Assembly: GCF_033095865.1 (NCBI RefSeq)
Contig: NZ_AP019365.1
Location: 1,523,501 to 1,587,500, forward strand
From: Pseudomonas sp. KU43P
GTDB lineage: Bacteria; Pseudomonadota; Gammaproteobacteria; Pseudomonadales; Pseudomonadaceae
DNA length: 64,000 nucleotides
Reading direction: 5' to 3'
Numbering within the stretch: the stretch's first letter is position 1; every line of letters begins with the position of its first letter. Below the pieces are notes generated by a model, which worked only from the letters and a program-made list of their open reading frames with translations, made no database searches and had not been told where the DNA came from. The position numbers and the translations under genes were made by a program. Shown in pieces: positions 1 through 64,000 of this stretch.

Positions 1-430
1 TCTCTTCGCGGTACACCCCCGGCGGCACCGAGATCAGGTCACGGTCGGTAAGGACGGTCTCGAAGCGCTCGCCATCCTTCTCGATGATCACCTTGAGCTT
101 GCCGCGCAACACGAAGAACACTTCCTCGACGTCGGTGTGCAGGTGGGGCGGGCCCTCGTGGCCGGCCGGGATGACCATGGTGGAGAAGGTGAAGTGCTCG
201 GACGGGATGGTGTTCATGTCGCTGCCCACGCCCGTGCCGCCGGTGCCCACGTAACGCATCTGCGCGCGGCGGAACTTGGGGTCGTAGTCGGCCTGGAACT
301 TCAGCGCGTCCCAGTCGTAGCGGCGGGTTTCATAGCGGGCGATGCGGGTCTGCATCCAGCTGGCGAGGTCGGCGTCGGCCGGGCGGTCCCAGGATTTCGG
401 GGCTTCGTTTTGCACAGAGAGGTCGGTCAT
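1..430 (-). CDS. Cupin-domain protein, 3' end cut by window edge
   Basis: This reading frame starts at the ATG at 430 and runs off the left edge, so about 143 residues are visible. The middle carries a cupin metal-binding signature of the form G-x-E-G-P-P-H-x-H followed by EEVFFVLRG, typical of single-domain cupin_2 enzymes such as aromatic-ring or diketone dioxygenases and related isomerases. It lies 15 bases downstream of the short-chain dehydrogenase and is the last visible gene of the ABC-importer unit, so it probably acts on the imported compound or a product of it. The exact reaction cannot be read from sequence. Family confident, function open. Confidence 0.8.
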   Translation of the reverse strand, partial: MTDLSVQNEAPKSWDRPADADLASWMQTRIARYETRRYDWDALKFQADYDPKFRRAQMRYVGTGGTGVGSDMNTIPSEHFTFSTMVIPAGHEGPPHLHTDVEEVFFVLRGKLKVIIEKDGERFETVLTDRDLISVPPGVYREE

Positions 431-445
431 GAAGGTCTCCTTTGC

Positions 446-1213
446 TCAGGGCATGACGAACCCGCCGTTGACCGGCAGGGTTTGTCCAGTGATGAAGCGC
501 GACAGGTCGGACAGGGCGAACAGCACCGCCCCACTGACGTCATCGGGCAGTTGCGGGCGCTGGATGGCCCGTTGTTCGGTGTACAGGCGGTGGCGGGCCT
601 CGGGCACGTAGGCGGTGGCCTCGACCAGTACCAGGCCGGGGGCGATGGCGTTGACGGTGATGTTGGCATTGCCCAGCTCGCGGGCCAGGCTGCGGGTCAT
701 GGCGATCACCGCGCCTTTGCTGGCGACATAGGCCAGCAGGTTGGGCGCGCCCCACAACGGGGTGTCGGAGGCCAGGTTGATCACCGCGCCACGGCCGCTC
801 TCACGCAGTGCCGGCAGGGCGGCGCGGGTCATCAGCCAGGTGCCGCGCACGTTGACCTGCATGACCTGGTCCCAGGTTTCGATATCCAGCTCTTCGCAGC
901 TCTTGCCGCCGGAGTTGGTGATCGAGGCGTTGTTGACCAGCCCGTCGAGGCCGCCCAGGCGCTTGACCGTGCGTTCGATGCAGGCCTCGATGGATTCGGG
1001 GCTGGCCAGGTCCAGGCTGACGCCGCTGACATCCAGGCCCATGCCGCTCAGCTCGCAGGCGGCCTGTTGCACGCGGCCGGCCAGCACATCGGCGATCACC
1101 ACCCGGGCACCGGCCTGGGCGATGGCCTGGGCGAAGGCATAGCCCAGGCCGCGGGCGCCACCGGTGACCAGCACGCGGCGGCCTTCGAGAAGGTTGTTGA
1201 AGCTGCTCATCAT
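446..1213 (-). CDS. Short-chain dehydrogenase/reductase (SDR) family oxidoreductase
   Basis: A 255-residue classical SDR, a cytosolic NAD(P)H-dependent oxidoreductase. The Rossmann glycine motif TGGARGLG is at residues 17-24, NNAS at 94-97, and the catalytic Ser149, Tyr162 and Lys166 have the standard spacing. An Asp at the end of the second strand (VVIAD) suggests preference for NAD over NADP. Two ATGs are available (1213 and 1210). The first overlaps the permease stop as ATGA, indicating translational coupling. Its place between a permease gene and a cupin gene suggests catabolism of the imported substrate. The substrate is unknown. Confidence 0.9.
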   Translation of the reverse strand: MMSSFNNLLEGRRVLVTGGARGLGYAFAQAIAQAGARVVIADVLAGRVQQAACELSGMGLDVSGVSLDLASPESIEACIERTVKRLGGLDGLVNNASITNSGGKSCEELDIETWDQVMQVNVRGTWLMTRAALPALRESGRGAVINLASDTPLWGAPNLLAYVASKGAVIAMTRSLARELGNANITVNAIAPGLVLVEATAYVPEARHRLYTEQRAIQRPQLPDDVSGAVLFALSDLSRFITGQTLPVNGGFVMP

Positions 1214-1986
1214 TGGCTACTCAGCATGGCTTTGGGGAGGTAGTGCAGGACGCGCTTCTCGGCCCAGACCACGGCGCCATAGGCGAGCACGCCGATCAGG
1301 GTGAGCATGACGATGGCGACGAACACCCCGGCGGTGTTGCCCTGGCCTTCGGCATCCACCAGCAGGAACCCCAAGCCCTGGTTGCCACCGACCAGCTCGC
1401 CGACGGTCACCCCGATCACCGCCAGGGTCGAGGCGATGCGCAGGCCGGAGAACAGCGCGGCCATGGCCGAGGGGAACTCCACCAGGCGGAAGATCTGCCA
1501 GCGGCTGGCGTTCATGGTGCGCACCAGGTTGATCATGTCCGGGTCGACGGTGCGTATGGCCGAGAGCACGTTGATCATCACCGGGAAGAACACGATGAGG
1601 ATGGCGATGAGGATCTTGGGGTAGATGGTGTAGCCGAGCCACATCACGAACAGCGGTGCGAAAGCCACCTTGGGCGCGATCTGCAGGGCCAGGATGTAGG
1701 GCGAGAGCATGGCTTCGGCGGAGGGCGAGAGGCCCAGCGACACACCGATGGCCACGCCCAGCAGGGCACCGAGGGCGAAGCCGACGATGATCTCGAAGGC
1801 GGTGATCAGGGTGTGTTCGAACAGGCCACCGGACTGCCACATGACCAGGCTTTCCTGGGCAACGCGGCTCAGTTGCGGCATGACGAACTCGGGCATGCCG
1901 ACCAGCCCCGGGCCCCATTGCCAGAGCACCAGGAACAGGACCAGCAGGGCGACGCTGCCGGCCACGGACGGGTTGAGGTTTCTCAT
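1210..1986 (-). CDS. ABC transporter permease, SsuC/TauC type
   Basis: A 258-residue inner-membrane permease with about six hydrophobic segments and the EAA-type cytoplasmic loop (EFPSAMAALFSGLRI) that docks with the ATPase. It belongs to the BPD_transp_1 family of nitrate/sulfonate/taurine importers. It sits 29 bases downstream of the binding-protein gene, overlaps the SDR start, and is preceded by AAGG about 10 bases from the ATG. The class of substrate (organic anion, often sulfonate, thiamine precursor or aromatic acid) follows from the family; the actual ligand does not. Confidence 0.9.
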   Translation of the reverse strand: MRNLNPSVAGSVALLVLFLVLWQWGPGLVGMPEFVMPQLSRVAQESLVMWQSGGLFEHTLITAFEIIVGFALGALLGVAIGVSLGLSPSAEAMLSPYILALQIAPKVAFAPLFVMWLGYTIYPKILIAILIVFFPVMINVLSAIRTVDPDMINLVRTMNASRWQIFRLVEFPSAMAALFSGLRIASTLAVIGVTVGELVGGNQGLGFLLVDAEGQGNTAGVFVAIVMLTLIGVLAYGAVVWAEKRVLHYLPKAMLSSQ

Positions 1987-2015
1987 CGGGCGATTACCTT
2001 GTTATGGCCACGGCT

Positions 2016-3017
2016 TCACTTGGCCGCAGTGTTGGTTTCGATGAACTGGTTGCTGTAGAGCTCGTCGAGCTTGGGCTCGCGGGTGACGATGCCTTCGCTG
2101 ACGTAGAACTTGCGCACGGTGTCCAGGCGCGCTGGGTCGATGCGCCCGAGCACCGGCTGGCCGGCGTAGACGTACTCCACGTACAGGCGCAGGGTTTTCT
2201 CCAGTGAGGCTTCCTTGCCGGCATAGGCGGGGACGGCGCGGGCGAAGGTGGCGGCGGCGGCCTTGGGGTCGTCGATGATGTCCTGCAACCCGTGCAGGGT
2301 GGCCTGGACCACACCGCGGACGATCTGCGGGTGATGTTCGATGGCGTCGTCGGAGGCGAGGATCGCCTGGGCCATGCTTTCGAACACCTGCTCACGCGGG
2401 ATCAGCGCGTACTTGAGCCCGGCGTCCTCGGCATTGACCACCCAGTCCGGCACCCCGGCCATGGCCTGGGCCTTGCTGGCCGAGAACAGTTGCCACACGC
2501 CCGACGGGCCGGCGGCCTGGATATCCACGTCGTCCTTGCTCAGGCCCGCCTTGCGCAGCGAGGCGAGCAGGGCGTAGTAGGTGGTGTCGGAGTAGGACAT
2601 CACGGTCAGGGTCTTGCCCTTGAGCTGCTGGATCGACTGGATGTTTTCGCCGGCGTTGGTGGCGATCATGGTCACGCCGCCGCCTCCGAGCACAGCCACC
2701 GCGCGCACCGGGATGCCGTTGGGGCGAACGATGATCGGCGTGTCGCCGATGGCTCCGCCGACCAGGGCGTTGCCGGCGCCGATCTGCTTGGCCACATCGA
2801 CCCCGCCCTTGGCGGCGATGAAGGTAAGGTCCAGGCCCTGCGCCTGGTAGTAGCCCTTTTCCTTGGCGATGATCCACGGCGCGAACGCCGGCAGGCTGGG
2901 CGGGGCAGGCAGCAGGTAGGTGACCTTGGTCGGCTCGGCCTGGGCCTGGGTGGCCAGGCCCAGGGCGAGGGCGGCCAAGGCGCTGTATGCCACGCGCTTG
3001 AGGTGTGTGGTGAACAT
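2016..3017 (-). CDS. ABC transporter substrate-binding protein, NMT1/SsuA type
   Basis: A 333-residue periplasmic binding protein. A Sec signal peptide covers about residues 1-27 (Lys/Arg start, Ala-rich core, cleavage after AQA). The mature part has the NMT1/THI5-like fold markers: PAPPSLPAFAPWIIAKEKGYY, a DVAKQIGAGNALVGGAIGDTP block and LKGKTLTVMSYSDTTYYALL. Such proteins deliver sulfonates, taurine, pyrimidine precursors or aromatic acids to an SsuC-type permease. GGGAG lies at good spacing ahead of the ATG. The gene is between the ATPase and permease genes, so the three encode one importer. Confidence 0.9.
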   Translation of the reverse strand: MFTTHLKRVAYSALAALALGLATQAQAEPTKVTYLLPAPPSLPAFAPWIIAKEKGYYQAQGLDLTFIAAKGGVDVAKQIGAGNALVGGAIGDTPIIVRPNGIPVRAVAVLGGGGVTMIATNAGENIQSIQQLKGKTLTVMSYSDTTYYALLASLRKAGLSKDDVDIQAAGPSGVWQLFSASKAQAMAGVPDWVVNAEDAGLKYALIPREQVFESMAQAILASDDAIEHHPQIVRGVVQATLHGLQDIIDDPKAAAATFARAVPAYAGKEASLEKTLRLYVEYVYAGQPVLGRIDPARLDTVRKFYVSEGIVTREPKLDELYSNQFIETNTAAK

Positions 3018-3048
3018 GCTAACTCCCGGGTGATGTGGGGGGCGTCGG

Positions 3049-3900
3049 TCAGTGCAGGTCGAGGTCTTCGCCGACCTTCAGCAGATCCATCAGGCGGCCG
3101 GCCAGCGGGCCGATTTCCGGCAGCTTGCGGCGCTCCAATGGGTTGTTGCGGTAGGGCAGGTCGATCTCGATTTCCTCGATGATCGTGCCGGGGCGTGCAC
3201 TCATCACCAGCAGGCGGTCGGACAGCGCAATGGCCTCGACCAGGTCGTGGGTGATGAACAGCGCGGTCTTCTTTTCCTCGAACAGCATCTGTGCCAAATC
3301 CTGCTGCAGGATCATCTTGGTCTGTGCATCCAGGGCCGAGAACGGCTCGTCGAGAAACAGCACCTGCGGGTCGATGGCCAGGGTGCGGGCCAGCGCGGCG
3401 CGCTGGCGCATGCCACCGGACAGCTGGAACGGGTAGTGGTCGGCAAAGCCTTGCAGGTGGCAGCGCTTGAGCAGATCCTCGGCGATGACCTTGCGCTGGG
3501 CGGCGGGCATGCCCTGGATCTCCAGGCCCAGTTCGACGTTGCGGCGGATGCTGCGCCACGGCATGAGCAGGTCTTTCTGCAGCATGAAGGCGACCTTGGG
3601 CACCGGGCCGTTGACGGCTTCACCGCTGACCAGCACCTCGCCTTCGGTGGGGCGGTACAGGCCGGAGCCCATGTTGAGGATGGTGCTCTTGCCGCAACCG
3701 GATGGGCCGATGATGGACACCACTTCGCCGCGACGGATCTGGAAGTTGACGTTGCGAATGGCGAATGGCGCATCCGGCTGACCTTTGGCGGGGAAGGCCT
3801 TGCCGACGTTGCGGAATTCGATTTCCGTCGGCGCCTGGTCGCTGTTGCGTTGCGGCTCGTGCCACTGCGGAGCGATTGCGTACATCTCTTTCACAGCCAT
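3049..3900 (-). CDS. ABC transporter ATP-binding protein, SsuB/TauB type
   Basis: A 283-residue ATPase, first gene of the importer unit. Walker A is GPSGCGKST at 65-73, the signature LSGGM starts at residue 160, and Walker B LFLDEP is at 181-186, followed by the D-loop SALD. An N-terminal extension of about 30 residues precedes the ABC domain, and the C-terminal tail after the H-loop (FITHD) resembles sulfonate and nitrate importers. A sigma-54-like promoter lies about 45-60 bases upstream. It energises uptake through the permease and binding protein encoded directly downstream. Confidence 0.92.
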   Translation of the reverse strand: MAVKEMYAIAPQWHEPQRNSDQAPTEIEFRNVGKAFPAKGQPDAPFAIRNVNFQIRRGEVVSIIGPSGCGKSTILNMGSGLYRPTEGEVLVSGEAVNGPVPKVAFMLQKDLLMPWRSIRRNVELGLEIQGMPAAQRKVIAEDLLKRCHLQGFADHYPFQLSGGMRQRAALARTLAIDPQVLFLDEPFSALDAQTKMILQQDLAQMLFEEKKTALFITHDLVEAIALSDRLLVMSARPGTIIEEIEIDLPYRNNPLERRKLPEIGPLAGRLMDLLKVGEDLDLH

Positions 3901-3943
3901 GGGAGCGTTCTCTGGTCTGTTTTATAGGTGATACGCCGTTTAG

Positions 3944-3959
3944 TGCATGAACAATGCCA
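3944..3959 (-). promoter_or_regulatory. Candidate sigma-54 (RpoN) promoter for the importer operon
   Basis: On the minus strand this reads TGGCATTGTTCATGCA, with GG and GC separated by exactly ten bases, as in the -24/-12 elements of RpoN promoters. Fifteen of the positions are compatible with the loose consensus TGGCAY-R-N4-WTGCA. Transcription would begin near 3934, giving a leader of about 34 bases before the ATPase ATG at 3900. No enhancer-binding protein gene is adjacent. This is a pattern match only. Confidence 0.4.
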
Positions 3960-4071
3960 GCTGTAAAATTTCCCTCAAATATTTAGAAATTACTTATTTA
4001 TTAACAAGTTGCAGAGTTTTGTGAGTTTTGTTGTTGTTTTATATATGAAACAAGGTTTTCTATATGGCACG

Positions 4072-4127
4072 AAAATGCCCAGCAACTGAGCATGAGGCGA
4101 TGCTCGTGCGTGGTTGCTGGGCATTTT
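4072..4127 (-). terminator. Large two-tier stem-loop, likely terminator of the 4803-5684 gene
   Basis: A 15-base inverted repeat (AAAATGCCCAGCAAC and its complement, 4072-4086 and 4113-4127) encloses a second hairpin (GAGCAT/ATGCTC, 4088-4105). The arms end in A4 and T4, so it could terminate on either strand. It lies between the exporter gene ending at 4803 and the start of the importer operon at 3900. The 28-bp array is therefore probably transcribed as part of the exporter's 3' tail. Confidence 0.6.
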
Positions 4128-4175
4128 GGGTAACGTGAAAAGTGGCGTGGTTTCGCAGGTGAAACAGTGCTGGAT

Positions 4176-4778
4176 TCATCGCCGGCAAGCCGGCTCCCAC
4201 AAGGGCAGCGCTGGTCTTTTGTGGAAGCAAGGGCAGCGCTGGTCTTTTGTGGAAGCAAGGGCAGCGCTGGTCTTTTGTGGAAGCAAGGGCAGCGCTGGTC
4301 TTTTGTGGAAGCAAGGGCAGCGCTGGTCTTTTGTGGAAGCAAGGGCAGCGCTGGTCTTTTGTGGAAGCAAGGGCAGCGCTGGTCTTTTGTGGAAGCAAGG
4401 GCAGCGCTGGTCTTTTGTGGAAGCAAGGGCAGCGCTGGTCTTTTGTGGAAGCAAGGGCAGCGCTGGTCTTTTGTGGAAGCAAGGGCAGCGCTGGTCTTTT
4501 GTGGAAGCAAGGGCAGCGCTGGTCTTTTGTGGAAGCAAGGGCAGCGCTGGTCTTTTGTGGAAGCAAGGGCAGCGCTGGTCTTTTGTGGAAGCAAGGGCAG
4601 CGCTGGTCTTTTGTGGAAGCAAGGGCAGCGCTGGTCTTTTGTGGAAGCAAGGGCAGCGCTGGTCTTTTGTGGAAGCAAGGGCAGCGCTGATCTTTTGTGG
4701 AAGCAGTGGCAGCACTGATCTTTTGTGGAAGCAAGGACAGCAATGTCTTTTGTGGGAGCTGGCTTGCCAGCGATTGGG
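4176..4778. repeat. REP doublet (REPIN) whose spacer holds the 28-bp array
   Basis: The left REP arm is at 4176-4202 (core GCCGGCAAGCCGGC then TCCCAC) and the inverted right arm is at 4751-4778 (GTGGGAGC then a variant core TGGCTTGCCA). Elsewhere in this window the two arms are separated by about 5-50 bases. Here they are about 550 bases apart because the spacer is filled by the tandem array. Confidence 0.85.
4201..4759. repeat. 28-bp minisatellite, 20 units, 17 identical
   Basis: The unit AAGGGCAGCGCTGGTCTTTT plus GTGGAAGC repeats every 28 bases from 4201. Units 1-17 (4201-4676) are identical. Unit 18 (4677) has one change, unit 19 (4705) several, and unit 20 (4733, 27 bases) merges into the right REP arm. 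The unit tail TTTTGTGGAAGC resembles the start of that arm (TTTTGTGGGAGC), so the unit looks derived from the REP junction. The 28-base period is not a multiple of three and is stop-free in several frames, so long open frames here are artefacts, not genes. Confidence 0.97.
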
Positions 4779-4802
4779 CTGCACAGCAGCCCCTACGATC
4801 GA

Positions 4803-5684
4803 TCAGGCACTACGCCGCGCAGGCTTGAGCACCAGCCATAGCGCCGCAGCAATCAGCAACCCGCCATACAGGTGCCCCATCGACAGCGGCTCATCCAGTA
4901 GCCATGCGCCCCACAGCACGCCGAACACCGGAATCAGGAACGTCACGGTGCTGGCCTTGACCGGCCCGATCTCGGCCAGCAGGCGGAAGTACAGGATGTA
5001 GGCGAAAGCGGTGCACAACAGCCCCAGGCCCAGCAGTGACATCCACACCTGCCAGCCGCCCCAGCTGGCAGGTGGCTGGGTCAGTGCGCTCCAGGCGAAC
5101 AACGGGGTCATCATCAGCGTGGCGCCGAGCATGCTGCCCAAGGCCGAGAGGCGGCTGTCCAGGCCACTGATCCAGCGCCGGGCGAGGAACCCGGCAAAGC
5201 CGTAGCAGGTGGTCGCCGCCAGGCAGGCCAGGGCGCCTTGCAGCAACGCCATATCCACGGCCACCGGGCCGGCGCCGCTGAGGATGCCGACGCCGAACAG
5301 GCCAAGGAAGATGCCGCACAGTTTTGCCGGTGTCATCGCCTCACGGAAGAACAACGCGCCGATCAACACGCCCATCAGCGGTGTGGTGGCATTGAAGATC
5401 GCCGAGTAGCCCGCCGGCAGCACCTGCGCTGCCACCGAATAGAAGGTGGCCGGGATCCCTGAGTTGATCATGCCCAGTACCAGGCAGGCGCCGAGTTTGC
5501 CTTCGAAGTTCCAGCGCACGCGGGCGGCGGCGAGCATGGCGATCAGGCCCAGGCAGGCGATGGATACGCGGAAGAAGGCGGTCGGCACGGTGCCCAGTTC
5601 GGGGGCGATGATGCGCATGAACAGGAAGCTCGCCCCCCAGACAGCGGCAAGGGTCAGCAGGCGGGTCAGGGCGATGGGGCTCAC
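4803..5684 (-). CDS. EamA/DMT-family transporter
   Basis: A 293-residue inner-membrane protein with about ten transmembrane segments arranged as two EamA halves; the second half begins near LACLAATTCYGFAGFLARRW. Such proteins export metabolites or amino acids. I chose the GTG at 5684 because GGAGA lies 8 bases upstream. Longer starts back to 5795 would translate a REP-containing intergenic stretch and add an unlikely hydrophilic leader. The REP-flanked array follows its stop, and a large hairpin at 4072-4127 is the first good terminator downstream. Substrate unknown. Confidence 0.85.
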   Translation of the reverse strand: MSPIALTRLLTLAAVWGASFLFMRIIAPELGTVPTAFFRVSIACLGLIAMLAAARVRWNFEGKLGACLVLGMINSGIPATFYSVAAQVLPAGYSAIFNATTPLMGVLIGALFFREAMTPAKLCGIFLGLFGVGILSGAGPVAVDMALLQGALACLAATTCYGFAGFLARRWISGLDSRLSALGSMLGATLMMTPLFAWSALTQPPASWGGWQVWMSLLGLGLLCTAFAYILYFRLLAEIGPVKASTVTFLIPVFGVLWGAWLLDEPLSMGHLYGGLLIAAALWLVLKPARRSA

Positions 5685-5809
5685 AGCGGTCTCCAGGTAC
5701 AAGGCAGGGCGCGAGTGTACGCGAGGGGGGGAGGTGGGTTCTTGTGCTTTCTTGCGGTGTGAATCTGTTCCCCACGGGTACAACGCAAGCCTCAAGGGTG
5801 TGATCTCCC

Positions 5810-5839
5810 TGCGGGAGCCGGCTTGCCGGCGATGAGGCC
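5810..5839 (-). repeat. Single REP element
   Basis: One REP arm in the GTGGGAGCC-type orientation (here GCGGGAGCC) with the core GCCGGCTTGCCGGC. No partner arm is visible. It lies between the divergent exporter and aceK genes. Confidence 0.85.
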
Positions 5840-5906
5840 TCCAGGCCTCGCAAAACGCCAGGGGCGACTAAGCTGTCTATCTCACCCCCTCAGCGAGGTG
5901 TCTCGC

Positions 5907-7616
5907 ATGACCGAGCACTGGCCTGCCGGCGAAATCGCCCGGATGATCCTCGACGGCTTCGACGACTACCGCGAGCACTTTCGCCGCATCACCCTCGGCG
6001 CCCGCGAGCGCTTCGAGCAGGCTCGCTGGCAGGAGAGCCAGCGGGCAGCCGCTGCGCGGATCAACCTTTATGAGCGCAAGGTGCGGGAGGTCAATGGCTG
6101 GCTGCGTGATGGCTTCGATGACGAGGTGCTGCTGCAGGTCGAGCAATGGCCGCTGGTCAAAAGCGCCTACATCCGGTTGATCGACCCGCGCCTGGACGAT
6201 GAGCTGGCGGAAACCTGGTACAACTCGCTGTTCTGCAGCCTGTTCAGCCACGACCAAATCAGCGATGGCTGCATGTTCATCCACACCACACGGCCCTCGA
6301 TGCGTGGCCATGAGCGGGCTGCGCAGACCCGCACCTACCGGCTTGAAGCCAACCTCAATGGCCTGCTGCGGGCGATCTTCGCCGACCACGCGTTCGCCTA
6401 CGGTGACCTGGAAGGCGACCTGTCACGCCTCGAAGAGCAGTTGCGCGAATGCCTGCCGGACTGGGTATGCAAGGACCGGGCGCTGGCCGTGGAGCTGTTC
6501 GTGCCGGTGCTGTACCGCAACAAGGGGGCCTACTTGGTCGGCCGGCTGTACAACGCCGACGAGCAATGGCCGCTGGTGATTCCGCTGCTGCACCGTGAGG
6601 GCCATGGCATCGAGGCCGATGCGCTGATCACCGACGAGGCTGAGGTGTCGATCATCTTCTCCTTCACCCGCTCGTATTTCATGGTCGATGTGCCGGTGCC
6701 GGCAGAGTTCGTCAACTTTCTCAAGCGCATCCTGCCGGGCAAGCACGTTGCCGAACTGTATACGTCGATCGGCTTCTACAAACATGGCAAGTCGGAGTTC
6801 TATCGGGCGCTGATCAATCACCTGGCCAACAGCGACGACCGTTTCGTCATGGCTCCCGGGGTGCGCGGGATGGTCATGAGCGTGTTCACCCTGCCGGGCT
6901 TCAACACCGTGTTCAAGATCATCAAGGACCGCTTCTCACCGTCCAAGACTGTCGACCGCGCCACGGTGATCGACAAGTACCGCCTGGTGAAGAGCGTCGA
7001 CCGTGTGGGGCGCATGGCCGATACCCAGGAGTTCGCCGATTTTCGTTTTCCGCGTGGCAAGTTCGAGCCCGATTGCCTGGCCGAACTGCTGGAAGTAGCG
7101 CCGTCCACCGTGGCCCTGGAAGGCGATACGGTGCTGATCCGCCACTGCTGGACGGAGCGGCGCATGGTGCCGCTCAACCTTTACCTGGAACAGGCCAGCG
7201 AGGCCCAGGTACTTGAAGCGCTCGAGGATTACGGGCTGGCGATCAAGCAACTGGCGGCGGCGAACATCTTTCCCGGCGACATGCTGCTGAAGAACTTTGG
7301 CGTTACCCGGCATGGCCGCGTGGTGTTCTACGACTATGACGAGATCAGCTACCTGACCGAGGTTAATTTCCGCCACATTCCGCCGCCGCGCTATCCAGAG
7401 GACGAGATGTCGGGTGAGCCGTGGTACTCCATCGGGCCGCACGATGTGTTTCCCGAGGAATTCCCGCCGTTCCTGTTCGCTGATATCGGCCAGCGGCGGT
7501 TGTTCAGCCGCTTGCATGGGGAGCTGTATGACGCCGATTACTGGAAAGGGCTGCAGGCGGCGATCCGGGACGGGAAGGTGATCGATGTGTTTCCGTATCG
7601 GCGCAAAGGGCGATGA
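5907..7616 (+). CDS. aceK: Isocitrate dehydrogenase kinase/phosphatase
   Basis: A 569-residue cytosolic bifunctional enzyme that phosphorylates and dephosphorylates isocitrate dehydrogenase, switching carbon between the TCA cycle and the glyoxylate bypass. The ATP-binding loop [13 protein letters not shown] is at 317-329, the conserved Lys at about 340 (FKIIKD), and the kinase/phosphatase active region [14 protein letters not shown] then [10 protein letters not shown] at 457-482. Length matches the family. I start at the ATG at 5907 ([10 protein letters not shown]); the open frame extends upstream to 5823 through a REP element, which is unlikely to be translated. As usual in pseudomonads the gene is separate from aceA and aceB. 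Confidence 0.97.
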
Positions 7617-7634
7617 TTTTTGTTTGGCTGGGCT

Positions 7635-7682
7635 GGCCCTATCGCCGGCAAGCCGGCTCCTAAGAGGTACTGCGATAGGGCC
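7635..7682. repeat. REP element with a remnant partner arm
   Basis: A full forward arm (GGCCCTATCGCCGGCAAGCC onward, 7635-7662) is followed within 10 bases by only the tail of an inverted arm, GCGATAGGGCC (7672-7682). It lies between the convergent aceK and lipoprotein genes. Confidence 0.85.
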
Positions 7683-7690
7683 GGGCCTGA

Positions 7691-8551
7691 TCAACCCTTC
7701 ATGCACTTGAGCTCACTGAAGTCGGTACGCACTTTGGCCAACTGCTCCTGCAGGAACTGACGCTGCGCCGGCGTGCTCTGGTGCAGCAGGTCGACCAGCA
7801 GGCTGCGTGACTGTTGCTCGCTGTTCTGAAAGGCGATGCGGTACTCCGGCGTCCATAGGCTTTCCTTGCGTTGCAGCAGTTGCGCCAGGCGCGGCTCGAA
7901 GCTTTGGTCGGTGCGCTGGTTCATCGCCAGCAGCAACTGCTGCTGCCAATGCGCGCGGTTGGCGATCGACTCGCGGTTCTGGTCACCCAGTGCCTGCGAC
8001 CAGGCCAGCACCCGCAGGCGCTGGGCGGCAGTGAGCTCGCCGAACCAGGGGGTGAGGCGTTTTTCCATGCGCTCGGCGCGGCGGGCAATCTGCTTGGGCA
8101 GGGGCGTATCGGCGTACAGCTTCTGGCGCTCGCTGATGTCTTCACGGAACGCTTCGCGCATTTTCGTGACCTGCGCATCGCTCATCCCGCGCAGCAGCTC
8201 GGTGGCCGAAGGGGTGATCTGTTCGGCGACGCGGCCGATCGCCTGGCGGGCTTCGGCGGTACGCTGCTGCAGGGCCTGGTCGGTGACCTGGTCCTCGGCC
8301 ACCATGTCGCGCACCCGGTCGAGCCAGTCCAGATAGCCCGGCAGTTGCGTCTGGCAATGCCAAGCGAGGTGTTTTTTCAGCCGTTCGTCGAGCAATGCCT
8401 TCTGCTCGCGGTTCATGGCCAGGTAGTCGCCCAACGACCAGGGCACCAACCGGTCAAGGTTGCGGTAGGCCAGGTCGATGCGAGTGCAGGCCGCCAGTGC
8501 CAGGGCGAAGCCTAGGATGATGAGCAGGGCTTTGGACAGGCGTAGAGGCAT
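7691..8551 (-). CDS. DUF6279-type lipoprotein
   Basis: A 286-residue probable lipoprotein. The start at 8551 gives a classic leader (MPLRLSKALLIILGFALALAAC) with lipobox LAAC, so Cys22 would be lipidated. The rest is helical and charged, with a YRNLDRLVPWSLGDY segment just after the anchor that I associate with the DUF6279 family. Function is not established. The longer frame from 8578 only adds residues ahead of the signal peptide. It is transcribed toward aceK and away from the CvfB-type gene. Confidence 0.85.
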   Translation of the reverse strand: MPLRLSKALLIILGFALALAACTRIDLAYRNLDRLVPWSLGDYLAMNREQKALLDERLKKHLAWHCQTQLPGYLDWLDRVRDMVAEDQVTDQALQQRTAEARQAIGRVAEQITPSATELLRGMSDAQVTKMREAFREDISERQKLYADTPLPKQIARRAERMEKRLTPWFGELTAAQRLRVLAWSQALGDQNRESIANRAHWQQQLLLAMNQRTDQSFEPRLAQLLQRKESLWTPEYRIAFQNSEQQSRSLLVDLLHQSTPAQRQFLQEQLAKVRTDFSELKCMKG

Positions 8552-8681
8552 GTGCTGATCCTTGCAGTGGCTGGCCACTCGGTAGACGCAAGGACCACAC
8601 GACGGTTCCGCCGAATCAGCGGTGGGGCATCGCGTGGGCTTCAGGTGTAGAATAGCCGCCTTGTCTTGAGGAACATCGGAA

Positions 8682-9518
8682 ATGGCTCTGCTTGGGCGTT
8701 ACAACAGTTTGCAAATCGTGAAACACGTGGAATTCGGCCTGTACCTGGACGGCGGCGCCGACGGCGAAATCCTGCTGCCTGGGCGCTACATCCCGAAGGA
8801 CGCCGAAACCGAGGTCGACGACTGGCTGAACGTGTTCATCTACCTGGACAGCGAAGACCAGCTCATCGCCACCACCGAAAAGCCCAAGGTGCAGGTGGGC
8901 GAGTTCGCCAGCCTCAAGGTCAAGGACATCAACGGTGCTGGCATTTTCCTCGACTGGGGCCTGTCCAAGGACTTGCTGATGCCGTACTCGGAAGAGGCGC
9001 GTCCGCTGAAGGTCGGCGACTACTGCGTGGTGCACGTCTACCTCGACAAGCGCACCCGGCGCATCACCGCCACTTCACGCCTGGACCGCTACCTGGACCG
9101 CACCCCGGCCGACTACCCGATTGGCCAGCCGGTGGAACTGCTGGTGGCCGGGCAGACGCCCATGGGCTTCAAGGCGATCATCAACAACCGCCACTGGGGC
9201 CTGATCCACAAGAACGAAGTGTTCAAGTTCCTGCGTTCGGGCATGCACGAGAAGGGTTACATCAAGGAAGTGCGCCACGACGGCAAGATTGCGTTGAGCC
9301 TGCAGCCGGTCGGCCAGGCGCTGGCCGAAGGCCTGCATGAGCAGATCATGGCGCGCCTGGAGGCCGAAGGCGGTGTGTTGCCGGTGTGCGACAAGAGCGA
9401 CCCGGAAGTGATCAGCCGCATGTTCAATGTCAGCAAGGGCAACTTCAAGAAGGCCATTGGTGCGTTGTTCAAGCAGGGCCGGATCGTCATCCATGACGAT
9501 CGCATCGAACGGGCCTGA
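8682..9518 (+). CDS. S1-domain RNA-binding protein, CvfB family
   Basis: A 278-residue cytosolic protein of the CvfB/YitL family: tandem S1-like OB folds (residues about 5-65, 70-135 and 150-210) and a C-terminal winged helix (KSDPEVISRMFNVSKGNFKKAIGALFKQGRI, residues about 230-262). CvfB proteins bind RNA and modulate virulence gene expression in Gram-positive bacteria; the role in pseudomonads is not known to me. Length and domain order are normal. It is followed by a convergent small gene 2 bases away. Confidence 0.9.
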   Translation: MALLGRYNSLQIVKHVEFGLYLDGGADGEILLPGRYIPKDAETEVDDWLNVFIYLDSEDQLIATTEKPKVQVGEFASLKVKDINGAGIFLDWGLSKDLLMPYSEEARPLKVGDYCVVHVYLDKRTRRITATSRLDRYLDRTPADYPIGQPVELLVAGQTPMGFKAIINNRHWGLIHKNEVFKFLRSGMHEKGYIKEVRHDGKIALSLQPVGQALAEGLHEQIMARLEAEGGVLPVCDKSDPEVISRMFNVSKGNFKKAIGALFKQGRIVIHDDRIERA

Positions 9519-9520
9519 AA

Positions 9521-9901
9521 TCAGGCCTGCACGAAGGGTTTGAAGTCGAGCTGCTCGCCACCAGGGCGGGTGTCGCGCAGCAGCGAATCGCGGTCGGCGC
9601 TCAGGGCCAGGCTGATGGTCGAACGGCGCTTGCCGGGGTTGCGCACTTCCATCTGCTCCTGGTGAGCCTTGAGGAAGTTGGTGGGCACCTTGAGGTGCTG
9701 CAGTTCGTCGGTTTCCGGGGTGTGCAGCAGCAGGTTGACCCAGTCTGGCTGGCCTTTGCGCAGCAAGGCCACCGGCACATCGAACCACCACAGGTTGCGC
9801 TTGCGGTCGAGGATGGCGAACAGGGTGTTGGCGCTGCTGAGTACCGGATTGGCCAGCGCTTGGTTGCGCCGGGCGATGGCGGCGGGTTTGTCGAGTTTCA
9901 T
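9521..9901 (-). CDS. Small conserved hypothetical protein
   Basis: A 126-residue soluble protein starting MKLDKPAAIARRNQALANPV at 9901, preceded by CAGGAACC-like purine-rich sequence. It has no signal peptide or membrane segment. A central stretch (LFAILDRKRNLWWFDVPVALLRKG) is rich in aromatics and basic residues. The frame upstream of 9901 enters a REP element and is not used. I do not recognise a family. It ends 2 bases from the convergent CvfB-type gene. Confidence 0.75.
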   Translation of the reverse strand: MKLDKPAAIARRNQALANPVLSSANTLFAILDRKRNLWWFDVPVALLRKGQPDWVNLLLHTPETDELQHLKVPTNFLKAHQEQMEVRNPGKRRSTISLALSADRDSLLRDTRPGGEQLDFKPFVQA

Positions 9902-9974
9902 GCAGGTTCCTGCGGGTTGACGCTTGATTAGGGCTGCATTGTGAGGGGTGGCGGGTAGCGGGGCAAGGTTTGCC

Positions 9975-10068
9975 GGCCTGATCGCCGGCAAGCCGGCTCC
10001 CACAGGTACCCCGCAGCGTTAAGTGACTGTGGCGTACCTGTGGGAGCTGGCTTGCCAGCGATTGGGCC
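9975..10068. repeat. REP doublet (REPIN)
   Basis: A forward arm at 9975-10009 and an inverted variant arm at 10035-10068 (core TGGCTTGCCA). The inner TACC/GGTAC ends also pair, so the whole segment can fold into one long hairpin. Confidence 0.9.
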
Positions 10069-10075
10069 AGCTGCC

Positions 10076-11545
10076 TCAACGACGAATCGGCAGGCTCAAT
10101 TCGGAAGTCGCCCCATCGGTGGTCGTCACGGTCGCAGTGAAGCTGCGCAGTTCACCGTCGTTTTCCAGGGGCTGGGCAAACCGCGCCAGGCCTTTCTCAT
10201 CGCTGTTCACCAGCACTTCCCCCAGATACTGCTCGGCTTCAGTCCCCTCGGCCTGGGCATTGCCAAACACCTCGACCCGCAACAGGCTCGACACCGGCCC
10301 TTGTACCTCGCCACGCAGCACATTGCCCTCCAGCGCCAGCAGCCGTGGTGCCGACTGATTGTGGTTGGGCAGCGGCTGGCACGGCTTGGGCTCGCCTTGG
10401 GCATCGCAAATGATCGCCTGGTCCTTCGCCGGCAGGTCCGCCCCCACGCCACGCGAGCCCACATACAAGGCGTGGGCCTGGGCCGGCACACCGAAGACGA
10501 TGGCCCCGGTGCGCTGGTTGGCCACGCATGAACCGCCTGCCTCGCAGCGGCGGATGTCCTGGCTGTTACCCCAGATACGGTTGCCCGTCAGACGCGTGGC
10601 GGTTACCTCCGGCTCCGGGCGCAGGGCCACGCCAATGCGGTTGCCATGGATCAGGTTGCCGTCGAGGATGTTGCCTTCGCCGGTCACGCTGACGCCGATC
10701 GAGTTGCCGCTGAAGGTATTGGCACCCAGGTAGTTGCGCTTGCCCCAGTTGATTTGCAGGCCGTCCGAGTAATGCTCGAAGCGGTTGCGCACCACCGTGT
10801 TGTCGTTGCCCAGCAGAATCTCGATGCCTTGCGACGGCTCGGGGTTGGCGGCGGTTGAACGGAACAGGTTGTCGGCCACCAGGTTGAACGCCGCGCCACG
10901 GGTCAGTTCCAAGCCATCGCCATTGTCGATGAGCTGGTTGCGCAGCACCTTGTTGTTGATCGTGCTGGTGGCCGTGGGGTTGCCGGCGCCATCGTCGCCG
11001 GTGAGCATGATGCCTGCACCGCCCTTGTTGGCGGCGATACGGTTGTCTTCGATGACGTTGTGGCTTGCGCGGTTGACCAGGATGCCGATGCAGAAGTTGC
11101 GCACCTCCAGGCCGCTCAGGTGCACACCTTGGGTATCACGCAGTACCAGCCCGGGGTTGGTGGTGGTGCGCACGTTGGTGCCGAACTGGCCGGGCAGGGC
11201 GCCGGGGCAGGTGCGTACACCCTGGTCCTTGATGTAGCCGGCGCCATCGATGGCGACGTATTGCCCATCGCGCGCCCAGGGCAGGCCGGTGATGCTCACC
11301 GGGCCTTCGATTTCCGGCAGGGCGCGGGTCGGGCGGATGACATACGGGGCCTGGCCGACTGCGGCGATTTCGATGCGGTAGTGGCCGGGTTGCTGGTTGC
11401 TGGTCTCGATTGCCCAGCGCAGTGTGCCGGGCTGGCCATCGTCGGTATAGCGGTTGACCAGCAAGGTTTCACTGGCCGGTGCGGCGGCGAGTGCAGGCAG
11501 GGGCAACAGCGGCAGCAAGGCCGCGAGCAGAGGCATGAGGCGCAT
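10076..11545 (-). CDS. Secreted right-handed parallel beta-helix protein
   Basis: A 489-residue exported protein. Residues 1-21 form a Sec signal peptide (MRLMPLLAALLPLLPLPALA). Residues about 120-340 carry repeated short beta-helix turns of the NosD/pectate-lyase kind, such as NVIEDNRIAANKGGAGI, NLVADNLFRSTAANP, NTVVRNRFEHYSDGLQ, NYLGANTFSGNSIGVSV and NILDGNLIHGNRIGV. The C-terminal 100 residues look like an immunoglobulin-type beta domain. This fold is used by polysaccharide lyases, epimerases and hydrolases, but no catalytic set is obvious to me. It stands alone between REP elements and the CsbD gene. Confidence 0.8.
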   Translation of the reverse strand: MRLMPLLAALLPLLPLPALAAAPASETLLVNRYTDDGQPGTLRWAIETSNQQPGHYRIEIAAVGQAPYVIRPTRALPEIEGPVSITGLPWARDGQYVAIDGAGYIKDQGVRTCPGALPGQFGTNVRTTTNPGLVLRDTQGVHLSGLEVRNFCIGILVNRASHNVIEDNRIAANKGGAGIMLTGDDGAGNPTATSTINNKVLRNQLIDNGDGLELTRGAAFNLVADNLFRSTAANPEPSQGIEILLGNDNTVVRNRFEHYSDGLQINWGKRNYLGANTFSGNSIGVSVTGEGNILDGNLIHGNRIGVALRPEPEVTATRLTGNRIWGNSQDIRRCEAGGSCVANQRTGAIVFGVPAQAHALYVGSRGVGADLPAKDQAIICDAQGEPKPCQPLPNHNQSAPRLLALEGNVLRGEVQGPVSSLLRVEVFGNAQAEGTEAEQYLGEVLVNSDEKGLARFAQPLENDGELRSFTATVTTTDGATSELSLPIRR

Positions 11546-11787
11546 GGGTGCGGGTTTCCGAAATCTGTTGTTGTTATCTCTGGCAACCTGCTTCGGGCTG
11601 CCGTTTGCCGCGATTCTAGGGAGCCCGCTGGCCTTGCGCAGCGGCTTGTGGCTAATTCGGTGCGGTATTCGCCCGCAGAATTACCGCTCGGCTTGAGCCA
11701 TGCAAATTGTTTGAAACTCCTGCGCAAGTGCTCCGGTCCACCGACTGTCGACACGGTCCCCGTGTCTCCATTTGCAGGAGATTTGCC

Positions 11788-11967
11788 ATGAGCGGCACTA
11801 AAGACAAAGCGAAAGGCTTGGCCAATGAAGCTGTAGGCAACATCAAGCAAGGTGTCGGGAAGGTGACCGACAACGACAAGCTGCGCGCTGAGGGCAAGGC
11901 CCAGGAACTCAAGGGCGAAGCGCAGCAGATCAAGGGCAACGTCAAGGATGCGGTGAAGAAGCCTTGA
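11788..11967 (+). CDS. CsbD family stress protein
   Basis: A 59-residue highly charged, Lys/Glu/Ala-rich helical protein with the CsbD signature ([20 protein letters not shown]). CsbD-like proteins are induced by general stress in many bacteria, but their mechanism is unknown. The start at 11788 is supported by GCAGGAG seven bases upstream. A good hairpin follows the stop at 11981-12009, so this is a single-gene transcript. Confidence 0.93.
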
Positions 11968-11980
11968 TCTTGAACTGACC

Positions 11981-12009
11981 GTTCCGGCCTCTCACAGGGA
12001 GGCTGGAAC
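11981..12009 (+). terminator. Hairpin terminator after the CsbD gene
   Basis: GTTCCGGCCTC (11981-11991) pairs with GAGGCTGGAAC (11999-12009) across a 7-base loop with one G-U pair. The following tract GCTTTC is short on T, so termination may be partial. Confidence 0.55.
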
Positions 12010-12114
12010 GCTTTCATGTAGGTATTTTCTTCAAGTTCGGTAGGGAGCGGTACATCAGTCGCGTGGTCTATTAGACTCCCCTGTTGTATTGATCAAGCGG
12101 CGAAAGGAGACGCT

Positions 12115-13068
12115 ATGATATTTCCCGACCTGCGCGGCCTGCCCTTGCACCGCGTGCTGGTACGCACCGTTCAGGAATTTCTCGACGACGAGATGTCGAC
12201 TTACGCGTCAGCCCTGGCCTACCAGATGCTGTTTTCGCTGTTCCCGTTCCTGCTGTTCCTGATTGCCTTGATCGGTTTCCTGCACCTGCCCGACTTCTTC
12301 TCCTGGCTGCGCCTGCAGTCGGAGCTGGTGTTGCCGCCCCAGGCCCTTGAACAGGTCAACCCCGTGATCGACCAGTTGCAGCAGTCCAAGGGGGGCTTGC
12401 TGTCGGTAGGTATCGTGATCGCCCTGTGGACCGCCTCGGCCGGTGTGCGCCTGATGATGAGCGCCATGAACGCTGCCTACGACGTGCCCGAGGGCCGCCC
12501 GGTATGGAAGCGCATTCCGCTGTCGATCTTCTACACCATCGGCATCGCCGGCATGCTGCTCTCGACGGCGGCGTTGATGGTGCTGGGCCCCCAGGTCATG
12601 GAGTGGATCGCTGCCCAGGTCGGCATGCAGGAGGTGGTGGTCACGGTGTGGACCATTCTGCGTTGGCCGGCGATCATCATCCTGATGATGGTGGCAGTCG
12701 CGCTGATCTATTACGTGATGCCGGATGTGAAGCAGAAATTCCGCTTCATCACACCCGGCTCCGTGCTGGCGGTGGTGGTCTGGATCATCGCCTCCCTGGC
12801 TTTTGCCTACTATGTGAAGACCTTCGCCGACTACAACGCCATGTACGGCAGCATCGGTGCAATCATCGTGCTTTTGCTGTATTTCTACATCTCCGCGGCC
12901 GTGTTGCTACTGGGCGCAGAAATGAACGCCGTGATCGAGCACATGTCGGCCGAGGGCAAGAACCCCGGCGAGAAGGATTTCGAGGGCACCCAGCCCAAGG
13001 AGACCATCACCGTACTCGGCCATGAGCATCCCGCCGAGCCCCAACCGTCCGAGCCGAACCCGCGATGA
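12115..13068 (+). CDS. YihY/virulence factor BrkB family membrane protein
   Basis: A 317-residue inner-membrane protein with six transmembrane segments and the family marks ([23 protein letters not shown] near the N-terminus, an internal [20 protein letters not shown] loop, and Y-G-S-I-G-A before the last segments). Members were once called ribonuclease BN, which is now known to be a different protein; transport or envelope roles are suggested. The C-terminal tail of about 45 residues is polar. Its stop overlaps the downstream deformylase start as ATGA, so the two are translationally coupled. Confidence 0.92.
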
Positions 13069-13601
13069 TCCGTGACATCCTCAAGATGGGCGACGAGCGC
13101 TTGCTGCGCATCGCCCCACCGGTGCCCGACCACCTGATCGGCAGCGCTGAACTGCAGCAACTGATCGACGACATGTTCCAGACCATGCGCCATGTCGGCG
13201 GGGTAGGGCTGGCCGCGCCGCAGATCGGCATCGACCTGCAACTGGTGATATTCGGTTTCGAGCGCAGCGAGCGCTACCCGGATGCCGAGGCGGTGCCGCA
13301 GACCATTCTGATCAACCCGGTGATCACGCCGCTGAGCACCGAGGTCGAGGACGGCTGGGAGGGTTGCCTGTCCGTCCCGGGGTTGCGTGGCGTGGTACCA
13401 CGCTACAAGCACATCAGTTATGCCGGCATCGACCCGCAGGGCAATGCGATCGATCGGGTTGCCGATGGCTTCCATGCACGGGTGGTACAGCATGAATGCG
13501 ATCACCTGATCGGGCGGCTGTACCCGTCACGCATCCAGGATTTTGCCAAGTTCGGTTACACCGAAGTGCTGTTCCCCGGGCTGGACCCCAGCGACGACTG
13601 A
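13065..13601 (+). CDS. def: Peptide deformylase (second-copy type)
   Basis: A 178-residue metalloenzyme that removes the formyl group from nascent protein N-termini. All three motifs are intact: [10 protein letters not shown] at 46-55, EGCLSVPG at 99-106 and the metal site HECDH at 143-147. It overlaps the membrane-protein gene by four bases rather than sitting with fmt, so it is probably the accessory deformylase of a two-gene set; that part is inference. Its last 46 bases overlap the convergent acetyltransferase gene. Confidence 0.96.
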
Positions 13602-14005
13602 GCACGCACCAGGGCGACCAGCTGCTTGCTGCTTTGGTAGCGCAGCAGGCGGCTCGCCAGGGCTTGCGGCAGCGTGGCCGCGTGTTCGAAGCCAAGGCGC
13701 TGATACAGCGCCACCAGGTCGGGATGGCAGAACAACCACGTATTGCCGAGGGTCTCTGCCAGCGCGGCATTGACCAGTTGCCCAGCCACGCCCTGGCCGC
13801 GCTGCAGAGGCGCGACGAACAGGCCCGTGAGCCAGTGGCCACCCTCGAGCGGCCTGAGGCACAGACCGGCCACGATGCCCGTTGCCCGTGCCACCCAGAG
13901 TTGCCCTTCATTGTCCGCACGCATGCGCGAACCGTGCTGGCGGTAGAAGTGGTCAAGCAGGCGGCGCTCGGCGCCGATCAATTGTGTGCAGTGCAGCGAA
14001 ATCAT
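13556..14005 (-). CDS. GNAT family N-acetyltransferase
   Basis: A 149-residue GNAT protein. The acetyl-CoA-binding segment is [24 protein letters not shown] at about residues 78-101, matching the R/Q-x-x-G-x-G/A loop. The upstream strand ([23 protein letters not shown]) is also typical. The 3' end overlaps the convergent deformylase gene by 46 bases, so the last residues may be unconstrained. Substrate unknown. Confidence 0.85.
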
Positions 14006-14059
14006 GGGTATTCCGGGAAAAGGGCGGCTGAGGCTCTGCAGCGGTACTTTCGGTCAGTT

Positions 14060-14077
14060 TTGTTGCAGATTGTTGCA
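14060..14077. repeat. Direct repeat TTGTTGCA x2, 10 bases apart
   Basis: TTGTTGCA occurs at 14060-14067 and 14070-14077, one helical turn apart, between the divergent acetyltransferase and DUF2790 genes. Such spacing is common in response-regulator operators, but no regulator is identified. Confidence 0.35.
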
Positions 14078-14275
14078 AATCGTACAAGGGTGAATGTCCG
14101 ACTTCGGGGTTCAACTATTCCTATCGGGGAGTAGAATTTTACTCATCCCCCCTGGCAGTACGACGAAGCGGGATCGGTACTTCGTGTCATCTTCGCAGTC
14201 GATGACAACTTCTCCGCGCCAATGACGGCATATGAAGTCAATCGATCAGCTTGATTGCTTTGAAGGCCCAACACC

Positions 14276-14533
14276 ATGAAACCATTACTGATTCTTGCAC
14301 TGGTCGGTATGTCCTCGCTCGCCCTGGCGGATGAGGCCAAGCCTGTCTCCACCGAGCCTGTGGCCCAGCAGTACGACTATTCCATGAACCTGGACATCAA
14401 ACGGGTGATCAACCTGTCGACCATCCCCAATGTCTGCGAAGTGGTGCCTGCGACCATGACCTATGAAGATCATCAAGGCCAAGTGCACACCATTCAGTAC
14501 CGGGCGATGGGCGAAGGTTGCCAGCAAGGCTGA
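14276..14533 (+). CDS. DUF2790 periplasmic protein
   Basis: An 85-residue secreted protein with a signal peptide ending near Ala18 (SSLALADEA) and the DUF2790 pattern: YDYSMNLDIKRVI, NVCEVVPATMTYEDHQG and a final Cys-containing tail (GEGCQQG). The two cysteines could form a disulfide. Members are small pseudomonad proteins of unknown function, often in several copies. A REP pair follows the stop. Confidence 0.9.
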   Translation: MKPLLILALVGMSSLALADEAKPVSTEPVAQQYDYSMNLDIKRVINLSTIPNVCEVVPATMTYEDHQGQVHTIQYRAMGEGCQQG

Positions 14534-14563
14534 TCGAGTCGAGCTGTAAATGCTAGCCCAACC

Positions 14564-14669
14564 CCCTGTGGGAGCGGGCTTGCCGGCGATGAGGCCGGAT
14601 CAGGCAGAAGGCTGTCGTGATGAATAGCCTGTTCGGGCCCTATCGCCGGCAAGCCGGCTCCCACAGGGG
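14564..14669. repeat. REP pair in outward (tail-to-tail) order
   Basis: The inverted-type arm comes first (14564-14595) and the forward-type arm second (14636-14669). This is the opposite of the usual REPIN order in this window. It separates the convergent DUF2790 and MocR-type genes. Confidence 0.85.
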
Positions 14670-14681
14670 GCGCTGCAGCTG

Positions 14682-16064
14682 TCAAGAGCTGTGGGGTAGC
14701 GGTGGGGGCCCTGCCAACACCTGCCGCACCACCTCCAGCCCCCGTTTCAACGTCGCCCGACTGCTCGCCGCCGACAGGCTGATACGCACCGCCTGCACCT
14801 CGCTTGCGCCAATGGCGAAAACACTCGCTGGCACCACCTCCACCCCCTGCGCCCTGCACCCGGCCACTACGTTGTCAGCCCCCCGCGAAGCTGCCACCCA
14901 CACATGCGGTGAAGGCTCGCTCGCATTGTGTATCGCCCCCCCCAGCAACTGGCGCGCAAGGCGCCAGCGCACGGCAACTTCCTCACGCTGCCAGGCCAAA
15001 CGCCGCGCCGCCGTACCGTCTTCGATCCATTGGCAGGCGATCTGCAGGTTCAAGGGCGACACCGGCCAATGGCTGGCCCCGGCATGCGGGTCGACCTGCT
15101 CCAGCAGGCCAGGGTCTGCCACGATCCAGCCTAGGCGCAACCCGGCGGCCACCGTCTTCGACAGGCTGCTGATGAGGATGCCGCGCGTGCCCAGCAGCGG
15201 GTAAAGCGGGGTGTGGTCGCTGAGTGCGCCATACACATCATCCTCGATCACCAGCAGCCCCAGACGCTCGACCACCTCGGCGATGGCCTGGCGGCGCGCT
15301 TCACCCATGCACGCACCGGTCGGGTTGTGCAGGGCTGGGGTGGTCACCAGAACCCGTGCGCCACTGGCCCTGGCAGCTCGGTCAAGGTCCTGCGGCAGCA
15401 GGCCCTGGTCATCCAGAGCCACACCGTGGACCGGCAGGCGCAGTTGTCGGCAGGCCGCCTTGATACCGGGGGCAGTGAGCGATTCGAGCAATACCGGTTC
15501 ACCGGCCTGGCAGAACGACTGCAGCAGCAAGGTCAGGGCCTGCTGGGCACCGCCGCAGGGCAGCAACTGCTCAGCCGACAGCGACAGGCCGCGGTTGCTC
15601 AACCAGCGAGCGCCCTGAATGCGACCCAGCAACAGTTGTTGTGGGCCGAGGTAATGATCGAGCAGGTGCGTCTGCCCCTGCGCCAGCAAAGCCTGCAGGC
15701 TCGCTTGCAAGTCCTGGTTGGCAGGGTCGGCTACCGGCACATTGGTCGACAGGTCAACCAGCATGCCTTGGCTATCGTGCTGCTTGAGGCGAAACAGCGT
15801 GGCCTCTCGGCTGCCCGCCAGCACATAGGTGCCGCGCCCGACTTCACCCGCCACCAGGTGGCGGGCCGCCGCTTCGCGATAGGCCTGTTGGGTGGTGCTG
15901 GGGTTGAGCCCCAGCTTCCAAGCCAGGCGGCGCTGGGGTGGCAGGCGCTCACCGACCTTGAGCGTGCCGCTTTCGATGGCGCGGGCGATGGCGTCGACCA
16001 GCGCCAGGTAGCGGGGCTGGCCATCGTCGGCCAGTTCAGGCGTCCACATGAAATTGCTACCCAT
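14682..16064 (-). CDS. MocR/PdxR-type regulator (GntR HTH fused to aminotransferase fold)
   Basis: About 460 residues. The N-terminal GntR winged helix is visible (YLALVDAIARAIESGTLKVG, then LPPQRRLAWKLGLNPSTTQQ). The rest is a fold-type I aminotransferase domain with the PLP lysine in SSLSKTVAAGLRLGW and the NPTG motif. Proteins of this kind are transcription regulators that sense PLP or an amine. Start is uncertain: ATGs at 16085 and 16064 lie inside a direct repeat that looks like an operator, so the ATG at 16049 (MWTPELADDG) may be the true one. Divergent from the threonine dehydratase-like gene, which is its likely target. Confidence 0.88.
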   Translation of the reverse strand: MGSNFMWTPELADDGQPRYLALVDAIARAIESGTLKVGERLPPQRRLAWKLGLNPSTTQQAYREAAARHLVAGEVGRGTYVLAGSREATLFRLKQHDSQGMLVDLSTNVPVADPANQDLQASLQALLAQGQTHLLDHYLGPQQLLLGRIQGARWLSNRGLSLSAEQLLPCGGAQQALTLLLQSFCQAGEPVLLESLTAPGIKAACRQLRLPVHGVALDDQGLLPQDLDRAARASGARVLVTTPALHNPTGACMGEARRQAIAEVVERLGLLVIEDDVYGALSDHTPLYPLLGTRGILISSLSKTVAAGLRLGWIVADPGLLEQVDPHAGASHWPVSPLNLQIACQWIEDGTAARRLAWQREEVAVRWRLARQLLGGAIHNASEPSPHVWVAASRGADNVVAGCRAQGVEVVPASVFAIGASEVQAVRISLSAASSRATLKRGLEVVRQVLAGPPPLPHSS

Positions 16065-16090
16065 GCAATATAAGGATTTACCCATACAAT
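16058..16090. promoter_or_regulatory. Direct-repeat operator for the MocR regulator
   Basis: TACCCATGCAAT (16058-16069) and TACCCATACAAT (16079-16090) are a 12-base direct repeat with one mismatch, exactly 21 bases apart (two helical turns). MocR-type regulators are known to bind direct repeats of this kind in divergent intergenic regions. The second copy contains TACAAT, a plausible -10 element for the enzyme gene at 16132. Confidence 0.6.
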
Positions 16091-16131
16091 GCCCGGCGCC
16101 TAGGATCGGTTCAACCTCGTACCGATAAAGG

Positions 16132-17106
16132 ATGACCACCATGTTCGACCTTGCCGCCCTGCGTGAAGCCGCTGCATTCGTCCACCTGCACGTTCCCGCC
16201 ACCCCGCAGTACCGCTGGCCCCTGCTGGCAGATCGGCTGGGGTGCGAGGCATGGGTCAAGCATGAAAACCATGCACCGACCGGCGCCTTCAAGGTACGTG
16301 GCGGCCTGGTGTACGTGCGTTCGCTGCTGGCCACGGGCAAGCCGCCGCGTGGGCTGGTCACCGCCACCCGTGGCAACCACGGCCAGAGCATGGCGCTGGC
16401 CGCTCGCCAGGCGGGCGTGCCGTTGGTCATCGTGGTGCCCGAAGGCAACTCGAAAGAGAAGAATGCCGCCATGCGTGCACTGGGTGCCGAGCTGGTGGAA
16501 TACGGCGTGGATTTCGATGTTGCCCGCGAGGAGGCCGCGCGGCTGGCGGATGAGCGCGGTTATGCCATGGTGCCTTCGTTCCATCCGGAACTGGTGCGTG
16601 GCGTGGCCACCTATGCCCTGGAGCTGTTCGAGGCCGTGCAGGACCTGGACTGCGTCTATGTGCCGATCGGCATGGGGTCAGGTATCTGCGGGCTGATCCA
16701 GGCGCGCAACCTGCTGGGGCTGAAGACCGAGATCGTGGGAGTGGTGTCCAGCGCGGCCGATGCCTACGCGCAGAGTTTCGAGCAAGGGCGCATCGTCACT
16801 ACCCATACCGCCGAGACCTTCGCCGATGGCATGGCCTGCCGGGTGCCGCATCCGGATGCGTTTGCTCTTGTTCGCCAGCATGCTGCGAGGATCGTGCGAG
16901 TTACCGATGGCGAAGTCGCCGACGCCATGCGGCTCTACCACGAGGCTACCCACAACACGGCCGAAGGGGCGGGGGCTGCCGCGCTGGCGGCGTTGATGCA
17001 AGAGCGTGAAAGGCAGCACGGCAAACGAGTGGCGGTAGTGTTGAGCGGAGCCAATGTTGATCGGGCGCGTTACGCGCAGGTGTTGGCGGGTGACGAAAAG
17101 TCGTGA
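16132..17106 (+). CDS. Threonine dehydratase-like PLP enzyme
   Basis: A 324-residue fold-type II PLP enzyme of the threonine/serine dehydratase group. The Schiff-base lysine is Lys54 in TGAFKVRGG, the substrate loop is TRGNHGQS at about 82-89, and the phosphate-binding glycine loop is GMGSGI near residue 182. There is no C-terminal ACT domain, so it is the short catabolic kind rather than allosteric IlvA. The predicted reaction is deamination of threonine, serine or a related hydroxy-amino acid to a 2-oxo acid. It is divergent from a MocR-type regulator and followed by a LysE exporter, which suggests an amino-acid-responsive unit. Confidence 0.88.
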   Translation: MTTMFDLAALREAAAFVHLHVPATPQYRWPLLADRLGCEAWVKHENHAPTGAFKVRGGLVYVRSLLATGKPPRGLVTATRGNHGQSMALAARQAGVPLVIVVPEGNSKEKNAAMRALGAELVEYGVDFDVAREEAARLADERGYAMVPSFHPELVRGVATYALELFEAVQDLDCVYVPIGMGSGICGLIQARNLLGLKTEIVGVVSSAADAYAQSFEQGRIVTTHTAETFADGMACRVPHPDAFALVRQHAARIVRVTDGEVADAMRLYHEATHNTAEGAGAAALAALMQERERQHGKRVAVVLSGANVDRARYAQVLAGDEKS

Positions 17107-17123
17107 AAGGACTTCGAGGAAAA

Positions 17124-17151
17124 GGTGCTATCTAATTTTGATAGCATCTTT
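17124..17151 (+). terminator. Stem-loop after the dehydratase gene
   Basis: GGTGCTATC (17124-17132) pairs with GATAGCATC (17140-17148) around a 7-base loop, with one G-U pair, and is followed by TTT. It starts 18 bases after the stop codon. The T tract is short. Confidence 0.5.
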
Positions 17152-17348
17152 CCACGCTCCGAACAGGGCATCACGCCTGAAAAGCCCGGCCAGAGGTTCC
17201 CCTCGTGCAGTCGGTTAAAGCCTGAACCAGTGGGCAGATGAAGTGTTCGAGCAAGCGGCCTTTGCCTGATCGAAACACGGCCCTTTCAATCCTCTGTTCA
17301 CTCGTGGCAGGCTCTACCGCGCTTCATTGGCCAGCTACCGAGTATTCA

Positions 17349-17993
17349 ATGCCTTTCTCCAACGGTTTCCTCCTCAGCCTGTCGTTGTGCCTCGATATCG
17401 GTATAGCCAATATCGCCATGATCACCCTGGCCATGCAGCGTGGCTTTCTGCAAGGTTTCTGGCTAGGCCTGGGCACCTGTGTCGGTGACCTGGTGTATGC
17501 CATTGCGGCACTGGCCGGCATGACCGTGCTGTTGCAGTTCGAGGGCGTGCGCTGGGCCCTGTGGCTGGGTGGTTCGGCGTTGCTGGTGTGGTTCGCGCTG
17601 AAAATGCTGCTGGCCGCCTGGCGTGGCGGGCACATGGAGGCGCGAAGTGAGGTAGTGGTGGAGTCGGGGTGGCGCGAGTTTCTGCGCGGCATCTTCCTGG
17701 CCATGTCCTCGCCCAGTGCGATTCTGTGGTTCGCAGCGGTCGGCGGCGTGCTGATTTCCCGCTCCGGTGGCGGTAGCTTGCTGGATGCAGGGTTGTTTCT
17801 TGGCGGCTTCTTCGCTGCCGGGTTGGTCTGGTGCATGAGCCTGTGCGGCATTGCCAGCCATGGTGGGCGCTTGCTGGGTGATCGGCTGCTGACCTGGTCG
17901 TACCTGCTGTCGGCGGCGATTTTCTGCTACTTCGCGGTGTACGTCATTGTTTCGGGGTACCGGGAATTCATTCTGGCGAGCCCGATTGCCTAG
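17349..17993 (+). CDS. LysE family exporter
   Basis: A 214-residue inner-membrane protein with six hydrophobic segments. The first carries SNGFLLSLSLCLDIGIANI, and the family loop after it is MQRGFLQGFWLGLGTCVGD. LysE/RhtB proteins export amino acids such as lysine, threonine or homoserine. The ATG at 17349 starts directly before the first membrane segment; the frame back to 17238 would add an unlikely Arg-rich leader. It follows a threonine dehydratase-like gene by about 240 bases with a hairpin between, so it probably has its own promoter. Confidence 0.85.
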   Translation: MPFSNGFLLSLSLCLDIGIANIAMITLAMQRGFLQGFWLGLGTCVGDLVYAIAALAGMTVLLQFEGVRWALWLGGSALLVWFALKMLLAAWRGGHMEARSEVVVESGWREFLRGIFLAMSSPSAILWFAAVGGVLISRSGGGSLLDAGLFLGGFFAAGLVWCMSLCGIASHGGRLLGDRLLTWSYLLSAAIFCYFAVYVIVSGYREFILASPIA

Positions 17994-18133
17994 GTGGGCG
18001 ATGGCGGTGTGATTGGAGGTTCATGACGGGAGTGCTCTGGCGCCCACGAGATCAAGCGCCGCCCGCGCGGCGCATCGCGGATGAATCCGCCTTTGGCTGA
18101 GCACCACCGTCGATCGACCATCTCGGCACGCGC

Positions 18134-18160
18134 TGTCGATTTGCGGCTCTCCCATTCGAC
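18134..18160 (+). promoter_or_regulatory. Probable ECF42-type sigma promoter
   Basis: TGTCGA (18134-18139) and CGAC (18157-18160) are separated by 17 bases. I recall TGTCGA in the -35 and CGA/TC in the -10 region as the signature of ECF42 targets. It lies 34 bases upstream of the first gene of the operon that ends with an ECF42-like sigma gene, so self-activation is the simple reading. Confidence 0.6.
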
Positions 18161-18193
18161 CAGTGTTGAATGCCCCTCAACGTGGAGAGCCCC

Positions 18194-18619
18194 ATGAACC
18201 GCCAAGCCGAATCCGAAATCCGCCAACTCATCGACCGTTGGATGCAGGCCGTGCGCGACCGCGACATCCCGGCCATCGTCGCGCCCTATGCCGACGACAT
18301 CGTCGCCTTCGATGCCATCAAGGAACTGCAATTCAAGGGCAAGGCCGTGTACCAGGCCCATTGGGAGATGTGCATGAACATGTGCTCCGGCCCGATGGTC
18401 TTCGAACAGGCCGAACTCACCGTGCAGGCCGATGGCGACCTGGGCCTGGCCCACTGGCTCAACCGTTGCGGCCCGTCGGACGACGAAAGCCAGTGCGGTT
18501 TCATGCGCGCGACCGTGGCCTATCGCAAGTCAGGCGGCCAGTGGCAGGTGATCCACGAACACTGGTCGGCACCGTTCGACATGCAGACCCAGAAAGCACT
18601 GTTCGATCTCAAACCCTGA
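18194..18619 (+). CDS. NTF2-like (SnoaL/DUF4440 type) small protein
   Basis: A 141-residue soluble protein of the NTF2-like superfamily. The pattern is an N-terminal helix (ESEIRQLIDRWMQAVRDRD), then IVAPYADDIVAFDAI and a C-terminal WQVIHEHWSAPFD, as in SgcJ/EcaC and ketosteroid-isomerase-like proteins. The start at 18194 has GGAGAG five bases upstream; the frame from 18170 lacks a site. It is the first gene behind the ECF42-type promoter. The substrate or ligand is unknown. Confidence 0.85.
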   Translation: MNRQAESEIRQLIDRWMQAVRDRDIPAIVAPYADDIVAFDAIKELQFKGKAVYQAHWEMCMNMCSGPMVFEQAELTVQADGDLGLAHWLNRCGPSDDESQCGFMRATVAYRKSGGQWQVIHEHWSAPFDMQTQKALFDLKP

Positions 18620-18663
18620 GCCACTATCGCCAAACGCACTTTGCCAATGCCCTGGAGACGACC

Positions 18664-19008
18664 ATGAAATACCTGTGCCTGGTCTATTGTGACGAAGGGC
18701 TGCTGCACAGCCTGCCCGACAGCCCGGAAGACGCTGAATGCATGGCCTACGCCGAAACGCTGCAGGGCTCCGGGCGCATGATCGCCGCCGAGGCGCTCAA
18801 GCCTGTGCAGACTGCCACCACGGTGCGCATGCGGGCCGGGCACATGAGCCTGACCGACGGCCCGTTCGCGGAAACCAAGGAACAACTGGCGGGCTTTTAC
18901 CTGGTCGATGCCCGCGACCTCAACGAGGCCATCAATATCGCCAAGGGCATCCCCGCCGCGCGGGTCGGCAGCGTTGAAGTGAGGCCGGTGCGCGACCTGC
19001 AACCCTGA
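18664..19008 (+). CDS. YciI-related DGPF-domain protein
   Basis: A 114-residue protein of the YCII/DGPF family, with the name-giving motif TDGPF at about residues 62-66 inside MSLTDGPFAETKEQLAGFY. DGPF proteins are the characteristic genomic partners of ECF42 sigma factors, and one is encoded here two genes before such a factor. The biochemical role is unknown; related YciI folds suggest a small enzyme. The ATG at 18664 follows GGAGACG. It is the second gene of the operon. Confidence 0.92.
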   Translation: MKYLCLVYCDEGLLHSLPDSPEDAECMAYAETLQGSGRMIAAEALKPVQTATTVRMRAGHMSLTDGPFAETKEQLAGFYLVDARDLNEAINIAKGIPAARVGSVEVRPVRDLQP

Positions 19009-19029
19009 CAGCCACGGAGAACCTCCAGC

Positions 19030-19514
19030 ATGAGCCTTGCCCAACCTGCGCCAGCGCAGCACGAGTTGTCTATCAGCCGCCTGATCGATGCCCCGCCCGC
19101 TAAGGTATTTCGTGCCTGGACAGAGCCCGAATGGCTGATGCAGTGGTGGGGGCCGCACGGCATGACCACCCCGGAATGCGAGATGCAGCTGTGGGTTGGT
19201 GGGCTGTTTCGGACCTTGATGCGCGCGCCGGATGGCACCGAATACCCGACCCAGGGCGTGTTCCTGGAGATTGCCGCGCCGCGCCGGCTGGTGTTCACCG
19301 ATGCCTTCGGCCCGGGTTGGGTGCCCTCGGACAAAGCATTCATGACCGCGGTCATCACCTTTGACGAGGAGCACGGCAAAACCCGTTACACCGCCCGTGC
19401 CTGGCACTGGAACGCCGCTGATAGCCGCGCCCATGAGGAAATGGGCTTTCACCAAGGCTGGGGAGAAAGCCTGGACCGCCTGGTGGAGGTCGTGACCCAG
19501 CGGATGCCCGACTG

Positions 19515-19515
<1 letters not shown>
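19030..19515 (+). CDS. SRPBCC/AHSA1-domain protein
   Basis: A 161-residue START-like protein of the AHSA1 group. The typical opening is present (ISRLIDAPPAKVFRAWTEPE), followed by WWGPHGMTTPECEM and a C-terminal helix with GWGESLDRL. These proteins bind hydrophobic ligands and often travel with ECF sigma factors, ArsR regulators and DGPF proteins. Its stop TGA shares one base with the ATG of the sigma gene, showing tight coupling. Confidence 0.9.
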
Positions 19516-20753
<1,238 letters not shown>

Positions 20754-20765
20754 GGTGGCCGTCCT

Positions 20766-20848
20766 GGCCCTATCGCCGGCAAGCCGGCTCCCACAGGTAT
20801 CAAGAACGGCGACATCGCTGTGGGAGCCGGCTTGCCGGCGATAGGGCC
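20766..20848. repeat. REP doublet (REPIN)
   Basis: Forward arm 20766-20797 and a perfect inverted arm 20818-20848, between the convergent sigma-factor and hydratase genes. Confidence 0.92.
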
Positions 20849-20865
20849 AGGGCAGATCGAATCAA

Positions 20866-21336
20866 TCAGCTAGCGACGAAGTTCGGTGGCGATACCAGCT
20901 CAACTGTCTGCTGCTTGCGCGGCGCCAGGATCTCGGCCTCGCCTTCGACCACCAGCTCGTCGTTCTGGTTGTACACGTTGGTGGCGATGCGCACCTTGAA
21001 CTTGGGTAGTTTTTCGAGAATTTCCAGGCGCACGGTCAGGGTGTCACCGATTTTCACCGGCTTCTGGAAGCTCATCTTCTGGCCCAGGTAGATGGTGCCA
21101 GGGCCAGGCAGGGTACAGGCCACTGCGGCGCTGATCAGCGCACCGCTGAACATGCCGTGGGCAATGCGCTCGCGGAACATGCTCTTGGCGGCGAATTCGG
21201 CGTCCAGGTGCACCGGGTTGTGGTCACCCGACATGGCGGCGAACAGCTGGATGTCGCGTTCTTCCACGGACTTTTCGTAACTGGCCGTCTGGCCCACTTC
21301 AAGAGCTTCGTACGGCGTGTTGGTGACCTGGGTCAT
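20866..21336 (-). CDS. phaJ1: (R)-specific enoyl-CoA hydratase, MaoC/PhaJ type
   Basis: A 156-residue single hot-dog enzyme. The hydratase motif with catalytic Asp and His is AAMSGDHNPVHLD at about residues 33-45. It hydrates trans-2-enoyl-CoA to (R)-3-hydroxyacyl-CoA, linking beta-oxidation to polyhydroxyalkanoate synthesis. Context supports this: a lipase-like gene and two fadD genes follow the same order seen next to phaJ1 in P. aeruginosa. The choice of paralog name rests on synteny and is less certain than the family. Confidence 0.88.
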   Translation of the reverse strand: MTQVTNTPYEALEVGQTASYEKSVEERDIQLFAAMSGDHNPVHLDAEFAAKSMFRERIAHGMFSGALISAAVACTLPGPGTIYLGQKMSFQKPVKIGDTLTVRLEILEKLPKFKVRIATNVYNQNDELVVEGEAEILAPRKQQTVELVSPPNFVAS

Positions 21337-21369
21337 TGGCGTTTCCTTGATGGACGGACGAGGCCGCTA

Positions 21370-22314
21370 TCATTCACTGCGGGCTGGGCGGCCAAGGGCC
21401 AGCGCCTGCTCCAGCCAGGCGAGGATATCGGCGGTGACCTCGTCTCGGTTGAGTTCATTCAGCACTTCATGCCGCGCCTGAGGATAGACGCGCAGCTGTA
21501 CATGTCGATTGCCAGTCGCGCGCAGGGCGTCGGCCAGATGGGTGAGACGCTTGCCGGCACTCACCGGATCACATTCGCCGCCAGTCACCAGCAACGGCAG
21601 GTTCGGGTCGATCTGTGCCAGGTTCGCGGGCTGGCTGATCTGTGCCAGGCCTTGGAGCAGATCCAACCATAGCTGGTTGCTGCAGTGAAAGCCGCACAGC
21701 GGGTCTTCGACATACTTGTCGACTTCCACAGGGTCGCGGCTGAGCCAGTCGAAGGCCGTGCGATTGGGCTTGAAGGCCTTGTTGAACGAACCGAACGACA
21801 GCCAGTCGATCAGCGCACTCCTGCCCATCGGCCCCTGGCGCCAGGCCTCCATCCGGGCGATCAGGCGCGCCGCGCGGTACAGCGCCGGTGGTTGCAGGTT
21901 CGAGCCGCTGAGAATCGCCCCGTGCAGGCTGCCACTGTGGTGCATCAGGTAGGCTTGGGCGATGTAGCTGCCCATGCTGTGGCCGAACAGGAACAGCGGG
22001 GTGCAGGGAAACTGCTGGCCGATGTGCTGGGCCAGCAGGCCGAGGTCGTTGACCACGGCATTCCAGCCATGCTGCCGGGCGAACAGGCCGAGGCTGCCTA
22101 GCTCGGCGGTGCGCCCGTGGCCGCGCAGGTCAGGCGCCAGCAGTGCATAGCCGGCGTCGTTCAAGGCGTGCCCCAGGCGCTGGTAGCGCCCCGCATGCTC
22201 GGCCATCCCGTGCGCCAGCAGCACCACGGCCTTGACCGGCGTGGTCGGCAGCCATTGGTGCACGTAGAGGCTGCAATGCTCGCTGGCGGGCAGCCAGAAG
22301 GCGTCGTGGGGCAT
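21370..22314 (-). CDS. Alpha/beta hydrolase, monoglyceride lipase/lysophospholipase type
   Basis: A 314-residue serine hydrolase. The nucleophile elbow is GHSMGSY at about 111-117, the oxyanion-side motif is LLAHGMAEHAGRYQRL near residue 32, and the acid and base lie in VTGGECDPVS and YPQARHEVLNE. The AEHAGRY pattern is typical of bacterial monoacylglycerol lipases. It starts at 22314 (MPHDAFWLP); an upstream extension to 22383 lacks a ribosome site. It is just ahead of the hydratase gene and divergent from fadD2, consistent with feeding fatty acids to FadD. Confidence 0.88.
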   Translation of the reverse strand: MPHDAFWLPASEHCSLYVHQWLPTTPVKAVVLLAHGMAEHAGRYQRLGHALNDAGYALLAPDLRGHGRTAELGSLGLFARQHGWNAVVNDLGLLAQHIGQQFPCTPLFLFGHSMGSYIAQAYLMHHSGSLHGAILSGSNLQPPALYRAARLIARMEAWRQGPMGRSALIDWLSFGSFNKAFKPNRTAFDWLSRDPVEVDKYVEDPLCGFHCSNQLWLDLLQGLAQISQPANLAQIDPNLPLLVTGGECDPVSAGKRLTHLADALRATGNRHVQLRVYPQARHEVLNELNRDEVTADILAWLEQALALGRPARSE

Positions 22315-22462
22315 GGCGATTCCTTTGCGCAGGGGTACGAGCACAGTGTATGCACAACCCCGTGGATTGCAGGAAGGGCACAAATAAGATTCACAATGTT
22401 AATGGCGGCACTTGGCGTATATGCCACCTTGGGCTTACCTGCTAACGTCGGTTCAACGCCTT

Positions 22463-22478
22463 TTTGCCTCCAGGCAAA
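22463..22478. promoter_or_regulatory. Perfect palindrome upstream of fadD2
   Basis: TTTGCCT (22463-22469), CC, AGGCAAA (22472-22478) is a perfect 7+2+7 inverted repeat ending 44 bases before the fadD2 start. It may be an operator or a leader hairpin. No binding protein is known to me. Confidence 0.4.
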
Positions 22479-22522
22479 CAGGGCAAGGGATCAAGCAGGT
22501 CAAGGCAGAGGAATAACAATAA

Positions 22523-24211
22523 ATGCAAGCCGACTTCTGGAATGACAAACGCCCGGCGGGCGTACCTTCCACCATCGACATTCATGCGTACACCTCGGTC
22601 GTCGAGGTGTTCGAGCGCTCTTGCAAGCGCTTCGCCGACCGCCCGGCGTTCAGCAACCTGGGCGTGACCCTGACCTACGCCGAACTCGAGCGCCATTCCG
22701 CGGCCTTCGCCGCCTGGCTGCAACAGCATACCGACCTGGTGCCGGGCGACCGCATCGCGGTGCAGATGCCCAACGTCCTGCAATACCCGATCGCAGTGTT
22801 CGGCGCCCTGCGTGCCGGGCTGATCGTGGTCAACACCAACCCGCTGTACACCGAGCGCGAGATGCGCCACCAGTTCAAGGATTCCGGGGCCCGTGCACTG
22901 GTGTACTTGAACATGTTCGGCAAACGCGTGCAGGCGGTGCTGCCCGATACCGGTATCGAGTACCTGATCGAGGCCAGAATGGGCGACCTGCTGCCGACGG
23001 CCAAGGGCTGGCTGGTCAATACCCTGGTCGACAAGGTGAAGAAGATGGTTCCGGCCTATCAGCTGCCGCAGGCCGTTTCTTTCAAGCAGGTGCTGCGCGA
23101 GGGCCGCGGGCTGGGGCACAAGCCGGTGCCGCTGAGCCTCGATGCCATCGCCGTGCTGCAATACACCGGCGGCACCACGGGCCTGGCCAAGGGGGCGATG
23201 CTCACTCACGGCAACCTGGTAGCGAACATGCTCCAGGTGCTGGCCTGCTTCTCGCAGCATGGCCCGGACGGGCAGAAGCTGATCAAGGACGGCCAGGAGG
23301 TGATGATCGCGCCGCTGCCGCTGTATCACATCTATGCCTTTACCGCGAACTGCATGTGCATGATGGTCACCGGCAACCACAACGTGCTGATCACCAACCC
23401 GCGGGATATCCCCGGTTTCATCAAGGAACTGGGCAAATGGCGGTTCTCCGCGTTGCTGGGCTTGAACACTTTGTTCGTCGCGTTGATGGACCACCCCGGC
23501 TTCCGCCAGCTGGACTTCTCCGCACTCAAGGTCACCAACTCAGGTGGTACGGCACTGGTCAAGGCCACCGCCGAGCGCTGGGAAAGCCTCACCGGCTGCC
23601 GCATCGTCGAAGGCTATGGCCTGACCGAAACCTCGCCGGTGGCCAGCACCAACCCCTATGGCCAGCTGGCGCGCCTGGGCACCGTGGGCATCCCGGTGGC
23701 GGGCACGGCGTTCAAGGTCATCGATGACGAAGGCAACGAGTTGCCGCTGGGGGAGCGGGGTGAGTTGTGCATCCAGGGCCCTCAGGTGATGAAGGGGTAC
23801 TGGCAGCAACCCGAAGCCACCGCCCAGTCACTGGACGCCGAAGGCTGGTTCAAGACCGGCGACATCGCGGTGATCGACCCGGACGGGTTCACCCGCATCG
23901 TCGACCGCAAGAAGGACATGATCATCGTGTCGGGCTTCAACGTGTACCCCAACGAGATCGAGGACGTGATCATGGGCCACCCGCAGGTGGCCAATTGCGC
24001 GGCCATCGGTGTACCGGACGAACGTTCCGGTGAGGCGGTGAAACTGTTCGTGGTGGCGCGCGAGGGTGGGGTTAACGTGGATGAGCTCAAGGCCTACTGC
24101 AAGGCCAACTTCACGGGATACAAGGTGCCCAAGCACATCGTGGTGCGCGAGTCGTTGCCGATGACGCCAGTGGGCAAGATCCTGCGGCGCGAGTTGCGCG
24201 ACATCGCCTGA
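22523..24211 (+). CDS. fadD2: Long-chain fatty acid-CoA ligase, paralog 2
   Basis: A 562-residue acyl-CoA synthetase that activates fatty acids with ATP and CoA at the inner face of the membrane. The AMP-binding P-loop YTGGTTGLAKG is at 214-224, the second ATP motif GYGLTETSP is near 367, and the FACS signature DGFTRIVDRKKDMIIVSGFN is near 453. Length is standard. A second fadD follows 370 bases downstream with a REPIN between, so the two are separately transcribed. In pseudomonads this copy is the one often tied to short and medium chains, but that is not visible in sequence. Confidence 0.93.
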   Translation: MQADFWNDKRPAGVPSTIDIHAYTSVVEVFERSCKRFADRPAFSNLGVTLTYAELERHSAAFAAWLQQHTDLVPGDRIAVQMPNVLQYPIAVFGALRAGLIVVNTNPLYTEREMRHQFKDSGARALVYLNMFGKRVQAVLPDTGIEYLIEARMGDLLPTAKGWLVNTLVDKVKKMVPAYQLPQAVSFKQVLREGRGLGHKPVPLSLDAIAVLQYTGGTTGLAKGAMLTHGNLVANMLQVLACFSQHGPDGQKLIKDGQEVMIAPLPLYHIYAFTANCMCMMVTGNHNVLITNPRDIPGFIKELGKWRFSALLGLNTLFVALMDHPGFRQLDFSALKVTNSGGTALVKATAERWESLTGCRIVEGYGLTETSPVASTNPYGQLARLGTVGIPVAGTAFKVIDDEGNELPLGERGELCIQGPQVMKGYWQQPEATAQSLDAEGWFKTGDIAVIDPDGFTRIVDRKKDMIIVSGFNVYPNEIEDVIMGHPQVANCAAIGVPDERSGEAVKLFVVAREGGVNVDELKAYCKANFTGYKVPKHIVVRESLPMTPVGKILRRELRDIA

Positions 24212-24219
24212 TGCTCCAA

Positions 24220-24313
24220 GGCCCTATCGCCGGCGAGCCGGCTCCCACAGGTACCGCGCAACCTTCAGGTTTCGCGCAGAACCTGTGGGAGGAGGCTTGC
24301 TGGCGATCAGGTC
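24220..24313. repeat. REP doublet (REPIN) between fadD2 and fadD1
   Basis: Forward arm 24220-24253 with core GCCGGCGAGCCGGC, and a more diverged inverted arm 24280-24313 (GGAGGCTTGCTGGCGAT). Confidence 0.85.
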
Positions 24314-24427
24314 GGAGTCGCTCTGCAATGCCGCTCACAGCCTGGATTGCCAGCCCATATGCGACATTTTGGATAAATACTCTAAAAATGACCTGTATCG
24401 TTCATTGAGTCATATTTGTGACCATAA

Positions 24428-24443
24428 AGGCCAGATTTGGCCT
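24428..24443. promoter_or_regulatory. Inverted repeat AGGCCA-N4-TGGCCT upstream of fadD1
   Basis: Perfect 6-base arms at 24428-24433 and 24438-24443 around a 4-base spacer, about 140 bases before the fadD1 start. Confidence 0.35.
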
Positions 24444-24493
24444 CTAGGCGACCCCAAGCAAAGCTGTTACTCTCGGGCCGCTTTCAGATGATT

Positions 24494-24510
24494 CGGTTTG
24501 CAACGAACCG
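24494..24510. promoter_or_regulatory. Palindrome CGGTT-N7-AACCG upstream of fadD1
   Basis: A 17-base near-perfect inverted repeat (one mismatched pair when extended inward), about 72 bases before the fadD1 start. It has the general look of a TetR-family operator such as those of fatty-acid regulators of the PsrA kind, but it is not a clear consensus match. Confidence 0.4.
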
Positions 24511-24581
24511 CCATCACATATCAATAATAAACGCATCGACGCGTGAATCGAACTTCGCTGTTGCTGAAGGAGTGGGCTTCC

Positions 24582-26279
24582 ATGATCGAACATTTTTGGA
24601 AGGATAAATACCCAGCCGGGATTACGGCGGAAATCAATCCTGACGAATTCCCCAATATCCAGGCGGTACTCAAGCAATCCTGCCAACGCTTTGCCGACAA
24701 ACCGGCCTTTAGCAACCTGGGCAAGACTATCACCTACGGCGAGTTGTATGCGCTGTCCGGCGCCTTCGCGGCCTGGCTGCAGCAGCACACCGACCTAAAG
24801 CCGGGTGATCGCATTGCCGTGCAACTGCCCAATGTCCTGCAATACCCGGTAGCGGTTTTCGGCGCCATGCGCGCCGGGCTGATCGTGGTCAACACCAACC
24901 CGCTGTACACCGCTCGGGAGATGGAGCACCAGTTCAACGACTCCGGTGCCAAGGCCCTGGTGTGCCTGGCCAACATGGCTCACCTGGCCGAGAAAGTGGT
25001 GCCCAAGACCCAGGTCAAGCATGTCATCGTCACCGAAGTGGCCGACCTGCTGCCGCCGATCAAGCGCCTGCTGATCAACAGCGTCATCAAGTACGTGAAG
25101 AAGATGGTACCGGCCTACAACCTGCCGCGTGCCGTGCGCTTCAACGACACCCTGGCGCTGGGCAAGGGCCAGCCGGTGAGCGAAGCTAACCCGCAGCCCA
25201 ACGACGTGGCGGTGCTGCAATACACCGGCGGTACCACGGGCGTGGCCAAGGGCGCGATGCTGACCCACCGCAACCTGGTCGCCAACATGCTGCAGTGCCG
25301 GGCACTGATGGGCTCGAACCTGCACGAAGGCTGCGAGATCCTCATCACCCCGCTGCCGCTGTACCACATCTATGCCTTTACCTTCCATTGCATGGCCATG
25401 ATGCTGATCGGCAACCACAACGTGCTTATCAGCAACCCGCGTGACCTGTCGGCGATGGTCAAGGAGCTTGGCAAGTGGAAGTTCAGCGGCTTCGTCGGCC
25501 TCAACACCTTGTTCGTTGCCCTGTGCAATAACGAAGCGTTCCGCGCCCTGGACTTTTCAGCGCTGAAGATCACCCTGTCCGGTGGCATGGCCCTGCAGTT
25601 GAGCGTGGCCGAACGTTGGAAGGCGGTCACCGGTTGCGCTATTTGCGAAGGCTATGGCATGACCGAGACCAGCCCGGTGGCTGCGGTCAACCCGGCTGAA
25701 GCCAACCAGGTCGGGACGATCGGCATTCCGGTGCCGTCGACCCTGTGCAAGGTCATCGACGACAACGGCAATGAACTGCCGTTGGGCGAAACGGGAGAGC
25801 TGTGCGTCAAGGGCCCGCAGGTGATGAAGGGCTACTGGCAGCGTGAGGATGCGACCGCCGAGATCCTCGACGCCGAGGGTTGGCTGAAGACGGGGGACAT
25901 CGCCCTGATCCAGCCTGACGGCTACATGCGCATCGTCGACCGCAAGAAGGACATGATCCTGGTCTCGGGTTTCAACGTGTACCCTAACGAGCTGGAGGAT
26001 GTGCTGGCAGGTTTGCCGGGCGTGCTGCAGTGCGCAGCGATTGGCGTACCGGACGAGAAATCGGGTGAAGTGATCAAGGTGTTCATCGTGGTCAAGCCGG
26101 GTATGACCCTGACCAAGGAGCAGGTGATGGAGCACATGCGTGCCAATGTCACTGGCTACAAGGTGCCGCGCTACATCGAGTTCCGCGATGCCCTGCCGAC
26201 TACCAACGTGGGCAAGATCCTGCGCCGCGAGCTGCGTGATGAGGAACTGAAGAAGCAGGGGTTGAAGAAGATCGCTTGA
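24582..26279 (+). CDS. fadD1: Long-chain fatty acid-CoA ligase, paralog 1
   Basis: A 565-residue acyl-CoA synthetase closely related to the upstream copy. YTGGTTGVAKG is at 214-224, GYGMTETSP follows near 365, and the FACS motif DGYMRIVDRKKDMILVSGFN is near 451. The ATG at 24582 (MIEHFWKDKY) aligns with the paralog start and has AAGGAG about 10 bases upstream; the frame from 24543 adds 13 residues without support. The 330-base leader contains two inverted repeats. The product supplies acyl-CoA for beta-oxidation. Confidence 0.93.
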   Translation: MIEHFWKDKYPAGITAEINPDEFPNIQAVLKQSCQRFADKPAFSNLGKTITYGELYALSGAFAAWLQQHTDLKPGDRIAVQLPNVLQYPVAVFGAMRAGLIVVNTNPLYTAREMEHQFNDSGAKALVCLANMAHLAEKVVPKTQVKHVIVTEVADLLPPIKRLLINSVIKYVKKMVPAYNLPRAVRFNDTLALGKGQPVSEANPQPNDVAVLQYTGGTTGVAKGAMLTHRNLVANMLQCRALMGSNLHEGCEILITPLPLYHIYAFTFHCMAMMLIGNHNVLISNPRDLSAMVKELGKWKFSGFVGLNTLFVALCNNEAFRALDFSALKITLSGGMALQLSVAERWKAVTGCAICEGYGMTETSPVAAVNPAEANQVGTIGIPVPSTLCKVIDDNGNELPLGETGELCVKGPQVMKGYWQREDATAEILDAEGWLKTGDIALIQPDGYMRIVDRKKDMILVSGFNVYPNELEDVLAGLPGVLQCAAIGVPDEKSGEVIKVFIVVKPGMTLTKEQVMEHMRANVTGYKVPRYIEFRDALPTTNVGKILRRELRDEELKKQGLKKIA

Positions 26280-26289
26280 TCGTCTTCGC

Positions 26290-26370
26290 TGCCCTCATCG
26301 CCGGCAAGCCGGCTCCCACATGGGTTGTACAAAAACTCGATGTGGGAGCCGGCTTACCGGCGATAAGGCC
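26290..26370. repeat. REP doublet (REPIN)
   Basis: Forward arm 26290-26320 and inverted arm 26341-26370 (core GCCGGCTTACCGGC), between the convergent fadD1 and oxidoreductase genes. Confidence 0.9.
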
Positions 26371-26377
26371 ATCGATA

Positions 26378-27685
26378 TCAGCGCAGTTTTTCCAGCATCT
26401 GGTAGTACCACATCCCCGCCGCCAACAGCGGATTCCCCAGCAGATCCCCCATCGGCACCTTGATGTGCTTGCACGCGGCAAAGGTATCGAACTTCTCCAG
26501 CGTCCCGGTCAGTGCTTCGGCCATGATCTCGCCCATGATGTGGCTTGTGGCGATGCCATGCCCCGAATAACCCTGGCAGTACCAGACGTTGTCCGACAGC
26601 TTGCCCAGTTGCGGAATGCGGTTGACCACGATGCCCATCGCGCAGCTCCATTGGAACTCGATCGGCACGCCCTTGAGCGCCGGGAAGGTGCGCTCGATGC
26701 AGGGGCGCAGCTCGCCTTCGATATCGCGTGAATCCTTGCCCGAGTAGTTGGCGCCGCCGCCGAACAGCAGGCGCTTGTCCGCCGTCAGGCGGTAGTAGTC
26801 GAGGACGAAGCGGCAGTCGTACACCGCCAGGTCCTGCGGGTTGATCTGCTCGGCCAGCTCGCCCAGCGGCGCTGTGGTGACGATGCCGCCCATGGCCGGG
26901 AAGATCTTGCCCTTGAGCTGGCGCTTTTCGAGCTTGTGGTAGACGTCGCCGGCCAGCATCACCTGGCGCGCCTCGACCCGGCCGTGGGCCGTAACCACGG
27001 CCGGACGCGGGCCGTGGATAATGTCCAGTACCTCGGAGTTCTCGAAGATCAGTGCACCCAGGCTGTGCGCGGCGCGGGCTTCACCGAGGCACAGGTTGAG
27101 TGGGTGCAGGTGCAGGTTGCGCATGTTCTTCAGCGCGCCCAGGTAAAGCGGGCTCTGCAGATGCTGGGCAACGGCATCGCGGTCGAGCAGTTGCACCTGG
27201 TCACCCATGCCGCGGCGCTGGGCCTCGGCCTCGAAGTTGCGCAGTTCGTCCATGTGGGCCGGCTTCATTGCCGCATGCAGGTGGCCGCGCTTGAGGTCGC
27301 AGTCGATGCCATAGCGCTCGACCCGCTGCTCGATGTTCTGGTGGCCGCGCCAGCGCAAATGCCAGATGAAATCGTCAACCTCGTTGCCCAGGCGTTTGCG
27401 CATCTGCGTGCGCATGGCCTCGTCGCCCGACAGGCTGCCGGTGACTTGCCCACCGTTGCGCCCGCTGGCGCCCCAGCCGATGCGGTTGGTTTCCACAATG
27501 GCGACCTTCAGGCCGCGCTCGGCCAGCTCGACCGCGGTGGCCACACCGGTGAAGCCGCCGCCGATGATTGCCACGTCGACCTGCACCGTGCCCTTCAATT
27601 GCGGATACTCGGTGTGGTCGTTGAGCGAGGCGCTGTAATAGGACGGCGCGCGCTGGGCCGGGCCGTTGTTCACTGCTGCGTTCAT
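26378..27685 (-). CDS. FAD-dependent oxidoreductase, gamma-glutamylputrescine oxidase type
   Basis: A 435-residue flavoprotein of the DAO family. The FAD-binding motif VDVAIIGGGFTGVATAVELAERG is at about 34-56, followed by WGASGRNGGQ, and the C-terminal cofactor contact GYSGHGIATSHIMGE is near residue 385. PuuB-type enzymes oxidise gamma-glutamylputrescine or related glutamylated amines to the aldehyde. The gene lies 30 bases downstream of a glutamine synthetase-like ligase, the usual partner, supporting the polyamine role. The exact amine is not determined. Confidence 0.85.
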   Translation of the reverse strand: MNAAVNNGPAQRAPSYYSASLNDHTEYPQLKGTVQVDVAIIGGGFTGVATAVELAERGLKVAIVETNRIGWGASGRNGGQVTGSLSGDEAMRTQMRKRLGNEVDDFIWHLRWRGHQNIEQRVERYGIDCDLKRGHLHAAMKPAHMDELRNFEAEAQRRGMGDQVQLLDRDAVAQHLQSPLYLGALKNMRNLHLHPLNLCLGEARAAHSLGALIFENSEVLDIIHGPRPAVVTAHGRVEARQVMLAGDVYHKLEKRQLKGKIFPAMGGIVTTAPLGELAEQINPQDLAVYDCRFVLDYYRLTADKRLLFGGGANYSGKDSRDIEGELRPCIERTFPALKGVPIEFQWSCAMGIVVNRIPQLGKLSDNVWYCQGYSGHGIATSHIMGEIMAEALTGTLEKFDTFAACKHIKVPMGDLLGNPLLAAGMWYYQMLEKLR

Positions 27686-27715
27686 GGGTATTCCTTGTTC
27701 TGAATAGGGTAGGGC

Positions 27716-29101
27716 TCAGGCCTGGTGCAGGTACCAGCGCCAGTCCTGTTCGCTGACTTCGGCCATGAACTGGCGGTACTCGGCACGTTTGACCTTCAGG
27801 TACACGCCGAGGAAGGCCTCGCCGAGGGCTTCGCGCGCCCACTCCGAACGCTCCAGCGCGTCGAGGGCGGTCAGCCAGTCGGTGGGCAAGTGCTCGGTGG
27901 CCTGGGCGTATCCGTTGCCTTCAACCGGGGCGCCTGGATCGAGCTGCTCGCGGATGCCGCGGTGGCTGGCGGCGAGGATGGCCGCCGCAGCCAGATAAGG
28001 GTTGGCATCGGCGCCGCAGATGCGGTGCTCCACATGGCGGCTGTTGGCCGGCCCGCCGGGCACGCGCAGGCTCACGGTACGGTTGTCGACACCCCAGGTC
28101 GGTGCCAGCGGTGCATAGCTGTTGGTTTGGAAGCGGCGGAACGAGTTGGCGTTGGGGCAGAACAACAGCAGCGAGTCACGCAGGTGACGCAGCATGCCGG
28201 CCACTGTCTGGCGCAGCAGCGGGGTGCCGGCCTTGTCGTCGCTGGCGAACAGGTTGTTGCCAGCGCTGTCGGCAATGCTCAGGTGCATGTGCATGCCGGT
28301 ACCAGCCAGATTGGCAAAGGGCTTGGCCATGAAACAGGCCTGCATGCCATGGGCATGGGCCACGCCCTTGACCAGGCGTTTGTAGCGCACCGCCTGGTCC
28401 ATGGCCTCCAGTGCATCGCCATGTTCCAGGGTGATTTCCACCTGGCCCGGGGCGTATTCTGAGATGGCCGTGCGGGCCGGGATGCCCTGGGCCTTGCAGG
28501 CGGCGTAGAGGTCGGCGAGGAACGGCTCGATCTGTTCCAGCTCGCGCAGGCCATAGACCTGGGTGCTGCGCGGGCGGCCACCGTCGTTGTCCAGCGCCGG
28601 TTGCGGGCGGCCCTGGGCATCGCGTTTCTGGTCGAGCAGGTAGAACTCCAGCTCGCAGGCCATCACCGGGTGGTAACCGTCGGCCTTCAAGGCCTCGATG
28701 GTGCGCAGCAGCACATGGCGTGGGTCGGCGACGCTGGCCGGCAGGCCTTCGCTGGGGTGCATGCTGACCTGCACGGCGGCGGTCGGCACCCGGCGCCAGG
28801 GCAGGCGCACCAGGCTGCCTTCCAGCGGATAGGCACGGCAGTCGATATCGCCCACGTCCCACACCAGGCCGGAGTTCTCCACGTCATCGCCATTGAGGGT
28901 CAGTCCCAGGATGGTGCTGGGCAATGGACGACCGCTTTGGTACACGGCCAGCAGTTCGTCGCGGTGCAGCAGCTTGCCGCGGGGCACGCCGTTGGCATCG
29001 AGGATGAACAGTTCGAACAGCTCGATATCAGGGTTGTCGGCGAGAAAACGGCTGGCTTGCTCTACGGGTGCAAAGTGCATGATGGATTCGCTCGTGGGCA
29101 C
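27716..29101 (-). CDS. Glutamine synthetase-like gamma-glutamylpolyamine ligase
   Basis: A 461-residue glutamine-synthetase-fold ligase. Metal and ATP residues are in MACELEFYLLD (near 156), GMHMHLSI (near 275) and NSFRRFQTNSYAPLAPTWG (near 325), with VEHRICGADANPYLAAAA after that. The adenylylation loop of true GlnA is absent. The oxidase directly downstream points to the PuuA-type reaction, joining glutamate to putrescine or another amine. The ATG at 29101 or 29080 (MHFAPVEQAS) could be the start. Likely first gene of a two-gene operon. Confidence 0.87.
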   Translation of the reverse strand: MPTSESIMHFAPVEQASRFLADNPDIELFELFILDANGVPRGKLLHRDELLAVYQSGRPLPSTILGLTLNGDDVENSGLVWDVGDIDCRAYPLEGSLVRLPWRRVPTAAVQVSMHPSEGLPASVADPRHVLLRTIEALKADGYHPVMACELEFYLLDQKRDAQGRPQPALDNDGGRPRSTQVYGLRELEQIEPFLADLYAACKAQGIPARTAISEYAPGQVEITLEHGDALEAMDQAVRYKRLVKGVAHAHGMQACFMAKPFANLAGTGMHMHLSIADSAGNNLFASDDKAGTPLLRQTVAGMLRHLRDSLLLFCPNANSFRRFQTNSYAPLAPTWGVDNRTVSLRVPGGPANSRHVEHRICGADANPYLAAAAILAASHRGIREQLDPGAPVEGNGYAQATEHLPTDWLTALDALERSEWAREALGEAFLGVYLKVKRAEYRQFMAEVSEQDWRWYLHQA

Positions 29102-29162
29102 ACAGGACCGCCGCTTGGCTGCGGTCCGGCTGAGTCAATCGGCCGAGGGTGGCCGGGTTCAT

Positions 29163-29327
29163 TCAGAGAGGCGAGAGCGAAGTGTCCGGTGGGCGGGCGT
29201 GACGGCAGTGCCACAGGGCCCAGAAGGCGAGGATCACGTGGACCAGCGGATTCTCACCGGCGCGGGTCCGGGCCTTCGGTAGCGAAGGGCGGGGCAGCGG
29301 CGGGGCGATGGTCGGTGCGGGGGTCAT
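29163..29327 (-). CDS. Possible 54-residue small protein
   Basis: A short open frame from the ATG at 29327, upstream of the ligase gene on the same strand. It is proline- and arginine-rich at the start, with one hydrophobic stretch (PLVHVILAFWALWHC). The ribosome site is weak. I do not recognise it, and it could be chance. The rest of the 29102-29612 interval holds a REPIN and the probable hrpA promoter region. Confidence 0.25.
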   Translation of the reverse strand: MTPAPTIAPPLPRPSLPKARTRAGENPLVHVILAFWALWHCRHARPPDTSLSPL

Positions 29328-29420
29328 GCCTTTGATACTCACATGCGGCTTAAGGTTGATTAAAGCAGTGAATGGCAACCTTCAGATCGCACTTGGCTAA
29401 ACATTCGTGATGTCGCCACT

Positions 29421-29514
29421 GGCCCTATCGCCGGCAAGCCGGCTCCCACAGGAACACCTCAGGTTTCCAATGCTGCGCCACGCCTGTGGGAGCCGGCTTG
29501 CCGGCGATAGGGCC
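29421..29514. repeat. REP doublet (REPIN)
   Basis: Forward arm 29421-29453 and a perfect inverted arm 29482-29514, between the divergent ligase and hrpA genes; unusual in lying between gene starts rather than ends. Confidence 0.92.
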
Positions 29515-29612
29515 GGTACAGACAGCAAATAACCGGCAAATCTGCGACAATCGCGCCTCCATCGAATGCCGATCATGAAAAAGCAGGCCCACCTGCATCA
29601 CTAAAAAGCCCC

Positions 29613-32600
29613 ATGACTGACCACGCCATCGACAAACTGCTGCAAAACCTCGACCACGCCATGATCGCCGACCGCCACCGCCTGCGCCGGCAGATCCATG
29701 AACTGCGCAAGCGCCCCGACGAGGCGAAGCTTGCCCAGTGGGCGGAAAAGGTCCAGGCGTCCTGCGCCCAGGTCACCGCGCGCCAGAACAGCGTGCCGGT
29801 CATCCGCTATGACGACAGCCTGCCGATCGCCGCCAAGCGCGACGAGATCAAGAAGGCCCTGGCAGAAAACCAGGTATTGGTGATCGCTGGCGAAACCGGC
29901 TCGGGCAAGACCACTCAGCTACCCAAGATCTGCCTGGAACTGGGCCGCGGCAGCCATGGCCTGATCGCCCACACCCAGCCACGGCGGATCGCCGCGCGTA
30001 GCGTGGCGGCCCGTGTTGCTGAAGAACTGGCAACGCCCCTGGGTGGGCTGGTCGGCTACCAGGTCCGTTTCGAAGACCAGAGCGACGCCAACACCCTGGT
30101 CAAGCTTATGACCGACGGCATCCTCCTGGCCGAAACCCAGCATGACCGCTTCCTCGAACGCTACGACACGATCATCGTCGACGAAGCCCATGAGCGCAGC
30201 TTGAACATCGATTTCCTGCTCGGCTACCTCAAGACCTTGCTGCACCGCCGGCCGGACCTGAAGCTGATCATCACCTCGGCGACCATCGACCTGGAGCGCT
30301 TCTCCAAGCACTTCGATGGCGCGCCGATCATCGAGGTGTCCGGGCGTACCTACCCGGTCGAAACCTGGTATCGCCCGCTGACCAGTGAGCAGGACGAAGA
30401 GGGCAACCAAGTCGAGGACGACCTCACCGTCGACCAGGCCATCCTCGCCACCCTCGACGAGATTGCCCACCACGAACGCAGCGAGGGCAAGGGCCCGGGC
30501 GACGTACTGGTGTTCCTGCCAGGCGAGCGCGAAATTCGCGACGCTGCCGAGATCCTGCGCAAGGCGCAACTGCGCCATACCGAGATCCTGCCGTTGTATG
30601 CGCGCCTGTCACCGGCCGAGCAGCAGCGCATCTTCCAGTCGCACACCGGGCGGCGCGTGGTGCTGGCGACCAACGTCGCCGAAACCTCGCTGACCGTGCC
30701 GGGTATCCGCTACGTGATCGACACCGGCACCGCACGCATCAGCCGCTACAGCTACCGCGCCAAGGTCCAGCGCCTGCCGATCGAAGCCGTGTCCCAGGCC
30801 AGCGCCAACCAGCGTAAGGGCCGCTGCGGCCGGGTCGAGCCGGGCATTTGCATCCGCCTGTACAGCGAAGAGGATTTCAACGGCCGGCCGGCGTTCACCG
30901 ACCCGGAGATCCTGCGCACCAACCTGGCCGCGGTGATCCTGCAGATGCTGCACCTGCGGCTGGGCGCCATCGATGCGTTCCCATTCATCGAACCGCCGGA
31001 TGGCAAGGCCATCAGCGACGGTTTCAACCTGTTGCAAGAGCTGTCGGCGGTCAACCGCGAAAACCAGCTGACCCCGCTCGGCCGCCAGTTGGCGCGCCTG
31101 CCGATCGACCCCCGCTTGGGCCGCATGCTGCTCGAAGGCGCCCGCCAGGGCAGCCTGCAGGAAGTGTTGATCGTCGCCAGCGCGCTGTCGGTGCAAGACC
31201 CCCGCGAGCGCCCGCCGGAGCGCCAGCAGGCCGCCGACCAGGCGCACGCACAGTGGAAGGATGTGGATTCCGACTTCGCCGCGCTGGTCAACCTGTGGCG
31301 CGGCTTCGAGGAGCAGCGCCAGGAACTGACCGCCAACCCGCTGCGCAACTGGTGCCGCAAGCATTTCCTCAATTACCTGCGCCTGCGCGAATGGCGTGAT
31401 GCCCATCGCCAGCTGGCGTTGATCTGCCGCGAGTTGCAGTTGACGGTGAACAAGGAACCGTCCGACTACCAGAAGGTGCACAAGGCCATCCTCAGCGGCT
31501 TGCTCAGCCAGATCGGCCACAAGACCGAGGAGGGCGACTACCAGGGAGCGCGCCAGCGGCGCTTCTGGGTTCACCCGTCGTCGGGTATCGGCCGCAAGCG
31601 CCCGCAATGGCTGATGGCGGCCGAACTGGTCGAGACCACCAAGCTGTATGCGCGCATGGTCGCCAAGATCGAGCCTGACTGGATCGAGCCCCTTGCCACC
31701 CACCTGGTGAAGAAGAACCACTTCGAGCCGCACTGGGAGAAGAAGCGCGGGCAAGTGGTGGCCTACGAGCAGATCACCTTGTATGGCTTGATTCTGGTCG
31801 GCCGGCGGCCGGTGCACTTCGGCCCGATCGACCCGGTCACCTCCCGTGAGCTGTTCATTCGCGAGGGCCTGGTCGGTGGCGAGATCCAGTCGCGGGCCAA
31901 GTGCCTGGCGGCCAACAAGCGCCTGCTCGAAGAACTCGACGAGCTGGAGGCAAAGGCTCGCCGGCGCGACATTCTGGCCGATGAAGAAACACTCTACGCC
32001 TTCTACGAGGCACGCCTGCCCGCCGAGATCCACCAGACCGCAACCTTCGATAGCTGGTACCGCATGGGCAGCCAAAAGGACGCCAACCTGCTGATCATGC
32101 GCGAGGAAGACGTACTGGCCCGTGAAGCCAGTGAAGTCACCGCAGCTCAATACCCAGACAGCCTGCAGGTAGGTGAACTGCGCCTGCCGCTGACCTACCA
32201 CTTCGAACCGGGCCACCCCCGTGATGGCGTCACCGTGCGGGTGCCGGCCCCTCTGTTGCCGAGCCTGCCGGGCGAGCGCCTGGAGTGGCTGGTGCCGGGC
32301 CTGCTGGAGGCCAAATGCATCGCCCTGGTGCGTAACCTGCCCAAGGCCCTGCGCAAGAACTTCGTGCCAGTCCCGGACTTCGTCAAGGCCGCCCTGTCGC
32401 GCATGACCTTCGCCCAGGGCGCGCTGCCCCAGGCGCTGGGCCAGGAGCTGCTGCGCATGACCGGTGCGCGAGTGCCCGACGAGGCCTGGGAAGAATCCAT
32501 CGGCCTGGTCGAAGGCCACTTGCGGATGAACATCGAGGTGGTCGACGGCCAGGGCAGGTTCCTTGGCGAGGGCCGCGACCTGGCCGAACTGACTGCGCGC

Positions 32601-33518
32601 TTTGCTGCTGCCAGCCAGGCTGCGTTGGCAGTGCCGCGCAACGAGAAGAGCGAGCAGCCGGTGCAGGCCAAGGCCTTCAGCGAGGTGAAGCAGACGGCCC
32701 AGCAGAAGATCGCCGGGTTGTCGATGACGGTGTATCCGGCGTTGGTGGAAGAAAACGGCAGCGTGCGCGAAGGGCGTTTCTCGACCCAGGCCGAAGCCGA
32801 GTTCCAGCACCGCCGCGCCTTGCAGCGCCTGCTGCTGCAACAGTTGGCGGAGCCGGCCAAGTTCCTGCGCGGCAAGCTGCCGGGGCTGACCGAGCTGGGC
32901 CTTTTGTACCGTGAACTGGGCCGCGTCGAAGCGTTGGTCGAAGACATCCTGCTGGCCAGCCTGGACACCTGCATCCTCGAAGGCGAAGCGAGCCTGCCAC
33001 GCGATGGCGCTGCGCTCGCCGGGCTGGCCGAGCGCAAGCGCGGCAGTTGGGCCGAGCATGCCGAGCGCCTGGCGCGGCAGACCCTGGAGGTGCTCAAGCT
33101 GTGGCATGGCCTGCAGAAGCGCTTCAAGGGCAAGATCGACCTGAGCCAGGCCGTGGCCCTCAACGACATCAAGCAGCAGCTGGCCAACCTGGTCTATCCG
33201 GGCTTCGTGCGCGAGACGCCGAGTGCCTGGTTCAAGGAGTTGCCGCGTTACCTCAAGGCGGTGGAACTGCGCCTGGAAAAACTCGGCGCCCAGGTGCAGA
33301 AGGACCGGGTATGGAGCGGTGAGCTGAGCAACCTGTGGGCGCAGTACAAGGCCCGTGCCGACAAGCATGCCCAGGAAGGCAAGCGTGACGAGCAACTGAC
33401 CCTGTACCGCTGGTGGCTGGAGGAATATCGGGTATCGCTGTTCGCGCAACAGCTGGGTACGAAAATTCCGATTTCCGACAAGCGCCTGAGCAAACAGTGG
33501 TCGCAGGTGGAAGCCTAA
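29613..33518 (+). CDS. hrpA: ATP-dependent RNA helicase HrpA
   Basis: A 1301-residue DEAH-box helicase. Walker A GETGSGKT is at 93-100, the DEAH box at 190-193 and motif III SAT at 222-224, followed by the helicase C domain (TNVAETSLTVPGIRYVIDTG, QRKGRCGR), the HA2/OB region and the long HrpA-specific DUF3418 C-terminal domain of about 600 residues. HrpA acts in the cytoplasm on mRNA processing and rescue of stalled ribosomes. Length matches the enterobacterial protein. The long open frame on the opposite strand is a coding shadow. Confidence 0.96.
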   Translation: MTDHAIDKLLQNLDHAMIADRHRLRRQIHELRKRPDEAKLAQWAEKVQASCAQVTARQNSVPVIRYDDSLPIAAKRDEIKKALAENQVLVIAGETGSGKTTQLPKICLELGRGSHGLIAHTQPRRIAARSVAARVAEELATPLGGLVGYQVRFEDQSDANTLVKLMTDGILLAETQHDRFLERYDTIIVDEAHERSLNIDFLLGYLKTLLHRRPDLKLIITSATIDLERFSKHFDGAPIIEVSGRTYPVETWYRPLTSEQDEEGNQVEDDLTVDQAILATLDEIAHHERSEGKGPGDVLVFLPGEREIRDAAEILRKAQLRHTEILPLYARLSPAEQQRIFQSHTGRRVVLATNVAETSLTVPGIRYVIDTGTARISRYSYRAKVQRLPIEAVSQASANQRKGRCGRVEPGICIRLYSEEDFNGRPAFTDPEILRTNLAAVILQMLHLRLGAIDAFPFIEPPDGKAISDGFNLLQELSAVNRENQLTPLGRQLARLPIDPRLGRMLLEGARQGSLQEVLIVASALSVQDPRERPPERQQAADQAHAQWKDVDSDFAALVNLWRGFEEQRQELTANPLRNWCRKHFLNYLRLREWRDAHRQLALICRELQLTVNKEPSDYQKVHKAILSGLLSQIGHKTEEGDYQGARQRRFWVHPSSGIGRKRPQWLMAAELVETTKLYARMVAKIEPDWIEPLATHLVKKNHFEPHWEKKRGQVVAYEQITLYGLILVGRRPVHFGPIDPVTSRELFIREGLVGGEIQSRAKCLAANKRLLEELDELEAKARRRDILADEETLYAFYEARLPAEIHQTATFDSWYRMGSQKDANLLIMREEDVLAREASEVTAAQYPDSLQVGELRLPLTYHFEPGHPRDGVTVRVPAPLLPSLPGERLEWLVPGLLEAKCIALVRNLPKALRKNFVPVPDFVKAALSRMTFAQGALPQALGQELLRMTGARVPDEAWEESIGLVEGHLRMNIEVVDGQGRFLGEGRDLAELTARFAAASQAALAVPRNEKSEQPVQAKAFSEVKQTAQQKIAGLSMTVYPALVEENGSVREGRFSTQAEAEFQHRRALQRLLLQQLAEPAKFLRGKLPGLTELGLLYRELGRVEALVEDILLASLDTCILEGEASLPRDGAALAGLAERKRGSWAEHAERLARQTLEVLKLWHGLQKRFKGKIDLSQAVALNDIKQQLANLVYPGFVRETPSAWFKELPRYLKAVELRLEKLGAQVQKDRVWSGELSNLWAQYKARADKHAQEGKRDEQLTLYRWWLEEYRVSLFAQQLGTKIPISDKRLSKQWSQVEA

Positions 33519-33569
33519 ACACCCGAAGTTGTGGCAATATTGATGCAATTTGCGGCTTAACGCCGCCCC

Positions 33570-33614
33570 TCGCGAACACGCCCGCGCTCCTGTAAGGGGC
33601 GGGCTTGTTCGCGA
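33570..33614. repeat. REP-like hairpin of a different subfamily
   Basis: TCGCGAACA-C-GCCCGC (33570-33585) pairs with GCGGGC-T-TGTTCGCGA (33599-33614) with one mismatch. The GGGCTTGTTCGCGA arm resembles another pseudomonad REP type, unlike the GCCGGCAAGCCGGC type that dominates the window. It may also end hrpA transcription. Confidence 0.7.
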
Positions 33615-33713
33615 TCGAGGGTAACGCCCTCGCCTTCAAACTGGCACTAAAGTGCCATTATGCATTTTCCAGCCAGCGCCCCGTGGCGATGGCCTTTGAC
33701 CAGAGGAACGACC

Positions 33714-34835
33714 GTGCATAACGTCGTGATCAGCGGCACCGGCCTGTATACCCCGGCCCAGAGCATCTCCAACGAAGAATTGGTGGAGTCCTTCAACACC
33801 TGGTCGCAGCAGTTCAACCGCGACAACGCCGCCGCCATCGAGCGCGGTGAGATCGAAGCCGCGCCGCTGTCCGATGCGGCTTTCATCGAGAAGGCCTCGG
33901 GTATCAAGAGCCGCTTCGTCATGGACAAGGCTGGCATCCTCGACCCGCAGCGCATGAAGCCACGCCTGCCCGAGCGCTCGAATGACGAGCAGTCGATCCT
34001 CTGCGAAATGGGCGTGGCCGCGGTTCGCCAGGCACTCGAGCGCGCCGGCCGTACTGCCGCCGATGTCGACGGCGTGATCGTCGCCTGCTCCAACCTGCAG
34101 CGCCCGTATCCGGCCATCGCCATCGAGGTGCAGCAGGCCTTGGGCATCGAGGGCTTCGCTTTCGACATGAACGTGGCCTGCTCGTCGGCCACCTTCGGTA
34201 TCCAGACCGCCGCCAACAGCGTGCAACTGGGCCAGGCTCGCGCACTGCTGGTGGTGAGCCCGGAAATCTGCACCGGGCACCTGAATTTCCGCGACCGCGA
34301 CAGCCACTTCATCTTCGGCGACGCAGCCACTGCGGTGCTGGTGGAGCGTGCCGACCTTGCCTCCTCGGCGCACCAGTTCGACATCGTCGGCACCAAGCTG
34401 AAGACGGCGTTCTCCAACAACATTCGCAACAATTTCGGCTTCCTCAACCGCGCGGCAGAAGAGGGCATCGGCGCGCGCGACAAGCTGTTCGTGCAGGAAG
34501 GCCGCAAGGTGTTCAAGGAAGTGTGCCCGATGGTCGCGGAGCTGATCGCCAAGCACTTGGGCGAGAACGACCTGCAGCCCTCCGACGTCAAGCGCTTCTG
34601 GCTGCACCAGGCCAACCTGAGCATGAACCACCTGATCGTCAAGAAGCTGCTGGGGCGTGAGGTTGCCGAGGAAGATGCACCGGTGATTCTCGACCGCTAT
34701 GCCAACACCAGTTCGGCGGGGTCGGTCATTGCCTTCCACTTGTATCAGGATGATCTGGCCAAGGGCTCGTTGGGGGTGTTGAGCTCGTTTGGTGCGGGGT
34801 ATTCGATTGGTAGTGTGATTCTGCGTAAGCGCTGA
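33714..34835 (+). CDS. Beta-ketoacyl-ACP synthase III (FabH-like)
   Basis: A 373-residue thiolase-fold condensing enzyme with the full FabH triad: Cys156 in ACSSATFG, His298 in FWLHQAN and Asn331 in YANTSSAGS. I chose the GTG at 33714 because AGAGGAA lies six bases upstream and the product then begins at the normal first strand (NVVISGTGLYTP). The upstream ATG at 33660 would add 18 residues. It is longer than housekeeping FabH and resembles P. aeruginosa PA3286, reported to condense octanoyl-CoA and shunt beta-oxidation products into fatty acid synthesis. That fits the nearby fadD genes, but the assignment is by resemblance. Confidence 0.87.
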   Translation: MHNVVISGTGLYTPAQSISNEELVESFNTWSQQFNRDNAAAIERGEIEAAPLSDAAFIEKASGIKSRFVMDKAGILDPQRMKPRLPERSNDEQSILCEMGVAAVRQALERAGRTAADVDGVIVACSNLQRPYPAIAIEVQQALGIEGFAFDMNVACSSATFGIQTAANSVQLGQARALLVVSPEICTGHLNFRDRDSHFIFGDAATAVLVERADLASSAHQFDIVGTKLKTAFSNNIRNNFGFLNRAAEEGIGARDKLFVQEGRKVFKEVCPMVAELIAKHLGENDLQPSDVKRFWLHQANLSMNHLIVKKLLGREVAEEDAPVILDRYANTSSAGSVIAFHLYQDDLAKGSLGVLSSFGAGYSIGSVILRKR

Positions 34836-34841
34836 CAGACA

Positions 34842-34927
34842 GCGTCGGCCCCATCGCCGGCAAGCCGGCTCCCACAGGTACCCCACAATACCTGTGGGAG
34901 CCGGCTTGCCGGCGATGGGGCCGACGC
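34842..34927. repeat. REP doublet (REPIN), near-perfect inverted repeat
   Basis: The two arms extend to matching GCGTCGGCC/GGCCGACGC ends, making the longest perfect REP hairpin in the window. It lies between the convergent FabH-like and porin genes. Confidence 0.93.
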
Positions 34928-34940
34928 ATTTCTGGAATGC

Positions 34941-34982
34941 AAAAAAGGCGGGAAATGCCGGATGGGGTCGGCATTTCCCGCC
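34941..34982 (-). terminator. Rho-independent terminator of the porin gene
   Basis: On the minus strand a perfect 14-bp stem (arms 34947-34960 and 34969-34982, GGCGGGAAATGCCG type) with an 8-base loop is followed by six T (34941-34946). It lies 25 bases after the porin stop. Confidence 0.95.
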
Positions 34983-35007
34983 TCAAGCGAAGCAGAGGAG
35001 GTGTCGT

Positions 35008-36252
35008 TTAGAACTTGGCTTCCAGGTCCACCTGCAGCGTATCTACATCAGCATCGCTGTTCGGCAGGTTGGAGTAGTCGGTCTTGGCCATCATGTAGGC
35101 CGCGCCCAGGGCGAAGTTCTTGTCGATCTCGTAGCCAACCTTGAACTTGTGACCGCGCGAACCGGTGAAGCCGTTACCGAAGTCGGAGTCGGTAAACAGG
35201 CTGACTACACCGTTACGCTGCACGTCGCGGTAGTTGTAGTCCAGGCTCCAGGCACCGATCTTGCTTTTCAGGCCGGCCAGCCAGGCCTTGTCCTTGCCGT
35301 CGGTGCTTTCGGTGTTCTTGACGAACTGGCCATAAGCCGACAGCGGGATGGCGAAGCCGGTGAAGTCCAGTTGGCCGAAACCCTCCACCAGGTTGAACTC
35401 GTCGGTGGTGTTGCCCAGTGAGCGCAGGGCGGCCGAGGCCTTGTCGTTGTCGTAGGCATAGAGGCTGCCACCGACGGTGAGCTTGACGGTATCGACCACG
35501 TTGAACTTGGTGCCCAGCTGGGCGTGGTACAGCTGAGCGTCATGCTTGAACTGCACGCCGTCGCCGTCGACGTTGTCCTTCAGGTTGTAGTGGCCGGCGC
35601 TGCCGAACACTTCGGCCGGGCCGACGTTGGTCTTGTAGGTGACGGCCAGGCCTTCGGGGTTGATGTCGCTGTCCCAGATGATATCGCCCATGCTCACCCA
35701 CGGCTGCATCATCTTGCCACCGATCAGGTGCAGGTTCGGCACGGCGGTGGGGTGCCAGTCGAGGTAGGCCAGGTCGACCCACAGCGATTTCTTCTCGAAG
35801 TAGTTGTCCAGGCTCTGGTTGGTGGAGCGGGCATCGGCGCTGCTGCCGGTGGCTACACGCACGCCGGCGTCGACTTGCGGGTTGATCTCGCTGTAGAAGC
35901 CGACACGGGCGCGGACGCGCTCACGGTCCTGGTTGCCGCTGCGAGCGATCGGGTTGTCGACGTTGACATCTTCGTAGCGCAGGCGCACATCACCCTTGAT
36001 CTGGGTCTTGGCGGCCCATGCCACTTTCTGTTCAAACGCGCTCATGCGTTCGGATTGCGCTTTCTGGTCGGCCTTTTCCTTGGTTTCTTTTGCCAGGTCG
36101 CCTTGCAGCTCGTTGTACTGCGCCTGGTTGATCGATCCATTGGCGCGGAGCATTTCGAGCAGCTTGGCGTCGACAGCAGCACTGGCCGGAGTACTCAGAG
36201 CCAGCATCATGCCGGTGAGGCTCACTCCGGTAAGTGTAGAAACAAGACGCAT
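35008..36252 (-). CDS. Putative outer-membrane porin
   Basis: A 414-residue outer-membrane protein. A signal peptide covers about residues 1-25 (ending PASAAVDA). A charged coiled-coil segment follows at about 27-80 (AKETKEKADQKAQSERMSAFEQK), then a beta barrel beginning IKGDVRLRYEDV and ending with the C-terminal Phe (VDLEAKF) used for BAM-dependent insertion. The coiled coil before the barrel is typical of the putative porin family that includes pseudomonad stress-responsive porins. A strong terminator follows, so it is monocistronic and probably well expressed. Substrate unknown. Confidence 0.88.
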   Translation of the reverse strand: MRLVSTLTGVSLTGMMLALSTPASAAVDAKLLEMLRANGSINQAQYNELQGDLAKETKEKADQKAQSERMSAFEQKVAWAAKTQIKGDVRLRYEDVNVDNPIARSGNQDRERVRARVGFYSEINPQVDAGVRVATGSSADARSTNQSLDNYFEKKSLWVDLAYLDWHPTAVPNLHLIGGKMMQPWVSMGDIIWDSDINPEGLAVTYKTNVGPAEVFGSAGHYNLKDNVDGDGVQFKHDAQLYHAQLGTKFNVVDTVKLTVGGSLYAYDNDKASAALRSLGNTTDEFNLVEGFGQLDFTGFAIPLSAYGQFVKNTESTDGKDKAWLAGLKSKIGAWSLDYNYRDVQRNGVVSLFTDSDFGNGFTGSRGHKFKVGYEIDKNFALGAAYMMAKTDYSNLPNSDADVDTLQVDLEAKF

Positions 36253-36479
36253 AAGGTTCTCCCTACTGAAAAATATTGGGGAGGCTCAGCGCCCGCCCCC
36301 ATGTTGGCATGTCTTCGGAAAGGGCCTGAATAGACAGGTTCTGGGGTTCCGGAAAACAGGCGCAAGTATTGCGAGGGCGAATGACAGAATAATGTCTAAT
36401 TAGTGGCACTGCGGTTAAGTAATTGAGTATTAAAGGGTCATTCCGCAATACTGGTGGCGTTCAGCAACGAGTCGATAAC

Positions 36480-37607
36480 GTGACCAGTCTCTACAGCCTT
36501 GCCCATCTGCGTGACCTGCCGGCGGCCACCTGGGACGCCTTGGTGCCCGAAGGCCAACCCTTCCTGCGTCATGCGTTTCTCAGTGCCATGGAAGACAGCG
36601 GGAGCGTGGCGCCTTCTGGCGGTTGGGCCGCCGAACACCTGGTGCTGGAGCGTGATGGGCAGGTGCGGGCATTGCTGCCGGCCTACCGCAAATGGCATTC
36701 GTTTGGTGAGTACGTGTTCGACCACGGTTGGGCCGATGCCTGTGAGCGAGCGGGTATCGCCTACTACCCGAAACTGTTGGGTGCGGTGCCGTTCAGCCCG
36801 GTCAGCGGCCCACGTTTGCTGACCACGGATCCCGCCGATGGCCTGCTGTTGCTGCAGGCGTTGCCGGAGTACCTGAACAAGGGCGGGCTTTCTGGTGCGC
36901 ACATCAACTTCACCGACGCCAGCCTCGACGAGCAGATGGCCGGCTTGCCGGGCTGGCTGGAGCGGCTGGGTTGCCAGTTCCATTGGCGCAACCAGGGCTA
37001 CCGCGACTTCCAGGATTTTCTCGACAGCCTGAGCTCACGCAAGCGCAAGCAGATGCGCAAGGAACGTGAGCAGGTGGCGGGGCAGGGCATCGACTTCCGT
37101 TGGTACCGAGGCGATGAACTGGACGAGGCGCAATGGGATTTCATCTATCTGTGCTACGCCAACACCTATGCGGTGCGCAGGCGTTCGCCGTACCTGACGC
37201 GTGAGTTCTTCAGCCTGCTGGCCGAGCGCATGCCCGAAGCGATACGGGTGGTGTTGGCCAGGCAAGGCGGGCGCGATGTGGCCATGGCCCTGAGCCTGGT
37301 CGGTGGCGACAGCTTGTTTGGTCGCTACTGGGGCTGCCTGGACGAATTCGATCGGCTGCATTTCGAAACCTGTTTCTACCAGGGCATGGACTTTGCCATT
37401 GCCGAAGGGCTGCAGCGCTTCGATGCCGGGGCACAGGGGGAGCACAAGCTGATTCGAGGGTTCGAGCCGGTGCTGACGCGGTCGTGGCATTACCTGCTGC
37501 ATCCAGGGCTGCGGCGGGCAGTCGAGGATTTTCTGCGTCAGGAGCGGGAGGGGGTGATGGGGTATGCCGAGGAGGCGCGGGGGATGTTGCCATATCGCCG
37601 GGATTGA
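36480..37607 (+). CDS. FemAB-like GNAT acyltransferase (DUF482/PF04339 type)
   Basis: A 375-residue cytosolic protein of the FemAB-like acyltransferase group often described as peptidoglycan biosynthesis/recognition. Typical segments are HLVLERDGQVRALLPAYRKWHSFGEYVFDHGWADACER and FLDSLSSRKRKQMRKERE, then GRYWGCLDEFDRLHFETCFYQG and GAQGEHKLIRGFEP. I use the GTG at 36480 (VTSLYSLAHL), since the frame before it begins with TTG and has poor family-like sequence. The acceptor molecule is unknown. Its own REPIN follows. Confidence 0.83.
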   Translation: MTSLYSLAHLRDLPAATWDALVPEGQPFLRHAFLSAMEDSGSVAPSGGWAAEHLVLERDGQVRALLPAYRKWHSFGEYVFDHGWADACERAGIAYYPKLLGAVPFSPVSGPRLLTTDPADGLLLLQALPEYLNKGGLSGAHINFTDASLDEQMAGLPGWLERLGCQFHWRNQGYRDFQDFLDSLSSRKRKQMRKEREQVAGQGIDFRWYRGDELDEAQWDFIYLCYANTYAVRRRSPYLTREFFSLLAERMPEAIRVVLARQGGRDVAMALSLVGGDSLFGRYWGCLDEFDRLHFETCFYQGMDFAIAEGLQRFDAGAQGEHKLIRGFEPVLTRSWHYLLHPGLRRAVEDFLRQEREGVMGYAEEARGMLPYRRD

Positions 37608-37625
37608 ATGGTTTGTTTCCTGCCC

Positions 37626-37720
37626 GGGCCCTATCGCCGGCAAGCCGGCTCCCACAGGTACACCACAAGTGTCGATAACTGTGCAGAACCAGTGGGAGCC
37701 GGCTTGCCGGCGATAGGGCC
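37626..37720. repeat. REP doublet (REPIN)
   Basis: Forward arm 37626-37660 and inverted arm 37690-37720; the second arm directly abuts the stop codon of the convergent ABC exporter gene. Confidence 0.92.
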
Positions 37721-39553
37721 TCAATCTACCCCAACGAACCCCCCGGTCTGGTGATGCCACAACCGGGCATACAACCCCTGCTGCTCCAGCAATTCACTGT
37801 GGCTGCCACTCTCGACAATATGCCCTTTGTCCAGCACCACCAGCCGGTCCATCCGGGCAATGGTCGAAAGCCGGTGGGCAATGGCGATCACCGTCTTCCC
37901 CTGCATCAAGGTCTCCAGGCTTTCCTGGATCGCCGCTTCCACTTCCGAGTCCAGCGCCGACGTCGCTTCGTCCATGATCAGGATCGGCGCGTTCTTCAAC
38001 AGCACCCGGGCAATGGCGATGCGCTGGCGCTGGCCACCGGACAACTTCACCCCGCGTTCGCCGACATGGGCATCGAAGCCGGTGCGCCCCTGGGCATCGG
38101 AGAGCAGCGGGATGAAATCGTCGGCCCGCGCCCGGCGCACGGCCTCGCGTAGCGCCGCCTCGCTGGCATCGGGCCGGCCATACAGCAGGTTGTCGCGAAT
38201 CGAGCGGTGCAGCAGCGAAGTGTCCTGGGTGATCATGCCGATCTGCGCGCGCAGGCTGGCCTGGCTGACGTCGGCGATGTTCTGCCCGTCGATCAGGATG
38301 CGCCCACCCTGTACGTCATAGAGCCGCAGCAGCAGGTTCACCAGGGTCGATTTGCCGGCGCCGGACGGGCCGATCAGGCCGATCTTTTCGCCCGGGCGGA
38401 TATCCAGGCTCAGCCCCTCGATCACATTGCTGCCCTTGCCGTAATGAAAGTCCACATCGTCGAAGCGCACCGCGCCACGGCTGACCTTCAGCGGCGGGGC
38501 CTGGGGCTTGTCGGTGACGGTGACCGGCTGGGCAATGGTCTGCAGGCCGTCCTGGACCATGCCGATGTTCTCGAAGATGCCGTTGACCACCCACATGATC
38601 CAGCCGGACATGTTGACGATACGAATCACCAGCCCGGTGGCCAGGGCGATGGCGCCGACGGTGATCAGCGACTGGCTCCACAGCCACAGGGCAAGGCCGG
38701 TGGTGGCGACTACCAGCAGGCCGTTGAGGGAGGTGATGACCACATCCATGCTGGTGACGACGCGGGAGGCCAGCTGGGTTTTCTCGGTTTGCTCGCGGAT
38801 CGCTTCGCGGGCGTATTGCTGTTCGTAGTCGGTGTGGGCGAACAGCTTGAGGGTTGCGATGTTGGTGTAGCCGTCGACGATACGGCCCATCAGCTTGGAG
38901 CGCGCATCGGAGGAGATCACCGAACGTTCCTTGACCCTGGGCACGAAGTAGAACAGCGAAGCGATATAGGCACCGATCCATACCAGCAGCGGCAGCATCA
39001 GGCGCCAGTCGGCCTCGGCGAACAGCACCAGCGAGGTGACGGCGTAGATCAGCACATGCCACAAAGCATCGACCGCCTGCACCGCCGAGTCGCGCAGGGA
39101 GTTGCCGGTCTGCATGATGCGCTGGGCGATACGCCCGGCGAAATCGCTCTGGAAGAAGTTCAGGCTCTGCTTGAGCACATAGGTGTGGTTCTGCCAGCGG
39201 ATCAGGCTGGTCATGCCGGGGTTGATGGTCTGGTGCACCAGCAGGTCGTGCAGGCCGAAGAAGATCGGCCGCAACACCAGGATCACCACCAGCATCCAGA
39301 TCAGCTCGCCACTGTGTTCGCTGAAGAAGTTGGCATTGGGTGTGCCCTGGGCCAGGTCGATGATGCGGCTCAGGTAGCTGAACATCGCCACCTCGATCAG
39401 CGAGGCGAACAGGCCGACCACCAGCAAGGCAAGGAAGCTCGGCCACACCTGGCGCAGGTAATACAGGTAGAACGGCCACACTCGGGTGGGCGGCGATTCG
39501 CTCGGGGCGTCGCGGAAGATGTCGATCAGTTGCTCGAAGCGGCGGTACAGCAT
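37721..39553 (-). CDS. ABC exporter, fused membrane and ATPase domains
   Basis: A 610-residue half-transporter of the MsbA/multidrug type that works as a homodimer in the inner membrane. Six transmembrane segments fill about residues 30-330. The ATPase follows, with GPSGAGKST near 403, LSGGQRQRIAIAR near 510 and ILIMDEATSALD near 533. It is larger at the N-terminus than MsbA, with a cytosolic lead of 25 residues. Substrate (lipid or drug) cannot be told. A 9-bp hairpin separates it from the cyclophilin gene upstream on the same strand. Confidence 0.9.
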   Translation of the reverse strand: MLYRRFEQLIDIFRDAPSESPPTRVWPFYLYYLRQVWPSFLALLVVGLFASLIEVAMFSYLSRIIDLAQGTPNANFFSEHSGELIWMLVVILVLRPIFFGLHDLLVHQTINPGMTSLIRWQNHTYVLKQSLNFFQSDFAGRIAQRIMQTGNSLRDSAVQAVDALWHVLIYAVTSLVLFAEADWRLMLPLLVWIGAYIASLFYFVPRVKERSVISSDARSKLMGRIVDGYTNIATLKLFAHTDYEQQYAREAIREQTEKTQLASRVVTSMDVVITSLNGLLVVATTGLALWLWSQSLITVGAIALATGLVIRIVNMSGWIMWVVNGIFENIGMVQDGLQTIAQPVTVTDKPQAPPLKVSRGAVRFDDVDFHYGKGSNVIEGLSLDIRPGEKIGLIGPSGAGKSTLVNLLLRLYDVQGGRILIDGQNIADVSQASLRAQIGMITQDTSLLHRSIRDNLLYGRPDASEAALREAVRRARADDFIPLLSDAQGRTGFDAHVGERGVKLSGGQRQRIAIARVLLKNAPILIMDEATSALDSEVEAAIQESLETLMQGKTVIAIAHRLSTIARMDRLVVLDKGHIVESGSHSELLEQQGLYARLWHHQTGGFVGVD

Positions 39554-39587
39554 GGGTGACGAGACTCCTGTGCTACCCGACCTCAGA

Positions 39588-39611
39588 AGGTTTCACGTCC
39601 TTGTGAAACCT
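39588..39611 (-). terminator. Perfect 9-bp hairpin after ppiA
   Basis: AGGTTTCAC (39588-39596) pairs perfectly with GTGAAACCT (39603-39611) around a 6-base loop, five bases after the ppiA stop. There is no T run, so it may be a 3'-end stabiliser rather than a strong terminator. Confidence 0.5.
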
Positions 39612-39615
39612 GCGG

Positions 39616-40173
39616 TCAGTCGATGCGTTTGGCAGACTTGATGAAGACCGGATCGGCCGGTACATCGCGCATGCCTTTCTTGACGGTGGTCGGCGAATTG
39701 ACGATCTGGTCGACCACCTCCATGCCCTTGGTGACCTTGCCGAACACGGCGTAGCCACGGTCACGGCCCGGGTTGAGGAAGTCATTGTCGTTCACGTTGA
39801 TGAAGAACTGGCTGGTGGCCGAATTCGGATCGGAAGTGCGCGCCATCGACAGGGTGCCGCGGGTGTTCTGCAGGCCGTTGCTGGCCTCGTTACGGATCGG
39901 GTCACGGGTCTGCTTCTGCACCATCTGTTCGGTGAAGCCACCGCCCTGGACCATGAAGCCCGGGATCACGCGATGGAAAATGGTGTTGTTGTAGAAACCG
40001 CTGTCGACGTACTCGAGGAAGTTCTTGGTACTGATCGGTGCCTTCTCGGCGTTGAGCTCGATTTCGACCTGGCCGAAGCTGGTGTCCAGCAAGACGTGCG
40101 GGGTCTTGTCGGAAGCCATGACGCTGGTGGCGAAGGCGACCGAGCAGGCGGTGAGCAGAAGTTTTTTCAGCAT
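39616..40173 (-). CDS. ppiA: Periplasmic peptidyl-prolyl cis-trans isomerase A (cyclophilin)
   Basis: A 185-residue cyclophilin that speeds proline isomerisation in periplasmic protein folding. Residues 1-20 are a Sec signal peptide ([20 protein letters not shown]). The core motifs are [15 protein letters not shown] near 59-73 and [14 protein letters not shown] near 117-130; the catalytic Arg and Phe are present, while the Trp of eukaryotic forms is absent as in bacterial PpiA. Its start overlaps the hydrolase stop by seven bases, so the two are co-transcribed. Confidence 0.95.
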
Positions 40174-40979
40174 GGGCTCAAAGATCCTTGAGAGGTGGAA
40201 GCGGCTGCGAGGAACTGCAGCAATGTCTGGTTGAAGACCTCGGGTTGGTCGAGGGGGGTAGCGTGCCGGGAATCGTCGATGACTACCAGCTTTGCCTGGG
40301 GCATCAGGGCGACGTAGCGTTCTTTAAGTTGTACCGGGGTGTAATCGTGGTCGGCGGCGATCACCAGCGTGGGACAGTGGATCTGCCCGATGCGTTCCTG
40401 CACGCCCCAGTCGACGATGGCGTCGAAACTCTTGAGGTAGGCACGTTTGTCGTTGCGGGCCCAGCGCTGGGCCATCTTGTGCCGCAGCTCGGTTTGTTCA
40501 GGTTTGGGGAACAGGCGTTCGGCCAGGCCCTTGCCGACCGTCTCGACACTGAGGATGCGTGCCAGGCCCCAGCGCTTGGCCCACCAGATCCAGTCGCTGC
40601 GGGTGCGGCGCTTGACCTCGGGGGCGCTGTTGACGATGCACAGGCTGCGCAGCCAGTGAGGGTGGTCGACGGCGAACTGGAAACCGACCATGCCACCCAT
40701 GGACAGCCCCACGAAATGCACAGGGCCTGTCTGCAGGTGTTCCAACAGGGCCAGCAGGTCTTCGCTGAAGGTGGCGATCTGGTAACCGTCGCGGGGTTTG
40801 TCGGAGCGGCCGTGACCACGGATGTCCATCAGGATTACCCGGTAGTGGCGGCTCAGCGCCGGTAGCTGCAGTTCCCAGTCCTGGCTGCTGGAGCCCAGGC
40901 CGTGCAGCAGTACCAGGGGTTCGCCCTGGCCGTATTCCTGATAATGCAGTGAGCATCCTTCATGTTCGAAATAGGCCAT
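40167..40979 (-). CDS. Alpha/beta hydrolase
   Basis: A 270-residue serine hydrolase. The HG motif [12 protein letters not shown] is near residue 26, the nucleophile elbow GLSMGGMVG near 90-98, and the acid/base residues lie in IAADHDYTP and [12 protein letters not shown]. This pattern resembles 3-oxoadipate enol-lactonase and BioH-like esterases. Start at 40979 ([13 protein letters not shown]), since the longer frame to 41135 overlaps the regulator gene in another frame. It overlaps ppiA by seven bases. Substrate unknown. Confidence 0.87.
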
Positions 40980-40992
40980 GGGCGCGGTCCTC

Positions 40993-41916
40993 TCAGGCTT
41001 GCGGGGGGGCTGCGAAGGGCACGTCCAGCGGCGCGGTGTCGAAATTGCGCAGCAGGTCGATGAGAATCTGCGTGGCCGGGCCCAGGGTCTTCTCTTTGCT
41101 CGAATAAAGGTAGAACAGTGGGTGGCGGCTGCCACCCTGATCCAGCGGCAATGGCTTGAGCACGCCTTCGCGCAGCTCGCGTTCGATCATGTGCCGCGGC
41201 AGCCAGGCGAAGCCCAGGCCGCTGCTGACGAAGGTGGTGGCGGTGCCCAGGCTGCCCACTGTCCAGCGCTGCTCGGCACCGAGCCAGCCGACATCGCGTG
41301 GCTGCGCGCGGCCGGAGTCGCGAATTACCACTTGCAGTTGGCTCTCCAGGTCCTGGAAGGTCAGTTCGCGGCCCAGGCGGTGCAGGCTGTGTTCGGGGTG
41401 GGCGACGGCGACGAATTCCACCGCGCTCAATTCGGCGCCCAGGTAGCCACCGATGCTGTAGCTACTGATGGCCAGGTCCGCGATGCCCTCATGCATCACT
41501 TCCTCGACGCCCGACAGCACCTCTTCGCGCAGGCGCACCCGGCAACCGCGGCTTTGCGGCATGAACGCGGCCAAGGCGCGCACCAGGCGGGCACTGGGGT
41601 AGGCGGCGTCGACGACCACGCGTACCTCGGCTTCCCAGCCCTGTTCCATGTGATGGGCCAGGTCTTCGAGCTGGCTGGCCTGCTTGACCAAGTGCCGCGA
41701 GCGACGCAGCAGCACATTGCCAGCTTCGGTGAGCACGGCCTTGCGCCCGTCGATGCGCAGCAGGGGTACGCCCAGTTGCTCCTGCATGCGCGCCACGGTG
41801 TAGCTCACCGACGACTGCGACCGGTGCAAGGCATCGGCGGCCTGGGCAAACCCTCCGTGATCGACCACTGCCTGCAGGGTTCGCCACTGATCCAGGGTTA
41901 CGCGCGGCGCTTTCAT
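40993..41916 (-). CDS. LysR family transcriptional regulator
   Basis: A 307-residue LysR protein. The helix-turn-helix is at about 16-45 (GGFAQAADALHRSQSSVSYT), followed by an LysR substrate domain (VRVVVDAAYPSARLVRALAAF and later GLGFAWLPRHMI). I start at 41916 (MKAPRVTLDQW), preceded by GGAG; the frame to 42408 reads through the divergent small gene and is not real. It lies 13 bases before the hydrolase start and may share its transcript. Divergent neighbours are a periplasmic protein and azoreductase genes, possible targets. Confidence 0.9.
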   Translation of the reverse strand: MKAPRVTLDQWRTLQAVVDHGGFAQAADALHRSQSSVSYTVARMQEQLGVPLLRIDGRKAVLTEAGNVLLRRSRHLVKQASQLEDLAHHMEQGWEAEVRVVVDAAYPSARLVRALAAFMPQSRGCRVRLREEVLSGVEEVMHEGIADLAISSYSIGGYLGAELSAVEFVAVAHPEHSLHRLGRELTFQDLESQLQVVIRDSGRAQPRDVGWLGAEQRWTVGSLGTATTFVSSGLGFAWLPRHMIERELREGVLKPLPLDQGGSRHPLFYLYSSKEKTLGPATQILIDLLRNFDTAPLDVPFAAPPQA

Positions 41917-41964
41917 CTTTGGCTCCTGTTGTCCTAAGCTGCGCTCTTTCAAGGAGAGCGCCCC

Positions 41965-42279
41965 ATGAAGAAATGTTGTGCGGCAATATTGATGTGCCTG
42001 CCCCTGGGGGCCATGGCTTACCCCATCGATGTGGAGAAGGAACTGGCCGGGGTCAAGCTGGACTACACCGCCTATGACACCGCCTACGACATCGGTGCCA
42101 TTACCCTGAACAACTATGGGCAAGTGCCAGCAGCCTGCAAGGTGACGTTCCGCAATGGCCCGGAAGCGCCCCGGGTACGCCGGGTCAACGTGCCGGCGGG
42201 CAAAAGCGTGGATGTGACGGCCAAGTTCAACCGGCAGATCATCAAACTGCGTATCGCGCTGGACTGTAAAACGGAATAA
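41965..42279 (+). CDS. Small periplasmic protein, function unknown
   Basis: A 104-residue exported protein. Residues 1-18 form a signal peptide (MKKCCAAILMCLPLGAMA). The mature part begins YPIDVEKELAGVKLDYTAYDTAYDIG and has a beta-rich look (ITLNNYGQVPAACKVTFRNGPEAP), ending with a Cys (LDCKTE) that could pair with Cys58. It resembles an Ig-like or DUF domain of pseudomonads; I do not recognise a function. A strong GGAG lies 9 bases before the ATG. Divergent from the LysR gene. Confidence 0.85.
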   Translation: MKKCCAAILMCLPLGAMAYPIDVEKELAGVKLDYTAYDTAYDIGAITLNNYGQVPAACKVTFRNGPEAPRVRRVNVPAGKSVDVTAKFNRQIIKLRIALDCKTE

Positions 42280-42288
42280 AACGGATAA

Positions 42289-42332
42289 ATCGATAGGTTG
42301 AACCGACTTTTTACGCTTTTTTATCGATAGGT
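42289..42332. promoter_or_regulatory. Direct repeat ATCGATAGGT x2 upstream of azoR
   Basis: ATCGATAGGT is found at 42289-42298 and 42323-42332, 34 bases apart, 57-100 bases before the azoreductase start. It may be an operator, for example for the nearby LysR protein. Confidence 0.45.
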
Positions 42333-42388
42333 CAAGCCTTAATCTCACCTCCATCGAATCGCAACCTTTTTTGCCGATGGAGGCATCC

Positions 42389-42988
42389 ATGTCCCGCGTA
42401 CTCATCATCGAAAGCAGCGCCCGCCAGCAGGATTCCGTTTCCCGTCAACTGACCCGCGACTTCATCCAGCAATGGCAGGCGGCGCATCCGGCAGACGAGA
42501 TCACTGTGCGCGACCTCGCCGTGACCCCGGTGCCCCACCTGGACGCCAACCTGCTTGGTGGCTGGATGAAGCCTGAAGATCAGCGTAGCGCCGCCGAACT
42601 GGATGCCCTGGCCCGTTCTAACGAACTGACCGATGAATTGCTGGCCGCCGATGTGCTGGTGATGGCTGCGCCGATGTACAACTTCACCATCCCCAGCACG
42701 CTGAAGGCCTGGCTCGATCACGTGCTGCGTGCTGGTATCACCTTCAAGTACACCCCCACCGGCCCGCAAGGTTTGTTGACCGGCAAACGCGCCATCGTCC
42801 TGACGGCCCGTGGCGGCATCCATGCCGGCGCCACCAGCGACCATCAGGAGCCGTACCTGCGTCAGGTGATGGCGTTCATCGGCATTCATGATGTGAACTT
42901 CATCCATGCCGAAGGCCTGAACATGAGCGGTGACTTCCACGAGAAAGGCATCAACCAGGCCAAGGCCAAGCTGGCTGCGGTGGCATGA
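42389..42988 (+). CDS. azoR: FMN-dependent NADH-azoreductase
   Basis: A 199-residue flavodoxin-fold enzyme that reduces quinones and azo compounds with NADH. The FMN phosphate loop is IESSARQQDSVSRQL near residues 6-20, the isoalloxazine loop is APMYNFTIPSTLKAWLDH near 94-111, and a third contact is TARGG near 141. The ATG at 42389 follows GGAGG by six bases. A clean terminator is 50 bases after the stop, so it is a single-gene unit. Quinone detoxification is the likely physiological role. Confidence 0.93.
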   Translation: MSRVLIIESSARQQDSVSRQLTRDFIQQWQAAHPADEITVRDLAVTPVPHLDANLLGGWMKPEDQRSAAELDALARSNELTDELLAADVLVMAAPMYNFTIPSTLKAWLDHVLRAGITFKYTPTGPQGLLTGKRAIVLTARGGIHAGATSDHQEPYLRQVMAFIGIHDVNFIHAEGLNMSGDFHEKGINQAKAKLAAVA

Positions 42989-43040
42989 GCGGTAACGAAT
43001 TCCCAACCTTGACACCTTGTTTGCTCCTTTGGGTGTACCT

Positions 43041-43067
43041 GCCCGGCCTTCATGGCCGGGCTTTTTT
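43041..43067 (+). terminator. Rho-independent terminator of azoR
   Basis: GCCCGGCC (43041-43048) and GGCCGGGC (43054-43061) form a perfect 8-bp stem with a TTCAT loop, followed by six T (43062-43067). Confidence 0.95.
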
Positions 43068-43078
43068 GTGTCTGTTCC

Positions 43079-43171
43079 GGCCCTGTCGCCGGCAGGCCGG
43101 CTCCCACAGGTACAGCGCAAGCCTTGAAGGCTGAGGTGTCTCTGTGGGAGCTGGCTTGCCAGCGATGGGCT
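43079..43171. repeat. REP doublet (REPIN)
   Basis: Forward arm 43079-43110 (core GCCGGCAGGCCGGC) and inverted variant arm 43143-43171, between tandem genes directly after the azoR terminator. Confidence 0.9.
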
Positions 43172-43255
43172 GCAAAGCAGCCCCCACATTCATCATGGTT
43201 GAACACCCCACCCGCAACCCGCTAAGGTCGCCGCCTTGATCCACGAGAGGCAACC

Positions 43256-44131
43256 ATGGGCTACCTGATAATCGTCGCGCTGATCCAGGCGTTTTCCTTC
43301 AGCCTGATTGGCGAGTACCTGGCCGGGCACGTCGACAGCTATTTCGCCGTGCTTGCGCGCGTGGTGCTGGCTGGCCTGGTATTTCTGCCGCTGACCCGCT
43401 GGCGCCAGGTCGAGCCGCGTTTCATGCGTTCGATGCTGCTGATCGGCGCGCTGCAGTACGGCATCACCTATGTCTGCCTGTACCTGAGCTTCCGCGTGCT
43501 GACGGTGCCGGAAGTACTGCTGTTCACCATCCTCACCCCCCTGCATGTGACGCTGATCGAAGACGCTCTCAACCGGCGTTTCAACCCCTGGGCACTGCTT
43601 GCCGCGCTGGTGGCGGTGGCGGGCGCCGGAGTGATTCGCTTCGACAGCATCAGTGGCGACTTCTTCATTGGCTTCCTGCTGCTGCAACTGGCCAACTTCA
43701 CCTACGCTGCCGGCCAGGTGCTGTATCGCCATCTGATCGCCCGCCACCCCAGCGACCTGCCGCACTACAAGCGCTTCGGCTACTTCTACCTGGGTGCCTT
43801 GATCGTCGTGCTGCCGGCCTTCCTGCTGTTCGGTAATGCCCAGCACCTGCCGAGCACCGAGGTGCAGTGGCTGGTGCTACTATTCCTCGGCCTGTGCCCG
43901 ACGGCGCTGGGGCTGTACTGGTGGAACAAGGGCGCCTGCCTGGTTTCCGGAGGCACGCTGGCGGTGATGAACAACCTGCACGTGCCGGTGGGCTTGCTGC
44001 TCAACCTGCTGATCTGGAACCAGCACGAGCCCCTCGGCCGGCTGTTCATTGGCGGCGCGATCATCCTCGCGTCGGTGTGGCTGAGCCGCCTGGGCAGCCG
44101 CGCTGAAGCACCGCTGACGCACAAGGCCTGA
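43256..44131 (+). CDS. EamA/DMT-family transporter, CRP-type
   Basis: A 291-residue membrane protein with ten predicted transmembrane segments in two EamA halves (first LARVVLAGLVFLPL, second NFTYAAGQVLYRHL then PTALGLYWWNKGACLVSGG). The pattern is that of carboxylate/amino acid/amine exporters. The start at 43256 is followed at once by a membrane segment. The next gene begins two bases after the stop, so it forms an operon with an AEC-type carrier. Substrate unknown. Confidence 0.88.
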   Translation: MGYLIIVALIQAFSFSLIGEYLAGHVDSYFAVLARVVLAGLVFLPLTRWRQVEPRFMRSMLLIGALQYGITYVCLYLSFRVLTVPEVLLFTILTPLHVTLIEDALNRRFNPWALLAALVAVAGAGVIRFDSISGDFFIGFLLLQLANFTYAAGQVLYRHLIARHPSDLPHYKRFGYFYLGALIVVLPAFLLFGNAQHLPSTEVQWLVLLFLGLCPTALGLYWWNKGACLVSGGTLAVMNNLHVPVGLLLNLLIWNQHEPLGRLFIGGAIILASVWLSRLGSRAEAPLTHKA

Positions 44132-44132
44132 C

Positions 44133-45068
44133 ATGCACACCATCTTCGTCATCGTGGCGCCGATCTTCGCCCTGATCCTGGTCGGTTATCTGTGCCGGCG
44201 CAGCAACAAGCTCGGCGACAAGGCCGCTGCCGAGATCAACAAGATGGTGGTGTGGCTGTGCCTGCCGGCCTTGCTGTTCAAGGTCACAGCCACCGCGACC
44301 TGGAGCGAGATCTGGCATCCCGGCTTCATCGTCGCGTTCGGCGCGGGGGCGCTGGCGATGTTCCTCGCGACCCTGGCCTGGCGCCTGTACAGCGGCCACG
44401 GCCTGGTGGCGGCGAGCATCGATGGCTTGAGCGCGGGGTATGCCAATACCGGTTACATCGGTATTCCGCTGTGCCTGTTGCTGTTTGGCCAGCCGGGTTT
44501 GCAGCCGGCGTTGATCTCGTCGCTGATCGTGGTGTGCCTGGTGTTTGCGATCTCGCTGACACTGATCGAGATCGGCCTGCAAGAGGAGCGGCAGATTGGC
44601 CGTGCAATCGTCGTGGTGGGCAAGGCGCTGGCGAAGAACCCGCTGGTGATCTCGCCGGTGGCGGGGGCGGGCTGGGCGATGTCCGGGTTGGGGTTGGCCG
44701 AGCCGGTGATGCATTTTCTCGACATGCTGGCGCTGGCCACCACGCCTTGCGCGCTGGTGTCGCTGGGGGCGTTTCTGGCCGAAAAACGCACGGGCGCGCA
44801 AGCCAGCCCTTGGCCGTTGGTGGCCATGAAGCTGGTGGGGCAGCCGGCGCTGACCTGGGTGCTGGCGTTCAAGGTGTTCAGCCTGCCGAGCATGTGGGCG
44901 GCGTCGGCGGTGTTGCTGGCGGCGCTGCCGACCGGGACCGGGCCGTTCATGCTGGCGGAGTATTACAACCGCGAGGCGGGGCTGATTTCGCGGACGATCC
45001 TGTTGTCGACGGTGGCTTCGTTGGTGACTTTGACGGGGTTGTTGTACTTGCTGGGTTATGCGGGGTAA
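44133..45068 (+). CDS. AEC family (auxin efflux carrier-like) transporter
   Basis: A 311-residue membrane protein with ten transmembrane segments and the AEC signs: IFALILVGYLCRRSNKLGDKAA at the N-terminus, an internal SAGYANTGYIGIPL motif near residue 105, and a second NP-containing half (AKNPLVISPVAGAGWAMSG). Bacterial members carry malonate, malate or other small organic acids. It directly follows a DMT exporter gene, so the two may handle related metabolites. Confidence 0.88.
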   Translation: MHTIFVIVAPIFALILVGYLCRRSNKLGDKAAAEINKMVVWLCLPALLFKVTATATWSEIWHPGFIVAFGAGALAMFLATLAWRLYSGHGLVAASIDGLSAGYANTGYIGIPLCLLLFGQPGLQPALISSLIVVCLVFAISLTLIEIGLQEERQIGRAIVVVGKALAKNPLVISPVAGAGWAMSGLGLAEPVMHFLDMLALATTPCALVSLGAFLAEKRTGAQASPWPLVAMKLVGQPALTWVLAFKVFSLPSMWAASAVLLAALPTGTGPFMLAEYYNREAGLISRTILLSTVASLVTLTGLLYLLGYAG

Positions 45069-45072
45069 TTGA

Positions 45073-45168
45073 GGGCCCTATCGCCGGCAAGCCGGCTCCT
45101 ACAGATACACCACAGTATTCGAAACTTGTGGTGTCTCTGTGGGAGCTGGCTTGCCGGCGATAGGGCCG
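45073..45168. repeat. REP doublet (REPIN)
   Basis: Forward arm 45073-45106 and inverted arm 45136-45168; the inner sequences (ACACCACA and TGTGGTGT) also pair, lengthening the hairpin. Lies between convergent genes. Confidence 0.9.
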
Positions 45169-45188
45169 CAAAGCGGCCCCCGGCAATC

Positions 45189-46466
45189 TCAAACCTCGCT
45201 CAACTCCTCAAGACGACGCCCCGCCAACCCCACGCGCATGTCACTGCCACTCGGCTGCTGATACAGGCTCAAGCCAAATTCCGGCAACACCGCCAGCAGG
45301 TAATCGAAGATATCCCCCTGGATCCGCTCGTAATCCGCCCACACCGTGGTGGTGGTGAAGCAGTAGATCTCCAGCGGCACGCCTTCGGCGGTGGTCTGCA
45401 TCTGCCGGACCATGCAGGTCATGCCCGCATGCACATCGGGATGATTCTTCAGGTAGGCCAGGGCAAAGGCGCGGAAGGTGCCGATATTGGTCAGCTTGCG
45501 GCGGTTGGCCGCCAGCTCTGGCAGCGGCCCCAGCGCCTCGTTCCAGGCTTGCAGCTCCTGGCGCTTGGTGGCCAGGTAGTCGCCCAGCAGGCGCACCTGG
45601 CCCAGGCGGTGTTCCTCTTCCTGGGTCAGGAAGCGCACGCCCGCCGCATCGATGAACAGGCTGCGCTTGATCCGTCGCCCGCCCGACTGCTGCATGCCGC
45701 GGTAGTTGCGGAACGACTCGCTCATCAGGCGCCAGGTGGGGATGGAGACGATGGTCTTGTCGAAGTTCTGTACCTTCACCGTGTGCAGGGTGATGTCCAC
45801 CACATCGCCATCGGCCCCGACCTGGGGCATCTCGATCCAGTCACCCACGTGCAGCATGTCATTGCTGGTCAGCTGCACACTGGCGACGAACGACAGCAGG
45901 GTGTCCTTGTACACCAACAGCAGCACCGCCGACATGGCACCCAGACCCGAGAGCAGCAACAGCGGCGAGCGGTCGATGAGGGTGGCGACGATGACGATCG
46001 AGGCGAAGATCCACAGCATCATCTTGGCCAGCTGCACATAGCCCTTGATCGAGCGGGTGCGGGCATGCTCGGTGCGCGCGTAGATGGCCAGCAGGCCATC
46101 GAGCAGGCACGACAGCGCCAGGGTCATGAACAGCAGGGTGAAGGCCAGGGCGACATTACCGAGGAAGTGCTGGGCGGTATCGGACAGCTCCGGCACCAGT
46201 TTCAGGCCGAACTGGATGACCAGCGAGGGCGTGGTCTGCGCCAAACGGTGAAAAACCTTGTTGTGACGCAGGTCATCGAGCCATTTGAGCGCCGGCTGAC
46301 GGGCCAGCAGGCGGGTACCGTGAAGGATCAGAAAGCGCGCCAGGCGGCCGACCAGCAAGGAGATCAGCAGCAGAACGGCCAGGCCGAGGGCGGCGTGAAG
46401 CATGGGGTGTTGGTCGAGGGTGCCCCACAGGTCGAGGCTGTCACGCCAGATTTTTTGCATATCCAT
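45189..46466 (-). CDS. MscS-type mechanosensitive channel, YbdG-like
   Basis: A 425-residue inner-membrane channel. Five hydrophobic segments precede the pore helix and the MscS beta domain (VASVQLTSNDMLHVGDWIEMPQVGADGDVVDITLHTVKVQNFDKT), followed by IPTWRLMSESFRNYRGM. The conserved NDM/GDWI and VRNFD patterns match YbdG/YnaI types, which open under strong osmotic downshock. The N-terminal extension is longer than MscS. The ATG at 46466 or 46460 could be used. Confidence 0.9.
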   Translation of the reverse strand: MDMQKIWRDSLDLWGTLDQHPMLHAALGLAVLLLISLLVGRLARFLILHGTRLLARQPALKWLDDLRHNKVFHRLAQTTPSLVIQFGLKLVPELSDTAQHFLGNVALAFTLLFMTLALSCLLDGLLAIYARTEHARTRSIKGYVQLAKMMLWIFASIVIVATLIDRSPLLLLSGLGAMSAVLLLVYKDTLLSFVASVQLTSNDMLHVGDWIEMPQVGADGDVVDITLHTVKVQNFDKTIVSIPTWRLMSESFRNYRGMQQSGGRRIKRSLFIDAAGVRFLTQEEEHRLGQVRLLGDYLATKRQELQAWNEALGPLPELAANRRKLTNIGTFRAFALAYLKNHPDVHAGMTCMVRQMQTTAEGVPLEIYCFTTTTVWADYERIQGDIFDYLLAVLPEFGLSLYQQPSGSDMRVGLAGRRLEELSEV

Positions 46467-46611
46467 GAGCTTGAAAACTGTCTTTTCTTACGAAATGAAG
46501 GGCTATTAGAGCGCGGATGGTGACAAAGTTGCCAAAAGAAATTCGGCTCTTGCGGCAGAAAACGTTACCCTATGCAACTGAATTTCCCCGCACTTGCCTG
46601 AGGTTACCTCC

Positions 46612-47934
46612 GTGTTCTCCCAATTCGCCCTGCATGAACGCCTGCTTAAAGCCGTGGCCGAGCTTAAATTTGTCGAGCCAACCCCGGTGCAGGCCGCGGC
46701 CATCCCCCTGGCCCTGCAAGGGCGTGACTTGCGCGTGACCGCGCAGACCGGCAGCGGCAAGACCGCGGCCTTCGTGCTGCCGCTGCTCAACCGCCTGGTC
46801 GACCTGAAAGGCGGGCGCGTCGAGATCCGCTCGCTGATCCTGCTGCCAACCCGCGAACTGGCCCAGCAGACCCTCAAGCAAGTGCAGCTGTTCTCGCAGT
46901 TCACCTACATCAAGGCGGGCCTGGTCACCGGCGGTGAAGACTTCAAGGAACAGGCCGCCATGCTGCGCAAGGTGCCGGACGTGCTGATCGGCACCCCGGG
47001 CCGCCTGCTTGAGCATCTCAACGCCGGCAACCTCGACCTGTCCCACGTGCAGGTGATGATCCTCGACGAAGCCGACCGTATGCTCGACATGGGCTTCGCC
47101 GAAGACATGGAGCGCCTGTGCAAGGAGTGCGAGAACCGCGAGCAGACCCTGCTGTTCTCGGCCACTACTGGGGGTGCTGCCCTGCGTGACATCATCGGCA
47201 AGGTGCTGAAAGACCCAGAGCACCTGATGCTCAACAGCGTCTCGCAGCTCGCCGAAGGCACCCGCCAGCAGATCATCACCGCTGACCACGACCAGCATAA
47301 AGAAGCGATCGTGCAGTGGCTGCTGGCCAACGAGACCTTCGACAAGGCGATCATCTTCACCAACACTCGCGCACTGGCCGACCGCATCTACGGTCACCTG
47401 GTGGCCAAGGACGTCAAGGCCTTCGTGTTGCACGGGGAGAAGGATCAGAAGGATCGCAAGCTGGCCATCGAGCGCTTCAAACAGGGCAGCTCCAAGGTGC
47501 TGGTGGCCACCGACGTGGCCGCCCGTGGCCTGGACATCGACGGCCTGGACCTGGTGATCAACTTCGACATGCCACGCAGCGGTGACGAGTACGTGCACCG
47601 TATCGGCCGTACCGGCCGTGCCGGCGGCGAAGGCCTGGCGATCTCGCTGATCACCCACAATGACTGGAACCTGATGTCCAGCATCGAACGCTACCTCAAG
47701 CAGCAGTTCGAGCGCCGGGTGATCAAGGAAGTCAAAGGCACCTACAACGGGCCTAAGAAGGTCAAGGCGTCGGGCAAGGCTGCCGGCACCAAGAAGAAAA
47801 AGGTCGAGAAGAAGGGGGGGGACAAGAAGAGCACCGCCAAGCGCAAACCGACCGCCAAGCCGAAGGCCAATGCACCATTGGCCAGCTCCGACGGCCTCGC
47901 GCCGCTGAAGAAGCGCAAGCCAGCGGCCGAGTAA
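46612..47934 (+). CDS. DEAD-box RNA helicase
   Basis: A 440-residue cytosolic ATP-dependent RNA helicase. It has the Q motif (FVEPTPVQAAAIPLAL), Walker A AQTGSGKT near 43-50, the DEAD box in ILDEADRMLDMGF near 150, ARGLDIDG and HRIGRTGRAG in the second domain, and a Lys-rich RNA-binding tail of about 60 residues. Motif III reads SATTGG rather than the usual SATxP/SATM, a small oddity. The GTG at 46612 is supported by TGAGG nine bases upstream; the frame starts at a TTG at 46594 without one. Resembles RhlE/SrmB. Confidence 0.93.
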   Translation: MFSQFALHERLLKAVAELKFVEPTPVQAAAIPLALQGRDLRVTAQTGSGKTAAFVLPLLNRLVDLKGGRVEIRSLILLPTRELAQQTLKQVQLFSQFTYIKAGLVTGGEDFKEQAAMLRKVPDVLIGTPGRLLEHLNAGNLDLSHVQVMILDEADRMLDMGFAEDMERLCKECENREQTLLFSATTGGAALRDIIGKVLKDPEHLMLNSVSQLAEGTRQQIITADHDQHKEAIVQWLLANETFDKAIIFTNTRALADRIYGHLVAKDVKAFVLHGEKDQKDRKLAIERFKQGSSKVLVATDVAARGLDIDGLDLVINFDMPRSGDEYVHRIGRTGRAGGEGLAISLITHNDWNLMSSIERYLKQQFERRVIKEVKGTYNGPKKVKASGKAAGTKKKKVEKKGGDKKSTAKRKPTAKPKANAPLASSDGLAPLKKRKPAAE

Positions 47935-47944
47935 TCAGCTGTCA

Positions 47945-48003
47945 GGCCCTATCGCCGGCAAGCCGGCTCCCACAGGTAGCTGTGCTTGCCGGCGATAGGG
48001 CCC
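47945..48003. repeat. Compact REP doublet
   Basis: A full forward arm (47945-47976) and a shortened inverted arm (47983-48003) that lacks its GTGGGAG part, between convergent genes. Confidence 0.9.
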
Positions 48004-48016
48004 TCGACACCCTCCA

Positions 48017-48289
48017 TCAGTCAGCTTTTTTCTCGGCTGTCTTCAATTCCTTGATCCGCTGATCGATCAGCTGACACTTGTCGGGCAAGTCCTTGCTCGC
48101 CGTCCCCAGCTCCATCCCCTGGAGCTCATCATTGATTTCCTTGGCCTTCTGCGGGTTCTGCTCAGTGAGCTGACTGACCAGCCCAGCCAGTTCCTCACGT
48201 TTCTGTGTTGCTTCTTCCGGCGTGCAGGCCCAGGCGGGCAAGGCGCAGAACAGGGCGGTGGCACAGGCGATGCGCAGCAGCGGTTTCAT
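48017..48289 (-). CDS. Small exported protein, function unknown
   Basis: A 90-residue periplasmic protein. Residues 1-21 form a signal peptide (LLRIACATALFCALPAWA). The mature part starts with Cys22 (CTPEEATQKREELAGLVSQL), is alpha-helical and highly charged, and has a second Cys (LPDKCQLIDQ) for a likely disulfide. The pair of cysteines bracketing a helical hairpin suggests a small helical bundle. I do not recognise a function. Confidence 0.85.
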   Translation of the reverse strand: MKPLLRIACATALFCALPAWACTPEEATQKREELAGLVSQLTEQNPQKAKEINDELQGMELGTASKDLPDKCQLIDQRIKELKTAEKKAD

Positions 48290-48491
48290 CCTTAACTACC
48301 TCCGGCAGTGGTTATGCCTGGTGGAGGCGTGTGCGCCTGAGCAAGTTCAGTGCTGGCGACCGGTGGCGCTTTCCCGAAGGCGTCAGTACATGCAGGCACA
48401 TCAGCAAGACCGTTGATTCTTTCGGGAACGCCCTCGACCCACCACGAGTCCCAAGCTGTGTACCCTTCGTCCACAGCTAGAGGCCATCGCC

Positions 48492-48887
48492 ATGAGCATC
48501 ACCTACGACTGGGACCTGATCGAGCGCTTGCTGCACGAGGTGCAGAACGGTGCCGGTCACAATTTCACGCCCCGCCCTTATGCCGAGCAGCACGCTGCGG
48601 CGTTAGCCGCCGAAGGGCAGCCGGTGGGTGACATCGACCACCTGAAAACCCGTGCCTGCGAGTACGAGAAGCTGCTGTTCGAGCGCGGCTTCATCGAGAG
48701 CCGGGCGCCGGAGGAAGGTGGCAATGGCGAGAATTTCGTGCTCACCGAGCGCGGTTCGCGGCTGCTGAGCCTGCTCGACAGCAGCATCCCGGGCTTCGAG
48801 CACCCACGCCAGGTGCTGGACGAACAGGACGATGCCCTGGACGAGGCCACCTTCGAGCGGGTGTCGGCCAAGGCGCAGATCGCTTGA
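48492..48887 (+). CDS. Small protein with DUF2513-like winged-helix pattern
   Basis: A 131-residue soluble protein. The opening (YDWDLIERLLHEVQNGAG) and later CEYEKLLFERGFIE and FVLTERGSRLLSLLD follow the order seen in DUF2513 proteins, whose fold resembles a winged helix. There are no cysteines except one and no signal. It could be a small regulator, but nothing in the neighbours shows its target. The start at 48492 has GAGG upstream. Confidence 0.8.
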   Translation: MSITYDWDLIERLLHEVQNGAGHNFTPRPYAEQHAAALAAEGQPVGDIDHLKTRACEYEKLLFERGFIESRAPEEGGNGENFVLTERGSRLLSLLDSSIPGFEHPRQVLDEQDDALDEATFERVSAKAQIA

Positions 48888-48992
48888 GGTCGTATTGAGA
48901 CTGGCAAGGGCGGCCCGGGAAAACCGATAATCGGTCTTTCTTGAACACTGCCGAGCCTTTTCCATGTCTACCAACACCCTAGAGGGCCGCCC

Positions 48993-49919
48993 ATGAGTGC
49001 GGCTCGCAAGAACCCTGACGCCTTTGCCTTCCAGGTAATGCTGGGGCTGTGCCTGATCTGGGGTTGCCAGCAGGTATTGATCAAGACCGCCGCAGTCGAT
49101 ATCGCGCCGGTCATGCAGGCTGCCTTGCGCAATGGCCTTGCTGCGGTGCTGGTGGGCCTGCTGCTGTGCTGGCGCGGTGGCTGGGGGCAGGTGGGCAGCA
49201 CCTGGCGTGCCGGCCTGCTGGCAGGGGGGTTGTTTGGCCTTGAGTTCCTGTTCATCGCCGAAGGGCTCAAGCTCACCTCGGCAGCGCACATGTCGGTATT
49301 TCTCTACACCGCACCGGTATTCACCGCGCTCGGCCTGCACTTCATGCTGCCCAGCGAGCGCCTGCGTTGGCTGCAGTGGATGGGTATCCTGCTGGCCTTT
49401 GGCGGCATTGCGACGGCTTTCGCCGGCGGCATGTCATTTGAACAGCTGGACGGTCGCATGCTGCTGGGCGACGCCCTGGGGGTGCTGGCCGGTCTGGCCT
49501 GGGGGGCGACTACCGTGGTGGTGCGCGGTTCGCGTCTGTCCGAGGCTCCGGTCACCCTTACCTTGTTCTACCAATTGGCGGTGGGCTTTGCCGGGCTGTT
49601 GCTGATTGCCTTGCTCAGCGGGCAGATCGGTGAGGTGGCAATGACCCCCTTGGCGGTGGGCAGCGTGCTGTTCCAGGGGATCATGGTGTCATTCGTCAGC
49701 TACCTGACGTGGTTCTGGTTACTGCGCAGGTATCTGGCTTCGAACCTCGCGGTGTTTTCCTTCATCACGCCGTTGTTCGGGGTGACCTTCGGTGTATTGC
49801 TGCTGGATGAGCCGCTGAGTGTGAATTTTGTGCTCGGGGCGGTGATGGTGTTGCTGGGGGTGATTCTGGTGAGTGCCGAGCCCTGGGTAAGGCAGCAGTT
49901 GCGCAAGTTTGTGGGTTGA
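48993..49919 (+). CDS. EamA/DMT-family transporter
   Basis: A 308-residue inner-membrane exporter of the drug/metabolite superfamily, with ten transmembrane segments in two EamA repeats (LGLCLIWGCQQVLIKTA in the first; DALGVLAGLAWGATTVVVRGS in the second; ending FVLGAVMVLLGVIL). The ATG at 48993 follows GAGGG by nine bases. A ten-codon frame (48964-48996) overlaps its start codon and might couple translation. Substrate unknown. Confidence 0.88.
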   Translation: MSAARKNPDAFAFQVMLGLCLIWGCQQVLIKTAAVDIAPVMQAALRNGLAAVLVGLLLCWRGGWGQVGSTWRAGLLAGGLFGLEFLFIAEGLKLTSAAHMSVFLYTAPVFTALGLHFMLPSERLRWLQWMGILLAFGGIATAFAGGMSFEQLDGRMLLGDALGVLAGLAWGATTVVVRGSRLSEAPVTLTLFYQLAVGFAGLLLIALLSGQIGEVAMTPLAVGSVLFQGIMVSFVSYLTWFWLLRRYLASNLAVFSFITPLFGVTFGVLLLDEPLSVNFVLGAVMVLLGVILVSAEPWVRQQLRKFVG

Positions 49920-49931
49920 GGGTTGCCAGTA

Positions 49932-50029
49932 CCGGCCCTATCGCCGGCAAGCCGGCTCCCACAGGTGATTCACAATGTTCAAGCCCGGTGAGTGCCCTGT
50001 GTGAGCCGGCTTGCCGGGGATAGGGCCGG
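49932..50029. repeat. REP doublet (REPIN)
   Basis: Forward arm 49933-49966 and an inverted arm 49995-50028 with two changes (GTGTGAGCC, CCGGGGAT), between convergent genes. Confidence 0.9.
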
Positions 50030-50046
50030 TACAGATCCACCTCGAT

Positions 50047-51219
50047 TCATGAAGTTACCCGACCCGCAACCAGGGAGGCCTGGGGATTGCGCCTTCCCAA
50101 AAGTACCAGCACCCCCGCCAGCCCCAACCCGCCAGCCGCTAGCACCAACGCCGGCTGCAAGCTCCCGCTGTAATGGTTGCTCAGCGCCGCCAACAAAGGC
50201 CCACTCAACTGCCCCAGCGCGAAGCAGGCAGTCAGCAATCCCGCATTGCGCTGCGTCGTATGGGGCGCCAGCTCCCGCGAGCGCTGCATCACCAGCTGCA
50301 TGCAGGCCAGGAACGGCGTGCCGCAGAGCACGACACCCAATGCCAGCCCGATACCCCCTCCCATCAGGCAGGCCACTACGCCCAGGCCTTGTAGCCACAG
50401 TGTGGCGGTCAGCCAGCTGGACGTGCGGCCAGCACGACGCACACTCACCATCACCACACCGAGCGCCGCGGCCAGCCCGAATGCCGGCCAGAACAGGTCG
50501 GCCATCCAATGGCCACGGAACTGCTTGTTGGCCATTTGCGACAGGAACGTGGCCGGCAGGATGTAGCCCACGCCATACAAGGCATACACCAGGCCCAGGC
50601 GGCCAATACCGACGCTGCGGGTCGCGCCCGGTTGCATGCCGCTCGGGGTCACGGCAGGCTCCATCGCGCGCGGCAACCACGGGCGCACGGCCAACAGCAT
50701 GGCCAGCGCAGCCACCGCATACACCAGCCACAACGCCGCCGAGCTCAACCCCAACAGGTGCGCAGCCAGCGCCAGCAGGCCGGTAAGGGCAATGCCCACG
50801 CCGGGCCCGGCGCACACCAGTGCACCCAGGCTCTGGCGCTGGTTGGCATTGGCGATCTGCTGGCTGAGGCTGGTGATCATCACCAGCACCCAGGCACTGG
50901 CAACACCAGTACCGAAGCGCAGCAGCAGGTGGCTCCAGAAGCCGTCGGCAGCCCATGAGGCGAGCGTCAGCAGCACGCATAGCCAAAGACCGCCATGCAG
51001 GCGCAGCCTGACCTGGTTAGGCCGGCGGGCGAACATCGCATCTGCCGCGCCGATGAAGTAACCCAGGTAATTGGCTGCCGCTACCAGGCCGGCGGCGGTC
51101 AGGTCGAACTGGCCTTCGGCGATCAGTTGCGGCAGTTGCGGGGTGAGGGCGAAGCGGCCGATGCCCATGGCCATCATCAAGGCCACGGCGCTGGCCAGCA
51201 GTTGTACAAGCGGCGACAT
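50047..51219 (-). CDS. MFS transporter, YbfB/YjiJ type
   Basis: A 390-residue inner-membrane carrier with 12 transmembrane segments. The N-terminus (MMAMGIGRFALTPQLP then AAGLVAAANYLGYFIGA) is diagnostic of the YbfB/YjiJ branch of the major facilitator superfamily. The ATG at 51219 has AGGAG eight bases upstream; the frame from the TTG at 51237 runs through that site. It is divergent from a LysR gene with a clear operator-like palindrome between, so it is the likely target. Substrate unknown. Confidence 0.88.
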   Translation of the reverse strand: MSPLVQLLASAVALMMAMGIGRFALTPQLPQLIAEGQFDLTAAGLVAAANYLGYFIGAADAMFARRPNQVRLRLHGGLWLCVLLTLASWAADGFWSHLLLRFGTGVASAWVLVMITSLSQQIANANQRQSLGALVCAGPGVGIALTGLLALAAHLLGLSSAALWLVYAVAALAMLLAVRPWLPRAMEPAVTPSGMQPGATRSVGIGRLGLVYALYGVGYILPATFLSQMANKQFRGHWMADLFWPAFGLAAALGVVMVSVRRAGRTSSWLTATLWLQGLGVVACLMGGGIGLALGVVLCGTPFLACMQLVMQRSRELAPHTTQRNAGLLTACFALGQLSGPLLAALSNHYSGSLQPALVLAAGGLGLAGVLVLLGRRNPQASLVAGRVTS

Positions 51220-51276
51220 GGAAATACTCCTGCGCAAACATTCAAGCGATGGATGGCAGGTTAGGGTGGATTGACT

Positions 51277-51291
51277 TTCAATAAAATTGAA
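51277..51291. promoter_or_regulatory. LysR-type operator between the MFS and LysR genes
   Basis: TTCAAT-AAA-ATTGAA is a perfect 6+3+6 palindrome containing a T-N11-A core. It lies 37 bases before the regulator start and 58 before the transporter start, the usual place for a LysR activation site. Confidence 0.6.
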
Positions 51292-51327
51292 TAATGATGA
51301 TTAAGTTATTCAGTTTTGGAGAATGTC

Positions 51328-52221
51328 ATGGAGTTCAGCCAGCTGCGTATCTTTCAGGCCGTTGCCCAGGAAGCTTCGGTGACCCGGGCTGCCGAACGCC
51401 TGCACCGGGTGCCGTCGAACCTGTCGACGCGGCTGCGTCAGCTCGAGGAGCAACTGGGTGTCGAGTTGTTCATACGTGAGCGCCAGCGCCTGCAGTTGTC
51501 GCCTGCGGGCAAGGTGCTGCTGGATTACGCCAACCGCCTGGAGGCGCTGCGTGACGAAGCGGTGGCGGCAGTGCAGGGTGGCCAGCCGGCGGGTAATTTC
51601 GTACTGGGCACCATGTACAGCACGGCGGCCATCCACCTGCCGGCGATACTGGCCCGCTACCACCAGGCGTATCCGGCGGTGAACCTGCAGGTACAGGCTG
51701 CGCCCAGCGGCGAGCTGCTCGAGGGTTTGCTCAGCCACCGGCTGGACGCAGCTCTGGTGGACGGCCCGCCGAGCCTGGCTGGGCTGGATGGTGTGAAGTT
51801 GTGCGACGAGGTGCTGGTGCTGATCACCAGTCCTGAGCACCCGGCAGTGCACAGTGCCCAGGATGTGGCCGGCAAGGCGGTGTTCACCTTCCGCCAGGGC
51901 TGCTCGTACCGCATGCGCCTGGAGGCCTGGTACGCACACGCACACACGCCCATGGGGCGGGTGATGGAAATCGAGTCGTACCAAAGCATGCTGGCCTGCG
52001 TGATCGCCGGCGCCGGGGTGGCGCTGATGGCGCAATCGATGCTCGACAGCTTGCCGGGCCGTGACCGGGTACGGGCCCATCGCCTGCATGCACCGTTCGA
52101 TCAGGCGCAAACCTGGTTGATGTGGCGCCAGGGCATGTGCGGGGCGAATTTGCAGGCGTGGATCGATTTGCAACAAAGCGAAACGATTAACCAATCGTCG
52201 GAATGCGCCGTTTCCGCTTGA
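51328..52221 (+). CDS. LysR family transcriptional regulator
   Basis: A 297-residue LysR protein. The helix-turn-helix is in the first 60 residues (ASVTRAAERLHRVPSNLSTR, LGVELFIRERQRLQLSPAGK), and the effector domain begins FVLGTMYSTAAIHLPAIL. The ATG at 51328 follows TTGGAGAA by five bases; the frame from 51316 begins inside that site. It probably controls the divergent MFS gene through the palindrome at 51277-51291. Confidence 0.92.
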   Translation: MEFSQLRIFQAVAQEASVTRAAERLHRVPSNLSTRLRQLEEQLGVELFIRERQRLQLSPAGKVLLDYANRLEALRDEAVAAVQGGQPAGNFVLGTMYSTAAIHLPAILARYHQAYPAVNLQVQAAPSGELLEGLLSHRLDAALVDGPPSLAGLDGVKLCDEVLVLITSPEHPAVHSAQDVAGKAVFTFRQGCSYRMRLEAWYAHAHTPMGRVMEIESYQSMLACVIAGAGVALMAQSMLDSLPGRDRVRAHRLHAPFDQAQTWLMWRQGMCGANLQAWIDLQQSETINQSSECAVSA

Positions 52222-52345
52222 TCCGCGTCAAACTCGACCCCATCTGTAGGAACAAGGGCATGCGTAATACAGGACATCGGGCTATGATCTGTATGAAACA
52301 TCGCAGGATTGATTGACCGTGAGGCTGACCCGTCAAGGGGGCAAT

Positions 52346-52474
52346 ATGAAAAACCAAATGTTCAACTGGCTCCATGACTTGGCTGTCGCGCTGGGGCTGA
52401 TACCACCACCCTTGCAGCCGGTGCCGATCCCGACTGATGAAGAGCAGCGCCGGCGCCAGCCGCGTCGCCGCTGA
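52346..52474 (+). CDS. 42-residue PA1414-like small protein
   Basis: A complete short gene with a purine-rich AGGGGG site four bases before the ATG and a strong terminator ten bases after the stop. The product begins MKNQMFNWLHDLAVALGLIP, then a proline-rich PPPLQPVPIP stretch, then a charged end EEQRRRQPRRR. An amphipathic N-terminal helix, a proline hinge and an Arg-rich tail suggest membrane or nucleic-acid contact. TATGAT at 52283-52288 could be its -10. The comparison with PA1414 is from memory of a short pseudomonad protein and is uncertain; function unknown. Confidence 0.72.
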   Translation: MKNQMFNWLHDLAVALGLIPPPLQPVPIPTDEEQRRRQPRRR

Positions 52475-52483
52475 AAAGCAAAA

Positions 52484-52519
52484 GGCCGCCGCATCCGTAT
52501 TGATGCCGCGGCCTTTTTT
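52484..52519 (+). terminator. Rho-independent terminator of the 42-residue gene
   Basis: GGCCGC-C-GCATC (52484-52495) pairs with GATGC-C-GCGGCC (52502-52513) with one mismatch, followed by six T (52514-52519). Confidence 0.95.
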
Positions 52520-52547
52520 GGGCTTCGGATAATGTTGCTGCTTTTAC

Positions 52548-52602
52548 CGGCCTCTCGCCGGCAAGCCGGCCCCCACAGGTACGGCGACGGACCTGTGGGG
52601 GC
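52548..52602. repeat. REP element with partial partner
   Basis: Forward arm 52548-52580 (core GCCGGCAAGCCGGC followed by CCCCAC) and only the first part of an inverted arm (ACCTGTGGGGGC, 52591-52602). Confidence 0.8.
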
Positions 52603-52611
52603 AATCATCCA

Positions 52612-53991
52612 TCAGGCCAGCTTCACTTCACCCAGCGGCTTGCGCGACAGCAGGCTCACCATGACGAAGCTCACCAGGCCGACCGCCAGGCTGTAGTAGA
52701 TCGGCGTGTTGGCATCCAGACCGTCCTTGAACATGAACAACAGCGCAGTGGCGAAGCCCAGCGACATGCTGGCGATAGCCCCTGCAGTGGTCGCGCGCTT
52801 CCAGAAGATCGCACCGATCAGCGGGATCAGCATGCCGCCGACCAGCAGGTTGTAGGCCAGGGTCAGGGCGCTGATCACATCGTTCACCGCCAGGGCGATG
52901 CCCAGCACCACCAGGCCGGTGAGCAGGGTGAACAGGCGGCTGACGCCCAGGCTCGATTGCTTGCCACCACGCAGCTTGGGCAGCAGGTCTTCGGTAATGG
53001 TGGTCGAGGCAGCCAGCAGCCCGGCGCTGGCGGTCGACATCATCGCTGCCAGGGCAGCGGCCATCAGCAAGCCGCGGATGCCGTCAGGCAACTGGCTCTT
53101 GATCATCTCGGCGAACGCATTGTTCGGGTTGGCCAGATCCGGCATCAGTACGTGCGCGGCCATGCCGATCAGGGCACAGGCCAGGCCGTACACCACGCAG
53201 TACACACCTGCGGTGGTGCCGGCGCGCTGGCAGACCTTCTCGTCACGGGCGGTGAACACCCGCTGCCAGATATCCTGGCCGATCAGGATGCCGAAGAAGT
53301 AGATCAGGAAGTAGGTGATGATGGTGTCCCAGCCGATGGTGGTCCAGCTGAAGCTGGCCGCTGGCAGCTTGGCGACCAGGGTGTCCCAGCCACCGGCCTT
53401 GTACAGGCAGATCGGCAGCAGGATGAACATCAGGCCAACGGTCTTGATCACGAACTGGACGATGTCGGTGAGGGTCAGCGACCACATACCACCGATGGTC
53501 GAATAGACCACCACCACGCCGCCGCCGAGCAGCAGCGACGCCCAGAAGGGCAGGTCGAGCAGCACTTGCAGCACGGTCGCCATGGCCAGGGTCGAGGTGA
53601 CACCGATCATCAGCGCATAGGCCAGCATGATCGCCGCGCTGGCCTGGCGGGCCATCGGGTTGTAGCGGCGTTCCAGCACCTGGGTGACGGTGAAGATCTT
53701 CAGGCGCAGCAACGGTTTGGCGAGGAACAGGTTGAGGGCGATGATGCCCAGGCCCAGGGCGGCACAGAGCCAGAAACCGGAGATGCCGTGGACATAGCCC
53801 AGGCGCACGGTGCCAACGGTGGAAGCACCGCCGAGCACGGTGGTGGCCATGGTGCCCATGTACAGGGTAGGGCCCAGATTGCGCCCGGCCACCAGGTAGT
53901 CCTCGTGGGTTTTCGCGCGCCGCATGCCATACCAGCCCAGCCCTAGCATGCCGGCGGTATAGATCATTACAACAATGATGTCCAAGGCCAT
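52612..53991 (-). CDS. Sodium:solute symporter (SSS family)
   Basis: A 459-residue inner-membrane carrier with about 13 transmembrane segments. Typical sections are YTAGMLGLGWYGMRRAKTHEDYLVAGRNLG at the N-terminus, ERRYNPMARQASAAIML, and IGQDIWQRVFTARDEK near residue 235. SSS proteins take up sugars, amino acids or amines with sodium. It lies downstream of the guanidinobutyrase gene on the same strand, the same pairing I recall in P. aeruginosa, so 4-guanidinobutyrate or a related compound is the likely substrate. A REP pair lies between. Confidence 0.88.
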   Translation of the reverse strand: MALDIIVVMIYTAGMLGLGWYGMRRAKTHEDYLVAGRNLGPTLYMGTMATTVLGGASTVGTVRLGYVHGISGFWLCAALGLGIIALNLFLAKPLLRLKIFTVTQVLERRYNPMARQASAAIMLAYALMIGVTSTLAMATVLQVLLDLPFWASLLLGGGVVVVYSTIGGMWSLTLTDIVQFVIKTVGLMFILLPICLYKAGGWDTLVAKLPAASFSWTTIGWDTIITYFLIYFFGILIGQDIWQRVFTARDEKVCQRAGTTAGVYCVVYGLACALIGMAAHVLMPDLANPNNAFAEMIKSQLPDGIRGLLMAAALAAMMSTASAGLLAASTTITEDLLPKLRGGKQSSLGVSRLFTLLTGLVVLGIALAVNDVISALTLAYNLLVGGMLIPLIGAIFWKRATTAGAIASMSLGFATALLFMFKDGLDANTPIYYSLAVGLVSFVMVSLLSRKPLGEVKLA

Positions 53992-54137
53992 TGGGGGTCT
54001 CCCGATTATCTTTATTATGGCGAGATCGACCGCGCAGGCGTGTTCACGGCGCCCGGCGGTCTTGTCTTGTATTGGCGGGCCTCAGTGGCCCTCCCAGATG
54101 GCTCCTGCCTGGGTGTTTCTTCTGCCGCAGCGCGTTG

Positions 54138-54192
54138 GCTGCATCGCCGGCAAGCCAGCTCCCACAGGGGGGGAGGCTGGCTTGCCAGCGGC
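54138..54192. repeat. Compressed REP doublet
   Basis: Forward arm 54138-54170 (core GCCGGCAAGCCAGC) and a shortened inverted arm (GGGAGGCTGGCTTGCCAGCG, 54171-54190) with almost no spacer, between gbuA and the symporter gene. Confidence 0.85.
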
Positions 54193-54203
54193 ACATATGA
54201 GGG

Positions 54204-55166
54204 TCAGCGGCGCACCACGCCCGGCAGCACGCAGAGCATTTCGAACAACAGGTTGGCACCGAGCAGCGAGGTATTGCCGGTGGTGTCGTAAGGCGGGGAG
54301 ACTTCGACCAGGTCACAACCGATCAGGTCCAGGCCGTGGCAGCCGCGAATGATCTCCATCGCCTGGATGGTGGTCAAGCCGCCGATTTCCGGAGTGCCGG
54401 TGCCAGGTGCCCAGGCCGGGTCGATGCCGTCGATGTCGAACGAAAGGTAAACCGGGCCGCCGCCGACTTTTTCGCGTACTTCGGCCATCAGCGGTTCCAG
54501 CGACTTGTGCCAGCACTCTTCGGCCTGCACCACGCGGAAGCCCTGGCGACGGCTCCAGTTGAAGTCGTCGGCGGTATAACCCTGGGCACGCAGGCCGATC
54601 TGCACCACGCGATCGCAATCGAGCAGGCCTTCTTCCACGGCGCGGCGGAAGGTGGTGCCGTGGGCGATCTTCTCGCCGAACATGTGGTCGTTGACGTCGG
54701 CGTGGGCGTCGATGTGCACCAGGCCGATCTTGCCGTGCTTCTTGTGCAAGGCACGCAGGATCGGCAGGGTGATGGTGTGGTCGCCACCCAGGGTCAGGGG
54801 GATGACGTTGTGTTCGACGATCTCGTCGTAGGCTTCTTCGATGATGCGTACGGCGTCGAGCAGGTTGAAGGTGTTGATCGCCACGTCACCGATGTCGGCG
54901 ACCGACAGCGAATCGAACGGTGCGGCACCGGTGGCCATGTTGTACGGGCGGATCATCACCGATTCGGCACGGATCTGCCGTGGGCCGAAACGAGTACCCG
55001 AGCGCAGGGAAGTGCCGATATCCAGAGGCACGCCGATGAACGCGGCGTCCAGGCCTTGGGCACTTTGCAGGTGGGGGAGACGGAGCATGGTGGCGATGCC
55101 GCCGAAACGCGGCATTTCGTTGCCGCCCAGTGGTTGGTGGAGAACTTTGTCCACGGTGGGCCTCAT
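54204..55166 (-). CDS. gbuA: Guanidinobutyrase (agmatinase/arginase family)
   Basis: A 320-residue ureohydrolase that splits 4-guanidinobutyrate into 4-aminobutyrate and urea in the arginine/agmatine breakdown route. Both manganese-binding motifs are intact: GGDHTI near 141, DAHADVND near 164-171 and SFDIDGIDPAWAPGTGTPE near 244-262. The N-terminal LHQPLGGNEMPRFGGIATM matches GbuA as I remember it. I start at 55166 (MRPTVDKVLHQ); a GTG at 55154 is also possible, and the longer frame to 55295 is not. Divergent from a LysR gene, its likely activator. Confidence 0.92.
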   Translation of the reverse strand: MRPTVDKVLHQPLGGNEMPRFGGIATMLRLPHLQSAQGLDAAFIGVPLDIGTSLRSGTRFGPRQIRAESVMIRPYNMATGAAPFDSLSVADIGDVAINTFNLLDAVRIIEEAYDEIVEHNVIPLTLGGDHTITLPILRALHKKHGKIGLVHIDAHADVNDHMFGEKIAHGTTFRRAVEEGLLDCDRVVQIGLRAQGYTADDFNWSRRQGFRVVQAEECWHKSLEPLMAEVREKVGGGPVYLSFDIDGIDPAWAPGTGTPEIGGLTTIQAMEIIRGCHGLDLIGCDLVEVSPPYDTTGNTSLLGANLLFEMLCVLPGVVRR

Positions 55167-55269
55167 CAGTCGGTCGATTGTTTTGTTTGTTCGAACCTGT
55201 GCCGCCGCGCGCCTTGAGTGTGCTTTAGCCGGCGGGCAGGGACATTTCGGCCAAGTCTGCGCAAGGTAG

Positions 55270-55294
55270 TGCCTGCGACAAATCGCTACAGGCA
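55270..55294. promoter_or_regulatory. Inverted repeat TGCCTG-N13-CAGGCA between gbuA and gbuR
   Basis: Perfect 6-base arms at 55270-55275 and 55289-55294. Position about 105 bases before gbuA and 85 before the LysR gene fits a LysR-type site. Confidence 0.4.
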
Positions 55295-55377
55295 AATACT
55301 TACTTCATGAATTTCTAAACTAAAGCCCGCCCAAGCGGTTAGACTGCGCGCTACCAATCCTGCGGAACCGTTGCACC

Positions 55378-56271
55378 ATGGCCTCGACCTTGCCCGACCT
55401 GAAACTGCTGCGCATCTTCATCAGCGTGGTGCGCCACCAGGGTTTCGCCAATGCACAGCGCGAGCTGAATCTTTCGACGTCGGCCATCAGCACCTATATG
55501 AGCCAGCTCGAAGGTGCCTTGGGCATTGTCCTCTGCCACCGCGGGCGTGGCGGCTTCAGCCTGACCAGCAAGGGCGAGCTGTTCCACCAGGAGACCTTGC
55601 GCCTGCTGGCCGAACTGGATGGCTTCGAGCAGTATGCCGCCGCGCTCAAGGGCGAACTGCGCGGCACGCTCAACCTCGGGGTGATCGATTCCACGGTCGG
55701 CGACCGGGCGCTGCCGCTGGCCGAGGCCATCGGTGCCTACAGCCAGGAACACCCGGCCGTGCACCTGCACCTGTCGGTGTCCAGCCCCTACGAGCTGCAG
55801 CTCGGGGTGCAGGACAACCGCCTTGATCTGGCCATCGGCGCGTTCTCCTCGCGCATGAGCGGCCTGGTCTACCAGCCGTTGTACCGCGAGCAGCATTGGC
55901 TGTACTGCAGCAGCCGACATGCGTTGTTCGCCGAGCGGCGCATTCCCGAGCCGGTGGTCACCCAGCAGCGCATGGTCGGGCGTGGCTACTGGAGCCAGGC
56001 CGAGCTTGCCCGGCACGGCTTCAAGCACAGCGCCGCGACGGTGGAGAGCATGGAGGCGCAGTTGATTCTGATCCTTTCAGGCGCCTACATCGGATACCTG
56101 CCTGAGCATTACGCTCAGGCCTGGGTCGACAAGGGGGATCTGCGCGTCCTTTCTCCGGCAACTTTCGGCTATCAGGCGCCATTTTCCTTGATCATCCGCC
56201 GCGGCCGTAGCCGCGAGCCATTGATTCAGACGTTCCGCGATCTGCTCAAGAGCCAGCTCAATGTCGGCTGA
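55378..56271 (+). CDS. gbuR: LysR family regulator, GbuR type
   Basis: A 297-residue LysR protein. The helix-turn-helix lies in the first 60 residues (HQGFANAQRELNLSTSAIST, then GIVLCHRGRGGFSLTSKG), and the effector domain starts GTLNLGVIDSTVGDRAL. Divergent placement from the guanidinobutyrase gene is the arrangement of P. aeruginosa gbuA/gbuR, where the regulator activates gbuA when guanidinobutyrate is present. The start at 55378 has GGAACC upstream. The symbol is by synteny. Confidence 0.85.
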   Translation: MASTLPDLKLLRIFISVVRHQGFANAQRELNLSTSAISTYMSQLEGALGIVLCHRGRGGFSLTSKGELFHQETLRLLAELDGFEQYAAALKGELRGTLNLGVIDSTVGDRALPLAEAIGAYSQEHPAVHLHLSVSSPYELQLGVQDNRLDLAIGAFSSRMSGLVYQPLYREQHWLYCSSRHALFAERRIPEPVVTQQRMVGRGYWSQAELARHGFKHSAATVESMEAQLILILSGAYIGYLPEHYAQAWVDKGDLRVLSPATFGYQAPFSLIIRRGRSREPLIQTFRDLLKSQLNVG

Positions 56272-56409
56272 TGCCGAGGTCGATTCGGTCATTCCGTCGG
56301 GATAATGATCTTTGCGACAAAACCTGACCTTCACGGTACTGGCATTCTGCTAAACCTCTACTTGCTTTGATGATTTTCCCCTTCATCTATACAAGCAAGG
56401 ACCGCCCAG

Positions 56410-57975
56410 ATGCGCATGAATTTGCCTGTCACTGAGCACGAAAGAACGTTTTCCAGCGACCAGCGTCTGATCTCCACCACCGACCTCAACAGCCGCATCA
56501 CATACTGCAACGACGCCTTCGTGGCCATCAGCGGGTTCACCTACGACGAGCTGGTTGGCCAGACCCACAACCTGGTGCGCCACCCCGACATGCCGCCGTC
56601 GGTATTCGGCCACATGTGGGATACCATCAAGCAGGGCAAGCCGTGGATGGGCGTGGTCAAGAACCGCGCCAAGAATGGGGACTTCTACTGGGTCAGCGCC
56701 TACGTCACCGCCATTTACGAGAACGGCCGCATCAGCGGTTACGAGTCGGTGCGTTCGGTGCCGAGCCGCGAGCAGATTCGTCGTGCTGAAGTGCTGTATG
56801 GGCGTTTGCGGGGCGGGCGCTCCGCGGTACCTTGGGCGGCCCGATTGGGGCATGGTCTGGGGCAGGGGTGGCCATTGATCGGCGCTGGCCTGTTGTCTGC
56901 AGCGGCTTATATCTGGCTGCCGCCCTATGCAGCACTGGGTGTGCTGATGGCCAGCCTGCTGGTGGCCTGGTACCTCGTGGAAAACCGCCAGAGCCAGGCC
57001 ATTCGCCGCACACTGGCGGAACACCCCAAGGCCTTCACCAGCCCCCTGGTGGCCCTGACCTACAGCGACAACCCCGGCCTGCGCGGCCAGCTCGACCTGG
57101 CGATCATCAGCGAGGAAGCGCGCCTGCAAACCGCACTTACCCGCCTGGTGGACGCGGGTATCGGGGTCAAGTCGCGGGCGGCGCAGTCGGCCGGCCTGTC
57201 CGATGCCCAAGCGCAGATGCTCGACCGCCAGCGCAGCGAAACCGATCAGTCGGCCACGGCCATCGCGCAAATGGCGGCGACCATCCAGGAAGTCACGCAC
57301 AACGTGCAGAGCACCGCCCATGCCGCCGGCGACGCCGACCAGCTCGCCCAGCAGGGCAGCGAGTTGGCGCAGCAGAGCCTCAAGGCGATGGGCAGCATGA
57401 GCGAGGCGGTGAGCGACATCGGCCACGCGGTGAATGCCTTGGCCGAGCAGACCCAGTCGATCGGCAGCGTGGTCGACACCATCACCTCGATCGCCGAGCA
57501 GACCAACCTGCTGGCGCTCAACGCCGCGATCGAGGCGGCGCGGGCGGGTGAGCAGGGCAGGGGGTTTGCGGTGGTAGCCGACGAGGTGCGCTCGCTGGCC
57601 CAGCGCACGCGCTCGTCCACCGAAGAAATCCATCAGATCATCGCCTCGCTGCGCACCGGCGCCGAACGGGCGGTGAGCACGGCCAACCGCGGCGAGCAGA
57701 TCTCCCGCGACAGCGTGCAGCGTGTCGAGGCGGTGCAGTCGGCGCTGGCCGGCATCGCCCAGGCGGTCAGCCGCATCACTGGCATGAGCCAGCAGATGGC
57801 GACCGCCTCGGAGCAGCAGAGCCACGTGGCCGAAGATATCAACCAGCAGATCGTGCGCATTGCCCAGTTGTGTGACCAGAGTGCAGGGCAGGCCAAGCAG
57901 GGGGCGGAAATCAGCCAGGACCTTGAGCGCATGGCCGAATACCTGCATAGCTTGGCGGAGCGGTTCAACCGCTGA
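56410..57975 (+). CDS. Aerotaxis-type methyl-accepting chemotaxis receptor with PAS domain
   Basis: A 521-residue inner-membrane receptor. Residues about 15-115 are a PAS domain of the Aer kind that binds FAD ([24 protein letters not shown], then [18 protein letters not shown]). Two hydrophobic segments at about 153-170 and 172-190 form a membrane hairpin with no periplasmic domain. The C-terminal signalling tip is [20 protein letters not shown] at 363-382. It reports redox or oxygen state to CheA. This locus in P. putida is called aer-2, and I place it there by context. Confidence 0.92.
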
Positions 57976-57991
57976 CGGCCCAGGGCTGCTT

Positions 57992-58090
57992 TGCAGCCCA
58001 ATCGCCGGCAAGCCGGCTCCCACAGATTCTGCGCTGTGCTGAAGGGCAGTGCATTGTCTGTGGGAGCCGGCTTGCCGACGAATGGCCCGC
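57992..58090. repeat. REP doublet (REPIN) with paired outer ends
   Basis: Forward arm 58000-58025 and inverted arm 58058-58085; outer sequences TTTGCAGCCC and GGCCCGCAAA also partly pair. It lies between tandem genes. Confidence 0.88.
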
Positions 58091-58146
58091 AAAGCGGGCC
58101 CAAAGTGACGGGGTATGGCAAAATTCCTCTGATATCGGAGAAGCCC

Positions 58147-58746
58147 ATGCCCAGACCCCGCTGCGAGCGCTGCCAGCGCCCGCTCGATCACTGCCTTTGC
58201 CCACTGATCCCCACCCTTGACAGCCGCACCCGCGTGGTCCTGTTGCAGCACCCCAGTGAAACCGCCCATGCCCTGAACACCGCCCGCTTGGCCGCGCTTG
58301 GCCTGGTCAATGCCGAGTTGCGCATCGGCGAAGTCTTCGATGACCTCGGCGAGTTACTGGGCACCCCGGGATACCGACCGGTACTGCTATTCCCAGGCGA
58401 TCAAGCCAAGGTGCTGACCGCCTATGGCGAAGCGGATGACACACCGCTGCTGTTGGTCGTGCCCGATGGCACCTGGCGCAAGGTGCGCAAGATGCTGTAT
58501 CTGAACCCGCTGTTGGCGGCGTTGCCCAAGGTGACGCTGGGCCAGGTGGCGCCCTCGCGCTATCGACTGCGCAAGGCGTCGGAGCCGGGGGCGGTGTCGA
58601 CCATCGAGGCGGTGGTGCAGGCGTTGAGTGTGCTGGAGCAGCCAGCCAGTTTCGATGCGCTGCTGCGGCCATTCGAGGCATTGATCGAGGGGCAGATCAA
58701 GGCCATGGGCGTGGAGACGTTCGAGCGCAATCATGGTGAAAGCTAA
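58147..58746 (+). CDS. DTW-domain tRNA-uridine aminocarboxypropyltransferase
   Basis: A 199-residue enzyme of the DTW family, which places the 3-amino-3-carboxypropyl group on uridine 47 of some tRNAs (TapT/YfiP group). The four-cysteine zinc pattern is at residues 6, 9, 16 and 18, and the name-giving DGTW is at 107-110 in VVPDGTWRKVRKM, with the SPXxYRLRK-like stretch PSRYRLRKA near 138. The ATG at 58147 opens directly with the zinc module; the frame upstream crosses a REP element. Confidence 0.9.
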   Translation: MPRPRCERCQRPLDHCLCPLIPTLDSRTRVVLLQHPSETAHALNTARLAALGLVNAELRIGEVFDDLGELLGTPGYRPVLLFPGDQAKVLTAYGEADDTPLLLVVPDGTWRKVRKMLYLNPLLAALPKVTLGQVAPSRYRLRKASEPGAVSTIEAVVQALSVLEQPASFDALLRPFEALIEGQIKAMGVETFERNHGES

Positions 58747-58860
58747 GGGGTGATTACACCTGTTCCGGCCCTTTGGCGGGGCAGCTACAGAGTGCTCTAG
58801 ATGAAATCTCCTACCGCCTTAATTCTTGCGATGGTTGCCATACGCGGATAATTCTCTCCG

Positions 58861-58993
58861 TCGCGGTAAATTCCGCGATCGGGTTTGGCGACCCGGATAA
58901 CGTGGCGCAACAGCGCCCCGCACGATTGCAGGCGTTTTTTTTGCGCCCGCAGCCTCGTGCCATGGCGGCTGTGCGTGGGAGACCTTCTGGTCT
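58861..58993. ncRNA. Candidate structured RNA: five hairpins in 133 bases
   Basis: The 388-base gap after the DTW gene holds no convincing gene. It holds a run of hairpins: TCGCGG/CCGCGA (58861-58878), CGGGT/ACCCG (58880-58895), GGCGC/GCGCC (58904-58917), GGCG/CGCC with a T8 loop (58931-58947) and AGACC/GGTCT (58980-58993). The stems are perfect, the loops 4-9 bases. Strand is unclear. An overlapping minus-strand frame of 86 residues (58797-59057) looks non-protein-like. It vaguely recalls phage P4-type immunity or ash regions, which I cannot confirm. Confidence 0.4.
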
Positions 58994-59029
58994 GCCGGGT
59001 TCCAAGTTCTCGGTTCGCCAACCTGCGTA

Positions 59030-59125
59030 CAGCTGTCGCCGGCAAGCCAGCTCCCACAGGTACGGCGGCGCTCTTGCGAACAGCGGTAAACCTGTAGGAG
59101 CCGGCTTGCCGGCGATAGGGCCGGT
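59030..59125. repeat. REP doublet (REPIN)
   Basis: Forward arm 59036-59061 (core GCCGGCAAGCCAGC) and inverted arm 59091-59125, directly before the stop codon of the HlyD gene. Confidence 0.9.
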
Positions 59126-59134
59126 ACAGACCAC

Positions 59135-60490
59135 TCAGCGCTCGCGCAGTGCCTCGGTACGGGCCTTGAGCACGGGCTTGAGCAGGTAGTCCAGTACACT
59201 CTTCTGTCCGGTGATGATATCCACCGTGGCCACCATCCCGGGGATGATCAGCAGGGGCTTGTTATCCCCACCCAGGTGGTTCTTCTCGGTGCGCACCTGG
59301 ATCAGGTAGAACGCATTGCCCTTGTCATCGGTGACGGTATCGGCACTGATCAGCTCAAGCTTGGCCTTCAACCCACCGTAGATGGTGTAGTCATAGGCAC
59401 TGAACTTGACCATCGCCGGCTGCCCCGGGTGTAGGAACGCCACATCCTGTGGCCGCACCTTGGCTTCGATCAGCAGGTTGTCTTCGATCGGCACGATTTC
59501 CACCAGGTCGCTGCCCGGCTGCACCACGCCGCCGATGGTATTGACCTTGAGCAGCTTGACGATGCCGCGCACCGGCGACACCACCGTGGTGCGGTTGACC
59601 CGGTCGTCGATGGCGATGCTGGTTGCGGTGATCTTCGAAAGCTCGGTGCGTTTGTCGTTGAGTTCCTTGGCAGCATCGGAGCGGAAGCTTGCGTCGGACT
59701 CCTGGATCTTGCTGCGAATCTCCGCCACCGCAGCCTCTGCCCGCGGGATGGCCAGGCTGGTGGCATTGAGCTGGCCGCGGGCTTCGACCGTGCGTTGCTT
59801 GAGGCGCAGGATTTCCACCGGCGAGATGGCACCTTTGCTCACCAGTGGCGATGACATGTCCAGCTCCTGCTGCAGCAGGCCCACTGCGGAACGGTACTGC
59901 TCGACCTTGGAGCGGAACTCGGCGAGCTCCTGGGTCTTTTGCCGCAGCTGTTCATTGAGGGTCTGCTTTTCACTGGCCAGGCGGCGCTGACGCGAGTCAT
60001 ACAGGGAAGTCTCGTCTTCGGCTACCTGAGGCGCCTTGGCGCGCACTTCGTCCGACAGCACGAAGGGGCGGCCTTCGGCTTCTGCTGACAGCCGTTCCAC
60101 CTGCGCGGTCAAGGCATAGCGGTCGGCCTCGCTTTCGCCCTTGTTGGACTTGAAGCGCGTGTCGTCCAAGCGCAACAGGGTGGCGCCTTTTTCCACCATC
60201 TGCCCCTCGCGCACGAAGATTTCGGTGACGATGCCGCCTTCAAGGTTCTGCACGACCTGAATCTTGCTCGAAGGGATAGCCTTGCCTTCGCCGACCGTCA
60301 CTTCGTCGAGCACGGCCAGGCTGGCCCAGACCAGCGCTACCAGCAACAGCGCCGCCGCCAGCCATACGGTCAGGCGTGACAGTCGCGGTGAATCCTGCAG
60401 GGTGGCGCCGGCCAGTTCCGGCATGTAGTCGCGCTCGGCGCGCTTGTCGGAGCCTGTGTGGGAACTGCGCACGCTATGGCTTGGGTTCAT
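59135..60490 (-). CDS. Type I secretion adaptor, HlyD/LapC type
   Basis: A 451-residue membrane-fusion protein linking an inner-membrane ABC exporter to TolC. One transmembrane helix lies near 43-65 (LTVWLAAALLLVALVWASLAVLD), then the lipoyl half (IQVVQNLEGGIVTEIFVREG), a long coiled coil (about 110-270), the second lipoyl half and a C-terminal beta barrel ending in PGMVATVDIITGQKSVLDYLLKPV, the type I adaptor signature. The ATG at 60490 (MNPSHSVRSS) is preferred over 60514. It is the last gene of the secretion unit and is separated from the ABC gene by a REP pair. Confidence 0.9.
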   Translation of the reverse strand: MNPSHSVRSSHTGSDKRAERDYMPELAGATLQDSPRLSRLTVWLAAALLLVALVWASLAVLDEVTVGEGKAIPSSKIQVVQNLEGGIVTEIFVREGQMVEKGATLLRLDDTRFKSNKGESEADRYALTAQVERLSAEAEGRPFVLSDEVRAKAPQVAEDETSLYDSRQRRLASEKQTLNEQLRQKTQELAEFRSKVEQYRSAVGLLQQELDMSSPLVSKGAISPVEILRLKQRTVEARGQLNATSLAIPRAEAAVAEIRSKIQESDASFRSDAAKELNDKRTELSKITATSIAIDDRVNRTTVVSPVRGIVKLLKVNTIGGVVQPGSDLVEIVPIEDNLLIEAKVRPQDVAFLHPGQPAMVKFSAYDYTIYGGLKAKLELISADTVTDDKGNAFYLIQVRTEKNHLGGDNKPLLIIPGMVATVDIITGQKSVLDYLLKPVLKARTEALRER

Positions 60491-60536
60491 GGCCTGACTC
60501 TCGTAGAACAGCACATAACTGAAGGACTCGGCGGTC

Positions 60537-60626
60537 CCTGGTGGGAGCCGGCTTGCCGGCGAACACCGGCGAAGCCGGTGCCATGCAGCGCAGTGCCTGC
60601 ATCGCCGGCAAGCCGGCTCCCACAGA
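60537..60626. repeat. REP pair, outward order, inside the secretion cluster
   Basis: Inverted-type arm 60537-60562 first, then a short extra GCCGGTGCC-like hairpin (60566-60580), then a forward-type arm 60600-60626. It separates the ABC exporter gene from the HlyD gene. Confidence 0.85.
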
Positions 60627-60652
60627 GGGTCTGCAAGTCGTCTGGCATCGGG

Positions 60653-62797
60653 CTAGAGCGCCGCGCCAATGCGGCCCTTGCGCAGGGCGTCGATGACCGC
60701 ATCCTTCGGCCCGTCGGCGACGACTTTGCCGTTGTCCAGCACCAGCAGGCGGTCCACCAGGCTGAGCATCGAGGTGCGGTGGGTGACCAGCAGCAGGGTC
60801 TTGCCTGGCACCCACGCCGACAGGCGCTGGCGCAGTTGTTCTTCGCTGCTGTTGTCCATGTGGCTGGTGGGTTCGTCGAGGATCAGGATCGGCGGCTCCA
60901 ACAACAGTGCACGGGCGAGCAATACGGCCTGGCGCTGGCCGCCGGAAAGCAGTTGGCCGCGTTCACCCACCGGGCGTTCGAAGCCGTGCGGGTGCTGCCG
61001 GGCCAGCTCGCTGACGCCGGTCAGTTCGGCCACTTCGAGCATGCGCGCATCGCTGATGTGGCGGGCGCCCAGGGTCAAATTGTCGCGCAGGCTCCCGGCC
61101 AGCAGCGGCAAGTCGTGGGCGACATAGCCAAGCTGGCTGCGCAGGTCGGCGATGTCCAGTTGGCGCAGGTCGAGGTTGTCGAGCAGGACCTGGCCATCGT
61201 CAGGATGATGAAAGCCCATCAGCAGCCTACCCAGGGTGCTCTTGCCCGAGCCGCTGCGGCCGATGATGCCGATCCGCTCGCCGGGCTTGATGGTCAGGGT
61301 CACATCCTGCAGCGCCGGGCTGGTCTGCCCGGGGTAGCGGAAGCTGACATGGCTCAGGGCCAGGCCACCCTTGAGCGCCGTGTGTTCCAGCGCTTGCTGC
61401 TCGGCCTGGCGCTCCTGGGGCAGGGCCATCAGCGCATCGGTGCTGCGCATGGTCAGCTGCGCCTGCTGGTAGCGGGTAATCAGCCCGGCAATCTGGCCAA
61501 GCGGCGCCAACACGCGGCTGCCGAGCATGTAGCTGGCGACCAGGGCACCGACGCTCAGGTTGCCGGCGATGATGCTGTACACCCCAGCGACGATGGTAGC
61601 CATGCCGCAGAACTGCTGGATGAACAAGGTGCCGTTGCTGGCAAGCGACGACAGATTGCGGGCGTGGGCGTCGAGCCGGGCGATGGCGCCGTTGGTGTGC
61701 TCCCACTGGTACTGACGCTCGCTTTCGGCGCCGCAGGCCTTGAGGGTTTCCAGGCCACCGAGGGTTTCGATCAGCAGCGCCTGGCGCACCGCGCCGAGGC
61801 TCAGGCTCTTTTGCACGGTGTCGCGCAGGCGGGCCTGGATCAGCAGGGCGAAGCCAACCGCCAGAGGGAAGGCGATCAATGGAATCAGCACCAGCCAGCC
61901 ACCCAGCAGGCCGATCACCAGCAGCATCAGGGCCACGAACGGCAGGTCGATGATGCTGGTCAGGGTCACGGCGGTGAGGAATTCGCGCAGGCCCTGGAAG
62001 TCGTGGATGCTCTGGGCGAAGCCGCCGATGGTGGCGGGCTTGGCCTTCATGGCCATGCCGGTGATGCGTTCGAACAGGGTGGCGGAGAGGATCAGGTCGG
62101 TCTTCTTGCCGGCCTGGTCCAGCAAGTGGGCACGGACCATGCGCAGCACCAGTTCGAAAGCGGTGCCGATGAACAGCCCGGCGACCAGCATCCATAGGGT
62201 CGACAGCGCCTGATTGGGCACCACACGGTCGTAGGTCTGCATGACGAACAGCGGCACCATCAGGCCCAGCAGGTTGATCAGCAGGCTGGCCAGCAGTGCG
62301 TCGCCGTACAGCCAGCGAGAATGGCGCAGGGTGTCGCGGAACCAGGCGTCGACCCGTGGCAGCAGCGGCGCGCGCAGGTTCTCCAGGGTATGCCGAGGCC
62401 GTGCGAACAGGGCGTGGCCGCTGTAGGCCTGGGCCAGCGCTTCGCGCTCGAGCCACTGCTCGCCGCCGCCGGCCTCGCAGGGTAATACCAGCGCCCGGCC
62501 GTCCTCGCCCCAGCGTTGCAGCACAGCGCTGCGGCCGTCGTTGAGCAGCAGCAGCACCGGCAGGTTGAGGGCAGAGATGGCATCGAGTTCACGGGCCAGT
62601 ACGCGACCTTGCAGGCCGGCGCGTGCCGCCGCCCGAGGCAGCAGCTCCGGGCCCAGGCGCTGCTGGGCCAGGGGCAGACCGCTGCTGAGGCTGGCGCGGC
62701 TGGCCGGGCAGCCATGCAGGCGGCACAGGATCAGTAAACCATCAAGCAGCGGGTCATCGACATCGGGGCGCGGCTGCGCACTTTGCATACTGGTCAC
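60653..62797 (-). CDS. Type I secretion ABC exporter, LapB type with C39-like domain
   Basis: A 714-residue inner-membrane ATPase of the HlyB group. Residues about 15-135 are a peptidase-C39-like domain without a catalytic cysteine at the expected position, which in LapB/HlyB binds the unfolded cargo. Six transmembrane segments follow (about 155-420), then the ATPase with GRSGSGKST, LSGGQRQAVLLARAL and LILDEPTSHMD in the last 200 residues. The layout matches exporters of giant RTX adhesins. Upstream, 66 bases away, is a TolC gene on the same strand; no cargo gene is in view. Confidence 0.92.
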   Translation of the reverse strand: MTSMQSAQPRPDVDDPLLDGLLILCRLHGCPASRASLSSGLPLAQQRLGPELLPRAAARAGLQGRVLARELDAISALNLPVLLLLNDGRSAVLQRWGEDGRALVLPCEAGGGEQWLEREALAQAYSGHALFARPRHTLENLRAPLLPRVDAWFRDTLRHSRWLYGDALLASLLINLLGLMVPLFVMQTYDRVVPNQALSTLWMLVAGLFIGTAFELVLRMVRAHLLDQAGKKTDLILSATLFERITGMAMKAKPATIGGFAQSIHDFQGLREFLTAVTLTSIIDLPFVALMLLVIGLLGGWLVLIPLIAFPLAVGFALLIQARLRDTVQKSLSLGAVRQALLIETLGGLETLKACGAESERQYQWEHTNGAIARLDAHARNLSSLASNGTLFIQQFCGMATIVAGVYSIIAGNLSVGALVASYMLGSRVLAPLGQIAGLITRYQQAQLTMRSTDALMALPQERQAEQQALEHTALKGGLALSHVSFRYPGQTSPALQDVTLTIKPGERIGIIGRSGSGKSTLGRLLMGFHHPDDGQVLLDNLDLRQLDIADLRSQLGYVAHDLPLLAGSLRDNLTLGARHISDARMLEVAELTGVSELARQHPHGFERPVGERGQLLSGGQRQAVLLARALLLEPPILILDEPTSHMDNSSEEQLRQRLSAWVPGKTLLLVTHRTSMLSLVDRLLVLDNGKVVADGPKDAVIDALRKGRIGAAL

Positions 62798-62862
62798 GAT
62801 GAACTACTCCCGCCTCGGTGGATGGGGTGACGCCTGGCGTCCGTGCCAGCTGCGCGCGGCGC

Positions 62863-64000
62863 TCAGCGCATGTCGGGCAGCTTCGCCTGGTTGCGTACTT
62901 CACTTTGGGCAATGGCTTCCGGCGGCAGTGAAACGCGCTGCTTGCTCAGCAGCTCGCCCATGGTCGCCAGTACCCGGTACATCGAATATTCCTCGGTGTA
63001 GCGCACCTCGGTGTAGCGGCGGTTGGCGTTGTACAGCTCGTTTTCACTGTCGAGCACGTCGAGCAGGGTGCGTTGGCCGAGGCCGAACTGGTCCTGGTAG
63101 GCGGCGCGCACGCGCTGGGTGGTTTCGGCGTATTCGCGTGCGGTCGGGGTTTGCTTGCGCGCGTTGTTCATGGCGTTCCAGGCCAGGCTGAGGTTCTCGG
63201 TCAGCTCGCGCAGGGCATTGTTGCGGATGTCCATGGCCTGGTTGATCTTGTGCGCGTCGGATTGCAGGCGCGCCTTGTCGCTACCACCGCGGAACAGGTT
63301 GTAGCTAAGCTCCACGCCGGCCTGCCAATCGTTGTTGCTGTGGCCTTTCTCGCCGCCGATGTTGTTGTTGGCACCGGTCGCCAGTACCGCATCCAGGCGC
63401 GGGTAGAAGGGCGACTTGGCTACTTCGTACTGTTGTTCGGCGGCGTTGACGTCGGCCTGGGCCGATTTGAGGTAGGGGTTGTTTTCCAGCATGCCCTGGC
63501 GTGCCAGGTCCAGGCCGGTGGGCACTTCGCCTTTGATCGTGACCGGGGTTTCCAGCTCATCGGGCATGCGCCCGACCACGCTGTAGAAGTTGGCCTCGGC
63601 GTCGGCCAGGTCGACTTCGGCGGTGTCCAGGTTGTTTTCCGCCAGGGCACGGCGGGCACGGGACTGGTCGAGGTCAGCGGTACTGCCGACGCCGCGTTCG
63701 CTGCGCAGGCCGATCTGGTCGTTGACCCGCAGGTGGGCTTGCAGGTTGTTCTTGGCCAGGGTCACCAGCTCGCGGCGCTTGAGCACTTCGAGGTACACCT
63801 CGATGGCGCGCAGGGCCACGGTTTCGGCGGTGGCCTGGGTGTAGTAGGCGCGCGAATTGGCAACAGCTTCGGTACGGCCAACCTCATTGGGGGTGTTGAA
63901 GCCGTCGAACAGCATCTGCCGCAGGCGCAGCTCCGACTGGGTGTAGTTGAGGGTTTCCTTGTTGTGGTTGGAGGTGCCGTCGGGGTTGAAGCCGCGGGTG
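62863..64000 (-). CDS. TolC family outer-membrane secretion channel, LapE type, 5' end outside
   Basis: About 379 residues of the C-terminal part are visible; the start lies beyond the right edge. The frame is open through the edge. Long alpha-helical repeats (QATAETVALRAIEVYLEVLKRRELVTLAKNNLQ, NDQIGLRSERGVGSTADLDQ and YDQFGLGQRTLLDVLDSENEL-like) are the TolC signature. Residues near the end (MYRVLATMGELLSKQRVSLP) end in a periplasmic tail. Together with the ABC and HlyD genes it forms a full type I secretion system. In P. putida a LapE TolC sits at this place. Confidence 0.88.
   Translation of the reverse strand, partial: TRGFNPDGTSNHNKETLNYTQSELRLRQMLFDGFNTPNEVGRTEAVANSRAYYTQATAETVALRAIEVYLEVLKRRELVTLAKNNLQAHLRVNDQIGLRSERGVGSTADLDQSRARRALAENNLDTAEVDLADAEANFYSVVGRMPDELETPVTIKGEVPTGLDLARQGMLENNPYLKSAQADVNAAEQQYEVAKSPFYPRLDAVLATGANNNIGGEKGHSNNDWQAGVELSYNLFRGGSDKARLQSDAHKINQAMDIRNNALRELTENLSLAWNAMNNARKQTPTAREYAETTQRVRAAYQDQFGLGQRTLLDVLDSENELYNANRRYTEVRYTEEYSMYRVLATMGELLSKQRVSLPPEAIAQSEVRNQAKLPDMR

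Follow-up and report, generated by a model that had tools for sequence, protein, structure and literature searches.

A single REPIN of Pseudomonas sp. KU43P has been turned into a minisatellite: the element, at positions 4176-4778 of the window (the whole 64,000-nucleotide stretch of DNA that was analysed), encloses between its two arms 19 tandem 28-bp units followed by a 27-bp unit 20 that runs into the right arm. The array is no lone oddity, and the same architecture recurs in other REPINs. It appears likely that the part of one REPIN that extends from the left arm's tip across the spacer and into the beginning of the right arm was duplicated in tandem by slippage or template switching, and that it then grew to about 20 copies. 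The parts of the array are (in window coordinates):

4178..4201, plus strand: left REP arm ATCGCCGGCAAGCCGGCTCCCACA, the first arm of a convergent pair, read from the sequence; its last 2 bases are the first 2 of unit 1.
4200..4675, plus strand: units 1-17, identical and 28 bp each (TRF and unit comparison).
4676..4731, plus strand: unit 18, with one change, and unit 19, with four, from the unit comparison.
4732..4758, plus strand: unit 20, degenerate and 27 bp long, with a tail TTTTGTGGGAG that already belongs to the right REP arm (unit comparison).
4751..4774, minus strand: right REP arm TGTGGGAGCTGGCTTGCCAGCGAT of the convergent pair, read from the sequence.

TRF reports a single array of period 28 at 4200-4759, with 20.0 copies and 97% matches. 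An earlier note on this DNA had described 20 tandem 28-bp units between REP arms; the inverted arms and the array are upheld, but there are 19 full units, and the twentieth is 27 bp long and merges into the arm. The note's description of the units themselves (1-17 identical, 18 with one change, 19 and 20 degraded) agrees with the comparison unit by unit, in which divergence climbs rightward from none in units 1-17 to one change in unit 18, four in unit 19 and the degenerate unit 20. The left block (476 bp) contains no change; if mutations in the units are independent of one another, the rule of three puts its divergence below about 0.6%. A 37-mer covering one unit and a third has 18 matches in the whole genome (≤3 mismatches) and 18 in the window alone, with starts at 4200-4676, so all matches lie inside the array.

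The unit CAAGGGCAGCGCTGGTCTTTTGTGGAAG joins three pieces, namely 2 nt from the end of the left arm, an 18-nt spacer, and 8 nt from the start of the right arm (with one change), and the array therefore arose inside one REPIN. Since unit 20 ends in the unchanged native right arm, the direction of derivation is plain. The earlier proposal that the unit tail copies the start of the right arm is borne out: 11 of 12 bases match, a score reached by 6 of 20,000 shuffled units, and the tail of unit 20 is the arm. The 18-nt spacer within the unit is of the usual short class for REPINs.

In the available text on REPINs of Pseudomonas (Bertels and Rainey 2011; PMC3116915), these elements resemble the present locus in having inverted REPs around a spacer, many genomic copies, an intergenic position and Y1-family transposase genes; here, about 20 copies of the spacer plus arm tip replace the ordinary spacer. 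The two inverted REPs (4178-4201 and 4751-4774) carry their GTGG tags on the inside, and they belong to a multicopy population, with 254 REPs in 1.2 Mb and 143 strict short-spacer pairs genome-wide (0-73 in the 18 other genomes searched). They stand 549 nt apart, whereas the spacer measures 3-39 nt in 93 of the 97 pairs sampled. A REP-linked tandem repetition is also a feature of tandem REPIN clusters and of tandem REP arrays, but their units, as described in the same available text, are whole REPINs or REPs plus flanks; the KU43P unit contains neither an entire REP nor flanking DNA. The BIME-2 of enterobacteria are likewise tandem arrays built from REP pairs; in the accessible portions of the relevant papers (PMC2817692, PMC8266576) each of their units holds whole REPs, whereas in KU43P the outer arms are single and the 28-bp unit holds only 2 + 8 nt of arms. 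In its near-identical head-to-tail copies of 28 bp, within the range of about 10-100 bp, the array is like a bacterial minisatellite (VNTR), known here from one genome of the species, with the difference that its origin can be read from its ends, which are the arms of one REPIN. It resembles a CRISPR in its many direct repeats of about 28 bp, but its units abut and there are no variable spacers.

The recurrence of this architecture was assessed by a position-by-position scan for REPs in 60 stretches of 20 kb each, spaced evenly along the KU43P genome (1.2 Mb, with the window left out); convergent REPs less than 700 bp apart were counted as pairs. The 254 REPs formed 97 such pairs. Spacers longer than 45 nt were found in four of the 97, and all four are internal tandem duplications. 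Two further arrays come from outside this sample: one from the 20 short stretches that were chosen for similarity to the window, which are excluded from all rates, and one from another species. The six are:

L177, KU43P, even sample: internal array of 43 bp x 2.
L203, KU43P, even sample: internal array of 62 bp x 10.
L212, KU43P, even sample: internal array of 62 bp x 2.2.
L229, KU43P, even sample: internal array of 54 bp x 5.
L196, KU43P, chosen by similarity to the window: internal array of 38 bp x 7, ending in the native right arm.
L072:4964-5119, P. kilonensis: internal array of 26 bp x 6 between REP arms, ending in the native right arm.

The suggestion of the earlier note that other REPINs be searched thus met with arrays of the same kind (units of 43, 54, 62 and 62 bp, plus the one of 38 bp). 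The four duplications of the even sample are each cut at a different arm depth. At all six loci, as in the window, the outer ATCGC...GCGAT bases are single and the inner sequence alone is repeated. Of the 21 tandem loci with a period of at least 20 in the even sample, 7 lie near REPs, compared with the 3.1% of bases found no more than 100 bp from a REP (binomial 2e-6). The window itself holds 13 convergent REP pairs, 12 of them with ordinary spacers. Elsewhere in the genus, a small sample of 400 kb from one genome (G385) held 35 REPs and 12 convergent pairs, none of the pairs with an internal array and one with a 71-nt non-tandem spacer, and a similarly small sample of 400 kb from another (G015) held 2 REPs and no convergent pair. 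Across 138 loci of relatives (906 kb, some species being represented twice and KU43P left out), a REP-enclosed array was found in the P. kilonensis locus only; that array is unrelated to the one in KU43P and lies, by chance or because the site is favoured, just behind a relative of the same exporter gene. Tandem arrays of whole REPs with flanking DNA were also observed in KU43P, at L172, L182, L183, L189, L193 and L225 (for example, 361 bp x 3 at L189 and 93 bp x 5.7 at L172); arrays of that sort have been published before. A double-tagged REP palindrome pattern was tried as a mark of internal arrays and rejected as unspecific, as it matched 17 of 19 genomes, with mostly isolated palindromes among the matches listed.

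On one side of the array is the stop codon of an exporter gene, on the other the start of an ABC transporter cluster; gene and cluster are both encoded on the minus strand. The features of this neighbourhood are:

4803..5690, minus strand: EamA-family exporter gene, ending towards the array (ORF and annotation evidence).
3049..3900, minus strand: ATPase gene of the ABC transporter cluster, starting beyond the array (ORF and annotation evidence).
4776..4792, no strand: short inverted repeat GGGCTGC-ACA-GCAGCCC beside the right arm, read from the sequence.
4072..4127, no strand: hairpin between the array and the ABC gene, read from the sequence, with forms of it in orthologous regions L130-L133.

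Inverted repeats similar to that at 4776..4792 follow REP arms at two other loci of the same genome (L193 and L172). Judged by its exporter gene, KU43P is closest, among named relatives, to P. plecoglossicida NBRC 103162, in which this gene differs by 3.5%; the nearest relatives of KU43P are placed in the P. putida group. A segment of about 16.3 kb that includes the ABC cluster (window 1-4758 plus L281:1977-13700; G000:C1:1511977-1528258) is absent at this place in P. plecoglossicida (L019), which jumps between both sides of the segment within a single REP (14-base alignment overlap); in KU43P the segment has a REPIN at each edge, and L020-L022 likewise have its two sides adjoining.

A search of 397 other genomes of the genus (≤3 mismatches; a set drawn evenly from a larger group) gave no match to the array, a four-unit probe gave 0 of 398 (without positive control, the genome set repeating the first draw, so that little is added), and an exact-match search of viral contigs did not find it. 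Eight orthologous intergenic regions of relatives were compared. At the orthologous site of G385 (L131) there is an ordinary REPIN with the same left start point and a 34-nt spacer, which means that the REPIN site is older than the array and agrees with the earlier idea of a REPIN-born locus, here an amplified spacer plus part of the right arm. The 34-nt spacer is of another length class, and a single-copy ancestor of the array was not seen among the relatives examined. Of the other regions, L130 (G215) has the left arm only, L133 a right-arm remnant, and L135 and L136 other REP arrangements, whilst no REP is visible in L132, L134 and L141. At the orthologous site of another species (L135, also L035), TGTGGGAGCGGGCT occurs twice at the REP edge.

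The anatomy of the array, the derivation of its unit, its absence from the relatives examined and the recurrence of its architecture in other REPINs are observed, and an origin by slippage or template switching would join them. Strand slippage or template switching on the replicating, hairpin-folded REPIN would have produced the first duplication. Further gains in copy number may have come about by slippage or unequal exchange between identical units, which could pair through the palindrome CAGCGCTG, and the most recent growth would have been towards the left side; the earlier note had also placed recent growth there, and the left units are indeed identical and those at the right end the most diverged. 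The positions of the junctions fit slippage or template switching in a folded hairpin. At L203, L212 and L229 they lie, as judged by eye, on direct repeats of 6, 6 and 8 bp, which are present because each arm is itself a palindrome. At the window, L177, L196 and L072 they share about 1, 1, 3 and 0 bases (by eye, and at L196 with one added T), and the breaks are still inside or beside the arms. These four junctions offer little shared sequence for plain slippage, however, and the lack of a single-copy ancestor and of any internal array in the 12 sampled pairs of G385 also count against the hairpin-slippage reading.

The main rival, which we consider unlikely, is an array made by a RAYT, in which an HuH transposase would cut within the REPIN to give a single-strand circle, and rolling-circle copying would reinsert a tandem array. 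In the available part of their paper, a rolling-circle model was proposed for BIMEs by Nunvar and colleagues (PMC2817692). KU43P has two Y1 transposase genes (G000:C1:169063 and 2489984), the first with at least three exact REPs within 3.3 kb; the transposase class and its cut sites are putative here. Cuts of REP-associated transposases are given as C|T and C|A in the accessible text of a further study (PMC8266576), and the window junction allows a reading as C|T joined to C|A, just as those of L203, L212 and L229 can be placed, by eye, at C|T. The junctions of L177, L196 and L072, on the other hand, fit neither of these two cuts on both sides (by eye), and chance alone would give one shared C in a quarter of cases.

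A wider version of the hairpin-slippage reading can be put forward tentatively, namely that REPIN hairpins are recurrent generators of minisatellites: breaks in the paired arms would repeatedly duplicate the interior and leave the outer bases single, a mirror event would collapse REPINs to single REPs, and a RAYT nuclease possibly makes the first cut. The text available from PMC3116915 mentions the reduction of a REPIN to a single REP by an internal deletion, which would be the mirror image of the internal duplications.

It is improbable that the array is functional and under selection, with its repeated CAGCGCTG palindromes binding a protein or tuning either the exporter's transcript end or the ABC cluster's promoter region. 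Its predicted fold is far stronger than that of shuffles (z -13 as RNA and z -10 as DNA), but this follows from the repetition of an 8-bp palindrome that shuffling destroys; a single unit is predicted to fold no better than its shuffles, with pairing between neighbouring units only. The identity of units 1-17 could speak for selection but is also expected from recent growth, and the array is in no other genome searched. The palindrome also occurs in other short REPIN spacers (exactly in 2 of 45 and with ≤1 change in 5 of 45, compared with shuffle means of 0.01 and 0.4), and since it is commoner there than in shuffles it was probably inherited from REPIN spacers. The array thus probably has no selected function, and an effect on the exporter transcript end would be a side effect. 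Transcription of the array as a putative 3' tail of the exporter is possible; a consensus terminator scan of 3850-5000 gave no minus-strand terminator-like site and did not flag the hairpin at 4072..4127. As neither strand of the 28-bp unit contains a stop codon, several long frames of 183-295 aa run through the array in both directions (window 4000-4784); a coding reading was rejected, as 8% of shuffled units are likewise stop-free on both strands. Three microRNA matches in Rfam lie far below gathering scores and were taken as chance.

That the number of units was inflated or collapsed in assembly is very improbable: tandem arrays are error-prone and the count is that of the assembly, but the genome (G000) is a single contig of 5,869,691 bases and 100% complete, the variant units are ordered at one end, and similar arrays exist elsewhere in KU43P and in another species.

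The accessible parts of the REP and REPIN literature, chiefly non-subscription, that was searched (PMC3116915, PMC3733652, PMC2884548, PMC12306157, PMC2817692, PMC8266576, PMC9777792, PMC8450116, PMC3686654) already describe REPINs themselves, whole REPINs clustered in tandem, BIME-2 and minisatellites derived from REPs. No description was found there of an amplification restricted to the interior of a single REPIN.

The array shows one source of bacterial minisatellites, with internal tandem copies in 4 of 97 sampled convergent REP pairs of KU43P. Natural junctions at varied arm depths could discriminate between slippage, template switching and the REP transposase and, if variable, REPIN-internal arrays might serve as fast-changing markers for strain typing. 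If REPIN hairpins do act as recurrent generators, one hairpin would explain both the internal arrays and the REP singlets.
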